A stretch of DNA of 64,000 bases, from the NCBI RefSeq assembly GCF_004011175.1, contig NZ_RQXX01000004.1:186001-250000 (forward strand), given 5' to 3'. This document shows positions 1 to 64,000 of the stretch, one piece after another. The first letter of the stretch is position 1; the number at the start of each line of letters is the position of its first letter. Source of the DNA: Mesobaculum littorinae. Lineage in GTDB: Bacteria; Pseudomonadota; Alphaproteobacteria; Rhodobacterales; Rhodobacteraceae. Under the pieces are notes generated by a model. The model was not told the DNA's origin and made no database searches. It saw only the letters and a program-made list of their open reading frames with translations. A program made the translations under genes and the position numbers.

Positions 1-193
1 CCCAGCGGCGATCCCCGGTCATCAGGTCGAAGCTGCGCTGATAGAGCGTCGCCATCCCGTCCAGTGTCGCCTGCTTCACGATCACGGCCCCGGCCGTGGC
101 ATCCCCCCGGGCGACGACGAAGGCCGGAATATCGGCCAGCCGCAGACGCGCCAAGTAGGCATGCACCCAGAAATCGGCGGTCAGCCGGGCCAC
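1..193 (-). CDS. DUF1491 family protein (3' end outside window)
   Basis: The first 64 codons of a small protein begin at a GTG (191-193), nine bases after the era stop; AGG at 201-203 in the era stop region is a reasonable ribosome site. The visible product starts VARLTADFWVHAYLARLRL and continues through a VKQATLDGMA stretch to RSFDLMTGDRRW. From memory this matches the DUF1491 proteins that lie between era and recO in Rhodobacterales. The function is not known. It is co-directional with lepB-rnc-era and very likely in the same transcript. The stop codon is beyond base 1, so the length cannot be given. Confidence 0.8.
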   Translation of the reverse strand, partial: MARLTADFWVHAYLARLRLADIPAFVVARGDATAGAVIVKQATLDGMATLYQRSFDLMTGDRRW

Positions 194-202
194 GGGCAGT
201 CC

Positions 203-1126
203 TCAGCTCCCTTCGCCGAAATCGAGCCCCATCTCGGAATAGCGCTCGGCCTCTTCCAGCCAGTTGGGCCGCACGCGGACCTGCAGGAACAGATGCACCT
301 TGCGGCCCAGGAACTCTTCCAGATCCGTCCGGGCCGCCTGGCCCACGGCCTTGACCGTCTCGCCCTTGCGGCCCAGCACGATGCCCTTGTGGCCGTCGCG
401 GGCGACATAGATCACCTGCTCGATCCGGGCCGAGCCGTCGTCCTTTTCCTCCCAGCTCTCGGTTTCGACCGTCAGCTGGTAGGGCAGTTCCTGGTGCAGG
501 CGCAGGGTCAGCTTTTCGCGCGTCACCTCGGCCGCGATCATGCGCATCGGCAGATCGGCGATCTGGTCCTCGGGATACAGCCACGGCCCCTCGGGCAACG
601 CACCGGCGAGGTGGACGCGCAGGTCGGCGACGCCATAGCCCTTCTCGGCCGAGATCATGAAGGTCTCGGCAAAGGCGAAGCGCTGGTTCAGCTCGGCCGT
701 CAGGGCCAGAAGCCTGGGTCGCTCGACACGGTCGATCTTGTTGATGGCCAGAAGCACGGGGCGCCCCGTCAGCTGCTCGTCCAGCGCGATCAGGATCGCC
801 TCGACCCCCGGGGTGATCCCGCGATGCGCCTCGACCAGCAGCACCACGACATCGGCATCCGCCGCCCCGCCCCACGCGGCGGCGACCATCGACCGGTCCA
901 GCCGGCGCCGTGGGCGGAAGATGCCCGGCGTGTCGACAAAGACGATCTGCGCCGCGCCTTCCAGCGCCACGCCGCGGATCCGCGCCCGCGTCGTCTGCAC
1001 CTTGTGCGTGACGATCGAGACCTTGGCCCCGACCATCCGGTTCAGCAGCGTGGACTTGCCCGCGTTGGGCTCGCCGATCAGCGCGACGAACCCGGCCCGC
1101 GTCGGGGTGTCTTGGGTGTCATTCAT
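203..1126 (-). CDS. era: GTPase Era
   Basis: Essential Ras-like GTPase that binds 16S rRNA and assists 30S subunit assembly; it acts in the cytoplasm and at the membrane. The 307 residues are the normal length. The G domain shows the P-loop GEPNAGKS (18-25), the switch I stretch TTRARIRG (45-52), DTPG (65-68), NKID (129-132) and an SAEKGYG G5 motif. A C-terminal KH RNA-binding domain follows, roughly 200-290, with the [13 protein letters not shown] loop. The ATG lies inside the last codons of rnc (8-base overlap), so translation is probably coupled to RNase III, a common pairing in this lineage. Confidence 0.97.
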
Positions 1127-1805
1127 GTCCGGTCACCTTGTCCAACAGCGCCCGCGCGGCGGCCTGCTCGGCGGCCCGTTTCGACCCCGCCTCGGCCACC
1201 GCAGTCTGGCCGCCGGCCAGCCGCGCCTCGATCGTGAAGACCGGCGCGTGGTCCGGCCCGGTCCGCGCCGTTTCGGTATAGACCGGCGGCGGCTCGCCCC
1301 GGCCCTGCGCCCATTCCTGCAGGCTGGTCTTGGGATCGCGTGCGTCGGCCTCGACCGTGTCGATCCGGCTGCCCCAGAGCCGCAGGATCACCTGCCGCGC
1401 CGCGTCGAGCCCGGCATCGAGGTAGACCGCCGCGATCACCGCCTCCATCGCGTCGCCCAGGAGCGCCGCCTTGCGCCGCCCGCCCGACATCTGCTCGGAC
1501 CGGCCAAGCTTGAGCACCTGCCCCAGCCCGATCTGGGAGGCGATGTCGGCGCAGGTCTCCTTGCGCACCAGCGCGTTGAAGCGCGGCGCCAGCAGCCCCT
1601 CGGCCGCGGCGCGATCGGCCCGCAGCAGCGCGTCGGCCATGACCAGCCCCAGCACCCGGTCACCCAGGAATTCCAGCCTCTGGTTGTCGGGGCGCGACAG
1701 CGACGAGATCGAAGAATGCGTCAGGGCCCGACGCAAAAGCTCGGGCCGCGCGAAATCGTGGCCCAGCCTGCCGGCAAAGGCGCTCAGCTCGGCCGATAGC
1801 GTCAC
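1119..1805 (-). CDS. rnc: Ribonuclease III
   Basis: Double-strand-specific endoribonuclease that processes rRNA precursors and structured mRNAs. The 228 residues hold the RNase III signature [13 protein letters not shown] at 41-53 (acidic catalytic residues E45 and D49), a second catalytic region with [14 protein letters not shown], and a C-terminal double-stranded-RNA-binding domain from about 155 with the [14 protein letters not shown] helix. The start is GTG; GTGA overlaps the lepB stop by four bases and the 3' end overlaps era by eight. lepB-rnc-era is therefore a tightly coupled operon. Confidence 0.97.
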
Positions 1806-2590
1806 TCGATCGCCTCGAAGAAGCGGTCGCCGCGCCAGGTCCAGAAGTAGAGCATCCGCCGCCCCGCCGAGGAAAAGATCACCCGGTCGGCCCGGCCGAT
1901 CAGGTTTTCCTCGGGCACGAAGCCCACGCCCATGGCATTCGGGCTGACCCGGCTGTCGGTCGAGTTGTCGCGGTTGTCGCCCATGAAGAAGTAGTGCCCT
2001 TCGGGGACCGTGTAGACATTGGTGTTGTCATAGGGGCCCTGCCGGATGTTCAGCACGTCGTGTTCGACCCCGTTGGGAAGGGTTTCGCGAAACCGCTCCT
2101 TGATGCAGTCGCCGCCGATCCCGACGCCGGCATTTGCGCATTGCGGCAGGTTCCCGACGCTGCCCTGCTGGGCATATTCCTCGACGAACTCGCCCGCCGG
2201 CACCTGCGGCGCGGCTTCGCCGTTGATGTAGAGCACACCGTCCTGCACCTGGATCTCGTCGCCCGGCAGACCGATCAGCCGCTTGATGAAATCCGACCCC
2301 GTGACGGGGTGGCGAAAGACGACGACATCGCCGCGCTCGGGCTCGGACCCCAGCCAGCGGTCGTCGATGAAGGAGCACAGGCCGAAGGGGCAGGAATACT
2401 GCGAATAGCCATAAGCCATCTTGTTGACGAAGAGGAAATCGCCGACGAGCAGGGTGTCCTTCATCGATCCCGTGGGAATCCAGAAGGGCTGGAAGAACAG
2501 CGTCCGGAAAATCCCTGCGATGAGCAGCGCGTAGACGATGGTCTTCACCGTCTCCCACACGCCATCCTGCTTGTCGGCCTTCGTCGCCAT
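1802..2590 (-). CDS. lepB: Signal peptidase I
   Basis: Membrane-bound serine protease that removes signal peptides from exported proteins. From the ATG at 2588-2590 the product has 262 residues; this start has AAGGAC upstream, and the longer open frame to 2668 has no such site. An N-terminal membrane helix (about 15-33) is followed by the catalytic serine in [10 protein letters not shown] (S42) and the general-base lysine in [12 protein letters not shown] (K103), the Ser/Lys dyad of the S26 family. The box [11 protein letters not shown] is also present. It is second in the acpS-lepB-rnc-era group, 130 bases after acpS. Confidence 0.96.
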
Positions 2591-2720
2591 CAGCGCCTGT
2601 CCTTGAACGGAAAAAGTCCCGCGCTTCATGGGCGCCGGGGGGCAGGCTGTCAAGGCGAGCCCCGTCACCGGAGCGTGACGGAGGCGCCCCGCGCCGACGG
2701 CCGCAGCAGCCCGCCGCGGT

Positions 2721-3119
2721 CTAGAGCGGCCGCGCCTCGATCACCACGAAGGCCTGCGCCCAAGGGTGATCGTCGGTCAGGGTGACATGGATCACCGCGC
2801 TGTGGCCCGCGGGCGTCATCGCCTCGAGCCGCGCGCGCGCCCAGCCCGTGACCTCCATCACCGGCTGGCCGGTGTGCAGGTTCGACACGGCCATGTCCCT
2901 CCAGGCGATGCCCATGCGCAGGCCGGTGCCCAGCGCCTTCGAACAGGCCTCTTTCGCGGCCCAGCGCTTGGCATAGGTGCCCGCCACGTCGGCGCGCCGC
3001 GCGGCCTTGCGCTGCTCGGTCTCGGTGAAGACGCGGTTGCGGAACCGATCGCCGAACCGGTCGAGCGTCGCCGCGATGCGGTCGATATTGGCCAGGTCGG
3101 TGCCAATGCCCAGGATCAT
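2721..3119 (-). CDS. acpS: Holo-[acyl-carrier-protein] synthase
   Basis: Transfers 4'-phosphopantetheine from CoA to a serine of acyl carrier protein. The 132-residue product begins [15 protein letters not shown], with the magnesium-binding aspartate D8, and carries the second family motif [15 protein letters not shown]. In relatives it directly follows pdxJ; here a LysR gene on the other strand and a small minus-strand gene lie between pdxJ and acpS (see findings), so acpS must be transcribed from its own promoter or from that of the small gene upstream. Confidence 0.95.
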
Positions 3120-3156
3120 CGCGCGGAAAGCCTCCAGTTGCGTGACCCCGCCCCTA

Positions 3157-3405
3157 TCACGCCCGCGGCGCGCTTGGATAGGCGCATCCCGCCCGGGGGG
3201 CGGGCGCGTGAGTGGACGACGGCACGGCCTGCGGCTGCGGCGTCTCGGACGTCGGCGTTGGGTGGGGCGGCGTCGGGTGGCGCGGCACCGGCAGGTCGGC
3301 CAGTTGATCGGGCCGCATGCCGCGCAGGTCGGGGTGATCCAGCGGATCGGGCGGGGTGGAGGCGACAGGCGGCCTGCGCCCCAGAAGGGCGAGAAACGTG
3401 AACAT
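3157..3405 (-). CDS. Small proline-rich hypothetical protein
   Basis: An 82-residue frame begins at an ATG (3403-3405) with a very good ribosome site, AAAGGA, eight bases upstream. It starts [16 protein letters not shown], contains a [20 protein letters not shown] stretch and ends in a low-complexity Pro/Thr/Ala tail. I do not recognise a family. It faces the LysR gene at 3496 across 90 bases, the usual layout of a LysR target, and ends 37 bases before acpS. The ribosome site supports it as real; the simple tail composition argues for caution. Confidence 0.5.
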
Positions 3406-3495
3406 TGCGATATTCCTTTTGCTTGGTCTTTAGATCGGCGTTGTGAGGAGTTTGTGAAATTGCAGAAATGGGGCGCACCCCTTAAGCTTGGCTAA

Positions 3496-4404
3496 ATGAA
3501 AGGCGCCGACCGCATTCCCCTGAACGCCCTGCGGGCCGCGGCCACGGTGGCCCGCGATGGCAGCCTATCGCAGGCGGCGCGGGCGCTTGGCGTGTCGGTG
3601 GGCGCCGTTTCACAACAGATCGCGCGGGCCGAAGCGCAGCTTGGCCTGCCGCTCTTCCTGCGCGACCGCCACGGCATGACGCCGACGCCGGAGGCGGCCG
3701 AACTGCTGGCGGGCCTGGGCCGCGGGTTCTCGGAAATCGGCCGCGCGCTCGACACGTTGGAGCGGCGGCGCGACAACGTGGTGCGGGTCTCGGTCGCACC
3801 AATCTTCGCGACCCGCTGGCTGGTCTGGCGGCTGCGCGACTTCTACCGGCAGAACCCCGGCGTGAAGGTGCGGCTGGACATCGACACACACCTCGCCGAT
3901 CCGCTGCGCGGCGAGGTCGACTATGCGATCCGGGTCGGCCCCGGCGGGTGGCCCGGGGTCCGGGCCGAGCGGCTGTTCGACCTGCTGGTCGTGCCGGTCT
4001 GCGCGCCCGAGGTCGGGGCCCGGCTTGCGACCCCCGAAGACCTGGCGACCGTCCCGATCATCCGCGACCCCGACGCGCTTTTTACCTGGGACGACTGGCT
4101 GGCGCCCGTGGGGTTGTCGTCCGACATGCTGGAAGAGGGGATCGAGCTGCCCGATGCCTCGATGTGCCTCGACGCCGCGATTTCAGGCATGGGTGTCTTC
4201 CTCGCGTTCGAGGTTCTGGCCCGCGAGGGGCGGGATTACGGCAAGCTTGTCACCCCGTTCCCCCGCTATGCCCGCACGCGGCACCATTATGCGCTGGTCT
4301 CGGACCCCGCGCGCAGCCCCGCCCCGCCGCAGCAGGCCTTTCGCCGCTGGCTGATGGCGACCTTGGCCGAGGAGCGCATGGGCGATCCCGCTGTGGTGCC
4401 CTGA
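3496..4404 (+). CDS. LysR-family regulator, GcvA-like
   Basis: A 302-residue transcription factor with an N-terminal winged helix-turn-helix (about 8-65; LNALRAAATVARDGSLSQAARALGVS, then VGAVSQQIARAE) and a periplasmic-binding-like co-inducer domain (about 92-295). The sequence style resembles the GcvA/AmpR branch of LysR proteins. No strong ribosome site precedes the ATG; the short leader follows an AT-richer stretch (3410-3470) that probably holds the divergent promoters. It lies opposite in strand to, and between, pdxJ and acpS. Its target is unknown; the small gene at 3157-3405 is the nearest candidate. Confidence 0.85.
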   Translation: MKGADRIPLNALRAAATVARDGSLSQAARALGVSVGAVSQQIARAEAQLGLPLFLRDRHGMTPTPEAAELLAGLGRGFSEIGRALDTLERRRDNVVRVSVAPIFATRWLVWRLRDFYRQNPGVKVRLDIDTHLADPLRGEVDYAIRVGPGGWPGVRAERLFDLLVVPVCAPEVGARLATPEDLATVPIIRDPDALFTWDDWLAPVGLSSDMLEEGIELPDASMCLDAAISGMGVFLAFEVLAREGRDYGKLVTPFPRYARTRHHYALVSDPARSPAPPQQAFRRWLMATLAEERMGDPAVVP

Positions 4405-4567
4405 CAGCGCCCCGGCCCACGCAGCCCAGCCCGGCCTGCTGCTGCGGGGCCTGCCGGACGCTCAGCCCGCGCTGCGCTCTCCACCCGGAGACGGCAACAG
4501 TGGCACAATTCAGCCCGCGCCGTGCCGGGTGTCGGCGGTCATGTCGGCGGGGCCGCTGGCCGGCGTC

Positions 4568-5314
4568 TCAGGTCGTGCGGGCCTCGTCCATGTGGCGGCG
4601 CATCTCGTCGATGGCGGGGCCCAGCCCGCGAAAGATCGCCTCGCCGATCAGGAAGTGCCCGATATTCAGCTCGGCCACCTGCGGCAGCGCGGCAATGGGC
4701 GCAACGGTGTCGTAGGTCAGGCCATGGCCCGCGTGCACCTCAAGCCCGAGGTCCGCGGCCAGCGCGGCCATCTCGGTCAGGCGCTCCAGCTCGGCATCGC
4801 GCTCGGCCAGCCGCCCCTCGGCATGGGCGTCGCAATAGGCGCCCGTGTGCAGTTCGACGACGGCCGCACCGATGCGCCGCGCGGCCTCGATCTGCGGGCG
4901 GTGGGCAGCGACGAAGATCGACACCCGGCAGCCCGAGGCCGCGAGGGGGGCGATGAAATGCGCCAGTCGGTTTTCGTCACGCGCGACCTCGAGCCCGCCC
5001 TCGGTGGTCCGCTCCTGCCGTTTCTCCGGGACCAGGCAGACGGCATGCGGGCGATGCCGCAGCGCGATGCTCTGCATCTCCTCGGTGGCGGCCATCTCGA
5101 GGTTGAGCGGGATCGACAACCCCTCGGACAACGCGGCGATGTCGGCGTCCGAGATGTGGCGGCGATCTTCGCGCAGATGCGCGGTGATGCCGTCGGCGCC
5201 CGCGGCCTCGGCCAGCTGCGCGGCGCGGTAGGGGTCGGGATAGTCGCCGCCCCGCGCGTTCCGCACCGTCGCCACATGGTCGATATTGACCCCGAGCCTG
5301 AGCCTGCCAGCCAT
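4568..5314 (-). CDS. pdxJ: Pyridoxine 5'-phosphate synthase
   Basis: Condenses 1-deoxyxylulose 5-phosphate with 3-amino-2-oxopropyl phosphate to give pyridoxine 5'-phosphate, in the DXP-dependent B6 pathway. From the ATG at 5312-5314 the protein has 248 residues, the family length, and an AGGGAGG ribosome site stands upstream; the open frame extends to 5413 but those residues are not family-like. The TIM barrel opens with [19 protein letters not shown] and contains [12 protein letters not shown] and VELHTGAYC, all typical PdxJ segments. The gene ends 163 bases from the convergent LysR gene; I see no convincing terminator between them. Confidence 0.96.
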
Positions 5315-5369
5315 GCCGTCCCCTCCCTTTCGTCTCCGGCGTCCCGGGGCCCCGCCACGCCAGCCGCCC

Positions 5370-6005
5370 CTAATCCGCCTTAGCCGCCTGTGCCTTGGCC
5401 CGGCGGGCGGCAAAACTCTTCTTCAATCGCCCGATGCGGGCCTTCTGGTAAGCCGCGATCACCGGGCGGGTGACCGCATAGGACACGACCGCCGCGATCA
5501 GCCCCGGCACCAGCCCGCCTACCAGATAGGGCAGGAACACACCCGAGAAAAAGTCGTCGAGCCGCCCCCAGTGCGTCGGGTCCGAGGTGAAGACGGCACG
5601 CAGGTTCGCCCACAGCTCGGCCGAGGCCTGTCCGAAGGCGCCGAAGACCTGATGCAGCGGCACGGCATGGCCGGTGTCCAGGATCTTGGCCCCCAGTTCG
5701 ACCGACATCGCGGCGATGATCGGAAAGGTCAGCGGATTGCCGAAGAACGTCGCCATCAGCGCCGCCAGGACATTGCCGCGGATCAACCACGCCATGCCGC
5801 CCGAAATCAGGAAATGCAGGCCGAAGAAGGGGGTGAAGCAGACGAAGATGCCGCAGGCGATCCCGCGCGAGATCTTGTGCGCCGGGTCGGGAAGGCGACG
5901 CAGGCGGTAGACGACATAACGCACGGCCCGTATCCATCCGCCGCGCGGATAGATGAACCGTCCCAGACGGTTCAGCCAGGGCTGCGGACGCCGCTTGAAT
6001 ACCAC
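5370..6005 (-). CDS. DUF2062 membrane protein
   Basis: A 211-residue inner-membrane protein of the DUF2062 family, which has no settled function. The stretch [18 protein letters not shown] and the GNPLTFP motif are characteristic, and there are about three hydrophobic segments (roughly 46-66, 70-95 and 160-185) with a basic C-terminus. The start is taken as GTG (6003-6005), preceded by AGGAG. It lies between rsh and pdxJ on the same strand, a placement I recall from other Rhodobacterales. Confidence 0.85.
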
Positions 6006-6032
6006 CCGGTTCGGTCTCCTGTCTCGTCGGGG

Positions 6033-8153
6033 TCAGGGCCTGCGATCGAGATCCCTGTACCGCGTGATCGCCGCCACGTCGCTTTCGGCTTCGAGCGCCA
6101 GCATTACTGCATGCATATGCTCCACATCCCGTAAATCAACATCGACGAGCAGGCGATAGAAGTCGGGCTTGCGATCCACGAAGCGCAGATCAGAGATGTT
6201 GGCCTGCTTCTCGCCGATCAAGGTGCAGATCCGCCCCAGCACCCCGGCGCCGTTGGCGATCGTCATTTCGAAGCTGACGGTGTTGACCGCGGGATGCAGG
6301 CCGGAATGCCAGTGCAGATCGACCCAGCGTTCGTTCTGCTCTTCGAATTCGACCAGGGTGGGACAGTCGATCGAGTGGATCACGACTCCGCGACCGCGGT
6401 AGGCGATGCCGACGATTCGCTCGCCCGGAAGCGGCTGACAGCATTGCGCGCGCTGGAACGTCTGTTCCGGCGACAGCCCCAGCACCGCGCGGGCAGCGTC
6501 GATTTCGTCGCCACCCGTCCCGGCGAGGTCGGGATAGAGGGTGCGCACGACCGTCCGCGCCGTAAGCTCGCCCGAGCCCAGCCGCTCCAGCAGCACGTCG
6601 GCGTCGTGCAGGCCCATCTGCCGCGCGGCGGCGGCCAGTGCCTTGGTCGTGGCGCGCTTGCCCACGTGGTCGAAGGCCACGCGCGCCAGCTCGGCTCCGA
6701 GCTTGATGAAGCGTTCGCGGTCCTCTTCCCGCAGCGACCGGCGGATCGCGGACTTGGCCCGGCCCGTCGCCACGATGTCGATCCACGTCGCCTGCGGGCG
6801 CTGCCCCTCGGCGGTGATGATCTCGACCGACTGGCCGTTCTTCAGCCGGGTCCAGAGGGGCACGCGGATCGCGTCGACCTTGGCGCCGACGCAGCTGTCG
6901 CCGATCCGGGTGTGGATCGCATAGGCGAAATCCAGCGGCGTCGCGCCCTTGGGCAGCTTGACCACGTCGCCCTTGGGCGTGAAGCAGAACACTTGGTCCT
7001 GGTACATCTCCAGCTTCACTGCCTCGAGGAACTCGTCATGATCCTCGGCAGCGTCGAACCGTTCGGTCAGGGTGGAAATCCAGCGGGCAGGATCGACCGC
7101 GAACCTGTTCTCGGCCGGCACGCCGTCACGGTAGGACCAGTGCGCGGCAACGCCGGTCTCGGCGACCTCGTGCATCTCGCGGGTGCGGATCTGCACCTCG
7201 ACCCGCTTGCCGTCGCGCCCCGACACCGTGGTGTGGATGCTGCGGTACCCGTTCGACTTGGGCTGGCTGATGTAGTCCTTGAACCGCCCCGGCACCGATC
7301 GCCAGCGCTGGTGGATCACGCCCAGGATGCCGTAGCAATCGGCCTCGGACCCACAGATCACGCGGAAGCCGTAGATGTCGGAAAGGCGGGAGAATCCCAT
7401 CTCCTTTTCCTGCATCTTGCGCCAGATCGAGAACGGTTTCTTGGCGCGACCGAAGACCTGCGCCTCGATCCCGGCGCGGTCCAGTTCGTGGCGGATGTCG
7501 GTGGTGATCTGGTCGATCACGTCGCCGGTTTCGTGCTGCAACCGGATGAAACGGCGGATGATCGAGGTGCGCGCATCGGGGTTGAGCACCTGGAACGCCA
7601 GGTCCTCAAGCTCTTCGCGCATCCACTGCATGCCCATGCGGCCGGCGAGCGGCGCGAAGATCTCCATCGTCTCGCGCGCCTTCTGGACCTGCTTTTCGCT
7701 GCGCTGGAACTTGATCGTGCGCATGTTGTGCAGGCGGTCGGCCAGCTTGACGAGGATGACCCGCAAGTCCTTCGACATCGCCATGAAGAGCTTGCGAAAG
7801 TTCTCAGCCTGCTTGGTTTCGGACGAATGCAGCTGAAGGTTGGTAAGCTTCGTCACCCCGTCGACCAGTTCCGCGACATCGCGACCGAAGCGGCCCGAGA
7901 TCTCGTTATAGGTCGACTTGGTATCCTCGATCGTGTCGTGCAGCAGCGCGGTCACGATGGTCGCATCGTCCAGCCGCATGTGGGTGAGGATGGCGGCGAC
8001 GGCGACGGGATGGGTGAAATAGGGTTCGCCGGACTGGCGAAACTGGCCGTCGTGCATCTGCGCGCCGTAGTCGTAGGCGGCGCGCAGCTTGTCGGCATCG
8101 GCCTTGGGATTGTAGTTACGGACCAGCGCGATCAGGTCGTCTGCGTCGATCAT
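6033..8153 (-). CDS. Bifunctional (p)ppGpp synthetase/hydrolase Rsh
   Basis: Makes and destroys the stringent-response alarmone (p)ppGpp. From the ATG at 8151-8153 the protein has 706 residues. Order of domains: HD hydrolase (about 25-175, with H72-D73 and E76-D77 in LLHDTIEDT), nucleotidyltransferase synthetase (about 235-350, with QPKSNGYRSIHTTV), TGS (about 385-450) and ACT (about 630-706). The RFKD motif in the synthetase is the form associated with bifunctional rather than RelA-only enzymes, and the intact HD motif agrees. It is probably the only long Rsh of the cell, as is usual in this group, and follows rpoZ by 44 bases. Often annotated spoT or relA. Confidence 0.94.
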   Translation of the reverse strand: MIDADDLIALVRNYNPKADADKLRAAYDYGAQMHDGQFRQSGEPYFTHPVAVAAILTHMRLDDATIVTALLHDTIEDTKSTYNEISGRFGRDVAELVDGVTKLTNLQLHSSETKQAENFRKLFMAMSKDLRVILVKLADRLHNMRTIKFQRSEKQVQKARETMEIFAPLAGRMGMQWMREELEDLAFQVLNPDARTSIIRRFIRLQHETGDVIDQITTDIRHELDRAGIEAQVFGRAKKPFSIWRKMQEKEMGFSRLSDIYGFRVICGSEADCYGILGVIHQRWRSVPGRFKDYISQPKSNGYRSIHTTVSGRDGKRVEVQIRTREMHEVAETGVAAHWSYRDGVPAENRFAVDPARWISTLTERFDAAEDHDEFLEAVKLEMYQDQVFCFTPKGDVVKLPKGATPLDFAYAIHTRIGDSCVGAKVDAIRVPLWTRLKNGQSVEIITAEGQRPQATWIDIVATGRAKSAIRRSLREEDRERFIKLGAELARVAFDHVGKRATTKALAAAARQMGLHDADVLLERLGSGELTARTVVRTLYPDLAGTGGDEIDAARAVLGLSPEQTFQRAQCCQPLPGERIVGIAYRGRGVVIHSIDCPTLVEFEEQNERWVDLHWHSGLHPAVNTVSFEMTIANGAGVLGRICTLIGEKQANISDLRFVDRKPDFYRLLVDVDLRDVEHMHAVMLALEAESDVAAITRYRDLDRRP

Positions 8154-8197
8154 TGCGGCCCGTCCACCGGCCCCTGCAGGCAAGGGCCGCCCCCTTC

Positions 8198-8554
8198 TTA
8201 CGGCTGGCCTTGGGCCGCCATCAGTGCGCGCAGAAGCTGCTCTTCCGAGGGGTCCTCGTCAGGCTTGTCGGCGGTCTCGCCCCCGCCCATGAGCAGAGCC
8301 ATCGTGTCCTCTTCGGGTTCGTCGACCTCGATCTGGGTCTGATGGCTTTCGATCATCCGCTCGCGCAGATCTTCGGCCGACTGGGTCTCTTCGGCGATTT
8401 CGCGCAGGCTGACGACCGGGTTCTTGTCGTTGTCGCGATCCACGCTCAGGCCCGAGCCCGAGGTGATTTCGCGGGCACGATGGGCGGCGAGCATAACCAG
8501 CTCGAACCGGTTCGGAACCTTGTCTACGCAGTCTTCAACCGTCACGCGGGCCAT
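8198..8554 (-). CDS. rpoZ: RNA polymerase omega subunit
   Basis: Small subunit that chaperones beta-prime in RNA polymerase and is linked to ppGpp response. The 118 residues begin [30 protein letters not shown], the omega core; an acidic C-terminal half with [15 protein letters not shown] follows, as in other alphaproteobacteria. A GGAG site lies before the ATG. It is first in the rpoZ-rsh-DUF2062-pdxJ group and has its own promoter (8592-8620). Confidence 0.96.
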
Positions 8555-8586
8555 GGATGTCTCCGATCAGTGTGAGTGGTCCGAAA

Positions 8587-8603
8587 GGGCCTTAGTAAGG
8601 CCC
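8587..8603. promoter_or_regulatory. 17-base palindrome over the rpoZ -10 box
   Basis: GGGCCTTA and TAAGGCCC flank a single central base as a perfect inverted repeat, and the repeat covers the -10 box of the rpoZ promoter. It could be an operator. As RNA it could also form a six-pair stem with a five-base loop that might end the upstream folK transcript. Confidence 0.4.
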
Positions 8604-8620
8604 GCGAAAGAGCTTGACAA
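8592..8620 (-). promoter_or_regulatory. Probable sigma-70 promoter of rpoZ
   Basis: On the minus strand, TTGTCA (8615-8620) is separated by exactly 17 bases from TACTAA (8592-8597). Both boxes are close to the sigma-70 consensus. The start point would be about 8585, giving a leader of some 30 bases before the rpoZ ATG. Confidence 0.6.
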
Positions 8621-8637
8621 GTCGATTTCTAACAACC

Positions 8638-9228
8638 TCACAAAGGCTCGATCCCAGCGCGGGCCGCCGCGGGCAGATCCGCGGCCATCTCGGCCACGCT
8701 GCGGTGCGACAGGGGGTGCCGCCAGCCGGGCGCGACCTCGGCCAGGGGGACCAGAACGAAGCCGCGATCCTGCAGGCGCGGGTGGGGCAACAGCACCCGG
8801 TCGGGCGTCTCGCGCATCTGGCGCGCCAACGGCAGCCGCTGCCAGCGACGCAGCGTCAGGGCATCGGGCAACACCGCACCGCCCACGGCCAGCAGGTCCA
8901 GATCCACCGTCCGTGGACCCCACCGCTGCCGCCGGCGCCGGCCCAGGGCGCGTTCGACCGCGTGCAGGCGAGCCAGTATCCGCTCGGCCGGCAGGGCCGA
9001 CACGAACACCGCCGCGGCGTTCGCGAAATCGGGCCCCGCGCCCGCGGGAAAGGCCGGCGTGCGAAACATCCGGCTGCGCCGGACCAGCCGGAACTCGGGC
9101 CGGTCCAGCAGCACCAGTGCCCGTTCAAGCGAGGCGGCGCTGGCCTGGGTGCCCAGGGGCAGGTTTCCGCCCAGCGCGACCAGAACCGCGCGGCGGCCGG
9201 AAATACGACTGAAGTGTTGCGCGATCAC
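8638..9228 (-). CDS. folK: 2-amino-4-hydroxy-6-hydroxymethyldihydropteridine pyrophosphokinase
   Basis: Transfers pyrophosphate from ATP to 6-hydroxymethyl-7,8-dihydropterin in folate synthesis. The HPPK fold is shown by VALGGNLPLG near the start, the RSRMFRTPAF strand, the RWGPRTVDLDLL signature (the two aspartates bind magnesium) and LPHPRLQDRGFVLVPLAEV. The start is uncertain: GTG at 9226-9228 and TTG at 9229-9231 are adjacent; I chose GTG, giving 196 residues. It is divergent from the NYN gene, with 93 bases between them. Confidence 0.92.
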   Translation of the reverse strand: MIAQHFSRISGRRAVLVALGGNLPLGTQASAASLERALVLLDRPEFRLVRRSRMFRTPAFPAGAGPDFANAAAVFVSALPAERILARLHAVERALGRRRRQRWGPRTVDLDLLAVGGAVLPDALTLRRWQRLPLARQMRETPDRVLLPHPRLQDRGFVLVPLAEVAPGWRHPLSHRSVAEMAADLPAAARAGIEPL

Positions 9229-9321
9229 CAAGGAACTCTAGATAGTGCCGAACTCCGCCAGGCAATATTTCAATCGCTCACGACGACGCAATGGCGGACA
9301 AGTTCAAAAGGGTACCCATTC

Positions 9322-9900
9322 ATGTTCTACCGAGACGAACGGCTCGCGCTGTTCATCGATGGATCGAACCTTTACGCCGCTGCCAAGGCGCTGGGATTCG
9401 ATATAGATTACAAGTTGTTGCGGCAGGAATTCATGCGTCGCGGCAAATTGCTGCGCGCCTTCTACTATACGGCGCTGCTGGAAAACGAAGACTATTCGCC
9501 GATCCGTCCGCTGGTGGATTGGCTGAACTACAACGGCTATTCCATGGTGACGAAGCCCGCCAAGGAATACACCGACAGCCAGGGCCGGCGTAAGGTCAAG
9601 GGCAACATGGACATCGAACTGACCGTCGACGCCATGGAGCTGGCGCCGCGGGTCGATCACATCGTGCTGTTCTCCGGAGACGGCGATTTCCGCCCGCTGG
9701 TCGAAAGCCTGCAGCGTCAGGGCGTGCGCGTCTCCGTTGTGTCGACCATCCGCAGCCAGCCGCCGATGATCGCCGACGAACTGCGCCGCCAGGCCGACAA
9801 CTTCATCGAACTCGATGAGCTGAAAGAGGTGATCGGACGCCCGCCGCGCGAACAGCGCGACGAGGATCGGGACCGGTCGCGCGAATCGGCGGACAACTAA
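9322..9900 (+). CDS. NYN-domain (LabA/DUF88-like) protein
   Basis: A 192-residue protein of the NYN/PIN-like ribonuclease superfamily. The conserved acidic positions are visible: D13 in LALFIDGSNLY, D97 and D103 in KGNMDIELTVDAMEL, and D120/D122 in LFSGDGDFRPLV. The C-terminus is a charged Arg/Asp/Glu tail. Proteins of this type are predicted to cleave RNA, but no substrate can be inferred here. The ATG follows an AAAAGGG stretch. Confidence 0.85.
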   Translation: MFYRDERLALFIDGSNLYAAAKALGFDIDYKLLRQEFMRRGKLLRAFYYTALLENEDYSPIRPLVDWLNYNGYSMVTKPAKEYTDSQGRRKVKGNMDIELTVDAMELAPRVDHIVLFSGDGDFRPLVESLQRQGVRVSVVSTIRSQPPMIADELRRQADNFIELDELKEVIGRPPREQRDEDRDRSRESADN

Positions 9901-10064
9901 CCCCGGCCCACGCCCCGCTGGCGCTGCGCCCGCCGCGCCACCGGGCGGCGTCCGCCTCTTTCTCACGCCCCCTTTCACCGACACGCGGCCGCCCCGGCCA
10001 CATCTCGCAGGCCGCAAGTCCAGCTGGGGGCGGAACCCCTTGCGCGGGGCGGCGTTCGCCCCCG

Positions 10065-10499
10065 ATGACCGACGGCCTGTCTCTTCCTGCGATGTTCCTC
10101 GCGGCCTTCGGCGCCGCGACCATCCTGCCGTTCCAGTCCGAAATCGTCTTCGTCGCGCTGCAGGTCCGCGGCGACGTCGCGCTCTGGCTGCTCCTGCTGG
10201 TGGCGAGCGCTGGCAACGTGCTCGGATCGGTGGTGAACTACGTCATGGGCGCGGGGATCGAGCGATTCCGCCACCGCCGATGGTTTCCCGTGACCGAGGA
10301 CCAGCTGACGCGGGCGCAGCGCTGGTACACCCGCTGGGGCAGCTGGAGCCTGCTTCTGTCCTGGGCGCCCTTCGGCGACGCGATCACCGTGGTCGCGGGC
10401 GTCCTGCGCACGCCCTTCTGGCTGTTCCTGGCGCTGGTCACCCTGGCCAAGACCGGCCGTTACGCGGTGCTGGCGGCGGCAACGGCCGGGTTTCTCTAG
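10065..10499 (+). CDS. YqaA-like DedA/SNARE-associated membrane protein
   Basis: A 144-residue inner-membrane protein of the YqaA group. It has hydrophobic segments near 8-30, 38-60, 92-115 and 120-143, and the [12 protein letters not shown] and [13 protein letters not shown] stretches typical of the group. Members are related to DedA flippase-like proteins; the substrate is unknown. It lies 164 bases after the NYN gene, and I see no terminator in the gap. Confidence 0.8.
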
Positions 10500-10569
10500 C
10501 CGCACGGCGCGCCCCCGCCGAAGCGTGATCTCCCCCGCCTTTACGCGGCCCCCGGGCGCGCATAGTTTC

Positions 10570-11526
10570 ATGGCCATGACCAAGCCGCCCCTCACCCTCC
10601 GCCTTGCCGCGCCGCGCGGATTCTGCGCCGGCGTCGACCGCGCCATCAAGATCGTCGAAATGGCGATCGAAAAGTGGGGTCCGCCCGTCTACGTGCGCCA
10701 CGAGATCGTCCATAACCGCTATGTCGTCGACGGCCTGCGCGCCAAGGGCGCCGTGTTCGTCGAGGAACTGGACGAGGCCCCCGACGACCGCCCGGTGATC
10801 TTTTCGGCCCACGGCGTGCCCAAGGCGATCCCGGCCGAAGCCGCGCGGCGCGAGATGATCTATGTCGATGCCACCTGCCCGCTGGTCTCGAAGGTGCATA
10901 TCGAGGCCGAGAGGCACAGCCAGAACGGGCTGCAGATGGTGATGATCGGCCATGCGGGCCACCCCGAGACGCTGGGCACCATGGGCCAGCTTCCCCCGGG
11001 AGAGGTGCTGCTGGTCGAGACGCCTGCCGATGTCGCGGGGCTGGAGCCACGCGATCCCGAAAAGCTGGCCTTCATCACCCAGACCACCCTGTCGGTCGAC
11101 GACACCGCCGACATCGTGGCGGCGCTGCGGGCGCGGTTCCCGTCGATCATCGGGCCGCACAAGGAAGACATCTGCTATGCCACGACGAACCGCCAGGCGG
11201 CGGTCAAGGCGATGGCGGGCGGGATCGACGCGCTTCTGGTCGTGGGGGCACCCAACTCCTCGAACTCGAAACGCCTGGTCGAGGTCGGGCGCAAGGCGGG
11301 CTGCACCCATGCGCAGCTGGTGCAACGGGCGACCGACATCGACTGGCGGTCTCTTGACGGCATGCGCGCGCTTGGCGTGACGGCAGGCGCCTCGGCGCCA
11401 GAGGTGCTGATCGACGAGGTCATCGCCGCGCTGCGCGAGCGTTACGACGTGACGCTGGACTTCGTCGAGACGGCGCAGGAGAACGTCGAATTCAAGGTGC
11501 CGCGCGTCCTGCGCGAACCGGCCTGA
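10570..11526 (+). CDS. ispH: 4-hydroxy-3-methylbut-2-enyl diphosphate reductase
   Basis: Last step of the MEP pathway: [4Fe-4S]-dependent reduction of HMBPP to IPP and DMAPP. The three cluster cysteines are C19 ([10 protein letters not shown]), C103 ([11 protein letters not shown]) and C202 ([11 protein letters not shown]). The HEIVHN and SAHGVP segments and the [11 protein letters not shown] active-site loop are also present. The start is ambiguous: ATG at 10570 and ATG at 10576 are both possible and neither has a clear ribosome site; 318 residues from the first. Confidence 0.96.
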
Positions 11527-11660
11527 CGGCGCGGCCCGGCGGCCGTGCGCCCCGGGACACGTACCGTCCCACCCTGCACCACCCAGGGCAATGCCGACCT
11601 TGCGTTCCGCCCCCGGCCCCGGCATTGCGGGGTCCCAGCCCCGCCGCCCGAGGATCCGCG

Positions 11661-12251
11661 ATGAGCGACCCCGACACGCTTGCCTATTACAGTGCCTCCG
11701 TCGACCGCTACCGCGACCTCGTCGCTGCGGATTTCCATGCCGCCGACCGCGACCGGTTCCTGGACGGCCTGCCCGCAGCGGCGCGCCTGCTGGACCTGGG
11801 CTGCGGCCCGGGCTTCGACGCCGCGCGGATGGCCCGGGCGGGACACGTGGTCGAGGCATGGGATGCCGTGCCCGAGATGGCCGCCGCCGCGGATGCCGCG
11901 CCGGGCGTCACAGGACGCTGCGCGCGGTTCGACGACCTGCAGGCCCGGGGCGTCTACGATGGCATCTGGGCCGCGTTTTCCCTGCTGCACGCGCCCCGCA
12001 CCGCCCTGCCCGACCACCTGACCGCCATTCACCGCGCCCTCAGGCCCGGTGGGCGGGCCTATGTGGCGATGAAGCTGGGCCATGGCGAAAGCCGCGACCG
12101 GCTGGGACGACTTTACACCTATGTCACCGAAGAGGAGTTGCTGGGGATGCTAAGCGATGCGGGCCTGACCGTGACCGCCACCCGGACGGGCACGGCCAAG
12201 GGCATGGCGGGACGGGACGACCCCTTTCTGAGCGTGTTCGCCGATGCCTGA
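11661..12251 (+). CDS. Class I SAM-dependent methyltransferase
   Basis: A 196-residue methyltransferase with the SAM-binding motif [13 protein letters not shown] at 43-54, an acidic end of the second strand (AWDAVPEM) and a catalytic-loop region [14 protein letters not shown]. The substrate cannot be told. It resembles small tellurite-resistance-type methyltransferases in general shape. GAGG lies seven bases before the ATG. The last eight bases overlap the start of rnhA, so the two are translationally coupled. Confidence 0.85.
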
Positions 12252-12699
12252 GCTTTTCGCCTATACCGACGGCGCCTGTTCCGGCAATCCCGGCCCCGGA
12301 GGCTGGGGCGCGCTGCTGATCGCGCGCGAGGGCGACAGCGTCCTGCGCGAACGCGAACTGAGCGGCGGCGAGGCCGACACCACCAACAACCGGATGGAGC
12401 TTCTGGCCGCGATCTCGGCGCTGGAAAGCCTGGCGCGGCCATCGAAGATCACCGTGGTGACCGACAGCGCCTACGTGAAGAACGGCGTCAGCCAGTGGAT
12501 CCACGGGTGGAAGCGCAACGGCTGGAAGACCTCGACCAGGAAGCCCGTGAAGAATGCCGAGCTGTGGAAGCGGCTGGACGCGGCGCGCGGCCAGCACGAC
12601 GTGACATGGGAGTGGGTCAAGGGCCACGCCGGTCACCCGGAAAACGAGCGCGCCGACGAACTGGCCCGCGCCGGGATGGCGCCCTACAAGCGTAAATAG
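12244..12699 (+). CDS. rnhA: Ribonuclease HI
   Basis: Cuts the RNA strand of RNA-DNA hybrids. The 151 residues contain the catalytic acids D9 ([16 protein letters not shown]), E52 (NNRMELLAA), D74 (VVTDSAYV) and D138 (NERADELA). The basic handle region ([18 protein letters not shown]) of the E. coli-type enzyme is present. It overlaps the methyltransferase gene by eight bases. Confidence 0.96.
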
Positions 12700-12756
12700 G
12701 CGCGGCGGGGCCCCAGGGCCCATGCGGTGCGCCTGGGCCGTCCGATGCGTCGGTTT

Positions 12757-12778
12757 GAGTATTTAAGAAGAGAAGAAG
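12757..12778 (+). repeat. Copy 1 of an intergenic repeat (GAGTATTT...AAGAGAAGAAG)
   Basis: GAGTATTT, three variable bases and AAGAGAAGAA stand here and again at 34744-34765; 18 of the 22 positions outside the three-base gap region and last base are the same. Similar purine-rich GTATTT elements are, to my knowledge, scattered in intergenic DNA of many Rhodobacterales. The function is unknown. Confidence 0.5.
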
Positions 12779-12790
12779 CGCAGGCCGGTC

Positions 12791-12819
12791 TTGCGTGTGC
12801 GGGCGATGCGCCTTATAGG
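12791..12819 (+). promoter_or_regulatory. Probable promoter of rpmI-rplT
   Basis: TTGCGT (12791-12796), 17 bases, then TATAGG (12814-12819). The start point would be about 12826, leaving a leader of roughly 70 bases before rpmI, long enough for L20-type autoregulation though I see no clear structure. infC, which often precedes rpmI, is not here. Confidence 0.5.
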
Positions 12820-12898
12820 GCGGCGTTCGAATACCCGCAGGGGCCGGCCACGCGGCATGCCGAGCCCTTGCGTCCACCTCTCGAGGAAGGAGACGGAA

Positions 12899-13099
12899 AT
12901 GCCCAAGATGAAGACCAAGTCGAGCGCGAAGAAGCGCTTCAAGGTCACCGCGACCGGCAAGGTCATGGGTGGCCAGGCCGGCAAGCGGCACGGCATGATC
13001 AAGCGGACGAAGAAGTTCATCCGCGATGCCCGCGGCACCCAGGTCCTGAGCGAGCCCGATCAGAAGCTCGCGAAGTCCTACATGCCCTACGATCGCTGA
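12899..13099 (+). CDS. rpmI: Ribosomal protein bL35
   Basis: A 66-residue basic protein of the large ribosomal subunit. The start [20 protein letters not shown] and the [16 protein letters not shown] stretch are diagnostic. AAGGAG stands just before the ATG. It is followed 13 bases later by rplT. Confidence 0.97.
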
Positions 13100-13112
13100 G
13101 GAGGCCTGAGAG

Positions 13113-13475
13113 ATGTCGAGAGTTAAAGGCGGGACCACCACCCACGCACGTCACAAGAAGGTCATCAAGGCTGCGAAGGGCTATTACGGCCGCCGCAGCA
13201 CGGCCTTCCGCACGGCCACCCAGGCCGTCGACAAGGCCAACCAGTACGCCACGCGCGACCGCAAGAACCGCAAGCGCAACTTCCGCGCCCTGTGGATCCA
13301 GCGGATCAACGCCGCCGTGCGCGCGCATGACGAAAACCTGACCTATTCGAAGTTCATCAACGGCCTGTCGCTGGCCGGGATCGAAGTGGACCGCAAGGTC
13401 CTGGCCGATCTCGCCGTGCACGAGCCCGATGCCTTCGGCGGGATCGTCGACAAGGCGAAAGCCGCGCTGGCCTGA
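13113..13475 (+). CDS. rplT: Ribosomal protein bL20
   Basis: A 120-residue rRNA-binding protein needed early in 50S assembly. It has the [14 protein letters not shown] and [21 protein letters not shown] blocks and the [25 protein letters not shown]-terminal domain. A GAGGAGG ribosome site precedes the ATG. In bacteria bL20 often represses its own operon. Confidence 0.97.
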
Positions 13476-13498
13476 CCGCCGCACGGATGTGAATGACG

Positions 13499-13531
13499 AA
13501 AAGGGCCGCCCCTGCCGGGGCGGCCCTTTTT
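13499..13531. terminator. Bidirectional intrinsic terminator
   Basis: A ten-pair GC stem (GGGCCGCCCC at 13503-13512 with GGGGCGGCCC at 13517-13526) and a TGCC loop, flanked by AAAA and TTTTT. It ends rpmI-rplT on the plus strand and can also serve the dienelactone-hydrolase gene on the minus strand. Confidence 0.9.
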
Positions 13532-13655
13532 GCGTCCGGGCGTGCGTGAAGGGGGCCGAAGGCCGGCGAAGCCGTCTCTCCGCCCCCGCAGGCCTGGGGC
13601 CGCCCGCCCGGGTCGCGCAAGGCTGCCGGGCGGACGGTGCGTCCTTTTCCCGATC

Positions 13656-14396
13656 TCAGGCGCCGATCTGCTCTTCGAGGAAATCGGTGAAGGCCTCCCA
13701 GCTTTCCTTGTCCGCCCGCTCCTGGTAGCTGTCGCTGCCCATCACGGTGAAGGCATGCGGCGCGCCCGAGTAGATCTCGACCGTGAAGTCGTTGCCGGCT
13801 GCTTCCAGCTCTTCGGTCAGCGCGACCGCGTCGGCAAGCGGAACGGCGGTATCGGCGGCGCCGTGCAGGACCAGCACCGGCGGCTCGTCCCCGTCCCAGC
13901 CCTGCCCTTCGGGCGTGGCGAGCGTGCCGTGGAAGGTGGCGTAACCCGCGGCCTCACCGGCCATCTCGCTGCGCGCCATCTCAAGCGCGACGCCGCCGCC
14001 GAAGCAGTAGCCCGCGACGATCAGCGTTGCGGCGTCCGATTTGTCGCGCGCGGCGGCCAGCCCCGCCTCGGTCAGCCCGCGCATCCGCTCGCGGTCTTCG
14101 TAGAGCGCGCCGGTCGCGGCCTGCCGTTCTTCCATGGTGTCGAGCGGCACGTCGGGCCCGAACATGTCGAGCGCGAAGGCGTCATAGCCCATTTCGGCCA
14201 GCATGTCGGCGCGCTCGCGTTCGTAGTCTGTCAGACCGTCCCAGTCGGACGCGATGAGGACGAGGCCCTTGGGGTCGTCCGCGGCGGCGTAGTAGCCCGT
14301 GAGGTCCGTATCCTCGTAGGAATAGCTCACGTCCTCGGCCAGCGCGGGCGCGGCGAGGGCGAGGATCGGCAGGGCAGTCAGGGTCGTGCGAAGCAT
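13656..14396 (-). CDS. Secreted dienelactone-hydrolase-family protein
   Basis: A 246-residue alpha/beta hydrolase with a signal peptide (about 1-20, cut near ALA-ED). The dienelactone-hydrolase triad is clear: C131 in [11 protein letters not shown]182 in HGAADTAVP and H214 in GAPHAFTV. True dienelactone hydrolases are cytoplasmic, so this exported form probably hydrolyses another ester. AGGAGG lies before the ATG. It is divergent from pheS. The minus-strand frame stays open far upstream through pheS and pheT, but the ribosome site and signal peptide fix the start here. Confidence 0.88.
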
Positions 14397-14488
14397 GTGT
14401 CTTTCCTCCTGTCGGTGTCCTTGGGCAAAATGGCCCGCCGCCGGATGCGGGCAAGGGCCGCGCACCTCACGCTTTCGGGGGGCGAGGC

Positions 14489-14517
14489 TTGCCTTGGCCG
14501 GGCGCGGAAGGTAGCAC
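14489..14517 (+). promoter_or_regulatory. Possible promoter of pheS
   Basis: TTGCCT (14489-14494), 17 bases, TAGCAC (14512-14517), about 40 bases before the pheS ATG. The -10 box is weak (three of six), but the spacing and position fit. No attenuator-like leader peptide was found in the 159-base gap. Confidence 0.35.
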
Positions 14518-14555
14518 GCAGGCCGACACCCGGACGCATTGCGGACAAGAGGCCC

Positions 14556-15620
14556 ATGACCGACCTGCGCGAAAAATACCTGACCGCCATTTCCCAGGCC
14601 GCCGATGCCGATGCGCTGGAAGAGGTGCGGCTGGCCGCCGTCGGCAAGAAGGGCGAGGTTGCCCTGGCGATGCGCGGCCTCGGCAAGATGACGCCCGAGG
14701 AACGGCAGGTCGAAGGCCCGCGGCTGAACGCCCTGAAGGACGAGATCAACTCGGCCCTGGCCGCGAAGAAGGCGGCGCTGGAGGATGCGGCGCTGGATGC
14801 GCGGCTGGCCGAGGAATGGCTGGACGTCACCCTGCCCGCGCGGCCGCGGCGGGTGGGCAGCATCCACCCCGTCAGCCGGGTGTGGGAGGAAGCCACCGCG
14901 ATCTTTGCCGACATGGGGTTTGCCGTGGCCGAGGGGCCGCAGATCGAAAGCGACTGGTACAACTTCGACGCGCTCAACATGCCGTCGCACCACTCCGCGC
15001 GCGAGGAGATGGACACCTTCTACATGAAGCGGGCCGACGGCGACGACCGCCCGCCGCACGTGCTGCGCACCCACACCTCGCCGGTGCAGATCCGCACCAT
15101 GCAGGCGCAGGGCGCACCGCTGCGGATCATCGCGCCGGGCCGGGTCTACCGTGCCGATTTCGACCAGACGCACACCCCGATGTTCCACCAGGTCGAGGGC
15201 CTGGCGCTGGACCGCGACCTGTCGATGGCAAACCTGAAATGGGTGCTCGAGGAGTTCTTTTCGGCCTTCTTCGGGCGGCCGGTGAAGACCCGGTTCCGCG
15301 CCTCGCACTTCCCCTTCACCGAACCCTCGGCCGAGGTCGACATCCAGTGTTCGTGGGAAGGCGGCACCGTGAAGGTCGGCGAAGGCGACGGCTGGCTCGA
15401 GGTGTTGGGCTCGGGCATGGTGCACCCGAACGTGCTGAAGGCCGGCGGGATCGACCCCGACCAGTGGCAGGGCTTTGCCTTCGGCATGGGGATCGACCGG
15501 ATCGCGATGCTGAAATACGGCATCCCCGACCTGCGCGCCTTCTTCGACAGCGACCTGCGCTGGCTGCGCCACTACGGCTTTGCGTCGCTCGACGTGCCGA
15601 CGCTGCGGGGCGGGGTCTGA
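14556..15620 (+). CDS. pheS: Phenylalanyl-tRNA synthetase alpha subunit
   Basis: Catalytic subunit of the (alpha-beta)2 class II synthetase that charges tRNA-Phe. 354 residues. An N-terminal coiled coil (about 1-90) leads into the class II core, with motif 2 around [20 protein letters not shown], the phenylalanine-pocket stretch [16 protein letters not shown] and motif 3 [24 protein letters not shown] precedes the ATG at 14556. pheT follows only after 246 bases, wider than usual. Confidence 0.97.
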
Positions 15621-15627
15621 GGGCAGG

Positions 15628-15673
15628 CCTCGTAATCCGCTTACGAGGGCGGCGCCCGACCCTGGGTGGGCGC
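15628..15673. other. Two hairpins in the pheS-pheT gap
   Basis: Just after the pheS stop, CCTCGTAA and TTACGAGG form a perfect eight-pair stem with a five-base loop (15628-15648). GCGCCC and GGGCGC form a second stem around ACCCTGGGT (about 15652-15673). There is no T-run. These could protect or process the mRNA, or end it in part. Confidence 0.4.
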
Positions 15674-15866
15674 TCCCGTGCCCCGGCTGATCGCCACCGT
15701 CTGAGCATGAACACCGAGACGGCTGCATCCCGCAGGGCCAAGCGCCCTCCCCGGGGAGGGTCAGGCTCTGCCGGGCGTGACGGACGGAACGCGCCCTCCC
15801 CGGCCCTTCCCCCTGCCCCCATGCTGCGCTAGGACACGGCGCGACAGAGATCAAAGGACGGCCGCG

Positions 15867-18263
15867 ATGAAATTCACCCTCTCCTGGTTGAAGGAGCATC
15901 TCGACACCGACGCCTCGGTCGACGAGATCGCCGAGACCCTCACCGACCTCGGGCTCGAGGTCGAAGAGGTCGTGAACCCTGCCGAGGCGCTGCGTCCCTT
16001 CACCATCGGCCGTGTCGTGGGGGCCGAAAAGCACCCCGATGCCGACAAGCTCAAGGTCTGCCGGGTGCAGACGGCCGGGGGCGAAAGCCAGATCATCTGC
16101 GGCGCGCCCAACGCACGCGAAGGCATCACCGTCGTCGTGGCACAGCCCGGCACCTACGTGCCCGGCATCGACACCACCATCCAGGTGGGCAAGATCCGTG
16201 GCATCGAAAGCCACGGCATGATGTGCTCGGAACGCGAGATGCTGCTGTCGGACGAGCATAACGGCATCATCGAGCTCCCCTCGGGCGAGGTCGGCCAAAG
16301 CTTCGCCGACTGGCTGGCACAGAACCGCCCCGAGGCCGTGGACCCGGTGATCGAGATCGCGATCACCCCCAACCGCCCCGATGCCCTCGGCGTTCATGGC
16401 GTCGCGCGGGACCTTGCCGCGCGCGGGCTCGGCACGCTGAAGCCGCTTGACCATGCGACGGTCGCGGGCAGCTTCCCCTGCCCCGTGGGCGTCACCATCG
16501 ACCCGCAGGCCGCGACACAGGCGCCCGTCTTCATGGGACGGATGATCCGGGGGGTGAAGAACGGCCCCTCGCCCGCGTGGCTGCAGGCGAAGCTGAAGGC
16601 CATCGGCCTGCGCCCGATTTCGACCCTCGTCGACATCACCAACCTCTTCACCTTCGACCGCAACCGCCCGCTGCACGTCTTCGACGCGGCCAAGCTGCAG
16701 GGCAACCTGCGCATCCACCCCGCCACGGGCGGTGAGGAGATGGTCGCGCTGGACGAACGCACCTACGCGATGCCCGAGGGCGCGATCGTCATTTCCGACG
16801 ACAGCGGCGTGGTGTCGATCGGCGGGATCATGGGTGGCGAGACGACGGGTGTCACCGACGACACGACCGACGTGCTGCTCGAGGCCGCGGTCTGGGACAA
16901 CGTCCAGATCGCGCGCACGGGCCGCGCACTCAAGATCAACTCGGACGCGCGGTATCGCAACGAACGTGGCATCGACCCGGGCTACAACGCGCAAGGCGTC
17001 GACGACGCGGCGGCGCTGATCGCCGAGCTTTGCGGCGGCGAGATTTCCGAGGTCGTGCAGGCAGGCGCGGTGCCCGACGTGGCGCGCGCCTATCCGCTGG
17101 ACACCGACCGGGTGCAGACGCTCGTCGGCATGGAGATCCCGGCCGAGACGCAGCGCGCAACGCTCACCGCGCTCGGCTTCACGATGGAAGGCGACATGGC
17201 CCATGTGCCGTCCTGGCGCCCCGACGTGCAGGGACCGGCAGACCTTGTGGAAGAGGTCGCGCGCATGGCCTCGCTGACCAAGCTCAAGGGCGTGCCGATG
17301 CCGCGCCCGCGAGCAGGCGTGCCCGCGCCGGTGCTGACGCCGATGCAAAAACGCGAACAGGCCGCCCGGCGGTCCGCGGCGGCGCTGGGGTACAACGAAT
17401 GCGTCACCTACAGCTTCATCGACCGCGAGGCGGCGCAGCTCTTCGGCGGTGGCGAAGACACCTCGGCGCTGGAGAACCCGATCTCGTCCGAGATGAGCCA
17501 TATGCGCCCCGCCCTTCTTCCGGGCCTCCTGCGGGCTGCGGCACGCAACCAGGCGCGCGGCTTCGGCGACATGGCCCTGTTCGAGGTGGGCGCCGTCTGG
17601 GCGGGCGGTGAGCCCGAGGATCAGCGCCTGCAGGTCGCGGGCCTGCTGGTGGGCCGCACCGGCCCGCGCGACGTTCACGGCGATGCACGCGGTGTCGACC
17701 TTTACGACGCCAAGGCGGATGCCGAAGCGCTGCTGGCCGCCATCGGGGCACCCGCCAAGGTGCAGATACTGCGCGGCGGGGCCGACTGGTGGCACCCCGG
17801 GCGGCACGGGCGCCTCTGCCTTGGCCCCAAGAAGGAGCTGGGCGTTTTCGGCGAACTGCATCCGCGCATTCTGCGGGCCTTCGACCTCAAGGGGCCCGCG
17901 GTGGCCTTCACCATCGCCCCCGAAGAGGTGCCGCTGCCGCGCAGCGCCGATGCCGCACGGCCCGCGATGGCCCTGTCGGACCTGCAGGCCGTCGAACGGG
18001 ATTTCGCCTTTGTCGTGGGGCGCGAGATCGAGGCGCTGAGCCTCGTCAACGCCGCGGCGGGCGCCGACAAGGCGCTGATCGAAGAGGTCCGCGTCTTCGA
18101 CCAGTTCGTCGGCGGGTCGCTGGGCGAGGATGCCAAATCGCTGGCCATCACCGTGCGCCTGCAACCGCAGGACAAGACGCTGACCGACAAGGATATCGAG
18201 GCCGTGTCGGCAAAGATCGTCGAAAAGGTCCAGAAGGCGACCGGTGGCGTCCTGCGCGGCTGA
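15867..18263 (+). CDS. pheT: Phenylalanyl-tRNA synthetase beta subunit
   Basis: 798 residues, normal for the bacterial beta chain. Domains in order: EMAP/tRNA-binding OB fold (about 39-150, with HPDADKLKVCRV and VAQPGTYVPG), B3/B4 editing domain (about 210-380, RPISTLVDITNL), B5 (about 400-470), the inactive class II-like core (about 490-680) and the C-terminal anticodon-binding FDX-ACB domain (about 705-798). The beta chain hydrolyses mischarged Tyr-tRNA-Phe. AAAGGA lies before the ATG. Confidence 0.97.
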   Translation: MKFTLSWLKEHLDTDASVDEIAETLTDLGLEVEEVVNPAEALRPFTIGRVVGAEKHPDADKLKVCRVQTAGGESQIICGAPNAREGITVVVAQPGTYVPGIDTTIQVGKIRGIESHGMMCSEREMLLSDEHNGIIELPSGEVGQSFADWLAQNRPEAVDPVIEIAITPNRPDALGVHGVARDLAARGLGTLKPLDHATVAGSFPCPVGVTIDPQAATQAPVFMGRMIRGVKNGPSPAWLQAKLKAIGLRPISTLVDITNLFTFDRNRPLHVFDAAKLQGNLRIHPATGGEEMVALDERTYAMPEGAIVISDDSGVVSIGGIMGGETTGVTDDTTDVLLEAAVWDNVQIARTGRALKINSDARYRNERGIDPGYNAQGVDDAAALIAELCGGEISEVVQAGAVPDVARAYPLDTDRVQTLVGMEIPAETQRATLTALGFTMEGDMAHVPSWRPDVQGPADLVEEVARMASLTKLKGVPMPRPRAGVPAPVLTPMQKREQAARRSAAALGYNECVTYSFIDREAAQLFGGGEDTSALENPISSEMSHMRPALLPGLLRAAARNQARGFGDMALFEVGAVWAGGEPEDQRLQVAGLLVGRTGPRDVHGDARGVDLYDAKADAEALLAAIGAPAKVQILRGGADWWHPGRHGRLCLGPKKELGVFGELHPRILRAFDLKGPAVAFTIAPEEVPLPRSADAARPAMALSDLQAVERDFAFVVGREIEALSLVNAAAGADKALIEEVRVFDQFVGGSLGEDAKSLAITVRLQPQDKTLTDKDIEAVSAKIVEKVQKATGGVLRG

Positions 18264-18285
18264 CGCCACCCCTGGGATCGCAAAG

Positions 18286-18310
18286 GGCGCCCGGCTCCTG
18301 GCCGGGCGCC
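18286..18310 (+). terminator. Probable terminator after pheT
   Basis: GGCGCCCGGC (18286-18295) and GCCGGGCGCC (18301-18310) make a ten-pair stem with a five-base loop, 23 bases after the pheT stop. Only a weak pyrimidine stretch ending in CCCTTT follows. Confidence 0.6.
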
Positions 18311-18412
18311 GTCATCCCTTTCCACCCATGTCTGCCATCCGCGGCTGTCCGCTGGCGGCGCTGTCCGCCGCACGCCCCTCCGCGCCAGGCGGAGAGCCCC
18401 GGAGGGGCCCGG

Positions 18413-19630
18413 TCAGGCCTCGCGCACCTGTCGCGCACTGCCGCGCATCGCGCCCAGGGCGATCCCGATGCCGATCGCCAGCATGATCACCGCGAAGAAC
18501 AGGAACGTGTTGCGCAGCCCCCATGCCGCGATGATCGGGGCCGAGGCGAAGGGCGACAGGAACTGGCCGCCGAAGATCGACGTCGTCGTCATCCCCGACG
18601 CCCGGCCGCGCAGTGCGTCGGGCACCCGACCCATGATGAAGGCGTTGAAGTTGGGAAAGATCGTGCCCATCCCGCCGCCCAACGTCAGCGTGCCCAGGAT
18701 GATGGTCGCGAAATTGCCCGCGACGCTCAGGATGCTGACCCCGACGCCCATGATCACGAAGCCCATCCCGAAGATGCCCGCCCCCGAAACGTGCCGCCGC
18801 AGGCGTCCGTACAGCATCGATCCCGGCACCGAGACCAGCGTCGCCGACGCCATCCCCAGCGCCGCCGCACTGGGCGAGGTGATGTCCATCGACGCCAGCA
18901 AAAACGGCAGCTGCGTCGGTACGAGGTAGAACACCACCATGAAGACGAAGCCCAGAAGGTAAACGGGCCCGACCCTCGCCCAGGGGAAGGGCGGCGTCTG
19001 CGCGACATCTCCGCCGGTCAGCGCCTCGGGCGTCTTGGCACGGGTGGGCCGGGTGTCGGCGGCGCGCAGGGCAAGGCCCGCGTAGACCGCGAAGGGTAGC
19101 GCGAGAAGGTAGATCAGGAAAGGCAGCCGCCAGCTCATCGAGGCCAGGAGCCCGCCCAGCATGATGAAGACGACGCCGCCGCCCGACATCGCCGCCGCCT
19201 GCAGGCCCATGAACTTCTGCCGCGCCTCGCCGTGCCAGAGATCACCGGCCAGCGTGATCGCCAGCGTCATCGTCCCCGCCACGCCGATCCCCAGGATCGC
19301 CCGCCCCACCAGCATCGCCGGCAGGGTTTCGACGAAAAGCCCGCTGACCCCGCCCAGTGCGTAGATCGCCATCCCGGCCATCAGGATGTGCAACCGGTCG
19401 TAGCGGTCCGCCAGCCAGCCGAAGCCCGAGGCGAAGAGGATCACGAAGAGCGACGGCAAGGTCACGATCAGCCCTGCAAGGAAGCGGATGTTGGGCACGT
19501 CGGCGAAGTGATCGTTCAGCCCCGGCAGACCCGGAGAGATCGTGGCGTTGGCCATCACCGTCAGACTCGACGCACCCAGAACGGCAATAGTGACGGGAAG
19601 ACCGGGGGGCGAGACCGGGCGATCGGACAT
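18413..19630 (-). CDS. MFS transporter
   Basis: A major-facilitator permease with 12 predicted membrane helices over 405 residues. The loop GWLADRYDRLHIL between helices 2 and 3 is the MFS signature, and MSGGGVVFIMLGGLLASMSWRLPFLIYL is the helix 5-6 region typical of drug/proton antiporters. The ATG at 19628-19630 is preferred over the one six bases upstream, because GAGG is seven bases away from it. It is divergent from a LysR gene, which is the likely regulator. The substrate is unknown. Confidence 0.85.
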   Translation of the reverse strand: MSDRPVSPPGLPVTIAVLGASSLTVMANATISPGLPGLNDHFADVPNIRFLAGLIVTLPSLFVILFASGFGWLADRYDRLHILMAGMAIYALGGVSGLFVETLPAMLVGRAILGIGVAGTMTLAITLAGDLWHGEARQKFMGLQAAAMSGGGVVFIMLGGLLASMSWRLPFLIYLLALPFAVYAGLALRAADTRPTRAKTPEALTGGDVAQTPPFPWARVGPVYLLGFVFMVVFYLVPTQLPFLLASMDITSPSAAALGMASATLVSVPGSMLYGRLRRHVSGAGIFGMGFVIMGVGVSILSVAGNFATIILGTLTLGGGMGTIFPNFNAFIMGRVPDALRGRASGMTTTSIFGGQFLSPFASAPIIAAWGLRNTFLFFAVIMLAIGIGIALGAMRGSARQVREA

Positions 19631-19748
19631 GGACATACCTCAAGAGATTCGGGCCCGCGACAGGGAGGGGGACGCGGGCGCTTGGCGCGAGACCTACGAT
19701 CATTCAATATCATGGACAAGATCGGCAAATCGCGGACGGGCGTGCAGG

Positions 19749-20654
19749 ATGGTGGATAATGAACTGAGCATCGGCGCGCTGCGCGTGTTCCGGCAGGTCG
19801 TGCGCTCGGGCGGGTTCGCAGCGGCGTCGCGGGTGCTCGACCTGCCCAAGTCCACCGTGTCCAAAAGGATCCGCGACCTTGAACTCAGCCTCGGGGTGCG
19901 GCTGATCGAACGCACGACGCGGCAGATGCGGATCACGCCCGAAGGCGCCATGCTGGCCGAACGGGCCGACCGCCTGCTGGCCGATGCCGATGCGCTGCGC
20001 CGCGCGGTGGGCCAGTCCGGCGCCGCAGCCGACGGGCACCTGCGCATCGCCTCGCCCGCCTTCTTCGGCCAGATCTTCCTTGGCCCCGTGGCGGCACGCT
20101 GCCACCGGCTCCACCCTGACCTGACGCTCGAATTCACCTTTCTCGACCGGTTGCCGGACCTGGTCGAAGAGGGGTTCGATGGCGCGATCACCGTAGGTCC
20201 GCTGCCCGACAGCGACCTGATGATGCGCCGGCTGCACACCGCCCGGGCGGTACCTGTCGCCGCGCCGGACCTGCCCGGCATCAACCGCGTGCGCGAGCCC
20301 GAGGACATGCGCCGGATCACCACCGTCACCTTCGGCCCGCGCCGCAACCGGCTGCACCTGGTGCGCGATGGCGACTGCCGTTCGGTGGACGTGACCGGGG
20401 CGCTGACCTTCGGCGCCATCCCGGCCTGTGCCAGCGCGATACTGGCGGGCGGCGGGGCGGGCATGCTGCCCGCCTTCCTCGCCGCGCCGCTGATCGCCGA
20501 GGGACGGCTGGTCCGGCTTCTGCCGGACTGGACCGGCGCCGAAGTGCCGTTTCACTTCGTCTATCCTTCGCCGCAATCCGCCACGGGGCGCCTGCGCGCC
20601 TTCCTCGACCTGCTGGTCGCGGAGATGCGCAATCTGGACCATGAAGAGCCTTGA
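19749..20654 (+). CDS. LysR-family regulator
   Basis: A 301-residue LysR protein: helix-turn-helix at about 10-67 (GGFAAASRVLDLPKSTVSKRIRDLE), then an effector domain of the CrgA-like branch. It is divergent from the MFS gene across 118 bases (19631-19748). An ATTCAATATCATGG stretch in that gap is the AT-rich part and may carry its binding site. It probably controls the transporter. CAGG is the only ribosome-like site near the ATG. Confidence 0.88.
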   Translation: MVDNELSIGALRVFRQVVRSGGFAAASRVLDLPKSTVSKRIRDLELSLGVRLIERTTRQMRITPEGAMLAERADRLLADADALRRAVGQSGAAADGHLRIASPAFFGQIFLGPVAARCHRLHPDLTLEFTFLDRLPDLVEEGFDGAITVGPLPDSDLMMRRLHTARAVPVAAPDLPGINRVREPEDMRRITTVTFGPRRNRLHLVRDGDCRSVDVTGALTFGAIPACASAILAGGGAGMLPAFLAAPLIAEGRLVRLLPDWTGAEVPFHFVYPSPQSATGRLRAFLDLLVAEMRNLDHEEP

Positions 20655-20667
20655 GCCACCGCGTTGG

Positions 20668-20696
20668 GCCCCCGCGTTTGTCCACCGAGCGGGGGC
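20668..20696. terminator. GC-rich hairpin between convergent genes
   Basis: GCCCCCGC (20668-20675) pairs with GCGGGGGC (20689-20696) across a 13-base loop, exactly between the LysR and GST stops. No T-run on either side, so it is only a possible bidirectional terminator. Confidence 0.4.
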
Positions 20697-20698
20697 AA

Positions 20699-21394
20699 TC
20701 AGTCGGTGGCGGGGATCGACTTGCCCTTCTGCACTGCGGGGCGGTCGTAGAACCGCGCGACATAGCCCGGCACGTTCGCCAGGTCGTCCCAGCCCACGGC
20801 CTCCTTCGCGCCATAGAAATCGAGCGCGTTGAGCCATGGCGCCAGCGCCACGTCGGCCAGCGAAAAGTCCCCGGCGATCCAGTCCTTGCCCTGCAGCTGG
20901 CCGTCGACGACCGCCAAGAGGCGCCTGGCCTCGTTCACGTACCGCTCGCGCGGGCGGGGATCGTCGATCTCGGCGCCCGCGAACTTGGTGAAATAGCCCA
21001 ACTGGCCGAACATCGGACCGATGCCGCCCATCTGGAACATGATCCACTGGATGATCTCGTATTTCCGCGCGCCGTCGCCCAGAAGCCGCCCGGTCTTTTC
21101 ACCCAGGTAAACCAGGATCGCGCCGGATTCGAACAGGCCCATGGGCGCCCCGCCCGGGCCATCGGGGTCGATCAGCGCCGGGATCTTGTTGTTGGGGTTC
21201 AGCGACAGGAACGCGTCGCTCTTCACGTCCTCGTCGGCAAGGGTGACGAGATGCGGCTCGTACTCCAGCCCCAGCTCTTCCAGCGCGATCGAGGCCTTGA
21301 CCCCGTTCGGCGTGGGATACGAGTAAAGCTGGATCTTCGAGGGGTCCTGCGGCGCCCAGCGCCGGGTGATCGGGAATGCGGACAGGTCGGCCAT
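20699..21394 (-). CDS. Glutathione S-transferase, nu-class-like
   Basis: A 231-residue GST: thioredoxin-fold N-terminal domain (about 20-105) and all-helical C-terminal domain. YPTPNGVKASIALEELGL, NPNNKIPALIDPDG and LFESGAILVYLGEKTG are the patterns of YfcG/YghU-type (nu-class) enzymes, which act as glutathione-dependent disulfide reductases. The TPNG segment takes the place of a catalytic Ser/Tyr. AAGGAG stands before the ATG. Confidence 0.88.
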   Translation of the reverse strand: MADLSAFPITRRWAPQDPSKIQLYSYPTPNGVKASIALEELGLEYEPHLVTLADEDVKSDAFLSLNPNNKIPALIDPDGPGGAPMGLFESGAILVYLGEKTGRLLGDGARKYEIIQWIMFQMGGIGPMFGQLGYFTKFAGAEIDDPRPRERYVNEARRLLAVVDGQLQGKDWIAGDFSLADVALAPWLNALDFYGAKEAVGWDDLANVPGYVARFYDRPAVQKGKSIPATD

Positions 21395-21534
21395 GACAGG
21401 CTCCTTGTTGTGATTGTCTCTCACCCGCGAAGCTAGAACGCGCCTGCACATGAAAAAGAGCGGCAGACCTACGCGCGTGTGCTAAGGGCCGCGCAAGCGT
21501 GCAGAGACCCCTGAGTGCTAAGGAGGACAGCAAC

Positions 21535-21975
21535 ATGTTTCAGGAATTCCGGGCGTTCATTTCCCGCGGCAACGTCATGGACATGGCAGTGGGCATCATC
21601 GTCGGCGCCGCCTTCACCGCGATCGTCAGCTCGATCGTCGCCGACCTGATCAACCCGGTGATCGGGCTGATCATCGGCGGCATCGACTTCTCGAACATGT
21701 TCTGGGTGATGTCGGGCGACGACACCTATGCCTCGCTGCAAGAGGCGCGCGATGCGGGCGCGGCGGTGTTTGCCTATGGCAGCTTCCTGATGGCCGTGCT
21801 CAATTTCCTGATCATCGCCGTCGTGGTGTTCCTGCTGGTCAAGGCCGTGAACCGCGTGAAGGACGCGACCGAGCGCAAGGCGCAGGAAGAGGCGACGCCC
21901 GCCGCCCCGGCGGGCCCCTCGGAAAAGGAGATCCTGATCGAGATCCGCGACGCCCTGCGCCAGCGGGCGCCCTGA
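21535..21975 (+). CDS. mscL: Large-conductance mechanosensitive channel
   Basis: A 146-residue channel subunit that opens under membrane tension on osmotic downshock. It has the N-terminal amphipathic helix [26 protein letters not shown] with the pore-lining first helix, a periplasmic loop (about 50-75), a second helix (about 78-103) and a charged cytoplasmic C-terminal helix. A clear AAGGAGG site precedes the ATG. Confidence 0.96.
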
Positions 21976-21982
21976 CACCCCG

Positions 21983-22017
21983 CCCCTGCCGGACGACGAA
22001 GGGGCGTCTGGCAGGGG
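21983..22017. terminator. Long hairpin between mscL and the DUF6473 gene
   Basis: CCCCTGCC (21983-21990) pairs with GGCAGGGG (22010-22017), and an inner GACG/CGTC pair extends the stem. It sits between two convergent stops. There is no T-run; a terminator role is an inference. Confidence 0.5.
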
Positions 22018-22030
22018 GGCGACCGGCGCG

Positions 22031-22870
22031 TCAGCGACGGCGGTTGCGGCGGTCGCGGCGGTCCAGCACCTGCGCCAGTTCCGCGGCGATGCGGGAATGC
22101 AGCGCGGGCCCGGGCAGCTGGCGCGCTGCCGGCCAGTCATCCTCGGACGCGACCATCCCTCTCAGATCCTCGCTTTCCAGCGGCGCGGTCGTCACCTCGA
22201 CGATGTCGTCGATCCGACCGCGCAGGTCGCGCAGCTCGGCCGCCGAGACGTAGGGCGGATCGCCCGCCCCCATCCACTCGGCCGGGTCGTCAGGTACCCG
22301 GCTCGACAGCCACAAAAGCGTGACCGGCCGCGCGATGCGTGAGGTCAGCAGGTTCATCTGCGCCACCCACGTCTTGCGCATGTCGTTGCGCAAAATCGCG
22401 AACCGTTCCTCCGACACCGCCTCGAGCCGCATCAACATGTGGCGGACAAAGTGGAACTCGGTGAAATCAACCTCGGGATAGACCGCGCGCAACAGCGGGG
22501 TCTCCCCGATAAAGCGGTCGTTGCGGCGCGGATGCACCCGGTAGAACCGGTTCGACAGGGCCTGCGCCCCGGTAATCTGGATCACGCAGGACTGGGCGCT
22601 GCGGCACATCTCAAGCACCGCATCGCACCCCAGGTAGACGTCGGGCCCGGCATGCGGCAGCCCCAGGTTCACCACGCTGCGCCCCGTTTCGCCGCCCAGG
22701 ATCGCGGGATAGGGCTGCGGAACATAGCGACCGAAAGTCTCATCCCCGCCCAGAACCACGGTATAGGGGGCCTGCACCGCTGCGGGCGGCCCCCGGAAAT
22801 CCAGTGTTGATGCGCCGTATCGGCACGTCTTGTAGTCGAGATTCGCCTCGACCGGCATGACCCCTGTCAT
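22031..22870 (-). CDS. DUF6473 family protein
   Basis: About 279 residues from the ATG at 22868-22870; GTG at 22892-22894 is an upstream alternative and ATG at 22856-22858 a downstream one. The opening LDYKTCRYGASTLDFRGPP and TVVLGGDETFGRYVPQPYP match DUF6473 proteins of Rhodobacterales, which I recall as having an SGNH-like or sulfotransferase-neighbour character but no proven role. The C-terminus is very basic. It is convergent with mscL and divergent from the hydroxybutyryl-CoA dehydrogenase gene. Confidence 0.6.
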   Translation of the reverse strand: MTGVMPVEANLDYKTCRYGASTLDFRGPPAAVQAPYTVVLGGDETFGRYVPQPYPAILGGETGRSVVNLGLPHAGPDVYLGCDAVLEMCRSAQSCVIQITGAQALSNRFYRVHPRRNDRFIGETPLLRAVYPEVDFTEFHFVRHMLMRLEAVSEERFAILRNDMRKTWVAQMNLLTSRIARPVTLLWLSSRVPDDPAEWMGAGDPPYVSAAELRDLRGRIDDIVEVTTAPLESEDLRGMVASEDDWPAARQLPGPALHSRIAAELAQVLDRRDRRNRRR

Positions 22871-22980
22871 CGCCGCCCCCAATGTTACACTCACCCGGGA
22901 ATCAAGGTGCCATGCGGGTCTTTCTATCTGTCTAACGCCGCACGGGACGCGACAGACCGGGACACGGGACGGCTACCGTC

Positions 22981-23008
22981 TTGCGCCTGCGCGGGCACGG
23001 CGCATAAG
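22981..23008 (+). promoter_or_regulatory. Possible promoter of the 3-hydroxybutyryl-CoA dehydrogenase gene
   Basis: TTGCGC (22981-22986), 16 bases, CATAAG (23003-23008, four of six to the -10 consensus). Transcription would start near 23015, about 20 bases before the ATG. Confidence 0.4.
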
Positions 23009-23034
23009 GTCCGCCCCGAACACCGGAGGCGAAT

Positions 23035-23910
23035 ATGGCGATCAAGACGGTAGGCGTGATCGGAGCGGGGCAGATGGGCAACGGCATCGCCCATGTCTTC
23101 GCGTTGTCGGGATACGACGTTCTTCTGACCGACATCTCGCAGGAGGCGCTGACAGCGGCGCGGTCCACGATCGAGGGCAACCTTGCCCGGCAGGTCGGGC
23201 GTGAGAAGATCGCGCAGGCCGACGCCGACGCCGCGGTTGCGCGCATCCGCACCACGACCGAGATCGCCGATCTGGGCGCCAGCGACCTGGTGATCGAGGC
23301 CGCGACCGAGCGGGAGGAGGTGAAGGCGAAGATCTTCGAGACCCTCGTGCCGCACCTGAAACCGCAGGCGATCCTGACCTCGAACACCTCGTCGATCTCG
23401 ATCACCCGGCTGGCCAGCCGCACCGACCGGCCGGAAAAGTTCATGGGCTTCCACTTCATGAACCCCGTCCCGGTGATGAGCCTTGTCGAGCTGATCCGGG
23501 GCATCGCCACGGACGAAGAGACCTACGAGACGTGTCTCGAGGTGGTCGAGAAGATCGGCAAGACGGCGTCGGTGGCCGAGGATTTCCCCGCCTTCATCGT
23601 CAACCGCATCCTGGTGCCGATGATCAACGAGGCGGTCTATACCCTGCACGAGGGCGTGGGATCGGTGACGTCGATCGACAAGGCGATGAAGCTGGGCACG
23701 AACCAGCCGATGGGGCCGCTGGAACTGGCCGATTTCATCGGGCTAGACACCTGTCTCGCCATCATGAACGTGCTGCATGACGGGCTGGCGGACACCAAGT
23801 ACCGGCCCTGCCCGCTTTTGACGAAGTATGTCGAGGCCGGCTGGCTGGGCCGCAAATCCGGCCGCGGTTTCTACGATTACAGCGGCGAAACCCCCGTTCC
23901 CACGCGCTGA
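23035..23910 (+). CDS. 3-hydroxybutyryl-CoA dehydrogenase
   Basis: NAD(P)-dependent oxidation/reduction between acetoacetyl-CoA and 3-hydroxybutyryl-CoA, in butyrate, PHB or ethylmalonyl-CoA metabolism. The 291 residues have the Rossmann motif GVIGAGQMGNGIAHVF at the start, the catalytic histidine region GFHFMNPVPVMSLVELI and the dimerisation helix KLGTNQPMGPLELADFIGLD. GGAGG precedes the ATG. It is the short monofunctional type (hbd/paaH-like); which pathway it serves cannot be read from the neighbours. Confidence 0.93.
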   Translation: MAIKTVGVIGAGQMGNGIAHVFALSGYDVLLTDISQEALTAARSTIEGNLARQVGREKIAQADADAAVARIRTTTEIADLGASDLVIEAATEREEVKAKIFETLVPHLKPQAILTSNTSSISITRLASRTDRPEKFMGFHFMNPVPVMSLVELIRGIATDEETYETCLEVVEKIGKTASVAEDFPAFIVNRILVPMINEAVYTLHEGVGSVTSIDKAMKLGTNQPMGPLELADFIGLDTCLAIMNVLHDGLADTKYRPCPLLTKYVEAGWLGRKSGRGFYDYSGETPVPTR

Positions 23911-24023
23911 CCGCGACCCCGGTGTTGCCCGGCGAAACGTCCTGCCCACGGGGCAAGACGCGTGGAGAGGCGCGGGTGCGCCTTGGATCACGCGATCCGG
24001 TCGGAAAGGCGGGGCCGGCGCGG

Positions 24024-24935
24024 TCAGTCCCGGGCCAGTTCCAGCGTGCGTTCGCGCAGCCAGATCATGAAACCGCGGGGGTTGCCGGCCCAGCGGGCCA
24101 CCACCTCGGCCGGGATGGGATGACCCACCCGCGGCGTCTGCGGCCTGTTCAGCGCATGCACCACCTCGTGCAGCAAAAGCCCCTGACGCAACGTGGGCGA
24201 GATGCGGTTGGCGATCTGGTAGGCCCGCGAATTCTGCCCCGGGAAGCAGATCGGCACCACGGCGGCGCCCGACCGCTGGATCATCTTGGCGGTAAAGGGA
24301 TTCCACGCGGCCTCGACCGCCGGGCCCCAGGCCCGTTCGGACGTCGCGACCACGCCCGACGGGAACAGTACGATCACCCCGCCATCTTGCAGATGCGCCA
24401 TCGCGCTGCGCCGCATCTCGAGGTTCTGCTGCAGTGCGTCGGGTTCGTGGGCAAAGGGCACGGGGATCATGAAATCCTCGATCTCGCCCACCCCGGTCAG
24501 AAGCGACCGCGTCAGGATCTTGTAGTCCGTGCGCACCCGGCCCACGAGTTCGGCTAGGACCATGCCATCGACCAGGCCGTGGGGATGGTTGGCGCAGATC
24601 ACCACCGGCCCGCGGCGCGGAATCCGCGCGATCTCGTCTGCCGGGGTGCAAAGCTCGATCCCCATGACCGACAGCGCCTGCGCCCAGAAGGCCTGCCCCT
24701 GCGGCACGCCCATCGCCTCGAACCGCCGGATCAGGCGCAACAGGCGGATCTTGCCGCTGGCCAGTTCCATCGACTGGATCGCCAGGCGTTGCAGCGGATG
24801 CGGAAAGGTGCCGGAATAGGACAGGCGGCGGCGGTCGTAGGGCTGTTCGGCCAGGGTCGAGCCATCGCCCTGCCCGGTCAGCCGCTGGGGCTGCCGATGC
24901 ATCAGGATCGACCCGGGTTGCGCGCTGTCAGACAT
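24024..24935 (-). CDS. 1-acyl-glycerol-phosphate-type acyltransferase
   Basis: A roughly 303-residue acyltransferase. VVICANHPHGLVDGMVLAEL is an NHPxGxxDG form of the PlsC-superfamily acyl-acceptor motif, and IVLFPSGVVATSERAWGP is the later phosphate-binding block. Such proteins are annotated as lysophospholipid or ornithine-lipid acyltransferases; the acceptor is unknown. ATG at 24933-24935 is the likely start, though an ATG at 24953 is in frame. It is on the ptsH strand, 42 bases after the ptsH stop, and may be the last gene of that operon. Confidence 0.75.
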   Translation of the reverse strand: MSDSAQPGSILMHRQPQRLTGQGDGSTLAEQPYDRRRLSYSGTFPHPLQRLAIQSMELASGKIRLLRLIRRFEAMGVPQGQAFWAQALSVMGIELCTPADEIARIPRRGPVVICANHPHGLVDGMVLAELVGRVRTDYKILTRSLLTGVGEIEDFMIPVPFAHEPDALQQNLEMRRSAMAHLQDGGVIVLFPSGVVATSERAWGPAVEAAWNPFTAKMIQRSGAAVVPICFPGQNSRAYQIANRISPTLRQGLLLHEVVHALNRPQTPRVGHPIPAEVVARWAGNPRGFMIWLRERTLELARD

Positions 24936-24977
24936 GACCGGGATGCCCCCCATCGCTTTGCGCGGCCCCGAAGAAGC

Positions 24978-25253
24978 TCAGCAGTCTTCTCCGAAACGGT
25001 CGGCGACGAGAGCTTCCAGCGCATCGGCGAGACGCAGGGCCTCGGCACCGCTGGTTCGGACCTCGATAGTGGTTCCCTTGGATGCTGCCAACATCAAAAG
25101 CCCCATGATGCTGTCGCCCGAGGCCTGCAGGCCATCCTTGGACACCTCGGCACGGGCATCATGCGCCTCGACCACCTCGACAAGGCGGGCTGATGCGCGG
25201 GCGTGGAGACCCTTTTCGTTGACGATGCGCAGATTGCGCGTGACCTCTGTCAT
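24978..25253 (-). CDS. ptsH: Phosphocarrier protein HPr
   Basis: A 91-residue HPr. The phosphorylated histidine is H17 in NEKGLHARASARLV, and the regulatory serine is S48 in SGDSIMGLLMLAASKG, the target of the HPr kinase encoded upstream. GGGAGGGG precedes the ATG at 25251-25253. As in other alphaproteobacteria without a sugar PTS permease nearby, it probably works in regulatory signalling (PTS-Ntr type) with the EIIA upstream. Enzyme I is not in the window. Confidence 0.95.
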   Translation of the reverse strand: MTEVTRNLRIVNEKGLHARASARLVEVVEAHDARAEVSKDGLQASGDSIMGLLMLAASKGTTIEVRTSGAEALRLADALEALVADRFGEDC

Positions 25254-25272
25254 GTCCCCTCCCGGCTGGCCT

Positions 25273-25677
25273 TCATGGCACGAGCCGCCCGGGCGGGCCG
25301 TCGAAGGCATCGATGTACTTGCGCCCCGCCGCCAGCGACGACGCGACAGCCTCCTGCACGGGACGATGACGCGACTTGGCCAGCTTGATCAGCATCGGCA
25401 GGTTGGCCCCGTAGATGATCCGGCGGTTCGCCGGGTTGCAGGCCAGAAGCGACAGGTTGGCGGGCGAGCCACCGAACATGTCGGTGGCCACGACCACCCC
25501 GTCGCCGGTATCCACCGCGTCGGCGGCGGCACAGATTTCGGTCTGCTTGCGTGCACGGTCGTGGTCAGGCTCGATCGAGATCGCCCGGATGCCCGTCTGT
25601 CGTCCGACCACATGTTCGATCGCCGACAGGAATTCCGTCGCCAACCCCCCATGCGCGACGATGACGATCCCGATCAC
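25273..25677 (-). CDS. PTS EIIA of the mannose family
   Basis: A 134-residue EIIA-Man-type domain standing alone. The active-site histidine is H9 in [14 protein letters not shown], and [16 protein letters not shown] is the second conserved loop. The start is GTG, overlapping the rapZ stop by four bases (GTGA). No EIIB or EIIC follows, so a regulatory, not transport, role is likely; it may take phosphate from HPr. Confidence 0.92.
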
Positions 25678-26639
25678 GGCCCGGTCCCCGATTGCGGCGC
25701 GGCGTCGGTGATGGCGCGCCGCTCCATTTCCCGATGCCGAGTTGACACTCGCCATCCTGCCTCTGCAAGCGCATTCGCCAGTCGTTCCGCAACGGCGACC
25801 GAGCGGTGTTGCCCCCCGGTGCAGCCGAAGGCGATGGCAAGGTGGGTCTTCCCCTCCTCGGCGTAGGCCGGCAGCAGCGTCAGGGTAAGATCGCGGATTC
25901 GTCCGAAGAAATCCTGAAAGCGCGCGTCGGCGGCGACGTGATCGGACACCCGGGGGTCGAGCCCCGTCAACGCCCGAAGTTCGCGCTGCCAGTAGGGGTT
26001 CTGCAGGAACCGCACGTCAAAGATCATGTCGGCGCCGCGCGGCAGTCCACGCTTGTAGGAAAACGAGTGCACCGACACCGTCAGCCCCGGACCGTCGCCG
26101 GTGGCGAACCAGCGGCCCAGTTCGGCCCGCAGCTCGTGCGGCGTCATCTCGGAGGTATCGATCATGATGTCGGCCCGCGCCCGCGCGGCGCGCAGCAGGT
26201 CGGTTTCACGCTCGATCCCCGTCTCGGGCGTTTCGGCGGGGGCGAGGGGATGGCGGCGGCGGGTCTCGGAATAGCGGCGCAGCAGCACGTCGGCGCGGGC
26301 ATCGAGGAACAGCATGTCGCTGTTCAGCCCCGGCAGGCCGGAGACGAGATCCATGACGTCGATCAGCGCCTCGGTCGAGAAGTCGCGGTTGCGCACGTCG
26401 AGGCCCAGCACCAGCGGCCGCCGCAGCGGGCCGGCCAGCAGGCGGGGCAAAAGGGTCAGCGGCAGGTTGTCGATCGCCTCGAAGCCAAGATCCTCGAAGG
26501 CGGCGATCGCGGTGCTGCGCCCTGCCCCCGAGGGGCCGGTGACCAGCACGAGCCGGCCGGACGCGACCGAGGTCCCGGACAGGGCGTCGGCGGCGGCGGG
26601 GCTTTCGGTATCAAAGACGGAGGTGGGGTCTGTCGTCAT
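25674..26639 (-). CDS. rapZ: RapZ/YvcJ-family nucleotide-binding protein
   Basis: A 321-residue P-loop protein. Walker A is GPSGAGRS (35-42), [12 protein letters not shown] is the typical second block, and the C-terminal domain carries [26 protein letters not shown] and [19 protein letters not shown], both diagnostic. In E. coli RapZ guides RNase E to the sRNA GlmZ; in alphaproteobacteria its partner is not settled. Start ATG overlaps the hprK stop by four bases, so it is coupled to HPr kinase. Confidence 0.93.
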
Positions 26640-27133
26640 TCGCGCGGTATCGATGTCCTTCGGGCGGGGCCCTCGGGATCGAAGGCGGGTTCGGCGCGGC
26701 CGTGACGCAGCATCGTCATCAGCGCCCACCCAAAATGAGGCCCTTCCACGCGTCGGCACAAGGGCACGTGAACTCCCAATAGCTCACAGTTGCGTTCCGG
26801 CGGCAGTCGGTCGCCCTCGGGGTGGGCCATGTCGACGACCAGGGCCACCGGCGCGGGGGCGGCGGGGCTGCGCAAGAGGCCGATGAACCGCGCCTCGATC
26901 AGGCCGTCGAGGTTCGGCGCGGGCGCGGCGATCAGGACCGCCCCCGCCCCTGCGCCTTCCCGGCGCAGCACGGTGCGGTCGTCCGAGACAAGCGTCGCGC
27001 CAAGGGCCAGAAGCTGCAATGCCAGCGCCGATTTGCCCGCGCCCGAAGGCCCGAGGATCAGCAGCCCCCGCCCGTCGACCGCCACGGCGCTGGCGTGCAG
27101 GATCGCGGTATCGCCATCCTCTGCCGTGCTCAC
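26636..27133 (-). CDS. hprK: HPr kinase/phosphorylase, short alphaproteobacterial form
   Basis: ATP-dependent kinase (and phosphorylase) of the serine of HPr. At 165 residues only the C-terminal catalytic domain is present, as is usual for alphaproteobacteria; the N-terminal domain of Firmicute enzymes is missing. Walker A GPSGAGKS is at 28-35, preceded by [15 protein letters not shown]. The start is GTG and overlaps the chvG stop by four bases. Its substrate, HPr S48, is encoded two genes downstream. Confidence 0.9.
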
Positions 27134-28857
27134 ACCGGCAGGCCGACGACGAAGCGCGCGCCCAGCGGTTCCGATGTCACGTCGGCGGCGGTGGGGCGGA
27201 TGTTCTCGGCCCAGATCACGCCGCCATGCGCCTCGACGATCTGCTTGGAAATGGCGAGCCCCAGGCCCGAGTTGTTGCCGAACTGGCCCTCGGGACGTTC
27301 CGAGTAGAAGCGGTTGAAGATCTTCGTCAACGCCGTTTCCGGGATGCCGGGGCCGGTATCCTCGACCACCACCAGCACGCGGTTTTCACGCCGCCGGACC
27401 CACACACGGATCGCATCGCCTTCGTCACAGAACGAAATCGCGTTGGAGATGAGGTTCACGAACACCTGCGCCAGGCGGCTTTCCAGGCCCTCGATCTCGA
27501 TCGCGCGGGACGGCAGGTCCGAGATGAACTCGATCCCCCGCGCCTCGGCTTCTTCGGTGAAATGGTCCAGCAGGCGCGACAGCATCGTCAAGAGATCGAA
27601 GCTCTCCTCTTCCTCCTTGACCAGTTCGCTGTCCAGCCGCGACGCGTTCGAGATGTCGCTGACCAGCCGGTCGAGCCGCCGCACGTCGTGGTCGATGACG
27701 TCCAGCAGCTTGTCGCGCTGCTCTTCCTTCTTGACGAAGCGCAACGATCCTACCGCCGACCGCAGCGAGGCGAGCGGGTTCTTGATTTCGTGCGCCACGT
27801 CGGCGGCGAATTGTTCGTTGGCGTCGATCCGGTCGTAAAGCGCCGCCACCATGCCGCGCAGCGCGCCCGACAGGCGCCCGATCTCGTCGGGGCGGCCGGT
27901 CAGGTCGGGGATCCGCACGCGGCTGGGCTTGACCTTCTTCGAGTTGCGGTCGCGCCCGATCTCGGCCGCCGCGGCCAGATCCGACAAGGGGTTGGCGATG
28001 GTCGAGGCCAGCAGCAGGCTAAGCCCGATCGATACGAGGATGGCGATGATGAACATCTGCAGCACCTGTTCGCGCTCGGTGCGCACCAGGTCATCGATTT
28101 CGCCGGCCGCGCTGGTCAGCGCCACGGCCCCGACGATCCGGTCGCCCTGCAGGATAGGGGTGGCCACGACGAAGATGGTCGATCCGTCGTTGTAAAGACC
28201 GGTTTCGACCTCGGTCACCCCCTGCAGGGTGCGCGCGACCACGTCGCGGGCCCGGCTTTCGGCGGCGTCGGGGGCCACGGGCGTCTCCTGCCATGTCAGG
28301 ATCGCGGCCAGCGCGTTCCACACCCGGTTCAGGAAATCGGTAATCAGCGTCGCGCCGTCGTCGCGTTCCAGCCCGCGGACGGGGGTCGCGCTGCGCGCCT
28401 CCCCCGCGGTCGAAGCGATCAGTGTCCGCGCCGGGTCGAAGACGAAGACCTCGGTCGTGCCGCCAAGGTCCAGCCCCCGCAGCGTGGCCTGCGCGTCGAT
28501 GCCGGCCTGCGGCAGCGACACGGCATCGCCCGCGGTGGCCAGCTGCGCCTCAAACACGTCGGCAACCAGTTCGGCCTCGGCCACCAGCCCGGTTTCGCGC
28601 TGGTAGACCAGGCTGTCGCGGAACGGGTTGAGATACAGCACCCCGGCCACCAGGACGAGGATGCCGAGAAGGTTGAAGGTGACGATCTTGCGCGCCAGCG
28701 GCGAGCGGTTCATCGCGCTGATGCCCCGGCGTTCGCGCTGCGCGCGCATCTCGCGTTCAAGCGTGGCGTCGGTGCCGACCCAGTCTTCGCCCAGCACGAC
28801 GTCGCCCTTCGCCGTGCGGCGGGGCTCGGGCCGTTCTATCCGCTCCGCCAGGCTCAT
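27130..28857 (-). CDS. chvG: Sensor histidine kinase ChvG
   Basis: A 575-residue membrane kinase. Membrane segments lie near 57-77 and 258-285, with a periplasmic sensor between them; a HAMP region and the HisKA box ADVAHEIKNPLASLRSA (phosphorylated H356) follow, then HATPase with NLISNAISFCDEGD and DTGPGIPETALTKIFNRF. ChvG/ChvI (ExoS/ChvI, BatS/BatR) systems sense acid and envelope conditions and link them to central carbon metabolism. It is the first of the four-base-overlap chain chvG-hprK-rapZ-manX and lies three bases after chvI. Confidence 0.92.
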   Translation of the reverse strand: MSLAERIERPEPRRTAKGDVVLGEDWVGTDATLEREMRAQRERRGISAMNRSPLARKIVTFNLLGILVLVAGVLYLNPFRDSLVYQRETGLVAEAELVADVFEAQLATAGDAVSLPQAGIDAQATLRGLDLGGTTEVFVFDPARTLIASTAGEARSATPVRGLERDDGATLITDFLNRVWNALAAILTWQETPVAPDAAESRARDVVARTLQGVTEVETGLYNDGSTIFVVATPILQGDRIVGAVALTSAAGEIDDLVRTEREQVLQMFIIAILVSIGLSLLLASTIANPLSDLAAAAEIGRDRNSKKVKPSRVRIPDLTGRPDEIGRLSGALRGMVAALYDRIDANEQFAADVAHEIKNPLASLRSAVGSLRFVKKEEQRDKLLDVIDHDVRRLDRLVSDISNASRLDSELVKEEEESFDLLTMLSRLLDHFTEEAEARGIEFISDLPSRAIEIEGLESRLAQVFVNLISNAISFCDEGDAIRVWVRRRENRVLVVVEDTGPGIPETALTKIFNRFYSERPEGQFGNNSGLGLAISKQIVEAHGGVIWAENIRPTAADVTSEPLGARFVVGLPV

Positions 28858-28860
28858 CCC

Positions 28861-29562
28861 CTATTCTTCGTTGTAGCGGTAACCGATGCCGTAAAGCGTC
28901 TCGATCGCCGAGAACTCGGTGTCGACGGTGCGCATCTTCTTGCGAAGCCGCTTGATGTGGCTGTCGATGGTGCGGTCGTCGACATAGACCTGATCGTCGT
29001 AGGCCACGTCCATCAGCTGGTCGCGGCTTTTGACGAAGCCCGGGCGTTGCGCCAGCGCCTGAAGCAGCAGGAACTCGGTCACCGTCAGCGACACGTCGCG
29101 GCCCTTCCAGGTGACGGCGTGGCGGGCGGGGTCCATCTTGAGCTCGCCGCGCACCATGACCTGGCTCGCCTCGGCCTCGGTCACCTCCTCGCCCGACAGG
29201 ACCTCCTGCCGGCGCAGCAGCGCGCGGATGCGTTCGACCAGAAGACGCTGCGAAAACGGCTTTTTCACGTAATCGTCGGCGCCCATGCGCAGGCCCAGAA
29301 CCTCGTCGATCTCGTCGTCCTTCGAGGTCAGGAAGATCACCGGCATCGACGATTTCTGCCGCACACGCTGCAGCAGGTCCATGCCGTCCATGCGCGGCAT
29401 CTTGATGTCGAACACCGCCATGTCGGGCAGTCGTTTCATGAAGGCGTCGAGCGCGGCCTGCCCGTCGTTGTAGGTCTCGACCTCGAAGCCTTCGGCTTCG
29501 AGCGTCATCGACACCGACGTCAGGATGTTCCTGTCGTCGTCGACCAGAGCGATCCTCGACAT
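28861..29562 (-). CDS. chvI: Response regulator ChvI
   Basis: A 233-residue OmpR-type regulator: receiver domain (about 3-118; acidic pocket D8-D10, phosphorylated D52 in [17 protein letters not shown]105-like KKPFS) and a winged-helix DNA-binding domain (about 140-232; [17 protein letters not shown]). It is the partner of ChvG. AAGGA precedes the ATG. It is divergent from pckA, a gene known to be under ChvI in Agrobacterium and Sinorhizobium. Confidence 0.94.
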
Positions 29563-29606
29563 AGCTTCAATTCCTTGCTGCTCGAATTATTGGCCAATTT
29601 TGGGGC

Positions 29607-29635
29607 ATAATTCTGTGACGCACGGTCGGAATCAA
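29607..29635 (-). promoter_or_regulatory. Probable promoter of chvI
   Basis: Minus strand TTGATT (29630-29635), 17 bases, AATTAT (29607-29612). The start point would be near 29600, so the palindrome ATTGGCCAAT at 29589-29598 falls just after it and could be a repressor or autoregulatory site. Confidence 0.45.
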
Positions 29636-29745
29636 CACATAACTGAGAATCGGCCCACCGCGGCAGCCATAATAACGCCTTAAAATGGCAAAGATTGACT
29701 TAATTGCCTCACCCCCTGCGGCGGGACGGGCGGACACCTGCGACA

Positions 29746-29777
29746 GGTTGCGCTAACACCGCGCTGGTTGCGCTAAC
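29746..29777. promoter_or_regulatory. Tandem LacI-type operator-like repeats upstream of pckA
   Basis: GGTTGCGCTAAC occurs at 29746-29757 and again, base for base, at 29766-29777. The copies are 20 bases apart, about two helical turns. Each is close to a palindrome (GTTnGCGCnAAC type), the form of many LacI-family operators. A weak TATGCT at 29817-29822 could be the pckA -10 box; the repeats would then lie near -50 to -80, fitting an activator. Confidence 0.5.
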
Positions 29778-29931
29778 CTCCCGCCACGCCGCTATACGGT
29801 CGCGAAACGCCCGTGTTATGCTTTCCTCGATCGGCCGGTCGGCCGGGATCCCCAACCGCGGGCGCGGCCCCGCCCCCGTGGCGGGATCGCGACAGCAACG
29901 TGGCGGCATGCCCGCGAGAGGAGCACGGATA

Positions 29932-31530
<1,599 letters not shown>

Positions 31531-31544
31531 CCCACCCCATCGTC

Positions 31545-31569
31545 GCGCCCCCGCCTGCTGCGGGGGCGC
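31545..31569 (+). terminator. GC hairpin after pckA
   Basis: GCGCCCCCGC (31545-31554) and GCGGGGGCGC (31560-31569) form a ten-pair stem with loop CTGCT, 15 bases after the stop. The T-run is poor, so it may act as a weak or factor-assisted terminator. Confidence 0.55.
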
Positions 31570-31673
31570 CTCGTGCTGTCGTCGCCGCAGGACGCCGGTC
31601 AGGCCGCACAGAACGGCCGGGCAAATACTTGCGCCATACGGGCGGCAGGCCCCCCGATACGTGTGACGACCGG

Positions 31674-32426
31674 TCAGCCGGTCAGCCCGCGCCGGATCAG
31701 GTTCGCCCCGGCCACGATCAGCACGGCCAGCGTCGCTTGCCGGAACCGCCGCTGGTCCAGCCTGTCCTGCACCGCCATGCCCAGGGCCATGCCAACGGCC
31801 ACCGGCAGCAGCATCAGCGCCGACCATGGCGCGGTCTCGGATGTCAGCACGCCCGAGCGCAGGTGCGCCACGGTCAGCGTCACCGCCCCGATACCGTAGA
31901 TCACCCCCTGCACCTGTATCTGCATCCGCTTCGGCGTTTCGAGCGCGGTCAGGTACAACACCAGCGGCGGCCCCCAGACGCCGGAGAGACCGCCGACGAA
32001 CCCCGCGAAGGCCCCGACGCCCAACTCGGTCACGCGCCGGCGGCGCGGCGGGATCACCGGGCGCCACCCGGCCAGCTGCACCAGCGCGAAAAGCGTGACC
32101 GGCACGCCGAGGATCAGGTAGAGCGCCGCGACCGGCAGCACCGCCACCAGTTGCCCCGCGCCCAGGATGAACACCGCCGAGATCGCGATGTAGCGCCAGT
32201 GCTCGGCCGCCGCCGCCCGGGCGGGCCCCAGCCCGCCGCGCAGCGCCTGGTACCCGTTCGACGCCAGCGTCGGCAGGATCAGCAGCGCCAGCGCCTGCCC
32301 CGGCGGCAGGATCAGCGACAGGCCCGAGATCATGATCATCGGCATCGCGAAGCCCACCGCGCCCTTTACGAAACCCGCCAGCAGCGCCACCGCCGCCGCG
32401 GCCAGTAGTCCCGTGGGATCCAGCAT
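31674..32426 (-). CDS. TauE/SafE-family (DUF81) permease
   Basis: A 250-residue membrane protein with about eight hydrophobic helices. AGFVKGAVGFAMPMI and AGFVGGLSGVWGPPLVLYL are the two internal repeats typical of TauE/SafE transporters, which export or import small anions such as sulfite, sulfoacetate or other organosulfur compounds. The substrate is not known. GGAGGG precedes the ATG. It is convergent with pckA. Confidence 0.85.
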   Translation of the reverse strand: MLDPTGLLAAAAVALLAGFVKGAVGFAMPMIMISGLSLILPPGQALALLILPTLASNGYQALRGGLGPARAAAAEHWRYIAISAVFILGAGQLVAVLPVAALYLILGVPVTLFALVQLAGWRPVIPPRRRRVTELGVGAFAGFVGGLSGVWGPPLVLYLTALETPKRMQIQVQGVIYGIGAVTLTVAHLRSGVLTSETAPWSALMLLPVAVGMALGMAVQDRLDQRRFRQATLAVLIVAGANLIRRGLTG

Positions 32427-32615
32427 GCCCCAGCCCTCCTCTTTCGTCCGCGCGCCTGAAGATCCCTACCCTGCAGCGGGCCTAGGTGCACCCCCGGGCG
32501 CAGGTGCCCGCCCCGTCCCTTGTGCCCGTCCCATACCCCCGGGTCGACCTTCCGCGGCGGGCTGCACTGGCCAGACGGCCCCGGGTCGCCTAGGTTCTCC
32601 CCAAAGGAGACATGC

Positions 32616-34643
32616 ATGACCAACCCCCTTCTCGCCGATTGGACCGGCCCCTTCGAGATGCCGCCGTTCGAGACGATCAAGGACGAGGATTTCGAACCGG
32701 CGGTCGACGCCGCCCTGACCGAGGCCCGCACGGCTATCGAGGCCATCGCGGAAAATCCCGACGCCCCGACCTTTGCCAACACGATCGAGGCGATGATGCG
32801 CGCCGACGCCCCGCTGAACAAGGTTCTGGGCGTGTTCTACAACCTCGCCGGCGCCGACAGCAACGCCACGCGGCAGGACCTGCAGCGCACCTTCTCGCCG
32901 CTGCTGTCTTCCTATGCCTCCGAGATCTACATGAACGCCCCCCTCTTCCAGCGCATCGATACGCTGTGGCAGGAGCGTGACAGCCTCGAGCTCGACCCCG
33001 AGCAGCAGCGCCTGCTCTACCTGACGCGCCGCGGCTTCGTCCGGCAGGGGGCGCAGCTGGAAGGCTTCGCGCGCGACCGGCTGGCACAGGTGAAATCGCA
33101 GCTGGCCGTTCTGGGCACCGAGTTCACGCAGAACCTGCTGAAGGACGAATCCGACTGGATGATGGAGCTGTCCGAGGCCGATCTGGACGGCCTGCCCGAC
33201 TTCGTCGTCTCGGCCGCCCGCGCCGCGGGCGAGGAAAAGGGCGCCAAGGGCCCCGTCGTCACCCTGTCGCGGTCGCTGATCGTTCCCTTCCTGCAGTTCT
33301 CGCCACGCCGTGACCTGCGGCAGAAGGCGTTCGAGGCCTGGGCCGCCCGCGGCGCCAATGGCGGCGAGACCGACAACCGCGACATCGCCGCCGAAATCCT
33401 CGGCCTGCGGGAAGAGCGGGCGATGCTTCTGGGCTACGACGATTTTGCCTCCTACAAGCTGGAAACCGAGATGGCTAAGACGCCGCAGGCGGTCCGCGAT
33501 CTGCTGATGCAGGTCTGGACCCCGGCCCGCGCCGCGGCCGAGGCGGATGCGACGCGGCTGACCGCGATGATGCATGCCGACGGCGTCAACGGCGATCTGG
33601 AACCCTGGGACTGGCGCTACTACGCCGAGAAGCGACGCAAGGAAGAGCACGACCTCGACGAGGCCGAGCTGAAACCCTACCTGCAGCTCGACCGGATGAT
33701 CGAGGCCGCGTTTTCCTGCGCCAACCGGCTCTTCGGGCTTGAGTTCGAGCGGATCGACCCGCCGCTTTACCATCCCGACGTCCGCGCCTGGAACGTGACC
33801 CGTGACGGCCGTCACATGGCGGTGTTCCTGGGCGACTACTTCGCCCGGGGGCCCAAGAGGTCGGGCGCGTGGTGTTCGGCCATGCGCAGCCAGCAGAAGC
33901 TGGAGGGCGAGATCCGGCCCATCGTCGTCAACGTGTGCAATTTCGCCAAGCCGCCCAAGGGCGCGCCGGCGCTTCTGAGCTACGACGATGCGCGCACCCT
34001 GTTTCACGAGTTCGGCCACGCCCTGCACCAGATGCTGTCCGACGTGACCTACGAGTCGCTGTCCGGCACATCGGTGGCGCGGGACTTCGTCGAGCTGCCC
34101 AGCCAGCTTTACGAGCACTGGCTGGAGGTGCCGCAGGTTCTGGAGGAATTCGCCACCCACGCCGACACCGGCGCGCCGATGCCGGAGGCGCTGCGCGACC
34201 GCCTGCTGGCGGCGACGACCTACGACATGGGGTTCCAGACGGTGGAATACCTCGCCTCGGCGCTGGTCGACCTCGACTTCCACTCGGGCGAGGCTCCGGC
34301 CGACCCGATGGAGCGGCAGGCCGACGTGCTCGAGGAGCTGGGCATGCCCCAGGCGATCCGGATGCGCCATGGCACGCCGCACTTCGCACATATTTTCTCG
34401 GGCGACGGCTATTCGTCGGGCTACTACAGCTACATGTGGTCCGAGGTGATGGACGCCGACGCCTTCGCCGCCTTCGAAGAGGCGGGCGGCGCGTTCGATC
34501 CAGAGATGGCGAAGAAACTGGAACGGCACATCCTGTCGGTCGGCGGCACACGGGAGGCCGAGGAGCTTTATACCGAGTTCCGGGGACGGATGCCGGGGCC
34601 CGAAGCGCTGCTGAAGGGTCGCGGACTGGACAGCGCGGCCTGA
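32616..34643 (+). CDS. M3-family metallopeptidase (oligopeptidase A / Dcp type)
   Basis: A 675-residue cytoplasmic zinc peptidase that trims oligopeptides. The zinc site is H464-E465-F-G-H468 in TLFHEFGHALHQ, with E493 in ARDFVELPSQ as third ligand; the SGYYSYMWSEV stretch is the substrate-binding tyrosine loop. No signal peptide. Relatives are named dipeptidyl carboxypeptidase or PrlC; the two cannot be separated with confidence here. AAAGGAG lies six bases before the ATG at 32616; a second ATG at 32612 is out of frame. Confidence 0.93.
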   Translation: MTNPLLADWTGPFEMPPFETIKDEDFEPAVDAALTEARTAIEAIAENPDAPTFANTIEAMMRADAPLNKVLGVFYNLAGADSNATRQDLQRTFSPLLSSYASEIYMNAPLFQRIDTLWQERDSLELDPEQQRLLYLTRRGFVRQGAQLEGFARDRLAQVKSQLAVLGTEFTQNLLKDESDWMMELSEADLDGLPDFVVSAARAAGEEKGAKGPVVTLSRSLIVPFLQFSPRRDLRQKAFEAWAARGANGGETDNRDIAAEILGLREERAMLLGYDDFASYKLETEMAKTPQAVRDLLMQVWTPARAAAEADATRLTAMMHADGVNGDLEPWDWRYYAEKRRKEEHDLDEAELKPYLQLDRMIEAAFSCANRLFGLEFERIDPPLYHPDVRAWNVTRDGRHMAVFLGDYFARGPKRSGAWCSAMRSQQKLEGEIRPIVVNVCNFAKPPKGAPALLSYDDARTLFHEFGHALHQMLSDVTYESLSGTSVARDFVELPSQLYEHWLEVPQVLEEFATHADTGAPMPEALRDRLLAATTYDMGFQTVEYLASALVDLDFHSGEAPADPMERQADVLEELGMPQAIRMRHGTPHFAHIFSGDGYSSGYYSYMWSEVMDADAFAAFEEAGGAFDPEMAKKLERHILSVGGTREAEELYTEFRGRMPGPEALLKGRGLDSAA

Positions 34644-34653
34644 CTACAGCCGT

Positions 34654-34675
34654 CCGGGCCCCTTTCGGGGCCCGG
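34654..34675 (+). terminator. Hairpin after the M3 peptidase gene
   Basis: CCGGGCCCC (34654-34662) and GGGGCCCGG (34667-34675) form a nine-pair stem with loop TTTC, ten bases after the stop. No T-run. Confidence 0.5.
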
Positions 34676-34743
34676 TGGTGACGCCGACGGCGCTGTGTGG
34701 ATCTGCGTGCACGCTGGTTCCGGGTTGGGGACGCCTCCGGCGG

Positions 34744-34765
34744 GAGTATTTCGGAAGAGAAGAAA
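34744..34765 (+). repeat. Copy 2 of the intergenic repeat (GAGTATTT...AAGAGAAGAAA)
   Basis: Same element as at 12757-12778, here preceded by a short GC inverted repeat (GCCTCCGGCGGG). It is in the gap between the M3 peptidase gene and the convergent small gene. Confidence 0.5.
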
Positions 34766-34797
34766 AGGGGCGGGGCGCGAGGCGACCCGCCCTTGCG

Positions 34798-35046
34798 TCA
34801 GCTTGACCGGGGCGTGTCGACGCCTTCGAGGATGAGCCGCAGTTCGTCCGAAAGCGCGCCCTCGATCGACATCGCGTCGCCGGGCACGACGCCGGGGTCC
34901 TCTTCGTGGTCCTGAACCTGGCTGCGATCATGCAGGAAGGCGATGACATCGTCCCTGGCCGAGCCGTCCGGCAGGGCGGCGACAAGACGGATCAGCACCT
35001 TGCGCTGCGCGAGAAGCCGGCCTTCGAGGCTTGCATTGGATGGCAT
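34798..35046 (-). CDS. Small conserved-looking hypothetical protein
   Basis: An 82-residue, soluble, acidic protein (MPSNASLEGRLLAQRKVLIRLVAAL...). The ATG at 35044-35046 has GAGGGG upstream; a further in-frame start at 35061 is less likely. It has a helical N-terminal half and an EEDPG region. I do not recognise the family. It follows the gene at 35058-35387 directly, and the two are probably co-transcribed. Confidence 0.65.
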   Translation of the reverse strand: MPSNASLEGRLLAQRKVLIRLVAALPDGSARDDVIAFLHDRSQVQDHEEDPGVVPGDAMSIEGALSDELRLILEGVDTPRSS

Positions 35047-35057
35047 TGATCCGCCCC

Positions 35058-35387
35058 TCACAGCACGAGCCAGAGAACGACCAGCACGACCGCCACGACG
35101 GCGCAGGCGATGACGATCCCGCGGCCCGAAGAGCCGTTCTGCATCTCGGCCGGTGTCTCGCCGAAATCGGCCTCGGCCGCGTCGGCGCTGCCCTGATGCT
35201 CTTTCTCCGCGGACGTCTCTATCGCTTCGGCATGCGCCACCTGCGATTTCGTGGCCGGGGTGCCGCCGGCCTCGTCATCCGTTCCGAGTGGCGAGGCCGC
35301 GGGGTCGTTGGCGACGGCCTTGTCGCCCGCCTCGCCGTTGTCGATGCTCTTGCGCAGCCGATCGGGGTTTCCGGTGTCCTCAGCCAT
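35058..35387 (-). CDS. Hypothetical protein with one C-terminal membrane anchor
   Basis: 109 residues: a long hydrophilic Asp/Glu/Ala-rich segment (1-88) and a single hydrophobic helix (about 90-109, GIVIACAVVAVVLVVLWLVL) right at the C-terminus. It is a tail-anchored design. A GGGAGG site lies before the ATG. Family unknown. It ends 11 bases before the start of the next small gene. Confidence 0.65.
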   Translation of the reverse strand: MAEDTGNPDRLRKSIDNGEAGDKAVANDPAASPLGTDDEAGGTPATKSQVAHAEAIETSAEKEHQGSADAAEADFGETPAEMQNGSSGRGIVIACAVVAVVLVVLWLVL

Positions 35388-35488
35388 GGCGGGCCTCCCT
35401 CAAGATCCGTGGGTTTCGGAAGGACAAGCGCCATTGCTGCGTGGATGTTCCCGCACCCACGGTCCCTGGGCATGCCAGCGACGCCGGA

Positions 35489-36364
35489 TCAGACCGGATC
35501 CTTGTGGATGATCACGTCGGCCTGCGGGTAGCGGTCGAGGATCGCGTGACGCAGCCCCGCGCCGATGTCATGCGCCTCGGTCAGGGTCTGGGTGCCGTCG
35601 AGCTCGATATGCAGGTTCACGAAGACCCGGCTGCCTGCGGTGCGTGTCTTGAGGTCGTGAAAGCCGCGCACGCCCGGCCAGCTGCCGGCGATCTCCTCGA
35701 TCCCGGCGACCATCTCGGGCGAGGCGGCGCGGTCCATCAGCGCGTTCCAGCCGCCGAGCCAGATCCGCACCGCGCCGGTCAGAAGCATGGCCGCCGCGGC
35801 CAGCGCGACCACGCTGTCCACCTGCGTCAGCCCGAAGGCGGCCGAGGCCCAGAGCGACAGGATCGCGCCGACGTTGGGGATCAGGTCCCCCAGGTAGTGC
35901 AGGCGGTCGGCCAGCACCACGCGGTTGCCCGTGGCCCGCGCCACGCGCGTCTGCCAGGCCACCAGCGCCACGGTCAGCGCGACCGACAGCGCCATCACGC
36001 CCATTCCCGCGCCCTCGTCCGCGAGGGCGGGCGGAGCATCGCCCAGAAGCCGCGTCACCGCCGCCACCGCGATGGCCACGGCCGAGGCGAGGATGAAGAG
36101 CGACTGGCCCAGCGCCGCCAGATCCTCGACCGAGGAATGGCCGAAGGCGTGATCCTCGTCGGGCGGTCGCGCGGCATAGGCGATGGCAACCAGGCCGCCC
36201 AGCGACACGATGAGGTCGAGCCCGGAATCGGCCAGCGACGCGGCAACCGAAAGCGACCCCGTCAGGCCCAGCGCCCAGAGCTTGGCCAGCACGAGCAACA
36301 GCGCAACCGAGGCCGAGGCCCCGATCGCGGAGAGGTTCATACGTGTGGTGCTGCCGTCGGACAT
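35489..36364 (-). CDS. Cation diffusion facilitator (FieF-like)
   Basis: A 291-residue metal/proton antiporter of the CDF family with six helices. The transport-site acids D46 and D50 (SLADSGLDLIVSL) and the second pair in ADRLHYLGDLIPN (His and Asp) are present, giving the FieF-type DDHD site for zinc, iron or manganese. The C-terminal cytoplasmic domain (about 210-291) ends ADVIIHKDPV, as in FieF. No metal-responsive operator was seen upstream. Confidence 0.9.
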   Translation of the reverse strand: MSDGSTTRMNLSAIGASASVALLLVLAKLWALGLTGSLSVAASLADSGLDLIVSLGGLVAIAYAARPPDEDHAFGHSSVEDLAALGQSLFILASAVAIAVAAVTRLLGDAPPALADEGAGMGVMALSVALTVALVAWQTRVARATGNRVVLADRLHYLGDLIPNVGAILSLWASAAFGLTQVDSVVALAAAAMLLTGAVRIWLGGWNALMDRAASPEMVAGIEEIAGSWPGVRGFHDLKTRTAGSRVFVNLHIELDGTQTLTEAHDIGAGLRHAILDRYPQADVIIHKDPV

Positions 36365-36428
36365 GGGGCGCCCGGGATACCTCCGGCCCCCGCCGGCGGC
36401 AAGCCCCGCCCCGGCGGCACACCCCGCG

Positions 36429-36965
36429 TCATTCGCGCAGCTCGCCCGGCGCGACGCCCCAGATGCCGGCGGTCTGGACCCAACCGCGATAGCCGCCCGC
36501 GCGGATGCGGCACCAGTCGGGCACGCATTCGCCCAGGCGCGCCACGACGCCGCGTTCGGCCACGGCGCTGACCGGCGCGTCGGGCGCCGGGGTCGTGCGC
36601 ATCGGCAGCTCTTCGGCCTCGACCAGCACGGTGCGCACCCCCGACAGCAGCGAGTAATGCACCCAGCCGCCCGCGCCGTCGCGGTCGCGCACCCGGCGCC
36701 AGTGCCCGTGCTCGGCGGTGATCTCCAGCGGCAGGTCGCGGCGCTTGTAGACCCAGTCGATTCGGTGGGTCAGCGACGGTCCGCGCCGCACGTTGCCCTC
36801 GGACGCCTTGAGCGAGACGAATCGCGGCATCGGAAGGTTCGTCACCGGCCCGCGCTGGACCGTGGCATCGGCGGCCGCCGCCTGCTGGGCCCCGGCATCG
36901 CCGGTCAGAATGGTCAGTGAGAGGATCGTTGCCATGACGACCCCGAGTGCCCGCCTTACGCTCAT
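36429..36965 (-). CDS. Exported protein with two SH3-like domains
   Basis: 178 residues with a signal peptide (about 1-32, RRALGVVMATILSLTILTGDAGAQ). Two bacterial SH3-type repeats follow: about 50-115 (VSLKASEGNVRRGPSLTHRIDWVY...WVHYSLLSG) and about 118-175 (LPMRTTPAPDAPVSAVAERGVVARLGEC...GWVQTAGIWG). This architecture is common in periplasmic proteins that touch peptidoglycan. GGAGG precedes the ATG. It is divergent from the 2-hydroxyacid dehydrogenase gene. Confidence 0.85.
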   Translation of the reverse strand: MSVRRALGVVMATILSLTILTGDAGAQQAAAADATVQRGPVTNLPMPRFVSLKASEGNVRRGPSLTHRIDWVYKRRDLPLEITAEHGHWRRVRDRDGAGGWVHYSLLSGVRTVLVEAEELPMRTTPAPDAPVSAVAERGVVARLGECVPDWCRIRAGGYRGWVQTAGIWGVAPGELRE

Positions 36966-37129
36966 CCCGCGCCTCCGCTTGGTTCGCTTGCCTGTCGCAT
37001 TGCCCCGGGGCGCGTGTCCGTCTTGCGCGGATCGTCCCCGCCGGGGCCCGCGCCGCACATTGCGCCGGCCTCCGTTCCTTGCCACCTTGGTCACAGACCG
37101 CGTGCAAGGAAAGCAGGAGGAGGCCGGGC

Positions 37130-38116
37130 ATGGCATCAAGACGGCCGAGTGTTGTCGTCACGCGACGTTTGCCGCCCCCGGTCGAGCAGCGCCTGGCCGA
37201 GCTGTTCGACGTCCGGCTGCGCGACACCGACGCGCCGATGACGCGGGCGGAGCTTGCGCAGGCGATGCGCGACGCCGAGGTCCTGGTGCCGTCGGTCACC
37301 GACCGGATCGACGCGGCGCTTCTGGCCCGGGCCGGCGACGCGCTGCGGCTGATCGCGCAATACGGCGCAGGAGTCGACAATATCGACGTCCGCTCGGCCC
37401 GCAGCCGCGGGATCCTGGTTGCGAACACGCCGGGCGTGGTGACGGACGACACCGCCGACATGACGATGGCGCTGATCCTTGCCGTCACCCGGCGCATCCC
37501 CGAAGGGCTGGCCACCATGCAGGCCGGGCGCTGGGACGGCTGGGCACCGACGGCGTTCCTGGGCGGGCGGATCTCGGGGCGGCGGCTGGGGATCCTGGGA
37601 ATGGGCCGGATCGGCCAGGCCGTGGCCTGCCGCGCCCGGGCCTTCGGCATGCAGATCCACTATCACAACCGTTCCCGCCTGCGCCCAGAGGTCGAGACGC
37701 CGCTGGAAGCGACCTACTGGGAGAGCCTCGACGCGATGATCGCGCGGATGGACATCCTCAGCATCAACTGCCCGCACACGCCCGAGACGTTTCACCTGCT
37801 GAACGCGCGGCGGCTGAAGATGGTGAAGCGGAACGCGGTGATCGTGAACACCTCGCGCGGGGAGGTGATCGACGAGAACGCGCTGGTCCGCGGGCTGGCG
37901 GCAGGCGAGATCGCAGGCGCCGGGCTGGATGTCTACGAACAGGGCCAGACGCTGAACCCGCGGCTGCGCGATCTGCCCAACGTGGTGCTGCTGCCGCATA
38001 TGGGGTCGGCCACGCTGGAAGGGCGGATCGAGCAGGGCGAGAAGGTCATCATCAACATCAAGACCTATGCCGACGGCCATCGCCCGCCCGACCTTGTCAT
38101 CCCCGGAATGGTCTGA
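37130..38116 (+). CDS. D-isomer-specific 2-hydroxyacid dehydrogenase
   Basis: A 328-residue NAD(P)-dependent dehydrogenase of the glyoxylate/hydroxypyruvate reductase (GRHPR) type. The nucleotide-binding motif is LGILGMGRIGQAVA, and the catalytic Arg, Glu and His lie in NTSRGEVIDE, the ensuing segment and LLPHMGSAT. It probably reduces glyoxylate or hydroxypyruvate to glycolate or glycerate. A strong GGAGGAGG site precedes the ATG at 37130. An eight-pair hairpin (38103-38126) spans the stop codon. Confidence 0.9.
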   Translation: MASRRPSVVVTRRLPPPVEQRLAELFDVRLRDTDAPMTRAELAQAMRDAEVLVPSVTDRIDAALLARAGDALRLIAQYGAGVDNIDVRSARSRGILVANTPGVVTDDTADMTMALILAVTRRIPEGLATMQAGRWDGWAPTAFLGGRISGRRLGILGMGRIGQAVACRARAFGMQIHYHNRSRLRPEVETPLEATYWESLDAMIARMDILSINCPHTPETFHLLNARRLKMVKRNAVIVNTSRGEVIDENALVRGLAAGEIAGAGLDVYEQGQTLNPRLRDLPNVVLLPHMGSATLEGRIEQGEKVIINIKTYADGHRPPDLVIPGMV

Positions 38117-38126
38117 CGCATTCCGG
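38103..38126 (+). other. Perfect hairpin spanning a stop codon
   Basis: CCGGAATG (38103-38110) and CATTCCGG (38119-38126) with an eight-base loop that holds the TGA of the dehydrogenase gene. Followed by AAAA, so not a classical plus-strand terminator. Confidence 0.4.
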
Positions 38127-38191
38127 AAAATCGAACAAAAGTCTTCACCGCGCGTTCACCTGTCATAGACATATTGGTGAGGAGAGACACC

Positions 38192-38389
38192 ATGAACTGG
38201 GATCAGATCCAAGGTAACTGGAAACAGATGAAGGGCCGCGCCCAGGAACGCTGGGGCGAGCTGTCGGGTGACGAGCTCGATCAGGCCGAAGGCAGCCGTG
38301 AACAGCTGGAGGGGCTGATCCAGGCCCGCTACGGCAAAACGAAGGAAGAGGCCCGGCAGGAAGTCGACCAGTGGGTCGCCGAACACTAG
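38192..38389 (+). CDS. CsbD-family stress protein
   Basis: A 65-residue hydrophilic helical protein: MNWDQIQGNWKQMKGRAQERWGELSGDELDQAEG is the CsbD signature. Such proteins accumulate in general stress and stationary phase, but the biochemical role is unknown. GAGGAG precedes the ATG, and a strong terminator follows, so it is a single-gene unit. Confidence 0.92.
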   Translation: MNWDQIQGNWKQMKGRAQERWGELSGDELDQAEGSREQLEGLIQARYGKTKEEARQEVDQWVAEH

Positions 38390-38423
38390 GCCCCCGCGCC
38401 CTGCCCCTTTGGTAACGAGTTTC

Positions 38424-38451
38424 GGGCCGTCCTTCGGGCGGCCCTATTTTT
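38424..38451 (+). terminator. Intrinsic terminator after csbD-like gene
   Basis: GGGCCGTCC and GGCGGCCC pair around a TTCG tetraloop with one bulged T (38424-38444), followed by TATTTTTAT. A textbook terminator. Confidence 0.88.
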
Positions 38452-38590
38452 ATGTCAGCACCGGTGCTGCAAGCCTCCCCGCACCATCGCACGGCCAGAC
38501 CATGGCACGGTCCGCGATCCATGCGCGGGTCCGGGGAAGGAGCGGAGGCCGGAGCGGGAGACAGAGGCGCACTGCCGGGCGCGGCCGGGC

Positions 38591-39559
38591 CTACCGGATC
38601 AAGGCCATCAGCCGGCGCTCGTCCTCGCGCAGGCCGCGGATCTGCGGCAGGTCCTGCGGCAGGGCCTCCGGGTCCTCGGCCAGGGCGATCACCTCGGGAT
38701 GGATATAGCTGGTCCGGGCGATGGCGGGGGTGTTGGCCAGCCGCTTCGCCGCCGCTTCGGACATGCCCTTGATCGTCACCTTCTCGGCCACCGACGCCTC
38801 GTGCAGCGCCGCGACCGATCCGTTCCAGGTGCGGAAGGTCTTGGCGGTCAGCCGCGCGTTGCCGGTGATCTCGGCCAACCGCCGGTTCACGTGGGTCGAG
38901 GTGACCTCGTGCGCGACGCCCATCTCGTCGACCCATCCGACCAGCTTCGACCCCGGCAGATCGTCGAGGTCGTGCAACACCTTCTGCAGCCGGGCATCGC
39001 GGACCTCGCGCCTGACCTTCAGCCCGCCCTTCGCGGTGAAGGCGAGCGTCAGTCCACGCTTGCCCAGCCGCATGTGCGACCGCTTGAGCGTGGTCGCGCC
39101 ATAGGTGCCGTTCTCCTCGGCATAGCCCGCGTTGCCGATGCGCAGCGACAGCCGGTCGATCATCGCCAGCACCGCGGCCACGGCAAAGTCCAGGTCCCCC
39201 GCCTCGCCCTGCAGATCGCGGGCGATGCGACGGCGGATACCGGGAAGGCGATCGCCGAATTCGGCCAGATCGCCAAACTTGCGGGCCGAGCGGAACTCGG
39301 TCCAGCTGGGGTGATAGCGGTACTGCTTGCGACGCCGTACGTCCCGGCCCGAGGCCTGCAGGTGCCCGTCGGATCGGGGCGAGATCCAGACGTCCTCGTA
39401 GGCCGGGGGGACCGCCAGCGCGGCAAGGCGCCGCCGCTCGGCCCTGTCGTCGATCGTGGTCCCGTCGGGGGCGCGATAGGTGAACCCCCGCCCGCAGCGC
39501 CGCCGGCTGATGCCGGGCCGATCATCAGGGTAATAGACCAGATCGGGGATATCCTGCAT
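38591..39559 (-). CDS. DNA topoisomerase IB
   Basis: A 322-residue eukaryotic/poxvirus-type topoisomerase that relaxes supercoils through a 3'-phosphotyrosine intermediate. The nucleophile is Y285 in IARTSYIHPEV; R140 (SLRIGN), the NGTYGATTLKRSHM core and R243 (KTFRTWNGS) complete the active site. The start at 39557-39559 has no strong ribosome site; an in-frame start at 39616 exists. The family is scattered in bacteria and often moved by transfer, though base use here looks native. Confidence 0.92.
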   Translation of the reverse strand: MQDIPDLVYYPDDRPGISRRRCGRGFTYRAPDGTTIDDRAERRRLAALAVPPAYEDVWISPRSDGHLQASGRDVRRRKQYRYHPSWTEFRSARKFGDLAEFGDRLPGIRRRIARDLQGEAGDLDFAVAAVLAMIDRLSLRIGNAGYAEENGTYGATTLKRSHMRLGKRGLTLAFTAKGGLKVRREVRDARLQKVLHDLDDLPGSKLVGWVDEMGVAHEVTSTHVNRRLAEITGNARLTAKTFRTWNGSVAALHEASVAEKVTIKGMSEAAAKRLANTPAIARTSYIHPEVIALAEDPEALPQDLPQIRGLREDERRLMALIR

Positions 39560-39680
39560 GGCGGCCACTCTGACTGTCGGACGGAAACCGCGCGACGGGC
39601 AGCGGGGTTCCGCCACCCCCGATCACGAGCGCGAGCGCCGCACCGTCACGGGAATTTCTCTTGAAGGCAGGGACGAAAGG

Positions 39681-41498
39681 ATGTCAGGTTTCGACATGTC
39701 GAACCCAGCATTCAAATCATGGGCCCAGAACGCCGCGCGGCTTGTCGCCGTCGCCTCGGGGCGCGAGCCTGCCGACCTGGTGATCCGGGGTGGCCGGGTG
39801 GTCAATGTCCACAGCCGAGAAGTGCTCGATGGCTGGCAGGTGGCGGTTGCCGACGGGCGTTTTGCCTATGTCGGCCCCGATGCCGGCCATTGCGTCGGCG
39901 ACGGCACGCAGGTGATCGAGGCCGAAGGCCGCTACCTGATCCCGGGCCTCTGCGACGCGCACATGCATATCGAGTCAGGCATGCTGACCCCGGCCGAATT
40001 CGCCGCCGCCGTGATCCCGCACGGCACCACCAGCATGTTCACCGACCCGCACGAGATCGCCAACGTGCTGGGCCTGCGCGGCGTGAAGCTCATGCATGAC
40101 GAGGCGCTGATGCAGCCCGTCAACATCTTCACCCAGATGCCCTCCTGCGCGCCCTCGGCCCCGGGACTCGAAACGACGGGACACGAGATCACGCCCGAGG
40201 ACGTGGCCGAGGCGATGGCATGGCCCGGTATCGTGGGCCTGGGCGAGATGATGAACTTTCCCGGCGTCGCGGCGGGCGATCCCAAGATGCTGGCCGAGAT
40301 CGGCGCGACGCAGGAGGCGGGCAAGACGGTGGGCGGCCACTATGCCGCGCCGGACCTGGGCGCGCCCTTCCACGCCTATGCGGCAGGCGGCCCGGCCGAT
40401 GACCACGAAGGCACGTCCGAGGCCGACGCCATCGCGCGGGTGCGTCAGGGGATGCGGGCGATGCTGCGCCTGGGCTCGGCCTGGTACGACGTGGAAAAGC
40501 AGATCACCGCCGTGACGGATAAGGGGCTCGACCCCCGCAACTTCATCCTGTGCACCGACGATTGCCATTCCGGCACGCTGGTGAACGACGGCCACATGAA
40601 CCGCGTCGTCCGCCACGCGATCGCCTGCGGCTGCGACCCGCTGGTCGCGCTGCAGATGGCCACGATCAACACCGCCACCCATTTCGGGCTGGAGCGTGAG
40701 CTGGGCTCTATCGCGCCGGGGCGGCGGGCCGACGTGATCCTGACCTCGGACCTTGCAACCCTGCCGATCGAGCATGTCATCGCCCGGGGGCAGACCGTCG
40801 CCGAAGGCGGTCAGATCCGCGTCGACTGCCCGCATCTCGACTGGCCGAACGACGTACGCACCACGGTGAAGCTGGGCAAGCAGCTTGCCGCCGCGGATTT
40901 CGAGATCCCCGCCCCCGACGGCGCCAAACGCGTGACCGCCAAGGTGATCGGCGTGGTCGAGAACCAGGCGCCGACCGAAGCCCTGACCGCAGATCTTGCC
41001 GTCACGGCCGGCCGGGTGGAGGCCCAAGGCGCAGTCGCGCAGATCGCGCTGGTCGAACGCCACAGGGGCACCGGGGGGGTCACAAATGGCTTCGTGTCGG
41101 GCTTCGGCTACGGGCCGGGCATGGCCATCGCCTCGACCGTCGCGCATGACAGCCACCACATGATCGTCGTCGGCACAGACCGCGCGATGATGGCCGCCGC
41201 CGCGAACCGGCTGGGCGAGGTGGGCGGCGGCGTCACCGTCTGGAAGGACGGCGCCGAGCTTGCCCTGGTCGAACTGCCGATCGCCGGGCTCATGTCCGAC
41301 CGTCCCGCGGCCGAGGTCGCCGCCCGCGCCGACGCCATGGTCGCGGCCATGGGCCAGTGCGGCTGCACGCTGAACAATGCCTACATGCAGCACTCGCTGC
41401 TCGCCCTCGTCGTGATCCCCGCGCTCCGCATATCGGACCTGGGGCTTGTCGACGTGACCAAATTCGAATTGACCGACCTGATCGAGCCCAACACATGA
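39681..41498 (+). CDS. ade: Adenine deaminase
   Basis: Converts adenine to hypoxanthine and ammonia, in purine salvage. The 605 residues are of the AdeC amidohydrolase type: metal-binding LCDAHMHIESGMLTPAEF and the GTTSMFTDPHEIANVLG block, then FILCTDDCHSGTLVNDGHMN, and a C-terminal family domain with GFVSGFGYGPG and HDSHHMIVVG. The ATG at 39681 is used; an in-frame ATG at 39696 is possible. ATGA links it to the AMP nucleosidase gene (four-base overlap). Confidence 0.94.
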   Translation: MSGFDMSNPAFKSWAQNAARLVAVASGREPADLVIRGGRVVNVHSREVLDGWQVAVADGRFAYVGPDAGHCVGDGTQVIEAEGRYLIPGLCDAHMHIESGMLTPAEFAAAVIPHGTTSMFTDPHEIANVLGLRGVKLMHDEALMQPVNIFTQMPSCAPSAPGLETTGHEITPEDVAEAMAWPGIVGLGEMMNFPGVAAGDPKMLAEIGATQEAGKTVGGHYAAPDLGAPFHAYAAGGPADDHEGTSEADAIARVRQGMRAMLRLGSAWYDVEKQITAVTDKGLDPRNFILCTDDCHSGTLVNDGHMNRVVRHAIACGCDPLVALQMATINTATHFGLERELGSIAPGRRADVILTSDLATLPIEHVIARGQTVAEGGQIRVDCPHLDWPNDVRTTVKLGKQLAAADFEIPAPDGAKRVTAKVIGVVENQAPTEALTADLAVTAGRVEAQGAVAQIALVERHRGTGGVTNGFVSGFGYGPGMAIASTVAHDSHHMIVVGTDRAMMAAAANRLGEVGGGVTVWKDGAELALVELPIAGLMSDRPAAEVAARADAMVAAMGQCGCTLNNAYMQHSLLALVVIPALRISDLGLVDVTKFELTDLIEPNT

Positions 41499-42979
41499 CA
41501 GCAGCCGACCCGAAACTTCCCATCATCGCCCCGCCCGCGCCCGACGCCGAAAGCTTTACCGACGCGCGCGCCGCCGTCGCCCGGCTGATCGAGCTTTACG
41601 ATGCCGCGACGGATTTCCTCTGCACAAAGTTTTCGGACGCGGTGCGCGGCGGGCGCCCTTCGTCGCGGTTCCGCGCGTTCTACCCCGAGATCCGGTTCGC
41701 CACGGCCAGCCACGATAGCACCGACAGCCGCCTGTCCTTCGGGCATGTCCCCTCGCCCGGGACCTATTCGACAACGATCACCCGTCCCGACCTGTTCGAG
41801 AACTACCTCATCCAGCAGATCGGGCTTCTGATCGAAAACCACGGCGTGCCGGTCACCGTGGGCCCGTCGAAGACCCCGATGCCGGTGCATTTCGCCGTGG
41901 CCAACGACACCTCGGTCACCGTGCCGCAGGAAGGCGTGCTGGATTTCGCCCTGCGCGACGTCTTCGACGTGCCGGACCTTTCGACCACGCATGACGACAT
42001 CGTCAACGGCTTCGGCTTCACCCACCCGGACGGATCGCTGCCGCTGGCCCCCTTCACGGCGCAGCGCATCGATTATTCGCTCGCGCGCCTGTCGCACTAC
42101 ACCGCGACCCTGGCCGAGCATTTCCAGAACCACGTCCTCTTCACCAACTACCAGTTCTACGTCGACGAGTTCGAGGTCTATGCCCGCGCCATGCTGGCCG
42201 ATCCGGCCAGCGGCTACACCTCCTTCGTCGGCCCCGGCAACGAAGAGATCATCGCCAGCGACGCGCCCCTGCCCCCGGCCGCGAAGATGCCGCAGATGCC
42301 GTCCTACCACCTCAAGCGGGCGGACGGGTCGGGCATCACGCTGGTCAATATCGGCGTCGGACCCTCGAACGCCAAGACGGCGACCGACCACATCGCGGTG
42401 CTGCGCCCGCATGCCTGGATGATGGTGGGCCACTGCGCGGGCCTGCGCAATTCGCAGCGGCTGGGCGATTTCGTTCTGGCCCATGCCTACCTGCGCGAAG
42501 ACCACGTTCTGGACGACGACCTGCCCGTCTGGGTCCCGATCCCGGCCCTGGCCGAGATCCAGGTCGCGCTGGAGGACGCGGTCGAGGCGGTGACCGAGCT
42601 TGAGGGTTACGAGCTCAAACGGATCATGCGCACGGGCACCGTGGCCACCATCGACAACCGCAACTGGGAGCTGCGCGACCAGTCCGGCCCGGTGCAACGG
42701 CTGAGCCAGTCCCGCGCCATCGCGCTCGACATGGAATCGGCGACCATCGCGGCCAACGGGTTCCGCTTCCGCGTGCCCTACGGCACGCTTCTGTGCGTGT
42801 CCGACAAGCCGCTGCATGGTGAGTTGAAGCTGCCCGGCATGGCGTCCGAGTTCTATCGCACCCAGGTCGCGCGCCACCTGCTGATCGGCGTCCGCGCGAT
42901 GGAAACGCTGCGCGACATGCCGCTGGAGCGGATCCATTCGCGCAAGCTGCGGTCGTTCGAAGAGACCGCGTTTCTCTGA
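41495..42979 (+). CDS. amn: AMP nucleosidase
   Basis: Hydrolyses AMP to adenine and ribose 5-phosphate. 494 residues, as in E. coli Amn: an N-terminal regulatory domain (about 10-180, with FYPEIRF and SFGHVPSPGTYSTTITRPDLF) and a C-terminal phosphorylase-like catalytic domain with MMVGHCAGLRNSQRLGDFVLA and IALDMESATIAANG. It overlaps ade by four bases, so the adenine it releases is passed to the deaminase. Confidence 0.95.
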   Translation: MTAADPKLPIIAPPAPDAESFTDARAAVARLIELYDAATDFLCTKFSDAVRGGRPSSRFRAFYPEIRFATASHDSTDSRLSFGHVPSPGTYSTTITRPDLFENYLIQQIGLLIENHGVPVTVGPSKTPMPVHFAVANDTSVTVPQEGVLDFALRDVFDVPDLSTTHDDIVNGFGFTHPDGSLPLAPFTAQRIDYSLARLSHYTATLAEHFQNHVLFTNYQFYVDEFEVYARAMLADPASGYTSFVGPGNEEIIASDAPLPPAAKMPQMPSYHLKRADGSGITLVNIGVGPSNAKTATDHIAVLRPHAWMMVGHCAGLRNSQRLGDFVLAHAYLREDHVLDDDLPVWVPIPALAEIQVALEDAVEAVTELEGYELKRIMRTGTVATIDNRNWELRDQSGPVQRLSQSRAIALDMESATIAANGFRFRVPYGTLLCVSDKPLHGELKLPGMASEFYRTQVARHLLIGVRAMETLRDMPLERIHSRKLRSFEETAFL

Positions 42980-43013
42980 CGGCTTGCCCGCGGCCCGGGC
43001 TTGGGCTCACGCC

Positions 43014-43574
43014 TCAGCCCAGCCTGAGCTCCGCACCGCCCAGCGCGGTGCGGGCGGCCGGGCGCGTCACGCAACGGTCGAGATAGGCCGCAAGCGCGGG
43101 ATAGGGGCCAAGCGGCGTCACCTGCGCGGCCACCCACAGCGAATAGCCCACCTGGCAGTCTGCCCCGGAAAACTCGCTCAACAACCAGTCCGATCCCGCA
43201 AGCCAGTCCTCCAGCAGCCCCAGCGCATCGGCCAGTCGTCCGCTCGCCCCGGTTTCGCTGCGGCGTGCGACGTGCTGCACCAGCGTTTCGGCAAAGTGCA
43301 GCCAGTCCAGCCAGCCGATCCGCGCCGTGGTGCCCGGCGCCCGCCACAACTGCGGCGCTCGGGTTTCGCACAGCCACTCGGTCATCGCGCCGGTTTCGTG
43401 CATCTGCGCCGTGCCGTCACACAGCGAGGGCGGCGGCGAAGGATGCAGCGCAGCGTCGAGCGTCTTCGGCATCGCGAGCGTCACCAGTTCGTAGTCGCAA
43501 CCGATCTCCTCCAGCAGCCAAAGGGTGCGGGAGGATCGCGACAGCGGCGCGTGGTGAAGGGTCAATTCGGTCAT
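43014..43574 (-). CDS. Glutathione S-transferase
   Basis: A 186-residue GST, on the short side. The thioredoxin-like N-terminus begins MTELTLHHAPLSRSSRTLWLLEEIG with a serine-rich active-site loop, and the C-terminal helical domain has LFSEFSGADCQVGYSL-like features (SWLLSEFSGAD in part). The usual E-S pair (NGSxxI-type loop) is degraded to MHETGAMTEWL, and the N-terminal domain is shortened by some ten residues around HPSPPPSL. No clear ribosome site. The function is unknown; it is convergent with amn. Confidence 0.75.
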   Translation of the reverse strand: MTELTLHHAPLSRSSRTLWLLEEIGCDYELVTLAMPKTLDAALHPSPPPSLCDGTAQMHETGAMTEWLCETRAPQLWRAPGTTARIGWLDWLHFAETLVQHVARRSETGASGRLADALGLLEDWLAGSDWLLSEFSGADCQVGYSLWVAAQVTPLGPYPALAAYLDRCVTRPAARTALGGAELRLG

Positions 43575-43836
43575 GCCACGGGAACCTAGCCCGGGCGGGC
43601 ACCGGGACCACAGGGGGGACCACAGGGCGCCGGCGCGCGACCGGACACAGGCGGGGCCGGGCGCCTGTGGCGGCCAGAGGGCGGCGCACGGCGTCACAAT
43701 CCCCATCCGTACTTATGGTCCGGGGCCTGTGGCTGTGCTAGGCCCGGTGCGCCGGACCGGTCAGGTACCGCTTTGGCCGTTGGCACGATGGCTCATATCC
43801 GCATGCTTGCGCTTGATACATTCGAGGGAGGACAAA

Positions 43837-44862
43837 ATGCAGAACTTCATTCCGACACGCCGCGCCGCAATGGCGCTGATCCTTGCGGGCACCGCGCTGA
43901 CCGGGGCGACCGGGCAGGCCGTGGCCCAGGACATCACGCTGGGCGCGCTGCGGCTGACCAGCCACTCGCCGACCTACATCGCGCTGGAACGCGGCTATTT
44001 CGAGGATGAGGGGCTCAACGTCGAACTGGCCTTCTTCGAAAGCTCCGCCGCCATGGCGGTGGGCGTTGCCGGGGGCGATCTGGATTACGGCGTCACCTCG
44101 ATCAGCGGCGGTCTGATGAACCTTGCCCAGAAGGGCGCGGTCAAGGTGATCGGCGGCGCGCTGGCCGAAGATCCCGATGTTCAGGGCCACGTGATCCTTG
44201 CCTCGAACGCCGCATTCGAGGACGGCGTGACCGAACCTGCGCAACTGGCCGGACGCAGTTTCGGCGTCACCACCGCCGGATCGTCGTTCCACTACATGCT
44301 GAGCCGAATCGCCGAGGGCGAGGGCTTCGACATCGCCGACGTGCAGATGAAGCCGCTGCAGAAGGTCGGTGCGATCATCGGCGCGCTCAGCTCGGGCCAG
44401 GTGGATGGCTGGGCGATCCAGCCCAGCATCGGCAAGCGGCTGGTCGAGGAAGGCGCGGCGCACAAGATCGGCGACCTGTCGGACTATGCGCCGGACTATC
44501 AGGTCACCGCCGTCTTCACCTCGACCGGCACCGCCGAGGGTGAGCGCGAGCAGACTGAGGCGTTCCTGCGCGCCCTGTCGCATGGCGTGGCTGACTACAA
44601 CGCCGCCTTCGTCGACGGCACCGCGGACGAGGCCGAGGTCACCGAGTTGACCGAGATCGTCCACCAGTACGTCAGCACCGATGTCGACGACGCCCGCTTT
44701 GCCAAGGACATGGCCGAAGGGTCGATGCGCATCAACGAGGGCCTGTCGCTGTCGACCTCGTCGCTGCAATCGCAGCTGGACTGGATGCAGGACGAAGGCC
44801 TGGTGAGCGGCGACATCACGCTCGAAATGCTGGTCGACCCCTCCTACGTCGAAACCAACTGA
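43837..44862 (+). CDS. ABC substrate-binding protein, nitrate/sulfonate/taurine family
   Basis: A 341-residue periplasmic protein with a signal peptide (about 1-31, ...GATGQAVAQD) and an NMT1/SsuA-like fold (ALRLTSHSPTYIALERGYFEDEGLNVELAFF). It is first in a three-gene importer. Members bind nitrate, alkanesulfonates, taurine or pyrimidine precursors; the ligand here cannot be told. GAGGGAGG lies before the ATG. The 262 bases upstream (43575-43836) contain no gene. Confidence 0.88.
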   Translation: MQNFIPTRRAAMALILAGTALTGATGQAVAQDITLGALRLTSHSPTYIALERGYFEDEGLNVELAFFESSAAMAVGVAGGDLDYGVTSISGGLMNLAQKGAVKVIGGALAEDPDVQGHVILASNAAFEDGVTEPAQLAGRSFGVTTAGSSFHYMLSRIAEGEGFDIADVQMKPLQKVGAIIGALSSGQVDGWAIQPSIGKRLVEEGAAHKIGDLSDYAPDYQVTAVFTSTGTAEGEREQTEAFLRALSHGVADYNAAFVDGTADEAEVTELTEIVHQYVSTDVDDARFAKDMAEGSMRINEGLSLSTSSLQSQLDWMQDEGLVSGDITLEMLVDPSYVETN

Positions 44863-44928
44863 CGGCGCGCGGCCGGCCCACCACCCGGGCCGGCCGCGTC
44901 CTTTCCCCCGCAGCCCCGGAGGCAGGCG

Positions 44929-45696
44929 ATGAAGATCATCGTGGACGAGCTTGGTCACAGCTACGGCGATATCGAGGTGCTGAAAGACATCTCGCTGACG
45001 ATCCCGCAGGGGCAGATCGTCTGCCTCGTCGGACCCTCGGGCTGCGGCAAGTCCACGCTTCTGCGGATGATCGGCGGGCTTGAGCGTCCGACCCGCGGCG
45101 CGGTCCTGACCTCGGGCGCGCCGCCGGCGGAATCTCTGAACCCGCTCACCTACATCTTTCAGCACTTCGCGCTGCTGCCCTGGCGCAGCGTCGCCGACAA
45201 CATCCGTCTGGTGCTGGAAGATCACAAGCTGCCGCGCAAGGAGCAGGAGGCGATCATCGCCGACGTCCTGGCGCGGACACGACTGTCCGAGTTCGGCCAT
45301 GCGCTGCCCAAGCAGCTGTCGGGCGGGATGAAGCAGCGGGTCGCCATCGCCCGCGCGCTGGCCGTGCGCCCGGCCTGCATGCTGATGGACGAACCCCTGT
45401 CCGCCCTCGACAGCCAGACGCGCGAGCTTCTGATGGAGGACTTGGTGTCGCTCTGGTCGCGCGAACCCTTCACCGCGGTCTACGTCACCCACAATCTGGC
45501 CGAGGCGGTGCGGCTGGGCCATCGGATCGTCGTGCTGTCGCGCCGCCCCGGGCGCATCCACCGCATGGTCGACATCGACATCCCCCTGGAGGAGCGGCAC
45601 CTGGGTACGCCCGAGCTTGAGGCCCACCAGGCCGAGCTGTGGGAGATGATGCGCGCCGAAGCCGAAGCCGCCGACATGGAGCTGATCGATGGATGA
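44929..45696 (+). CDS. ABC transporter ATP-binding protein, SsuB/TauB-like
   Basis: A 255-residue ATPase: Walker A GPSGCGKS (35-42), Q-loop YIFQHFALLPWRS, signature LSGGMKQR (130-137), Walker B CMLMDEP (150-156) and H-loop VYVTHNLAEAV. The order of motifs and the R-S-V after the Q-loop match the nitrate/sulfonate branch. GGAGG precedes the ATG. It overlaps the permease gene by eight bases. Confidence 0.93.
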   Translation: MKIIVDELGHSYGDIEVLKDISLTIPQGQIVCLVGPSGCGKSTLLRMIGGLERPTRGAVLTSGAPPAESLNPLTYIFQHFALLPWRSVADNIRLVLEDHKLPRKEQEAIIADVLARTRLSEFGHALPKQLSGGMKQRVAIARALAVRPACMLMDEPLSALDSQTRELLMEDLVSLWSREPFTAVYVTHNLAEAVRLGHRIVVLSRRPGRIHRMVDIDIPLEERHLGTPELEAHQAELWEMMRAEAEAADMELIDG

Positions 45697-46579
45697 CACC
45701 CGCCCCCTGCCCCGCCCCCGGTCACAGGCCGGCCCGGGCCAAACCGCCGTGGCGGGCGACGCCCCGGGTCCTGCGTCGGGTCCTGCGTCGGGCCAGACCC
45801 GGCCGGTGCGTTTTCGCGGCGGCGGGTTCCAGCCCGTGCCGGTGCGCGGTGCGGCGATCGTCGTCTTCGTGGTGCTGATCGCGCTTCTTGAGATCGGCAC
45901 GCGGACGGGGGCGATTTCGAACCTGACGATGCCGCGGCCCTCGGCGGTGGTCGAAACGCTCTGGTCGCTCGCCGCCTCGGGGCGTCTGTGGCAGCACCTT
46001 GCGCCGTCGCTGATGCGGCTGGCCGTGGGCGCCAGCCTCGGCGCCGTGACGGGCATCGCGGTCGGTACCGCGATCGGGCTTTTCAGCTACGCCCGGGCGG
46101 GGCTGGTGCCGCTGATCTCGGCGCTGTTCCCGATACCCAAGATCGCGCTCCTGCCGCTTTTCGTGATCTGGTTCGGCATCGGCGAAAGCTCGAAATACGC
46201 GCTGATCGCCTTCGGCACCTTCACCCCCACCGTCGTCGCCACCTTCGGCGCGGTCGACAGCGTCGACCGGCAGCTGATCCGCATGGGGCAGAGCTTTGGC
46301 CTGTCGTGGTGGTCGATCGTGCGCAAGATCGTGCTGCCCGGCGCCTTTCCCGGCATCCTGTCGGGGCTGCGCGTGTCGATCGCCATCGCAATCATCCTGC
46401 TGGTCGCGGCCGAGATGCTGGGCGCGCAATACGGCATCGGCTCTTACATCCTCGAGGCCGGATCGCTTTACGATCTCGAACGGCTCTTTGCCGGCGTCAC
46501 CATCCTGTCGCTGCTGGGGCTGATCGTCGGCTGGCTGATCGGCCTTGTCGAGCGCCGGTTCCTGACCTGGCGGTCCTGA
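45689..46579 (+). CDS. ABC transporter permease, SsuC/TauC-like
   Basis: A 296-residue inner-membrane permease with about six helices after a proline/alanine-rich N-terminal tail (1-45). The EAA-like cytoplasmic loop is around GQSFGLSWWSIVRKIVLPGAFPGILSGLRVS. It forms the channel with the ATPase upstream, whose gene overlaps it. The N-terminal tail is longer than usual for the family. Confidence 0.9.
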   Translation: MDDTRPLPRPRSQAGPGQTAVAGDAPGPASGPASGQTRPVRFRGGGFQPVPVRGAAIVVFVVLIALLEIGTRTGAISNLTMPRPSAVVETLWSLAASGRLWQHLAPSLMRLAVGASLGAVTGIAVGTAIGLFSYARAGLVPLISALFPIPKIALLPLFVIWFGIGESSKYALIAFGTFTPTVVATFGAVDSVDRQLIRMGQSFGLSWWSIVRKIVLPGAFPGILSGLRVSIAIAIILLVAAEMLGAQYGIGSYILEAGSLYDLERLFAGVTILSLLGLIVGWLIGLVERRFLTWRS

Positions 46580-46669
46580 GCCACTGCCCGGCCCCGGCTG
46601 TCTGGCCTAACTGCAGGGTCCGGCTGCCCGGCGCGGCTGTCTGGCTTGGGTATCCGACCTGACGATTGC

Positions 46670-46691
46670 GGCGGGGGGCCTGCCCCCCGCC
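46670..46691. terminator. Hairpin between the ABC and TRAP operons
   Basis: GGCGGGGGG (46670-46678) and CCCCCCGCC (46683-46691) make a nine-pair stem with loop CCTG, touching the dctM stop at 46693. It lies between two convergent operons. No T-run. The same gap holds a 12-base direct repeat, CGGCTGTCTGGC, at 46595-46606 and 46634-46645. Confidence 0.5.
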
Positions 46692-46692
46692 T

Positions 46693-48000
46693 TCATAACA
46701 AGGCCAGGGCGAACCAGGGCACGGCGATCAGCAGCGCCAACCGGATGATGTCGGCGATCCAGAAGGGCAGCACCCCGCGGAACACCGTCATCAGGTCGAC
46801 GTCGGGAATGACCGAGCGCATGACGAAGACGTTCATCCCCACGGGCGGGGTGATCAGGCTGATCTCGGTCACCACCACGACGACGATGGCGAACCAGATC
46901 AGCACGTCGTCGGGATTGCCCAGCGCCCCCGGTCCGAAATCCAGCTGCGCGACGACCGGGTAGAACACCGGCACCGTCAGAAGGATCATCGACAGGCTTT
47001 CAAAGACGCAGCCCATCACCAGATAGATCGCCACCATCAGCGCGATGACCAGCCAGGGCGACAGGTCCAGCGCGTAGATCATGTCGACCATCTCCATCGG
47101 CAGGCCGGCAAAGTTGATGAAGGTCGAGAATATCTCGGCCCCGATGATGATCGCGAAGATCATCGCCGTCGACAGCACGGTTTCACGCACCGCGCCGCGA
47201 AACCCCGCCCAGTCCAGCCCGCGGATCGCCAGCGCGAGGAGCAGCGCGAAAAGCGCGCCCATGCCGCCCGCCTCGATCGGTGTAAAAATGCCGCCGTAGA
47301 TCCCGCCCATGATGAAGAGGAACAGCGCCAGCGTGCCCAGGACACCGGTCGTGTCGCGGCGCGACATCGGGACGACCTCTTTCACCTCGGGCGCGCGCGA
47401 CGGGTCCACCCGGACGGTGACGACCACCGCCACGAGGTAGAGCACGATCCCCAGCGCCCCCGGTAGCAGCCCCGCGATAAACAGGTCGCCGATGTCGGTT
47501 TCGGTCAGCAGGCCGTAGATGATCAGGATCACCGACGGCGGGATCAGGATGCCCAGCGTGCCGCCCGCCGCGATCGCGCCCGTGGCCAGACGGTCGTCGT
47601 AGCCGAAGCGGCGCATCGGCGGCAGGGCCACCCGGCTCATCGTCGCGGCGGTGGCCAGCGACGACCCCGAGACGGCGGAAAAGCCGCCGCAGCTAAGCAC
47701 GGTGGCCAGCGCCAGCCCGCCGCGCATCCGTCCGAACAGGCGGTCGGCCCCGGCAAAGAGGCCCTGCGCGATACCTGACTGCGCCAGCACATTCCCCATG
47801 AAGATGAACAGGGGCACGACCGAAAGCGTATAGCTGAGCCCCGTTTCGAACACCGCCGTGCCGATCATCGCCCCCGCCGCATCCGGGCTGCGCAGAAGGG
47901 CAAAGCCGCCCCCGCCCACCAGCGCCATGGCGAAACCGATGGGCACCCGCAGGAAGACGAGCGCCAGCAGCACCGCGATCCCGATCAGCGAGGCGGTCAT
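46693..48000 (-). CDS. dctM: TRAP transporter large permease (DctM)
   Basis: A 435-residue membrane protein with about 12 helices. LSCGGFSAVSGSSLATAATMSRVALPPM and GGTLGILIPPSVILIIYGLLTETDIGDLF are the DctM signatures, and EISLITPPVGMNVFVM closes the second half. It moves the substrate with sodium ions. ATGA overlaps the dctQ stop. From the shared promoter design with hmgA I infer an aromatic acid substrate. Confidence 0.94.
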   Translation of the reverse strand: MTASLIGIAVLLALVFLRVPIGFAMALVGGGGFALLRSPDAAGAMIGTAVFETGLSYTLSVVPLFIFMGNVLAQSGIAQGLFAGADRLFGRMRGGLALATVLSCGGFSAVSGSSLATAATMSRVALPPMRRFGYDDRLATGAIAAGGTLGILIPPSVILIIYGLLTETDIGDLFIAGLLPGALGIVLYLVAVVVTVRVDPSRAPEVKEVVPMSRRDTTGVLGTLALFLFIMGGIYGGIFTPIEAGGMGALFALLLALAIRGLDWAGFRGAVRETVLSTAMIFAIIIGAEIFSTFINFAGLPMEMVDMIYALDLSPWLVIALMVAIYLVMGCVFESLSMILLTVPVFYPVVAQLDFGPGALGNPDDVLIWFAIVVVVVTEISLITPPVGMNVFVMRSVIPDVDLMTVFRGVLPFWIADIIRLALLIAVPWFALALL

Positions 48001-48446
48001 GACCGCGCCGCCCGGACGAAACCGAAGATCGCGGCGCAAAGGCAGCTTGCCGCACCGAAAAGCGCGAGCGGCGCAAAAGGCAGCCCCAGCGAGATCGAGC
48101 GCGTTCCGTCCTCGGCCTGTTGCAGGCCCAGCGCGCCAAGCCGCCAGGCGAAAACCAGAAGCACCCCTGCGGCGACCACTGCCGCCAGCCACAAAAGACC
48201 GCGGCCGATGCGGTCGGGCAGAAGGGTGGTCAGCAGGTCCACCTCGACATGCCCGCCGCTGCGCCCCACCAGCGGCAGCGCGGCAAAGACCAGCGCGCCC
48301 AGGATCATCTCGGTCAACTCGAAGGCGCCGGGCAGCGGCGCATCGACCAGGTAGCGGCCGATGACGTCCAGCCCGGTCACGGCCATGAGCGCGATCAGCA
48401 GCAGGCCCGAGAGGATCTCGAGCCCGCCGGAGAGAACACGCAGCAT
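47997..48446 (-). CDS. dctQ: TRAP transporter small permease (DctQ)
   Basis: A 149-residue protein with four helices; GLDVIGRYLVDAPLPGAFELTEMILGALVFAALP is the DctQ pattern. It forms the membrane unit with DctM, whose gene overlaps by four bases. Its ATG shares one base with the dctP stop. Confidence 0.92.
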   Translation of the reverse strand: MLRVLSGGLEILSGLLLIALMAVTGLDVIGRYLVDAPLPGAFELTEMILGALVFAALPLVGRSGGHVEVDLLTTLLPDRIGRGLLWLAAVVAAGVLLVFAWRLGALGLQQAEDGTRSISLGLPFAPLALFGAASCLCAAIFGFVRAARS

Positions 48447-49576
48447 CAGTCTGCCGCAGCCTCGCCGTCTTCCGTGGCCGCAGCGTCGTCAGCCGCGTCG
48501 CCGCCCGTGCTGTCGTCCGACGCGCCTCGGTCCGACGCGCCTTGCATCGATGCGCCCGGCATCGCCACGCCAGTCATCTCGCGCAGGCGCGCCAGTGCGG
48601 CCTGTCCGTCGCGATCCTCCGGCAGGCTGTCGGCCCAGGCGGCCTCGGCCTCGTCCGCCACTTCGGTGATCGCCTGAAGCACCGCGTCGTTTGCGGGGGC
48701 CGAGACGATGCCGGCGGCGTCGATCTCTTCCTGCGCGGCGGCGTCGGCGTCGTTCCACGCCTGTCCCACACGTTCGGCAAAGGCGAGCCCCGAGATCCCT
48801 TCGATCGCCTGCTGATCCTCGGGCGAGATCCGCGTCCACGCGTCTTCGTCCATGACGAGGAACCAGGTCGTGTTGTAAAGCCCGCCCGGCACGGTCAGCG
48901 AATACTTCAGGTCATCGGTCAGGTTGAACGCGGTCAGCGCCTCTTGCGTGAAGGTCGCGCCGTCGATCACCCCGCGCGACAGCTGTTCGTAGACCTCGGT
49001 CGACGAGGTGAAGACCGGCGTCGCGCCCAGCCCCTCCATCAGCGTCGCGGTATAGCCGCCGGGCACGCGGATCTTCAGCCCCTCGAAATCTCCGGGCGCC
49101 TCGATCGCGCGCCGGGCATTGTGGAACACGCCGGGCCCATGGGTGAAAAGGCCCAGGACATGCGTGCCCTCGTGATCCTCGGCCGCGCCCAGATCTTCGG
49201 TATAGACCGTGTAGAACGCCTTCGAGACGGACACGGCATCGTCGCCCAGAAACGAGAACTGGCCCACCTGACTGGCGTCGAAGCGGTCGTCCTGGCTGAA
49301 CGAATGCAGGCCGTAGGTGATGTCGGCCACGCCGTCGCGGGCCATGTCGAAATGCGCCGGCGGCGCGCCCAGCGGCGAGGCCAGCACCCGGATGCCGACG
49401 CGGCCCTCGGTCACCTCTTCGACCTCTTCGGCCCAAGGCTTCATCGCGTTGACGACGATGGGATGGCGCGGCGGCAGCCAGCTTGACATCACCAGGTCGA
49501 TATCGGCGGCGGCGGCGCCCTGCGCGCCCCCCAGGATGCCGGCCGAAACCAGGCAGATTTCCGTTAGACGACGCAT
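48446..49576 (-). CDS. dctP: TRAP transporter substrate-binding protein (DctP)
   Basis: A 376-residue periplasmic receptor with a signal peptide (about 1-24). The domain runs to about residue 335; GLKIRVPGGYTATLMEGLGATPVFTSSTEVYEQLSRGVIDGA is the DctP core, with the carboxylate-binding arginine in KIRVPG. It ends in an Asp/Ala/Ser-rich low-complexity tail of about 40 residues, partly coded by 15-base repeats. GGGAGGAG precedes the ATG. It is first in the TRAP operon, with a promoter that matches hmgA. Confidence 0.92.
   Translation of the reverse strand: MRRLTEICLVSAGILGGAQGAAAADIDLVMSSWLPPRHPIVVNAMKPWAEEVEEVTEGRVGIRVLASPLGAPPAHFDMARDGVADITYGLHSFSQDDRFDASQVGQFSFLGDDAVSVSKAFYTVYTEDLGAAEDHEGTHVLGLFTHGPGVFHNARRAIEAPGDFEGLKIRVPGGYTATLMEGLGATPVFTSSTEVYEQLSRGVIDGATFTQEALTAFNLTDDLKYSLTVPGGLYNTTWFLVMDEDAWTRISPEDQQAIEGISGLAFAERVGQAWNDADAAAQEEIDAAGIVSAPANDAVLQAITEVADEAEAAWADSLPEDRDGQAALARLREMTGVAMPGASMQGASDRGASDDSTGGDAADDAAATEDGEAAAD
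48515..48557. repeat. 15-base tandem repeats inside dctP
   Basis: GTCCGACGCGCCT occurs at 48515-48527 and 48530-48542, with a third, diverged unit to about 48557. On the coding strand they encode the series GASMQ-GASDR-GASDD at the C-terminus of DctP. Confidence 0.6.
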
Positions 49577-49610
49577 GAAGCTCCTCCCAAAGCGTGACCC
49601 TGTTCCCCGT

Positions 49611-49639
49611 GTGCTAGTGGTTGAGTTTGTAACCATCAA
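49611..49639 (-). promoter_or_regulatory. TRAP operon promoter with MarR-type operator
   Basis: Minus strand TTGATG (49634-49639), 17 bases, TAGCAC (49611-49616). The spacer holds GGTTACAAAnnCAAC, also found in the hmgA promoter. It lies in the 69 bases between dctP and marR, so the TRAP operon has its own start downstream of marR. Confidence 0.65.
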
Positions 49640-49645
49640 TCGCGG

Positions 49646-50086
49646 TCAGTCCGGGAACTTGTCGAACCCCGCCAATCTTTGCAGGCAGTCGATCAGCACC
49701 GCCCTCTCGCCCGACGACAGGTTGGCCGTCAGATCGCGGTCGTGGCGTTCGGCCACGCCCACCAGATCGTCGAACGCGCGCCGGCCCTGCGGCAGAAGCG
49801 TCAGGATCTCGCGCCGCCGGTCGGTCCCGCTTTCCCGCCCAGCGACGAACCGCTTTTCCTCCAAGGCACTGACGGCACGGCTGATCTTGGTCTTGTGCAT
49901 CTTCGCCAATCGGCAAATCTCCGAGGCCGTCATGTCGCCATAGCGGCCCAGGTGGAACAGCACCCGCCATTCGGTTCGCAACATGCCGTAGCGGTCCTTG
50001 TAGACGCGGGAGAACCCCAGGCTCGTCTCTTCCGCCGCTTGGTTCAACAGATAGGGCAGGAAGGTCCGCAGGTCGAAATCGCTCAT
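49646..50086 (-). CDS. MarR-family regulator of aromatic catabolism
   Basis: A 146-residue winged-helix regulator: dimer helices at the ends, recognition helix in [32 protein letters not shown], and a wing with [16 protein letters not shown]. This fits the branch (HmgR/HpaR/BadR-like) that answers aromatic acids. It is divergent from hmgA over 78 bases and points at the TRAP operon. Both flanking promoters carry the same operator. AGGCGG precedes the ATG. Confidence 0.9.
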
Positions 50087-50109
50087 CGCCGCCTCTCGTA
50101 TTTCCGGGC

Positions 50110-50138
50110 TTGTTGGTTACAAAAGCAACTTTTACCAC
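50110..50138 (+). promoter_or_regulatory. hmgA promoter with MarR-type operator
   Basis: TTGTTG (50110-50115), 17 bases, TACCAC (50133-50138). The spacer is GGTTACAAAAGCAAC followed by TT, and TTG/CAA arms around it give partial dyad symmetry. Transcription would begin near 50145, 20 bases before hmgA, just ahead of its GGAGGAG site. It also overlaps the likely marR start region. Confidence 0.65.
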
Positions 50139-50164
50139 GTCCGACAAGAGGTGGAGGAGCTTCC

Positions 50165-51526
50165 ATGACCGATCAGACACGGATGTCGGGACTGGTCCGG
50201 GCCGCGACCCCGATGGGCACGACCGAGGGCTACATGCCCGGTTTCGGCAACGACTTCGAAACCGAGGCGCTTCCGGGCGCGCTGCCGCAGGGCATGAACT
50301 CGCCGCAAAAGGTGAACTACGGCCTATACGGCGAACAGCTGTCGGGCACGGCCTTTACCGCGCCCAGCCATCAGAACGAACGCACATGGTGCTACCGCAT
50401 CCGCCCCAGCGTGAAGCACCAGGGCCGGTACGAGCGCATCGACCTGCCCTACTGGAAATCGGCGCCCCACATCCCGCAGGACGTGACATCGCTGGGGCAG
50501 TACCGCTGGGACGCGGTGCCCCACAGCGACGACAGCCTGACATGGCTGACCGGCATGCGCACGATGACGACGGCAGGCGACGTCAACACCGCCGCGGGCA
50601 TGGCCGCGCATATCTACCTCGTCACCCAGTCGATGCAGGACGAATACTTCTACTCGGCCGACGGCGAATTGCTGGTCGTCCCGCAGGAAGGGCGGCTGCG
50701 CTTCGCGACCGAACTGGGGATCATCGATATCGCGCCGCAGGAAATCGCGATCATCCCGCGCGGGCTGGTCTATCGGGTCGAGGTGATCGAGGGCCCGGCG
50801 CGCGGCTTCGTCTGCGAGAACTACGGGCAGAAGTTCGACCTGCCGGGCCGTGGGCCCATCGGCGCGAACTGCATGGCCAACCGGCGCGACTTCAAGACGC
50901 CGGTCGCCGCCTTCGAGGACCGCGAGGTGCCGTCGACCATCACCGTGAAGTGGTGCGGCCAGTTCCACCGCTCGGAGATCCCGCAATCGCCGCTGGACGT
51001 GGTGGCGTGGCACGGCAACTACGCGCCCTGCAAGTACGACCTGAAAACCTATTGCCCGGTGGGGGCGATCCTCTTCGACCACCCCGATCCGTCGATCTTT
51101 ACCGTGCTGACCGCGCCCTCGGGCGTCGAGGGGACGGCGAATATCGACTTCGTGCTGTTCCGGGAACGCTGGATGGTGATGGAGGATACGTTCCGCCCGC
51201 CATGGTACCACCGCAACGTCATGTCCGAGCTGATGGGCAACATCTACGGGCAGTACGACGCCAAGCCGCAGGGCTTCGTGCCCGGGGGGATGAGCCTGCA
51301 CAACTGCATGCTGCCCCACGGCCCCGACCGCGACGCGTTCGAAAAGGCGTCGAACGCCGACCTCGGCCCCGACAAGCTGGACAACACCATGTCCTTCATG
51401 TTCGAGACGCGCTTTCCCCAGCACCTGACCGAATTCGCTGCCCGCGAGGCGCCGCTGCAGGACGACTACGTCGACTGCTGGGACGGGCTGGAAAAGCATT
51501 TCGACGGGACGCCGGGGCGCAAGTAG
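50165..51526 (+). CDS. hmgA: Homogentisate 1,2-dioxygenase
   Basis: Fe(II) ring-cleaving enzyme: homogentisate + O2 to 4-maleylacetoacetate. 453 residues. Iron ligands by alignment with the human enzyme: H349 (WYHRNVMSE), E355 (MSELMGN) and H385 (LPHGPD). The opening [32 protein letters not shown]-type region (in part) is diagnostic. It is the first gene of a six-gene operon. GGAGGAG precedes the ATG. Confidence 0.97.
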
Positions 51527-51587
51527 CCCGCCCGCGCGCTCCCCGGGCCACAGGGGGCCGCGGCACAAGGAAAAAGGGAGGAACGGC

Positions 51588-52814
51588 TTGCTCAAGCGAA
51601 GCTGGATCGAAAGCGCGAATGATGCCGAGGGGGACTTCCCCCTCAACAACCTGCCCTACGGGGTGTTCTCGACCGCCGAAGCCGGCCCGCGCTGCGGCGT
51701 CGCCGTGGGGGACATGATCCTCGACCTCGCCCGCGCCGAAAAGGCCGGGCTGACCGGCACCCACGGCCTGTTGCAGGCGCCGGCGTGGAACAGTTTCATG
51801 GCCGAAGGCCCGCAGGCGTGGGAGGCGCTGCGCACCCGCCTGACCGAGCTTCTGGCCGAGGGCGCCGAACAGCGCGCGGCGGTCGAACCGCTTCTGGTGG
51901 CGATGTCCGGCGCGCGGATGCACCTGCCGATCGAGGTCGCGGAATACACCGATTTCTATGCCTCGCGCCAGCATGCCACCAACGTGGGCACCATGTTCCG
52001 CGGGGCCGAGAATGCGCTGCCGCCCAACTGGCTGCACATCCCCATCGGCTATAACGGCCGCGCCTCGACCGTCGTCGTGTCGGACACCGAGGTGCGCCGC
52101 CCGGTGGGCCAGACCCGGGCCAAGCACGCCGAAATGCCGTCCTTCGGCCCCTGCAAGCGGCTGGATATCGAGCTTGAGATCGGCGCAATCGTCGGCACGC
52201 CGTCGCGGATGGGCGAGCCCGTCACAACCGCGCAGGCACAAGAGATGATCTTTGGCTACGTGCTGCTGAACGACTGGTCGGCGCGCGATCTGCAGGCCTG
52301 GGAATACCAGCCGCTGGGCCCGTTTCAGGCCAAGGCCTTCGCCACCTCGATCAGCCCGTGGATCGTCACGCGCGCGGCATTGGCGCCCTTTGCCGTGCCC
52401 GAGCCCGAGCGCGAGGTGCCGCTGCTGCCCTACCTGCGCACCGATTTCCCCGGCAACTACGACGTGGACCTGTCGGTCGAGATGAACGGCCATACCGTCA
52501 GCCGCACCAACATGCAGCGGCTCTACTATTCCGCAGCCCAGCAGCTGGCGCACCACGCCTCGTCGGGCTGCGCAATGCGGACCGGCGATCTTCTGGGCTC
52601 GGGCACGATTTCGGGCGACACGCCGGACGCCTGCGGCTCGCTCCTTGAAATGACGTGGGGCGGCCAGACCCCGCTCGACCTGGGCGGCGAGAGCCGGACC
52701 TTCATCCAGGACGGCGACATCCTGACGCTCAAGGGGCACGCACAGGGCGATGGCTACCGCGTGGGCTTCGGCGCCTGCACCGGCCGCATCCTGCCCGCCC
52801 CCGACTTTCCCTGA
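51588..52814 (+). CDS. fahA: Fumarylacetoacetase
   Basis: Splits 4-fumarylacetoacetate to fumarate and acetoacetate, the last step of the pathway. 408 residues: an N-terminal SH3-like domain (about 1-115) and the FAH barrel with the metal-binding DFYASRQHATNVGTMFRG, IELEIGAIVG and VLLNDWSARDLQAWEYQPLGPF segments. The start is the rare TTG at 51588, supported by GGGAGG six bases upstream and by the lack of a better start; 61 bases follow hmgA. Confidence 0.96.
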   Translation: MLKRSWIESANDAEGDFPLNNLPYGVFSTAEAGPRCGVAVGDMILDLARAEKAGLTGTHGLLQAPAWNSFMAEGPQAWEALRTRLTELLAEGAEQRAAVEPLLVAMSGARMHLPIEVAEYTDFYASRQHATNVGTMFRGAENALPPNWLHIPIGYNGRASTVVVSDTEVRRPVGQTRAKHAEMPSFGPCKRLDIELEIGAIVGTPSRMGEPVTTAQAQEMIFGYVLLNDWSARDLQAWEYQPLGPFQAKAFATSISPWIVTRAALAPFAVPEPEREVPLLPYLRTDFPGNYDVDLSVEMNGHTVSRTNMQRLYYSAAQQLAHHASSGCAMRTGDLLGSGTISGDTPDACGSLLEMTWGGQTPLDLGGESRTFIQDGDILTLKGHAQGDGYRVGFGACTGRILPAPDFP

Positions 52815-52831
52815 CCCAGCAAGGAGGCCGC

Positions 52832-53782
52832 ATGGCCAAGGCATTCGCATCCGCCGGCGACATGGCGGACAAGAAGATCAGCTTTACCGAGGTGGGTGAC
52901 GGGCTCTGGGCCTTCACTGCCGAGGGCGATCCGAACTCGGGCGTGATCATCGGCGACGACAGCGTGATGATCGTCGAGGCGCAGGCCACCCCGCGCCTGG
53001 CCGAGATGGTGATCGAGAAGGTCCGCGAGGTGACCGACAAGCCGATCACCCATCTCGCCCTCACACACTACCACGCGGTCCGCGTGCTGGGCGCCAGCGC
53101 CTACGGCGCGCGCGAGGTCATCATGTCCGACGTCGCGCAGGCCATGGTGGCCGAACGCGGGCAAGAGGACTGGGACAGCGAATTCGACCGCTTCCCCCGC
53201 CTGTTCCAGGGGCACGAAAGCATCCCCGGCCTCACGTGGCCCACGACGACCTTCAGCGACCGGATGTCGGTCTACCTGGGCAAGCGCCGGATCGACCTGA
53301 TGAAGCTGGGCCGCGCCCACACGGCGGGCGACATCGTGATCCACGTGCCCGACCAGAATGTCATGTTCACCGGCGATATCGTCGAATACCACTCGGCCTG
53401 CTACTGCGGCGACGGGCATTACGCGGACTGGCCCGCGACGGTCGACCGCATCCGGGCCTTCGACCTCGACGCCATCGCGCCGGGGCGAGGCGACGCGCTG
53501 GTCGGCCGCGACCAGGTCAACGCCGCGCTGGATGCGACCTCGGACTTCGTGACCTCGACCTTCGACGCGGTGCGCCGGGTGGCGGTGCGCGGCGGGTCGC
53601 TGCAGGACGCCATGGCCCATGTGCGCGAGGTCTGCGACCCGAGGTTCGCCGATTACGCCATCTACGAACACTGCCTGCCCTTCAACGTGGCCCGCGCCTA
53701 TGACGAGGCGCGCGGCATCGACACCCCGCGCGTCTGGACCGCCGCACGGGACAAGGAGATGTGGGAGGCCCTGCAGGGCTGA
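52832..53782 (+). CDS. Metallo-beta-lactamase-fold hydrolase, site-2-deficient
   Basis: A 316-residue MBL-fold protein 17 bases after fahA, with AAGGAGG before the ATG. Site-1 ligands are intact: H79 and H81 in THYHAVR and H163 in GRAHTAGD, plus D182 in FTGDIV. The site-2 residues are lost: the usual Asp and His of HxHxDH are V83 and R84, and the late PGHG histidine is R219 in APGRGD. It should bind one metal at most. A role in homogentisate breakdown, perhaps lactone or thioester hydrolysis, is inferred only from position. Confidence 0.8.
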   Translation: MAKAFASAGDMADKKISFTEVGDGLWAFTAEGDPNSGVIIGDDSVMIVEAQATPRLAEMVIEKVREVTDKPITHLALTHYHAVRVLGASAYGAREVIMSDVAQAMVAERGQEDWDSEFDRFPRLFQGHESIPGLTWPTTTFSDRMSVYLGKRRIDLMKLGRAHTAGDIVIHVPDQNVMFTGDIVEYHSACYCGDGHYADWPATVDRIRAFDLDAIAPGRGDALVGRDQVNAALDATSDFVTSTFDAVRRVAVRGGSLQDAMAHVREVCDPRFADYAIYEHCLPFNVARAYDEARGIDTPRVWTAARDKEMWEALQG

Positions 53783-53935
53783 CCCCCACGGGCAGGCACG
53801 CGCGCGCTTCGGGGGGGAGGCCCGGGCACCGCGCTGTCACCCCTGCCGCCCGACCGGGCGGAGGGCCGCGACCGGGGCACCCGCGCTGCACGACGCGGGC
53901 GCCCCCCACGGCACATTCGACGGGAGGAGACCGCC

Positions 53936-55537
53936 GTGCTGGACGACGACACGCAGATGCGACAGCTTTACCCCTATGCCCGCTGCCCCGACCAGGCGGC
54001 GGGAACCGTCGCCCATCATCCGGCGGTGGTGATCGGCGGCGGCCCCATCGGGCTGGCGCTTGCGCTGGATCTGGGGCTGCAGGGGGTCCCGACCCTTGTC
54101 CTCGACGATGACGAGGGGGCGGGCGAAGGCAGCCGGGCCATCTGCTTTTCCAAGCGCACGCTGGAGATCTGCGACCGGCTGGGCTGTGGCGACGCGATGG
54201 TCGACAAGGGCGTCGTGTGGAATCTGGGCAAGGTCTACCACGGGGCGGACAAGGTATTCGATTTCAACCTGCTGCCCGAGGGCGGCCACCGCCGGCCCGC
54301 CTTCATCAACCTGCAGCAGCCCTATTTCGAAACCTACCTCGTCGCCCGCATCCGTGAGGCCATCGCCGAGGGCGCGCCCATCGAGATCCGCGGCCGGAAC
54401 CGGGTCGAGGGGCTTGAGGTGCGTGACGACGGCGCCGGGCTGACCGTGGCCACCCCCGACGGGCCCTACGCCCTGTCCGCCGATTGGGTGCTGGCCTGCG
54501 ACGGCGCAAGATCCCCCACCCGCAAGGCGCTGGGGCTGGGGTTCGAGGGCAAGGTGTTCCGCGACAGCTTCCTGATCGCCGACGTGAAGATGACCGCCGA
54601 TTTCCCGACCGAGCGGCGGTTCTGGTTCGAGCCGCCGTTTCGCGAGGCCGGAGATTCCGCGCTGCTGCACAAGCAGCCCGACGATATTTGGCGGATCGAT
54701 TTCCAGATCGGCTGGGACGTCGACCGCGAGGCCGAGCTGCGTCCCGAGCGGATCCGCGCCCGCATCGACCAAATGCTGCCCGGCGCGGATTACGAGCTTG
54801 TCTGGACCTCGATCTACACCTTCCAGTGCCGCCGGATGCAGTCGTTCCGGCACGGCCGGGTCCTGTTCGTGGGCGACAGCGCGCACCAGGTGTCGCCCTT
54901 CGGGGCGCGCGGCGCCAACGGCGGGATGCAGGATGCCGACAACCTGGGGTGGAAGCTGGCGATGGTGATGCAGGGGGCCGCGCCGGAAACGCTGATCGAC
55001 AGCTACGATGACGAACGGATCTTCGCGACGGACGAGAACATCCGCCATTCGACCCGGTCGACCGACTTCATCACCCCGAAATCCGACATCAGCCGGGTGT
55101 TCCGCGATGCGGTGCTGCACCTGTCGCGCCGGCACGACTTTGCCCGCCCCTTCGTGAACTCGGGCCGCCTGTCTGCACCGGCGATCTACGACGGATCGCC
55201 ACTCAATTCCCCCGATGCCTTGCCGCAGGGCCCCGCCGGGGCGCGGCCCGGGGCCCCCTGCCCCGACGCGCCGCTGAAGGGCGGCTACCTGCTTGACCAC
55301 CTGCGCGGCGGCTTCGTGCTTCTGGCCCTGGGCCAGACCGCGCCCGAGGGCACCGGCCTTGCCACCCTGTCGCTGCCCGATCCCGGGGATGATCTGCGCA
55401 CCCGCTACATGGGCGACCATGACCGCGCGCTCTACCTGCTGCGGCCCGACCAGCACGTCGCGGCCCGGTGGGCGACCGCCACAGCCGACGACATCACCGC
55501 GGCCCTGGACCGCGCCACCGGAAGGGCCGCCGCATGA
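53936..55537 (+). CDS. FAD-dependent aromatic hydroxylase (PHBH/MhpA-like)
   Basis: A 533-residue class A flavoprotein monooxygenase. FAD motif VVIGGGPIGLALAL at 31-44; the DG-type segment VLACDGARSPTRKALGL; the GD motif FVGDSAHQVSPFGARGANGGMQDADNL; and a C-terminal thioredoxin-like domain (about 420-533). It resembles 3-(3-hydroxyphenyl)propionate hydroxylase. Within a homogentisate operon it may make homogentisate from a hydroxyphenylacetate. The start is GTG with GGAGGAG upstream. 153 bases separate it from the MBL gene; it overlaps DUF2783 by four. Confidence 0.88.
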   Translation: MLDDDTQMRQLYPYARCPDQAAGTVAHHPAVVIGGGPIGLALALDLGLQGVPTLVLDDDEGAGEGSRAICFSKRTLEICDRLGCGDAMVDKGVVWNLGKVYHGADKVFDFNLLPEGGHRRPAFINLQQPYFETYLVARIREAIAEGAPIEIRGRNRVEGLEVRDDGAGLTVATPDGPYALSADWVLACDGARSPTRKALGLGFEGKVFRDSFLIADVKMTADFPTERRFWFEPPFREAGDSALLHKQPDDIWRIDFQIGWDVDREAELRPERIRARIDQMLPGADYELVWTSIYTFQCRRMQSFRHGRVLFVGDSAHQVSPFGARGANGGMQDADNLGWKLAMVMQGAAPETLIDSYDDERIFATDENIRHSTRSTDFITPKSDISRVFRDAVLHLSRRHDFARPFVNSGRLSAPAIYDGSPLNSPDALPQGPAGARPGAPCPDAPLKGGYLLDHLRGGFVLLALGQTAPEGTGLATLSLPDPGDDLRTRYMGDHDRALYLLRPDQHVAARWATATADDITAALDRATGRAAA

Positions 55538-55722
55538 CCGCGCTTGTCACCCACCGCAACCTCGACCGGCCCGATGATGTCTACGACCTGCTTCTGACCG
55601 CGCACGAGGGGCTGTCGCCCGAGGAAAGCAGCGCGCTGAATGCCCGGCTGATCCTGACCTTGTGCAACCACGTGGGCGATGTCCGCATCATCCGCGCGGC
55701 GCTCGAAGTGGCCCGGGAATGA
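55534..55722 (+). CDS. DUF2783 protein
   Basis: A 62-residue soluble protein (NLDRPDDVYDLLLTAHEGLSPEES...), of the DUF2783 family as I recall it. It overlaps the hydroxylase gene upstream (ATGA) and maiA downstream (ATGA) by four bases each. This tight fit suggests a small partner of the hydroxylase, but no function is established. Confidence 0.8.
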   Translation: MTALVTHRNLDRPDDVYDLLLTAHEGLSPEESSALNARLILTLCNHVGDVRIIRAALEVARE

Positions 55723-56357
55723 CCGTGACGCTTTACGACTACTGGCGGTCCTCGGCCAGCTACCGTGTGCGCATCGCGCTGAACCTCGCGGGCCTCGCCT
55801 ATCGCGCGGTGCCGGTGGACCTGCTGGCGGGCGACCAGTCGGCGGCGGATCATGTCGCGCGGAACCCGCAGGGCTTCGTGCCGGTGCTCGACATCGACGG
55901 GCTGCGGCTGACCCAGTCGCTGGCGATCCTCGAATACCTGGACGAAACGCGGAACCTGGGGCTTCTCCCCCCGGACCCCGCGGGCCGGGCACGGGTGCGG
56001 GCGCTGGCGCAGGTCATCGCCGCCGACACGCATCCCGTCTGCAACCCTTCCGTCATGGCCGAGGTGGTGCGCCTGGCCGCCCCTTCCGATCCCGCAGAGC
56101 TGCGGCAGGGCTGGCAGCGCCATTTCATCCGGCGCGGGCTGGCCGCGGTGGAGACCCTGCTCGACACGCCCGAAACGGGCCGCCATTGCCACGGCGATGC
56201 CCTGACGCTGGCCGATCTCTGCCTCGTGCCGCAGGTCTACAACGCCCGCCGCTGGAAGGTGCCGCTGGACGACCTGCCCCGCGTCCGCCGTGCCGCCGAG
56301 GCCGCCGAGGCGCTCGCCCCGGTTCGCGACGCCGCGCCCGAGCGGCATCGCCCCTGA
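55719..56357 (+). CDS. maiA: Maleylacetoacetate isomerase
   Basis: Glutathione-dependent cis-trans isomerase: 4-maleylacetoacetate to 4-fumarylacetoacetate (zeta-class GST). 212 residues. The zeta motif SSASYRVRIAL is at 11-21 and NPQGFVPVLDIDGLRLTQSLAILEYLDE follows; QRHFIRRGLAAVE and ALTLADLCLVPQVYNARRWKV are in the C-terminal domain. Last gene of the operon, with a four-base overlap. Confidence 0.95.
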   Translation: MTVTLYDYWRSSASYRVRIALNLAGLAYRAVPVDLLAGDQSAADHVARNPQGFVPVLDIDGLRLTQSLAILEYLDETRNLGLLPPDPAGRARVRALAQVIAADTHPVCNPSVMAEVVRLAAPSDPAELRQGWQRHFIRRGLAAVETLLDTPETGRHCHGDALTLADLCLVPQVYNARRWKVPLDDLPRVRRAAEAAEALAPVRDAAPERHRP

Positions 56358-56409
56358 CCTGAGAGCCGCGCGACTTGCGCATATCCGCCCAGCCGCACGC
56401 CCGGGCCGG

Positions 56410-56438
56410 TTGCCAAGTGCGATGTTATGTCATAACAC
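56410..56438 (+). promoter_or_regulatory. aztD promoter with Zur-like palindrome
   Basis: TTGCCA (56410-56415), 17 bases, TAACAC (56433-56438). Between and over the -10 box lies TGTTATG-T-CATAACA (56423-56437), a perfect 15-base palindrome of the kind bound by Zur in alphaproteobacteria. A repressor here would block RNA polymerase directly. Confidence 0.65.
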
Positions 56439-56508
56439 TTTGTGGAAATGCCGACGCGTCCTCCGTCCCGGAGGGCTGCGCCGCTTCGCAACCATATCGA
56501 GGGCATCC

Positions 56509-57717
56509 ATGACTTCCCGACTAACCCGGGCCGCGCTTCTTTCCGCGGCCTTCATCGCCGGCCCTGCCATGGCACAGGACGACACCACGATCTGGCGCAT
56601 CTTCGTCGCGGACCAGGAGACGGGCCGGATCACGGCGCTGGATCTCGACACGCCCGACACCCGCTGGACCTTCGATGTCGCGGGCCCCGCGACCCTCTTC
56701 TCCGTACCCACGGGCGAAGCCATCGTCGCGATCCAGTCCGACCACGACCAAGTGAATTTCCTCGACAGCGGCGTGGCCCTGCACGCCCATGGCGATCATG
56801 CCGACATCAGCGTCTCGGACCCGGCGCTGATCGACGGCGCCCTGACCGGACCGCGCCCGTTTCACATCGTCACGCATGACGGCGAAAGCGCGATCAACTT
56901 CGACCGCGGCGGCTACGCGGCGATCCTGGACGACGCCGCGATGCTGGACGGCGCGACCGACCCGAAGCGTTTCGAACAGGCGCGCGCACACCACGGCTTT
57001 GCCGCGCCATTCGGCGACTACGTGATCAGCTCGGTCGCCACCGACACCCCGACCAAGGGCGACGACCTGCCGCCGCGCGCCGGCCTCGCGGCCTTCACCC
57101 CCGGGGGCGCGCAGGTGGGCGAGATGCAGACCTGCACCGACCTGCATGGCGAGGCGATTTCGGGCAACCTGCTGCTGGCAGGCTGTGCCGAGGGCGTGGC
57201 CACCGTCCGGATCGAGGACGGCGCGCCGGTCTTCGGGATGCTGCCCTACCCCGAGGATGCGCCCGACGAACACACCGGCCATGTCTGGGGCGCGAAGGCG
57301 ATGCAGATCTTCCTGGGCGATCACGGCCCCGACGCGGTGGTCGTGATCTCTCCGCAGGAAGAGCCCGCGATGACGCGCGTGTCCCTGCCCTACCGCGAGG
57401 TCGACACCATCCTCGACCCCGCGCGCCCGCAGGATGCCTATATCCTGACCGAGGACGGCACGCTGCACCGGCTGAACCTGCTGTCGGCCGAGATCGAGGA
57501 CAGCCGTCAGGTGACCGGTCCCTATTCGATGGACGGCCACTGGCGCGACCCGCGGCCTTGCCTGGCGATCGCGGGCGACCGTATCGTGATCAGCGACCCC
57601 GACGAGGCGCAGCTGCGCGTGCTCGACGCGGAGACGATGGAGGAAACCGCCACGATCCCGGTCGAGGGTCTGCCCTTCAACCTGCTCGCTCTCGGCGGCA
57701 GCGGCCTGACGCACTGA
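56509..57717 (+). CDS. AztD-like periplasmic zinc metallochaperone
   Basis: A 402-residue exported protein with a signal peptide (about 1-22, AMA-QDD) and a beta-propeller-like body. A histidine cluster HAHGDH is at 92-97, and the runs DPARPQDAYILTEDGTLHRLNL and GPYSMDGHWRDPRP match AztD, which in Paracoccus hands zinc to the AztC receptor. The aztABC importer genes are not next to it. A Zur-like palindrome upstream supports a role in zinc starvation. GAGGG precedes the ATG. Confidence 0.8.
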   Translation: MTSRLTRAALLSAAFIAGPAMAQDDTTIWRIFVADQETGRITALDLDTPDTRWTFDVAGPATLFSVPTGEAIVAIQSDHDQVNFLDSGVALHAHGDHADISVSDPALIDGALTGPRPFHIVTHDGESAINFDRGGYAAILDDAAMLDGATDPKRFEQARAHHGFAAPFGDYVISSVATDTPTKGDDLPPRAGLAAFTPGGAQVGEMQTCTDLHGEAISGNLLLAGCAEGVATVRIEDGAPVFGMLPYPEDAPDEHTGHVWGAKAMQIFLGDHGPDAVVVISPQEEPAMTRVSLPYREVDTILDPARPQDAYILTEDGTLHRLNLLSAEIEDSRQVTGPYSMDGHWRDPRPCLAIAGDRIVISDPDEAQLRVLDAETMEETATIPVEGLPFNLLALGGSGLTH

Positions 57718-57783
57718 CCCAGCGCCCCGGTACCGCCCCCGTCCTGGCCTGCGCCAGCCCGGGGACATGCCTGTCGGCACATG

Positions 57784-57813
57784 AAACGGGGTGCCCGAGC
57801 GGCGCCCCGTTTT
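57784..57813. terminator. Bidirectional intrinsic terminator
   Basis: AAACGGGGTGCC pairs with GGCGCCCCGTTT (one T-G pair) around a CGAGC loop, followed by another T. It lies between the convergent aztD-like and P450 genes and can serve both strands. Confidence 0.85.
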
Positions 57814-57907
57814 GCTCTCTGCCCCACCGCGTTGCCGCATGCCCCCGCCCTCGACGCCTTCCGGCGCGGGGCGGGGCGGAGTGGGGCGCGACGAGACGCC
57901 GGTGCGC

Positions 57908-59110
57908 CTATTTCGGCGTCACCTCGACCGGGATCGATTCGTATCCCCGCAGCCAGTTATTGAAGATCTGCACCGGCTCTCCGGTCAGGCGGATCGCGCT
58001 GACCTGCCGGGCCAGGGCCGTCAGGACCGCCGCCGCCTCGAGCCGGGCGACCATCTGGCCGACGCAGGCATGGATGCCCCAGCCGAAGGCCAGGTGCCCC
58101 GCCGCCCGCCGCGTGATGTCGAACCGATCCGGATCCTCCCACTTGTCGGGATCGCGGTTCGCGGCGGCGAGGAAGGTCAGCACCTTTTCCTCCTTGCCCA
58201 GACGCACACCGTGAAAGTCGAACGCCGACGCGGTCGTGCGGCCGATGATCGGCGAAGAGGGCGTCCACCGCAGTGTCTCTTCAAACGCCGCGTTGGCCAG
58301 CGACGGGTCGGCGGCCAGCATCTCCCACTGTTCGGTGTGCTGCAGCAGGGCGCGGATCGTCAGCCCGATGCCATAGGCCGTGGTGTCGATCCCGGCCGAG
58401 ATGAAGGTGCGCACCAGCATCCCCGCGCTGTCTGCGGTGATCTCTCCGGCATCGGCGGCCTTGAAGATCTCTTCGCCAAAGCCCCCGGGTTCGAGGTTGT
58501 CGCGCGCCATCTGCCGGACGACGTAGTCGAAGGTGCCCATCTCCTCGACCACCTTGCGGGCGGCCTCGTAGAGATCGTTGCGCGGCCCCATCGCGTTGAA
58601 GTTGAGCGTGGCGTAGGGCATCAGGTGCTCCCGCCCGTCCTTGCGCATGCCGACACTGTCGGGCAGCACCTTGAACGGGAAGGCGAAGGCCAGGTCGTGC
58701 GCTGCATCGAAACGGCGCTGCGCGACCAGCCCCGCCACCATCTCCTCGGCCTGGGCAAAGAAATCCTCGCGCAGCTGGCGCATCACCTTGGGCGACAGGA
58801 CCCGTTGCAGCACCTTGCGATGCGCGGTGTGCCCCGGCGGGTCGGCTTCTAGGATGACCGATGGCTTGCGCCAGGGCTCGTCCCGCACAACGTTGGTCAG
58901 CCCCGTCCCGAAGGACGAGGAGAAGCGTTCCCAGTCGTCGAAGATCTCGCGGATCACCGCGTCGCGGCCCGTCGCCCACAGCTTGTACCGGGGCAGCCAG
59001 ACCATGTCGCCCGCCTCGCGGATGGCGCGGTCGACGGGGATCGGATCGGCCATGGTCTCGCGGCTGAACGGGTCGAGGTCGAGGCTCGGGCGGTCTGTCA
59101 CGTCACTCAT
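57908..59110 (-). CDS. Cytochrome P450
   Basis: A 400-residue soluble bacterial P450. Heme cysteine C349 in FGWGIHACVG, I-helix oxygen-activating AGIDTT (about 237-242) and ExxR as EETLR. The sequence recalls the CYP199-like branch that acts on substituted benzoates, but the substrate is unknown. No ferredoxin or reductase gene is adjacent. Its ATG overlaps the dihydroxyacetone kinase stop by four bases, so the two are one transcript. Confidence 0.9.
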   Translation of the reverse strand: MSDVTDRPSLDLDPFSRETMADPIPVDRAIREAGDMVWLPRYKLWATGRDAVIREIFDDWERFSSSFGTGLTNVVRDEPWRKPSVILEADPPGHTAHRKVLQRVLSPKVMRQLREDFFAQAEEMVAGLVAQRRFDAAHDLAFAFPFKVLPDSVGMRKDGREHLMPYATLNFNAMGPRNDLYEAARKVVEEMGTFDYVVRQMARDNLEPGGFGEEIFKAADAGEITADSAGMLVRTFISAGIDTTAYGIGLTIRALLQHTEQWEMLAADPSLANAAFEETLRWTPSSPIIGRTTASAFDFHGVRLGKEEKVLTFLAAANRDPDKWEDPDRFDITRRAAGHLAFGWGIHACVGQMVARLEAAAVLTALARQVSAIRLTGEPVQIFNNWLRGYESIPVEVTPK

Positions 59111-60807
59111 GCGTCGGTCTCCTCAATCGAAGCGGCGGCGGCGGCCAGCCACAGGGCCACGGCGCGGGCGCCGGGGTCGGGATGGCCCAGAACGCGGTCG
59201 CCGACATAGCTCGACCGGCCGCGCCGCGGTGTCATCTGCTCGGTCTCTCGCGCACCGGCTTCGGCCGCGGCGGCGGCGGCGGCCAGCCTTTGCGCCACGC
59301 TGCCCTCTTGCGCCATGGCGGAGGCCGCGGGGTCCAGCGCGTCCAGCATGGTGCGGTCGCCCGGCGCGGCGCCGCCCAGGGCGGCCAGCGCGTCGACCCC
59401 GGCGCGGAACGCCCGGGCCAGGCGGGGACCGGGGGCTGCATCGAGCGCGCCGGCGACAGCCTCGCCCGACCCCAGCGCGAGAATCGCGTAAAGCGGGCCA
59501 GAGGTGCCCCCCGTCCGGGCCCGGATCGCCGCGCCGATGCGGCGCATGACCTCGGGTTCGGAGCGGCCCTCAAGCTCGGGCAGAGCGGCCAGAACCGCCT
59601 CGGCCCCGCCGGCCAGCGACCGGCCGATATCGCCGTCGCCCGCGATCTGATCCAGCCGGGTCAGGTCGGGTTCGGACTGGATCAGCACCCGGGCCCCGGC
59701 GCGGAACGCCGCCAGTAGCGCGGGGGCGCAGGCCGGGCCCTCGTGCTCCGTCGCGGCCTGCGCGGCCTGCGGCGCGGCGACGGTCCTGAGACCCGGGGCC
59801 CGGCCCGGGGCCACCCAGCCCGGCGCCCGCGCCTCGGCATCGAGGGCCGCGCGCCGCGCGTCGTCCAACCGCATCAGCGACAGCGAGGCACCCGCCATGT
59901 CGATCGCGGTCAGGAAGGTGCCGGCCATGATCCGCGTCACCGACAGGCCAAGCCCGTCACAGGCGGCAAGCGCGGCCTTGGTCATGATCGCCACCTCCAT
60001 CGGCGGCGTCGCACCGAGGTTGTTGACCATCAGCGCGACCTCCTCGCCCCGTTCCAGGCCGCGGTCGCGGGCGATGCGCCCCACCATGTCGGCGGCCAGG
60101 TCCGTGGCGCGCCGGATCGCCACCCGGTCGAGCCCCGCCTCGCCGTGAATGCCCAGCCCCAGCTCGATCTCGTCCGGCCCAAGCTCGAAGTTGGGCGTCC
60201 CCGCCGCCGGAACGATGCAGGGCGACAGCGCGACCCCCATCGAGGCCACGGCGCCGATTGCAGCCTCGGCCCGGGACTTGACCTCGGCCAGCGGAAGACC
60301 CTCTGCCGCGGCGGCGCCCGCGATCTTGTGCACGAAGATGGTCCCGGCGATGCCACGTCGGCCGGCCGTCTCCTCGGCCGTGCCCAGAGCCGCGTCGTCG
60401 TCCACGACGACGATGTCGACCTCGTGCCCCTCGGCTCGGGCGATCTGCGCCGCAAGGCCGAAGTTCAGCCGATCGCCGGTGTAGTTCTTGACGATCAGAA
60501 GCACACCGCCCGGCCCCGCGACGCTGCGGATCGCCGTCAGCACCGCATCGGTCGAGGGCGAGGCGAAGACGTCGCCCGCCACCGCCGCAGTCAGCAGCCC
60601 GGGACCCACGTAGCCCGCGTGGGCCGGTTCGTGCCCCGATCCGCCGCCCGAGATCAGCGCGACCTCGCCGCGTCCGCGCAGCGTATCCAGATCCGCGCGC
60701 ACCACGGTGGTCGTGCCCTCGATCAGGGCCAGGCCGTCATGCGCGGCGACAAGACCCGCCAGCGCGTCGGGAACCACCTCCGCGATATCGTCGATCAGCT
60801 TCTTCAT
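59107..60807 (-). CDS. Dihydroxyacetone kinase, fused DhaK-DhaL
   Basis: A 566-residue ATP-dependent kinase that phosphorylates dihydroxyacetone (or a related ketose/triose). The DhaK domain (1-330) has GGGSGHEP (54-61) and the substrate-binding H221 in GLGIHGEAG; the DhaL domain (about 370-566) has the ADP-metal loop DQIAGDGDIG. The fused form uses ATP, not the PTS. From the ATG at 60805-60807, with AGGAGG upstream. It is translationally coupled to a P450 gene, an odd pairing. Confidence 0.9.
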   Translation of the reverse strand: MKKLIDDIAEVVPDALAGLVAAHDGLALIEGTTTVVRADLDTLRGRGEVALISGGGSGHEPAHAGYVGPGLLTAAVAGDVFASPSTDAVLTAIRSVAGPGGVLLIVKNYTGDRLNFGLAAQIARAEGHEVDIVVVDDDAALGTAEETAGRRGIAGTIFVHKIAGAAAAEGLPLAEVKSRAEAAIGAVASMGVALSPCIVPAAGTPNFELGPDEIELGLGIHGEAGLDRVAIRRATDLAADMVGRIARDRGLERGEEVALMVNNLGATPPMEVAIMTKAALAACDGLGLSVTRIMAGTFLTAIDMAGASLSLMRLDDARRAALDAEARAPGWVAPGRAPGLRTVAAPQAAQAATEHEGPACAPALLAAFRAGARVLIQSEPDLTRLDQIAGDGDIGRSLAGGAEAVLAALPELEGRSEPEVMRRIGAAIRARTGGTSGPLYAILALGSGEAVAGALDAAPGPRLARAFRAGVDALAALGGAAPGDRTMLDALDPAASAMAQEGSVAQRLAAAAAAAEAGARETEQMTPRRGRSSYVGDRVLGHPDPGARAVALWLAAAAASIEETDA

Positions 60808-61122
60808 GCCGTTTCCTCCTCCTCTCGTTCCGGCGTCGCGGGACGCGGCAGGGCCGCCCCGCACGACGCCCCGCCACTTCTGCACCCCGGGCAGCAGGAT
60901 CGCCAGCCCATCCAGGACCTCGGGCGACCGGACCCGGCGGCCCGGAGGGCTGAGAGGCGGGCGCAGGCCAGCGCCGGCCTCGCCGCTAGCCGGCTGCACG
61001 ACGTGGCGGACGCGGCAGTACGGAGGAGCTTTCGTGCAGGGACGCGGGCGCCATCGGCGCTGCCGTCACGGGGCGGGACCGGCCCCGTGGACGGGGGAGG
61101 GCCGCGACCGGAGGGGGGGCGG
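60808..61122. other. Intergenic stretch (315 bases) between the RND and DhaK-DhaL genes
   Basis: No gene is supported. It holds the end of the RND gene's transcript and the promoter region of the kinase. One hairpin is visible: CACGGGGC (61067-61074) with GCCCCGTG (61082-61089), loop of seven, a possible stop for RND transcription. I see no clear -35/-10 pair for the kinase. Confidence 0.6.
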
Positions 61123-64000
61123 TCAGTCCGCCGCCCGCCCCTCGGCCCGGCGCTCGCCGGGGAACAGCAGGTAGTAGAACACCGGCGCGGCGATCAGCGT
61201 CAGGATCGACGCAAAGCCCAGGCCGCCCATGATCGTCACCGCCATCGAGGCGAAGAACGCATCCCAGATCAGCGGCACCATCCCAAGGATCGTGGTCGCC
61301 GCCGCCAGCACCACCGGTCGCAGACGCGAGGTCGACGCCTCGACCACGGCGCGGGTGAACGGCACGCCCTGCGCGCGGGTCAGGTCGATTTCCTCGACCA
61401 GCACGATGCCGTTCTTCAACAGCATCCCCGACAGGCTGAGCAGCCCCAGAAGCGCGGTGAAGCTGAAGGGAAGGCCCGTGGTCAGAAGACCGATCGCCAC
61501 GCCGTTCACCGCCATCGGCACCAGAAGCCACACGATCAGCGGCTGCCGCAGCTTGCCGAAAAGCAGGATCGAGATCAGCACCATGATGATGAGAGAGATC
61601 GGCAGCCGGGTGGCGAGCGATTCCTGCGCGTCGGTCGAGTTCTCGTATTCGCCGCCCCATTCCAGGGCATAGCCCTCGGGCAGGTCCATCGCCTCGATCG
61701 GGGCGCGGACCTGTGCAAAGACCGAGGCCGCGGTGACACCCGCGGGCACGTCGCCCATCACGGTGATCGTGGGCAGGCGGTTGCGGCGCTGGATCAGCGT
61801 GTCCTCGGCCGAATAGGCGAACCCGTCCAGCAATTGTTCAAGCGGGATGAACGTGCCCGCGGCGGCCGAGTAGACCGGCTGCCCTGCCAGGTGCGCGCCG
61901 CCCTCGGACGCCGCGCCGGGCATCCGCACGACGATGGGGATCAGGCGGCTATCCTCGCGGTAGGTGCCCGCCGTCAGGCCCTTGGTCGCCAGTTGCAGCG
62001 CCTGCGCCACGTCGCTGCGGGTGACGCCCGCGGTCTGCGCCCGGCCCTCGCTGTAAAGCGGCCGGATCGACATTTCGCGTTCGCGCCAGTCGGTGCGCAG
62101 GTCGCGCAGCTGGTCGGTCGCCTCAAGCATCCGCGTCTCGGCCTCGGCGGCAAGCTTGCGCAGCACATCGGCGTCCGCCCCGGAAAACCGCACCGCCACC
62201 GCCGCCCCGCCGCCCGGACCGAAGGCCAGCCGTTCGGTGCGGAACTCGCCCCCCGGCAGCGCCTGCCGCCCGAAGGCGTCGAGGTCGTCGCGCAGGCCCG
62301 GGATCTGCTCCAGCGTTTCGGTGCGGATGATCAGGTGGCCATAGGTCGCCAGCTGTTCGTTCGGATCGTAAGTCAGCATGAACCGCGACGCGCCCCCGCC
62401 GACGAAGGTCGAGACCGACACGACCTCGGGCCGGTCGGCCAGCCAGTCCTCGACCAGGCTCATATCGCTGGCGGTGCGGTCGATCTCGCCCCCCTGCGGA
62501 AGCTGGTAGTGGACGTAGAAGAGCGGCGTGTTGCTGTCGGGGAAGAACTGCTGCTGCACCTGCCCGAAGCCCCAGTAGCACACGACCGTCACCGCGATCA
62601 GCCCCGCCACCACAAGCCAGCGCAGCCGCAGCGCCAGACGCAGGGTGGCGGCATAGGCACGGAAGATCGGGCCGTCATAGGCGCCCTGCGCGCCCGCGGC
62701 GCCACGCTTGAAGAAGTAGTGCGCCAGAAGCGGTGTGACCGTGACCGCCAGCAGCCACGACAGCATCAGCGAAATGCCGATCACGGCAAAGAGCGAGAAC
62801 AGGAATTCGCCCGCCGCATCCGGCGACAGGCCGATGCCGGCAAAGGCCATGACACCGATGATCGTCGCACCAAGAAGCGGGATCTGCGTCTTGCCCGCCG
62901 TGTCCTCGGCCGCCTCGCGCGAGGGTTTGCCCTGCGCCATGTCGCCCTGCATGCCCTCGGCGATGACGATGGCATTGTCGACCAGCATCCCCATCGCGAT
63001 GATCAGCGCACCCAGCGAGATGCGCTCCATCTCGATCCCGAAGAGCGCCATGAAGAAGAGCGTGCCGACAACCGTCAGAAGCAGCGTGACCCCCACCACG
63101 ACGGCCGACCGCCACCCCATGAAGACCGCCAGAACCACGATCACGATGGCCACCGACATCGCGAGGTTCAGAAGGAAGGCATTGGACGCCTCCTCGACCA
63201 CGGTGTGCTGCTGGTAGACGGGGTTCAGGTCGACACCCACGGGGATTTCCGACTGCAGCTCGGCCAGACGGTCATCGACGCGCCGGCCCACATCGACGAT
63301 GTTGAGCCCCTCCTTGCCCGAGACGCCCAGCGTGAACGCCTCCTGCCCGTTGAAGCGGATGATCATCGACGGATCCTCGACCCGGCCACGGCTGACGCTG
63401 GCGAAATCGGTCAGGTCCACCACGTCGCCGCCGACGCCGATGGTGATGCCCCGGATCTCGTCCACCGTGCGCGAGCCCGAGGGCGCGTCGATGCGGATGC
63501 TCTGGCCCTGCTGGTCCAGGCTGCCCGCCGGCACCACGGCGGTGGATTCCGAGATCGCACCGGCGATCGCCTCGGGGTTCAGGCCGAGGTTGGTCAGGAT
63601 CGCCGGGTCGGGTTCGACAAAGATCGCCTCTTCCGGCAGGCCCGCCAGCGTGACGTCGGCCACGCCGTCGACGGCCAGGATCTCGCGCCGCAGGAAATCG
63701 GCGATGTCGTGCACCTCGTCATCCGAGAACCCCGGCGCGGTGACGGCGAAGAAGATGCCGTAGACGTCGCCGAAGCTGTCGTTGACCAGCGACGTGCCCG
63801 CATCGGGCGGCAGGTCGGCCTGCGCATCGCCGACACGGGCGCGCAGGCGGTCCCAGACCTGCGGCAGCTCCGAGCCGTCGTAGGTGTCGGCGATCTGCAC
63901 GTTGATCCGGCTGAGCCCCGGCTTGTTGAACGATTCGAGCGTGTCGAGCTCGTCCATCTGCTGGATCGCGGATTCCAGCGGCTCGGACACCTCGCGCGCG
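61123..64000 (-). CDS. RND efflux pump, inner-membrane subunit (5' end outside window)
   Basis: 959 residues of an AcrB/HAE1-type proton-driven exporter; the first 50-60 residues, including helix 1, lie beyond base 64000. The opening SEPLESAIQQMDELDTLESFNKPG is the usual post-helix-1 segment. Proton-relay aspartates lie in GMLVDNAIVIAEGM (helix 4). A second large periplasmic loop (about 510-800) and C-terminal helices complete the pattern. The frame stays open to the edge (codons before GTG 63988-63990), so that GTG is not the start. The membrane-fusion partner is probably just outside. Confidence 0.92.
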   Translation of the reverse strand, partial: AREVSEPLESAIQQMDELDTLESFNKPGLSRINVQIADTYDGSELPQVWDRLRARVGDAQADLPPDAGTSLVNDSFGDVYGIFFAVTAPGFSDDEVHDIADFLRREILAVDGVADVTLAGLPEEAIFVEPDPAILTNLGLNPEAIAGAISESTAVVPAGSLDQQGQSIRIDAPSGSRTVDEIRGITIGVGGDVVDLTDFASVSRGRVEDPSMIIRFNGQEAFTLGVSGKEGLNIVDVGRRVDDRLAELQSEIPVGVDLNPVYQQHTVVEEASNAFLLNLAMSVAIVIVVLAVFMGWRSAVVVGVTLLLTVVGTLFFMALFGIEMERISLGALIIAMGMLVDNAIVIAEGMQGDMAQGKPSREAAEDTAGKTQIPLLGATIIGVMAFAGIGLSPDAAGEFLFSLFAVIGISLMLSWLLAVTVTPLLAHYFFKRGAAGAQGAYDGPIFRAYAATLRLALRLRWLVVAGLIAVTVVCYWGFGQVQQQFFPDSNTPLFYVHYQLPQGGEIDRTASDMSLVEDWLADRPEVVSVSTFVGGGASRFMLTYDPNEQLATYGHLIIRTETLEQIPGLRDDLDAFGRQALPGGEFRTERLAFGPGGGAAVAVRFSGADADVLRKLAAEAETRMLEATDQLRDLRTDWREREMSIRPLYSEGRAQTAGVTRSDVAQALQLATKGLTAGTYREDSRLIPIVVRMPGAASEGGAHLAGQPVYSAAAGTFIPLEQLLDGFAYSAEDTLIQRRNRLPTITVMGDVPAGVTAASVFAQVRAPIEAMDLPEGYALEWGGEYENSTDAQESLATRLPISLIIMVLISILLFGKLRQPLIVWLLVPMAVNGVAIGLLTTGLPFSFTALLGLLSLSGMLLKNGIVLVEEIDLTRAQGVPFTRAVVEASTSRLRPVVLAAATTILGMVPLIWDAFFASMAVTIMGGLGFASILTLIAAPVFYYLLFPGERRAEGRAAD

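Follow-up and report, generated by a model that had tools for sequence, protein, structure and literature searches.

Two operons of Mesobaculum littorinae, one for a TRAP transporter (dctPQM) and one for homogentisate breakdown, carry the same 25-bp inverted-repeat element ahead of their first genes, and comparison with related genomes makes it likely that the MarR-family regulator encoded between the two sites represses both operons until an acid of the pathway releases it. In the window analysed here (a stretch of 64,000 nucleotides from contig NZ_RQXX01000004.1), the order is dctM-dctQ-dctP on the minus strand, element, marR on the minus strand, element, and hmgA-fahA-MBL-FAD hydroxylase-maiA on the plus strand (Table 1). 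The matches of hmgA, fahA and maiA all lie above curated cut-offs, as expected of a homogentisate pathway operon, and all three TRAP subunits, DctP, DctQ and DctM, are present. Two marks of a local MarR-type catabolic regulon are found, in that marR lies beside its presumed targets and the inverted-repeat element at the target promoters is kept in relatives.

Table 1. Features of the dctPQM-marR-hmgA locus, numbered from the first base of the window.
Feature	Position	Strand	Basis
dctM, TRAP large permease	46693..48000	-	TIGR00786, 290.2 bits (cut-off 268.45)
dctQ, TRAP small permease	47997..48446	-	PF04290
dctP, TRAP solute-binding protein (SBP), aromatic-acid type	48446..49576	-	PF03480; solved-chain and model matches
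Proposed -10 of dctP, TAGCAC	49611..49616	-	only TA kept in relatives
25-bp promoter/operator element of dctPQM, TTGATGGTTACAAACTCAACCACTA	49615..49639	-	exact match
Proposed MarR operator of dctP, perfect 18-bp inverted repeat TGGTT-N8-AACCA	49618..49635	-	direct reading
marR, MarR-family regulator, divergent from hmgA	49646..50086	-	Pfam MarR_2 (PF12802), 2.2e-14
25-bp promoter/operator element of the hmgA operon, TTGTTGGTTACAAAAGCAACTTTTA	50110..50134	+	pattern matches
Proposed MarR operator of hmgA, 18-bp near-palindrome TGGTT-N8-AACTT	50114..50131	+	direct reading
hmgA, homogentisate 1,2-dioxygenase	50165..51526	+	TIGR01015, 648.7 bits (cut-off 510.75)
fahA, fumarylacetoacetase	51588..52814	+	TIGR01266, 517.5 bits (cut-off 375.3)
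MBL-fold hydrolase	52832..53782	+	PF00753
FAD-dependent aromatic hydroxylase (PRK08132 type)	53936..55537	+	NF006002, 737.4 bits (cut-off 416)
maiA, maleylacetoacetate isomerase	55719..56357	+	TIGR01262, 238.8 bits (cut-off 171.05)

The first-pass annotation had described two similar 29-mers, at 49611-49639 on the minus strand (TTGATGGTTACAAACTCAACCACTAGCAC) and at 50110-50138 on the plus strand (TTGTTGGTTACAAAAGCAACTTTTACCAC), with 22 of 30 bases identical, a shared run of 10 bases (TGGTTACAAA) and marR between them. Direct reading of the window reproduced the coordinates, the strands and both counts exactly, and marR is indeed flanked by the two elements. No other place in the window matches the 29-mers at up to three mismatches, and 100 shuffles gave none; genome-wide (3,969,393 bases; 3.97 Mb), GGTTACAAANNCAAC with one mismatch allowed is confined to the dctP and hmgA sites, and so is the longer 25-mer at the same tolerance. 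The likeness of the two sites is exact and beyond chance, the shuffles and the genome-wide uniqueness ruling out a fortuitous resemblance.

The same annotation had read both sites as promoters of the layout TTGnTG, 17 bases, TAnCAC. The sites are there, but of the proposed -10 hexamer relatives conserve no more than the leading TA, and a scan of positions 49400-50300 found no sigma-70 consensus promoter, neither site reaching its threshold. A promoter with TTG at -35, TA at -10 and 17 bp between them is a possible reading, and the element is best described, from its sequence, as a -35-like TTG, an inverted repeat and a -10-like TA within 25 bp. Comparison of the 200 bp ahead of marR in the window and 120 further loci (n = 121) gave a 25-bp consensus footprint, TTGTTAGTTACAAAATCAACTATTA, around an 18-bp inverted repeat, TAGTT-N8-AACTA. 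The 25-mer TTGNTRGTTACANNNNCAACNNNTA occurs at up to two mismatches ahead of marR in 93 of the 121 loci (the window included; 86 exact); in 72 of the 93, the distance between its 5' end and the marR start is 22-28 bp. Across the 121 loci, 21 of the 25 element columns exceed 1 bit, an information content that selection inflates in the columns set by the search pattern, and no flanking column shown rises above 0.64 bit; columns 4, 13, 14 and 22, which were free in the pattern, also exceed 1 bit.

The element and the MarR orthologue occur together across the family. MarR matches at E 1e-20 or better were found at 132 places in 130 of 295 sampled family genomes; 11 low-identity places were left out and 120 loci compared with the window, and marR is divergent from hmgA in many of them. 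The 25-mer, at up to one mismatch, was found at 114 places in 98 of the 295 genomes (a reversed control pattern gave 6 in all). By the first-pass annotation's own yardstick, loss of the pattern ahead of hmgA where marR is kept would have refuted the MarR reading; we found it instead in 93 of the 106 genomes with a strong MarR orthologue (E 1e-30 or better) compared to 5 of the 189 others (2 of 24 with a weaker MarR match, 3 of 165 without), an association with a Fisher p of about 2e-55, uncorrected for the ancestry common to the genomes.

The two-site layout itself recurs outside the window. An alignment scan of GTDB species genomes with DctP returned 239 relatives, and analysis of the best 80 of these 239 revealed hmgA-marR-dctPQM, arranged as in the window, in Yoonia vestfoldensis, Palleronia marisminoris, Tropicimonas sp. 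IMCC34011 and Oceaniovalibus guishaninsula. All four carry the element at both promoters, with 0 to 2 mismatches, as the first-pass annotation had proposed to look for. In an alignment of the marR-dctP gap from eight loci, 12 of 15 invariant columns fall inside the element; one cluster (G263) has the TRAP genes and lacks the element. Other versions of the pair, in the same layout, accompany other MarR proteins: in three Granulosicoccus loci, whose MarR is 31-33% identical, each of the two promoters has TTGACA and then GTTGCA-N2-TGCAAC, and two Kiloniellales MAGs (MarR 38% identical) have a third element type that is common to both promoters, with a gene divergent from marR that is only 24% identical to HmgA. 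The Granulosicoccus loci count as one lineage, as do the Kiloniellales MAGs, so that both promoters carry their own common element in two lineages with another MarR, in keeping with the MarR regulon first suggested.

Blind searches for the best 25-mer common to the two promoters gave the same picture, beating all 100 simple base shuffles in 8 of 10 cases. Two of 100 shuffles were as good in the ninth (L276), and 82 of 100 in the tenth (L278), which failed because its second site (2 mismatches) lies outside the gap as defined. The 19 copies of the palindrome GTTGCANNTGCAAC are spread over 13 of the best 80 DctP loci; none is farther than 170 bp from a match to marR, hmgA, fahA, mbl or dctP, and a single base-shuffled set contained no copy. 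In the recognition-helix region, HKTK(I/V)SR is found in 8 of 8 MarR proteins whose clusters carry the first operator type, and different residues take its place in eight others.

These data bear on the alternative that a different regulator uses the shared element as its operator and that marR is merely a neighbour. In its favour, one genome (G013) carries an exact element ahead of hmgA (C1:2787787, L260) and has no MarR match at E 1e-8, and no element at up to one mismatch was found in 13 of the 106 genomes with a strong MarR, 7 of which show nothing even at four mismatches in the examined locus. However, the element tracks the MarR orthologue, an inverted repeat is what a dimeric MarR would be expected to bind, and the element differs where MarR differs, the recognition-helix region included. 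We therefore regard control by another protein as very unlikely. Among solved structures, none identifies the window MarR (best match 2fa5, E 3.8e-21).

Copies of the element away from marR point to the wider set of genes that it may serve. No more than 150 bp separate 92 of the 114 places from a marR orthologue downstream, and the other 22 include the dctP site of the window. The gene context was read for 20 of the remaining 21 (G059 was left out), and 19 of the 21 stand ahead of a TRAP dctP (7 sites), a gene of homogentisate breakdown or of the FAH family (8 sites) or a VOC gene (4 sites). The seven TRAP dctP genes are not orthologous to dctP of the window and are not adjacent to marR. Five are of one type (L242, L244, L245, L249, L250), 30-33% identical to the window DctP, and two are TarP-like (L251, L256), their ATG lying 112 and 135 bp downstream of the element, so that, the window's own included, the same proposed operator stands ahead of three TRAP types. 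Within the same 8-kb locus as each of the first five (5/5) lies paaG, of the phenylacetate route. The homogentisate sites precede hmgA (L255, L257, L259, L260), the MBL gene (L258), maiA (L246 and L254, the latter a short reading frame) and, in L253, a FAH-family gene followed by maiA and then a TRAP dctP. The VOC-family gene directly follows the site in L243 (3505-4044), L247, L248 and L252, and ABC-transporter genes were accordingly dropped as targets at these sites. One extra site (L261, in G086) has no fitting gene. In four genomes (G107, G139, G185, G188) the homogentisate genes are not next to marR and it is their promoters that carry the element, with a partial copy also at marR in G188.

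Such separate sites also speak to a second alternative, a single looped repression complex over marR and hmgA in which the dctP-side site would be an auxiliary operator. The spacing of the sites, 495 bp in the window and 491, 493, 493 and 508 bp in relatives, is similar enough to suit a loop, but it extends to 557-558 bp in Granulosicoccus, the element precedes a TRAP dctP away from marR in seven other genomes, and the dctP-side site occupies a promoter position ahead of dctP. With sites apart from marR and a spacing that ranges from 491 to 558 bp, we rejected looping as the main role and consider it highly improbable.

Next, we asked what the transporter carries. Using gene linkage, which is independent of the motif, we found at least one of the five cluster genes within 10 kb in 79 of the best 80 DctP-relative loci (hmgA in 50, fahA in 67, maiA in 70, the MBL gene in 69 and the FAD hydroxylase in 69), and hmgA or fahA within this distance in 67 of the 80, with some contigs extending less than 10 kb on each side; the yardstick is arithmetic only, 20 kb being about 0.5% of a 4-Mb genome. 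Among the 295 sampled genomes, 35 others have a DctP match, of which the 14 at 54% identity or more were taken and the 21 at 35-40% left out; 13 of the 14, several of which are also among the best 80, have hmgA, fahA or maiA as neighbours, and the 14th (G280) has only relatives of the MBL and FAD-hydroxylase genes nearby. The link to homogentisate degradation that had been proposed from the promoters is thus borne out without them, and the importer very probably feeds homogentisate breakdown, since several relatives keep the pairing of the two operons under a common element.

The solute-binding protein points the same way. The closest solved chain to the window DctP is 4p56 (E 6.9e-71), whose ligand is presumably mandelate, and a structural model computed for the window protein together with 30 relatives (mean pLDDT 85.7) superimposes on it with a Z of 40.6. 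Proteins titled as aromatic-acid-specific and TarP proteins, whose titles name cinnamate, coumarate, caffeate, ferulate and 4-hydroxyphenylacetate, follow at Z 34.6-37.7, as do 5im2 and 4nap, for which the available part of the title stops before the ligand. Among solved structures, the window protein is therefore nearest to aromatic-acid SBPs, and the class of substrate can in part be read off the transporter, so that the first-pass statement to the contrary was too strong. The available text of PMC5812351 gives no ligand for 4p56.

The remaining possibility for the transporter is a general dicarboxylate importer that stands beside the homogentisate operon by chance. The DctP annotation is generic, and one of the 80 loci (L341) has TRAP genes with no cluster gene within 10 kb, both of which would suit it; against it stand the 79 loci that do carry cluster genes, the neighbourhoods of the 14 closer relatives and the grouping of the SBP with aromatic-acid proteins. 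On this SBP likeness and pathway linkage we rejected a generic dicarboxylate TRAP, which we judge very unlikely. Considering the type of SBP, the presence of paaG near the alternative TRAP and the FAD hydroxylase, we infer that a hydroxyphenylacetate-type acid, or else homogentisate itself, is the most likely substrate.

Taken together, the comparisons favour regulation of both operons by MarR as follows. A MarR dimer would bind the 18-bp inverted repeat, which lies between a -35-like TTG and a -10-like TA, and thereby block RNA polymerase at the dctP and hmgA promoters. The near-palindrome at the hmgA site is possibly an operator common to hmgA and marR, and marR is probably autoregulated, as this element is also upstream of marR, at 23 bp from its start codon. 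An aromatic acid, homogentisate or a hydroxyphenylacetate-type precursor, would release the repressor, homogentisate being suggested as inducer by analogy with HmgR of P. putida; import and breakdown would thus be induced together, the dctPQM importer and the hmgA-fahA-MBL-FAD hydroxylase-maiA operon being switched on jointly. The TRAP system would then import an aryl carboxylic acid that is funnelled, probably via the FAD hydroxylase, into homogentisate, which makes this hydroxylase a candidate for the homogentisate-forming enzyme. The tyrosine step falls outside the two-site set, because the single 4HPPD match in the genome is on a different contig (C21:15114-16139) and there is no third copy of the element in the genome. 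Beyond dctM lie ABC transporter genes (binding protein, ATPase and permease; ~43800-46579, plus strand) that are nitrate/sulfonate/taurine-like by eye, and the MarR element is absent there.

The most interesting part of the module is its enzymes without an assigned step. The MBL-fold hydrolase is kept in many homogentisate clusters, its best NCBIfam matches (quinoprotein relay, B2 beta-lactamase) fall far under their cut-offs, and we know of no step in the homogentisate pathway that needs such an enzyme. The VOC-family protein (~180 aa), found behind the element in four genomes and within TRAP/homogentisate clusters in others, has relatives in 28 of the best 80 DctP loci, and its closest solved chain is 9u42, 'Glyoxalase' (E 3.1e-82); a search of the window's own genome returned none at E 1e-10, an empty result that alone is no proof. 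For the substrates of the FAD hydroxylase and the VOC protein, the nearest solved structures carry general names only. The MBL hydrolase, the FAD hydroxylase and the VOC protein may point to a so far undescribed path leading to homogentisate. We tentatively extend this to an undescribed upper route, made up of the TRAP system, the MBL hydrolase, the PRK08132-type FAD hydroxylase and, in many relatives, the VOC protein, that would be held together by MarR regulators whose operators at the module's promoters changed in step in separate lineages; if true, it would import an aryl carboxylic acid and convert it to homogentisate. In more immediate terms, an anonymous TRAP system becomes a testable importer of an aromatic acid degraded via homogentisate, a 25-bp element tied to one group of MarR proteins offers a handle for finding peripheral enzymes and transporters family-wide, and the two operators attributed to one MarR, which appear to change together in separate lineages, form a natural series.

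How does this system compare with those already known? Like the window DctP, the TarPQM and other aromatic-acid TRAP SBPs, as far as the available text describes them (PMC3610893), and 4p56 (Bordetella bronchiseptica BB2442) share its fold and are nearest by sequence; unlike them, it is a protein with 38% (4p56) or 27-28% identity over the structure alignment, a distance at which the ligand is not fixed. A TRAP operon beside a pca cluster has been reported for 4-hydroxybenzoate in Roseovarius, in an account whose available part does not mention homogentisate (PMC12442348). Among the matches listed in our literature searches, which mostly did not extend to subscription papers, no account of such a regulon or transporter in Rhodobacteraceae was found. 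The MarR regulator resembles HpaR, the MarR-family protein of homoprotocatechuate degradation, in family and in its tie to aromatic catabolism, and we rejected its identity with HpaR (TIGR02337, 39.5 bits compared to a cut-off of 121.2). In Pseudomonas putida, HmgR represses hmgABC with homogentisate as the anti-repressor; it is, like the proposed MarR, a repressor of a homogentisate operon, but it belongs to the IclR family and no TRAP operon is mentioned with it in the part of the source available (PMC5343134). A counterpart from the MarR family, compared by description, is HmgS, a MarR-family regulator predicted to control hmgAB in Alteromonadales/Pseudoalteromonadales (three gammaproteobacterial genomes); it differs from the window protein in being gammaproteobacterial and in that the same partial text mentions no TRAP transporter (PMC5343134). 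We conclude that the paired element of the window is real and the predicted regulon well supported by comparison, and that it joins a few Alteromonadales in which MarR control of homogentisate genes had already been predicted.
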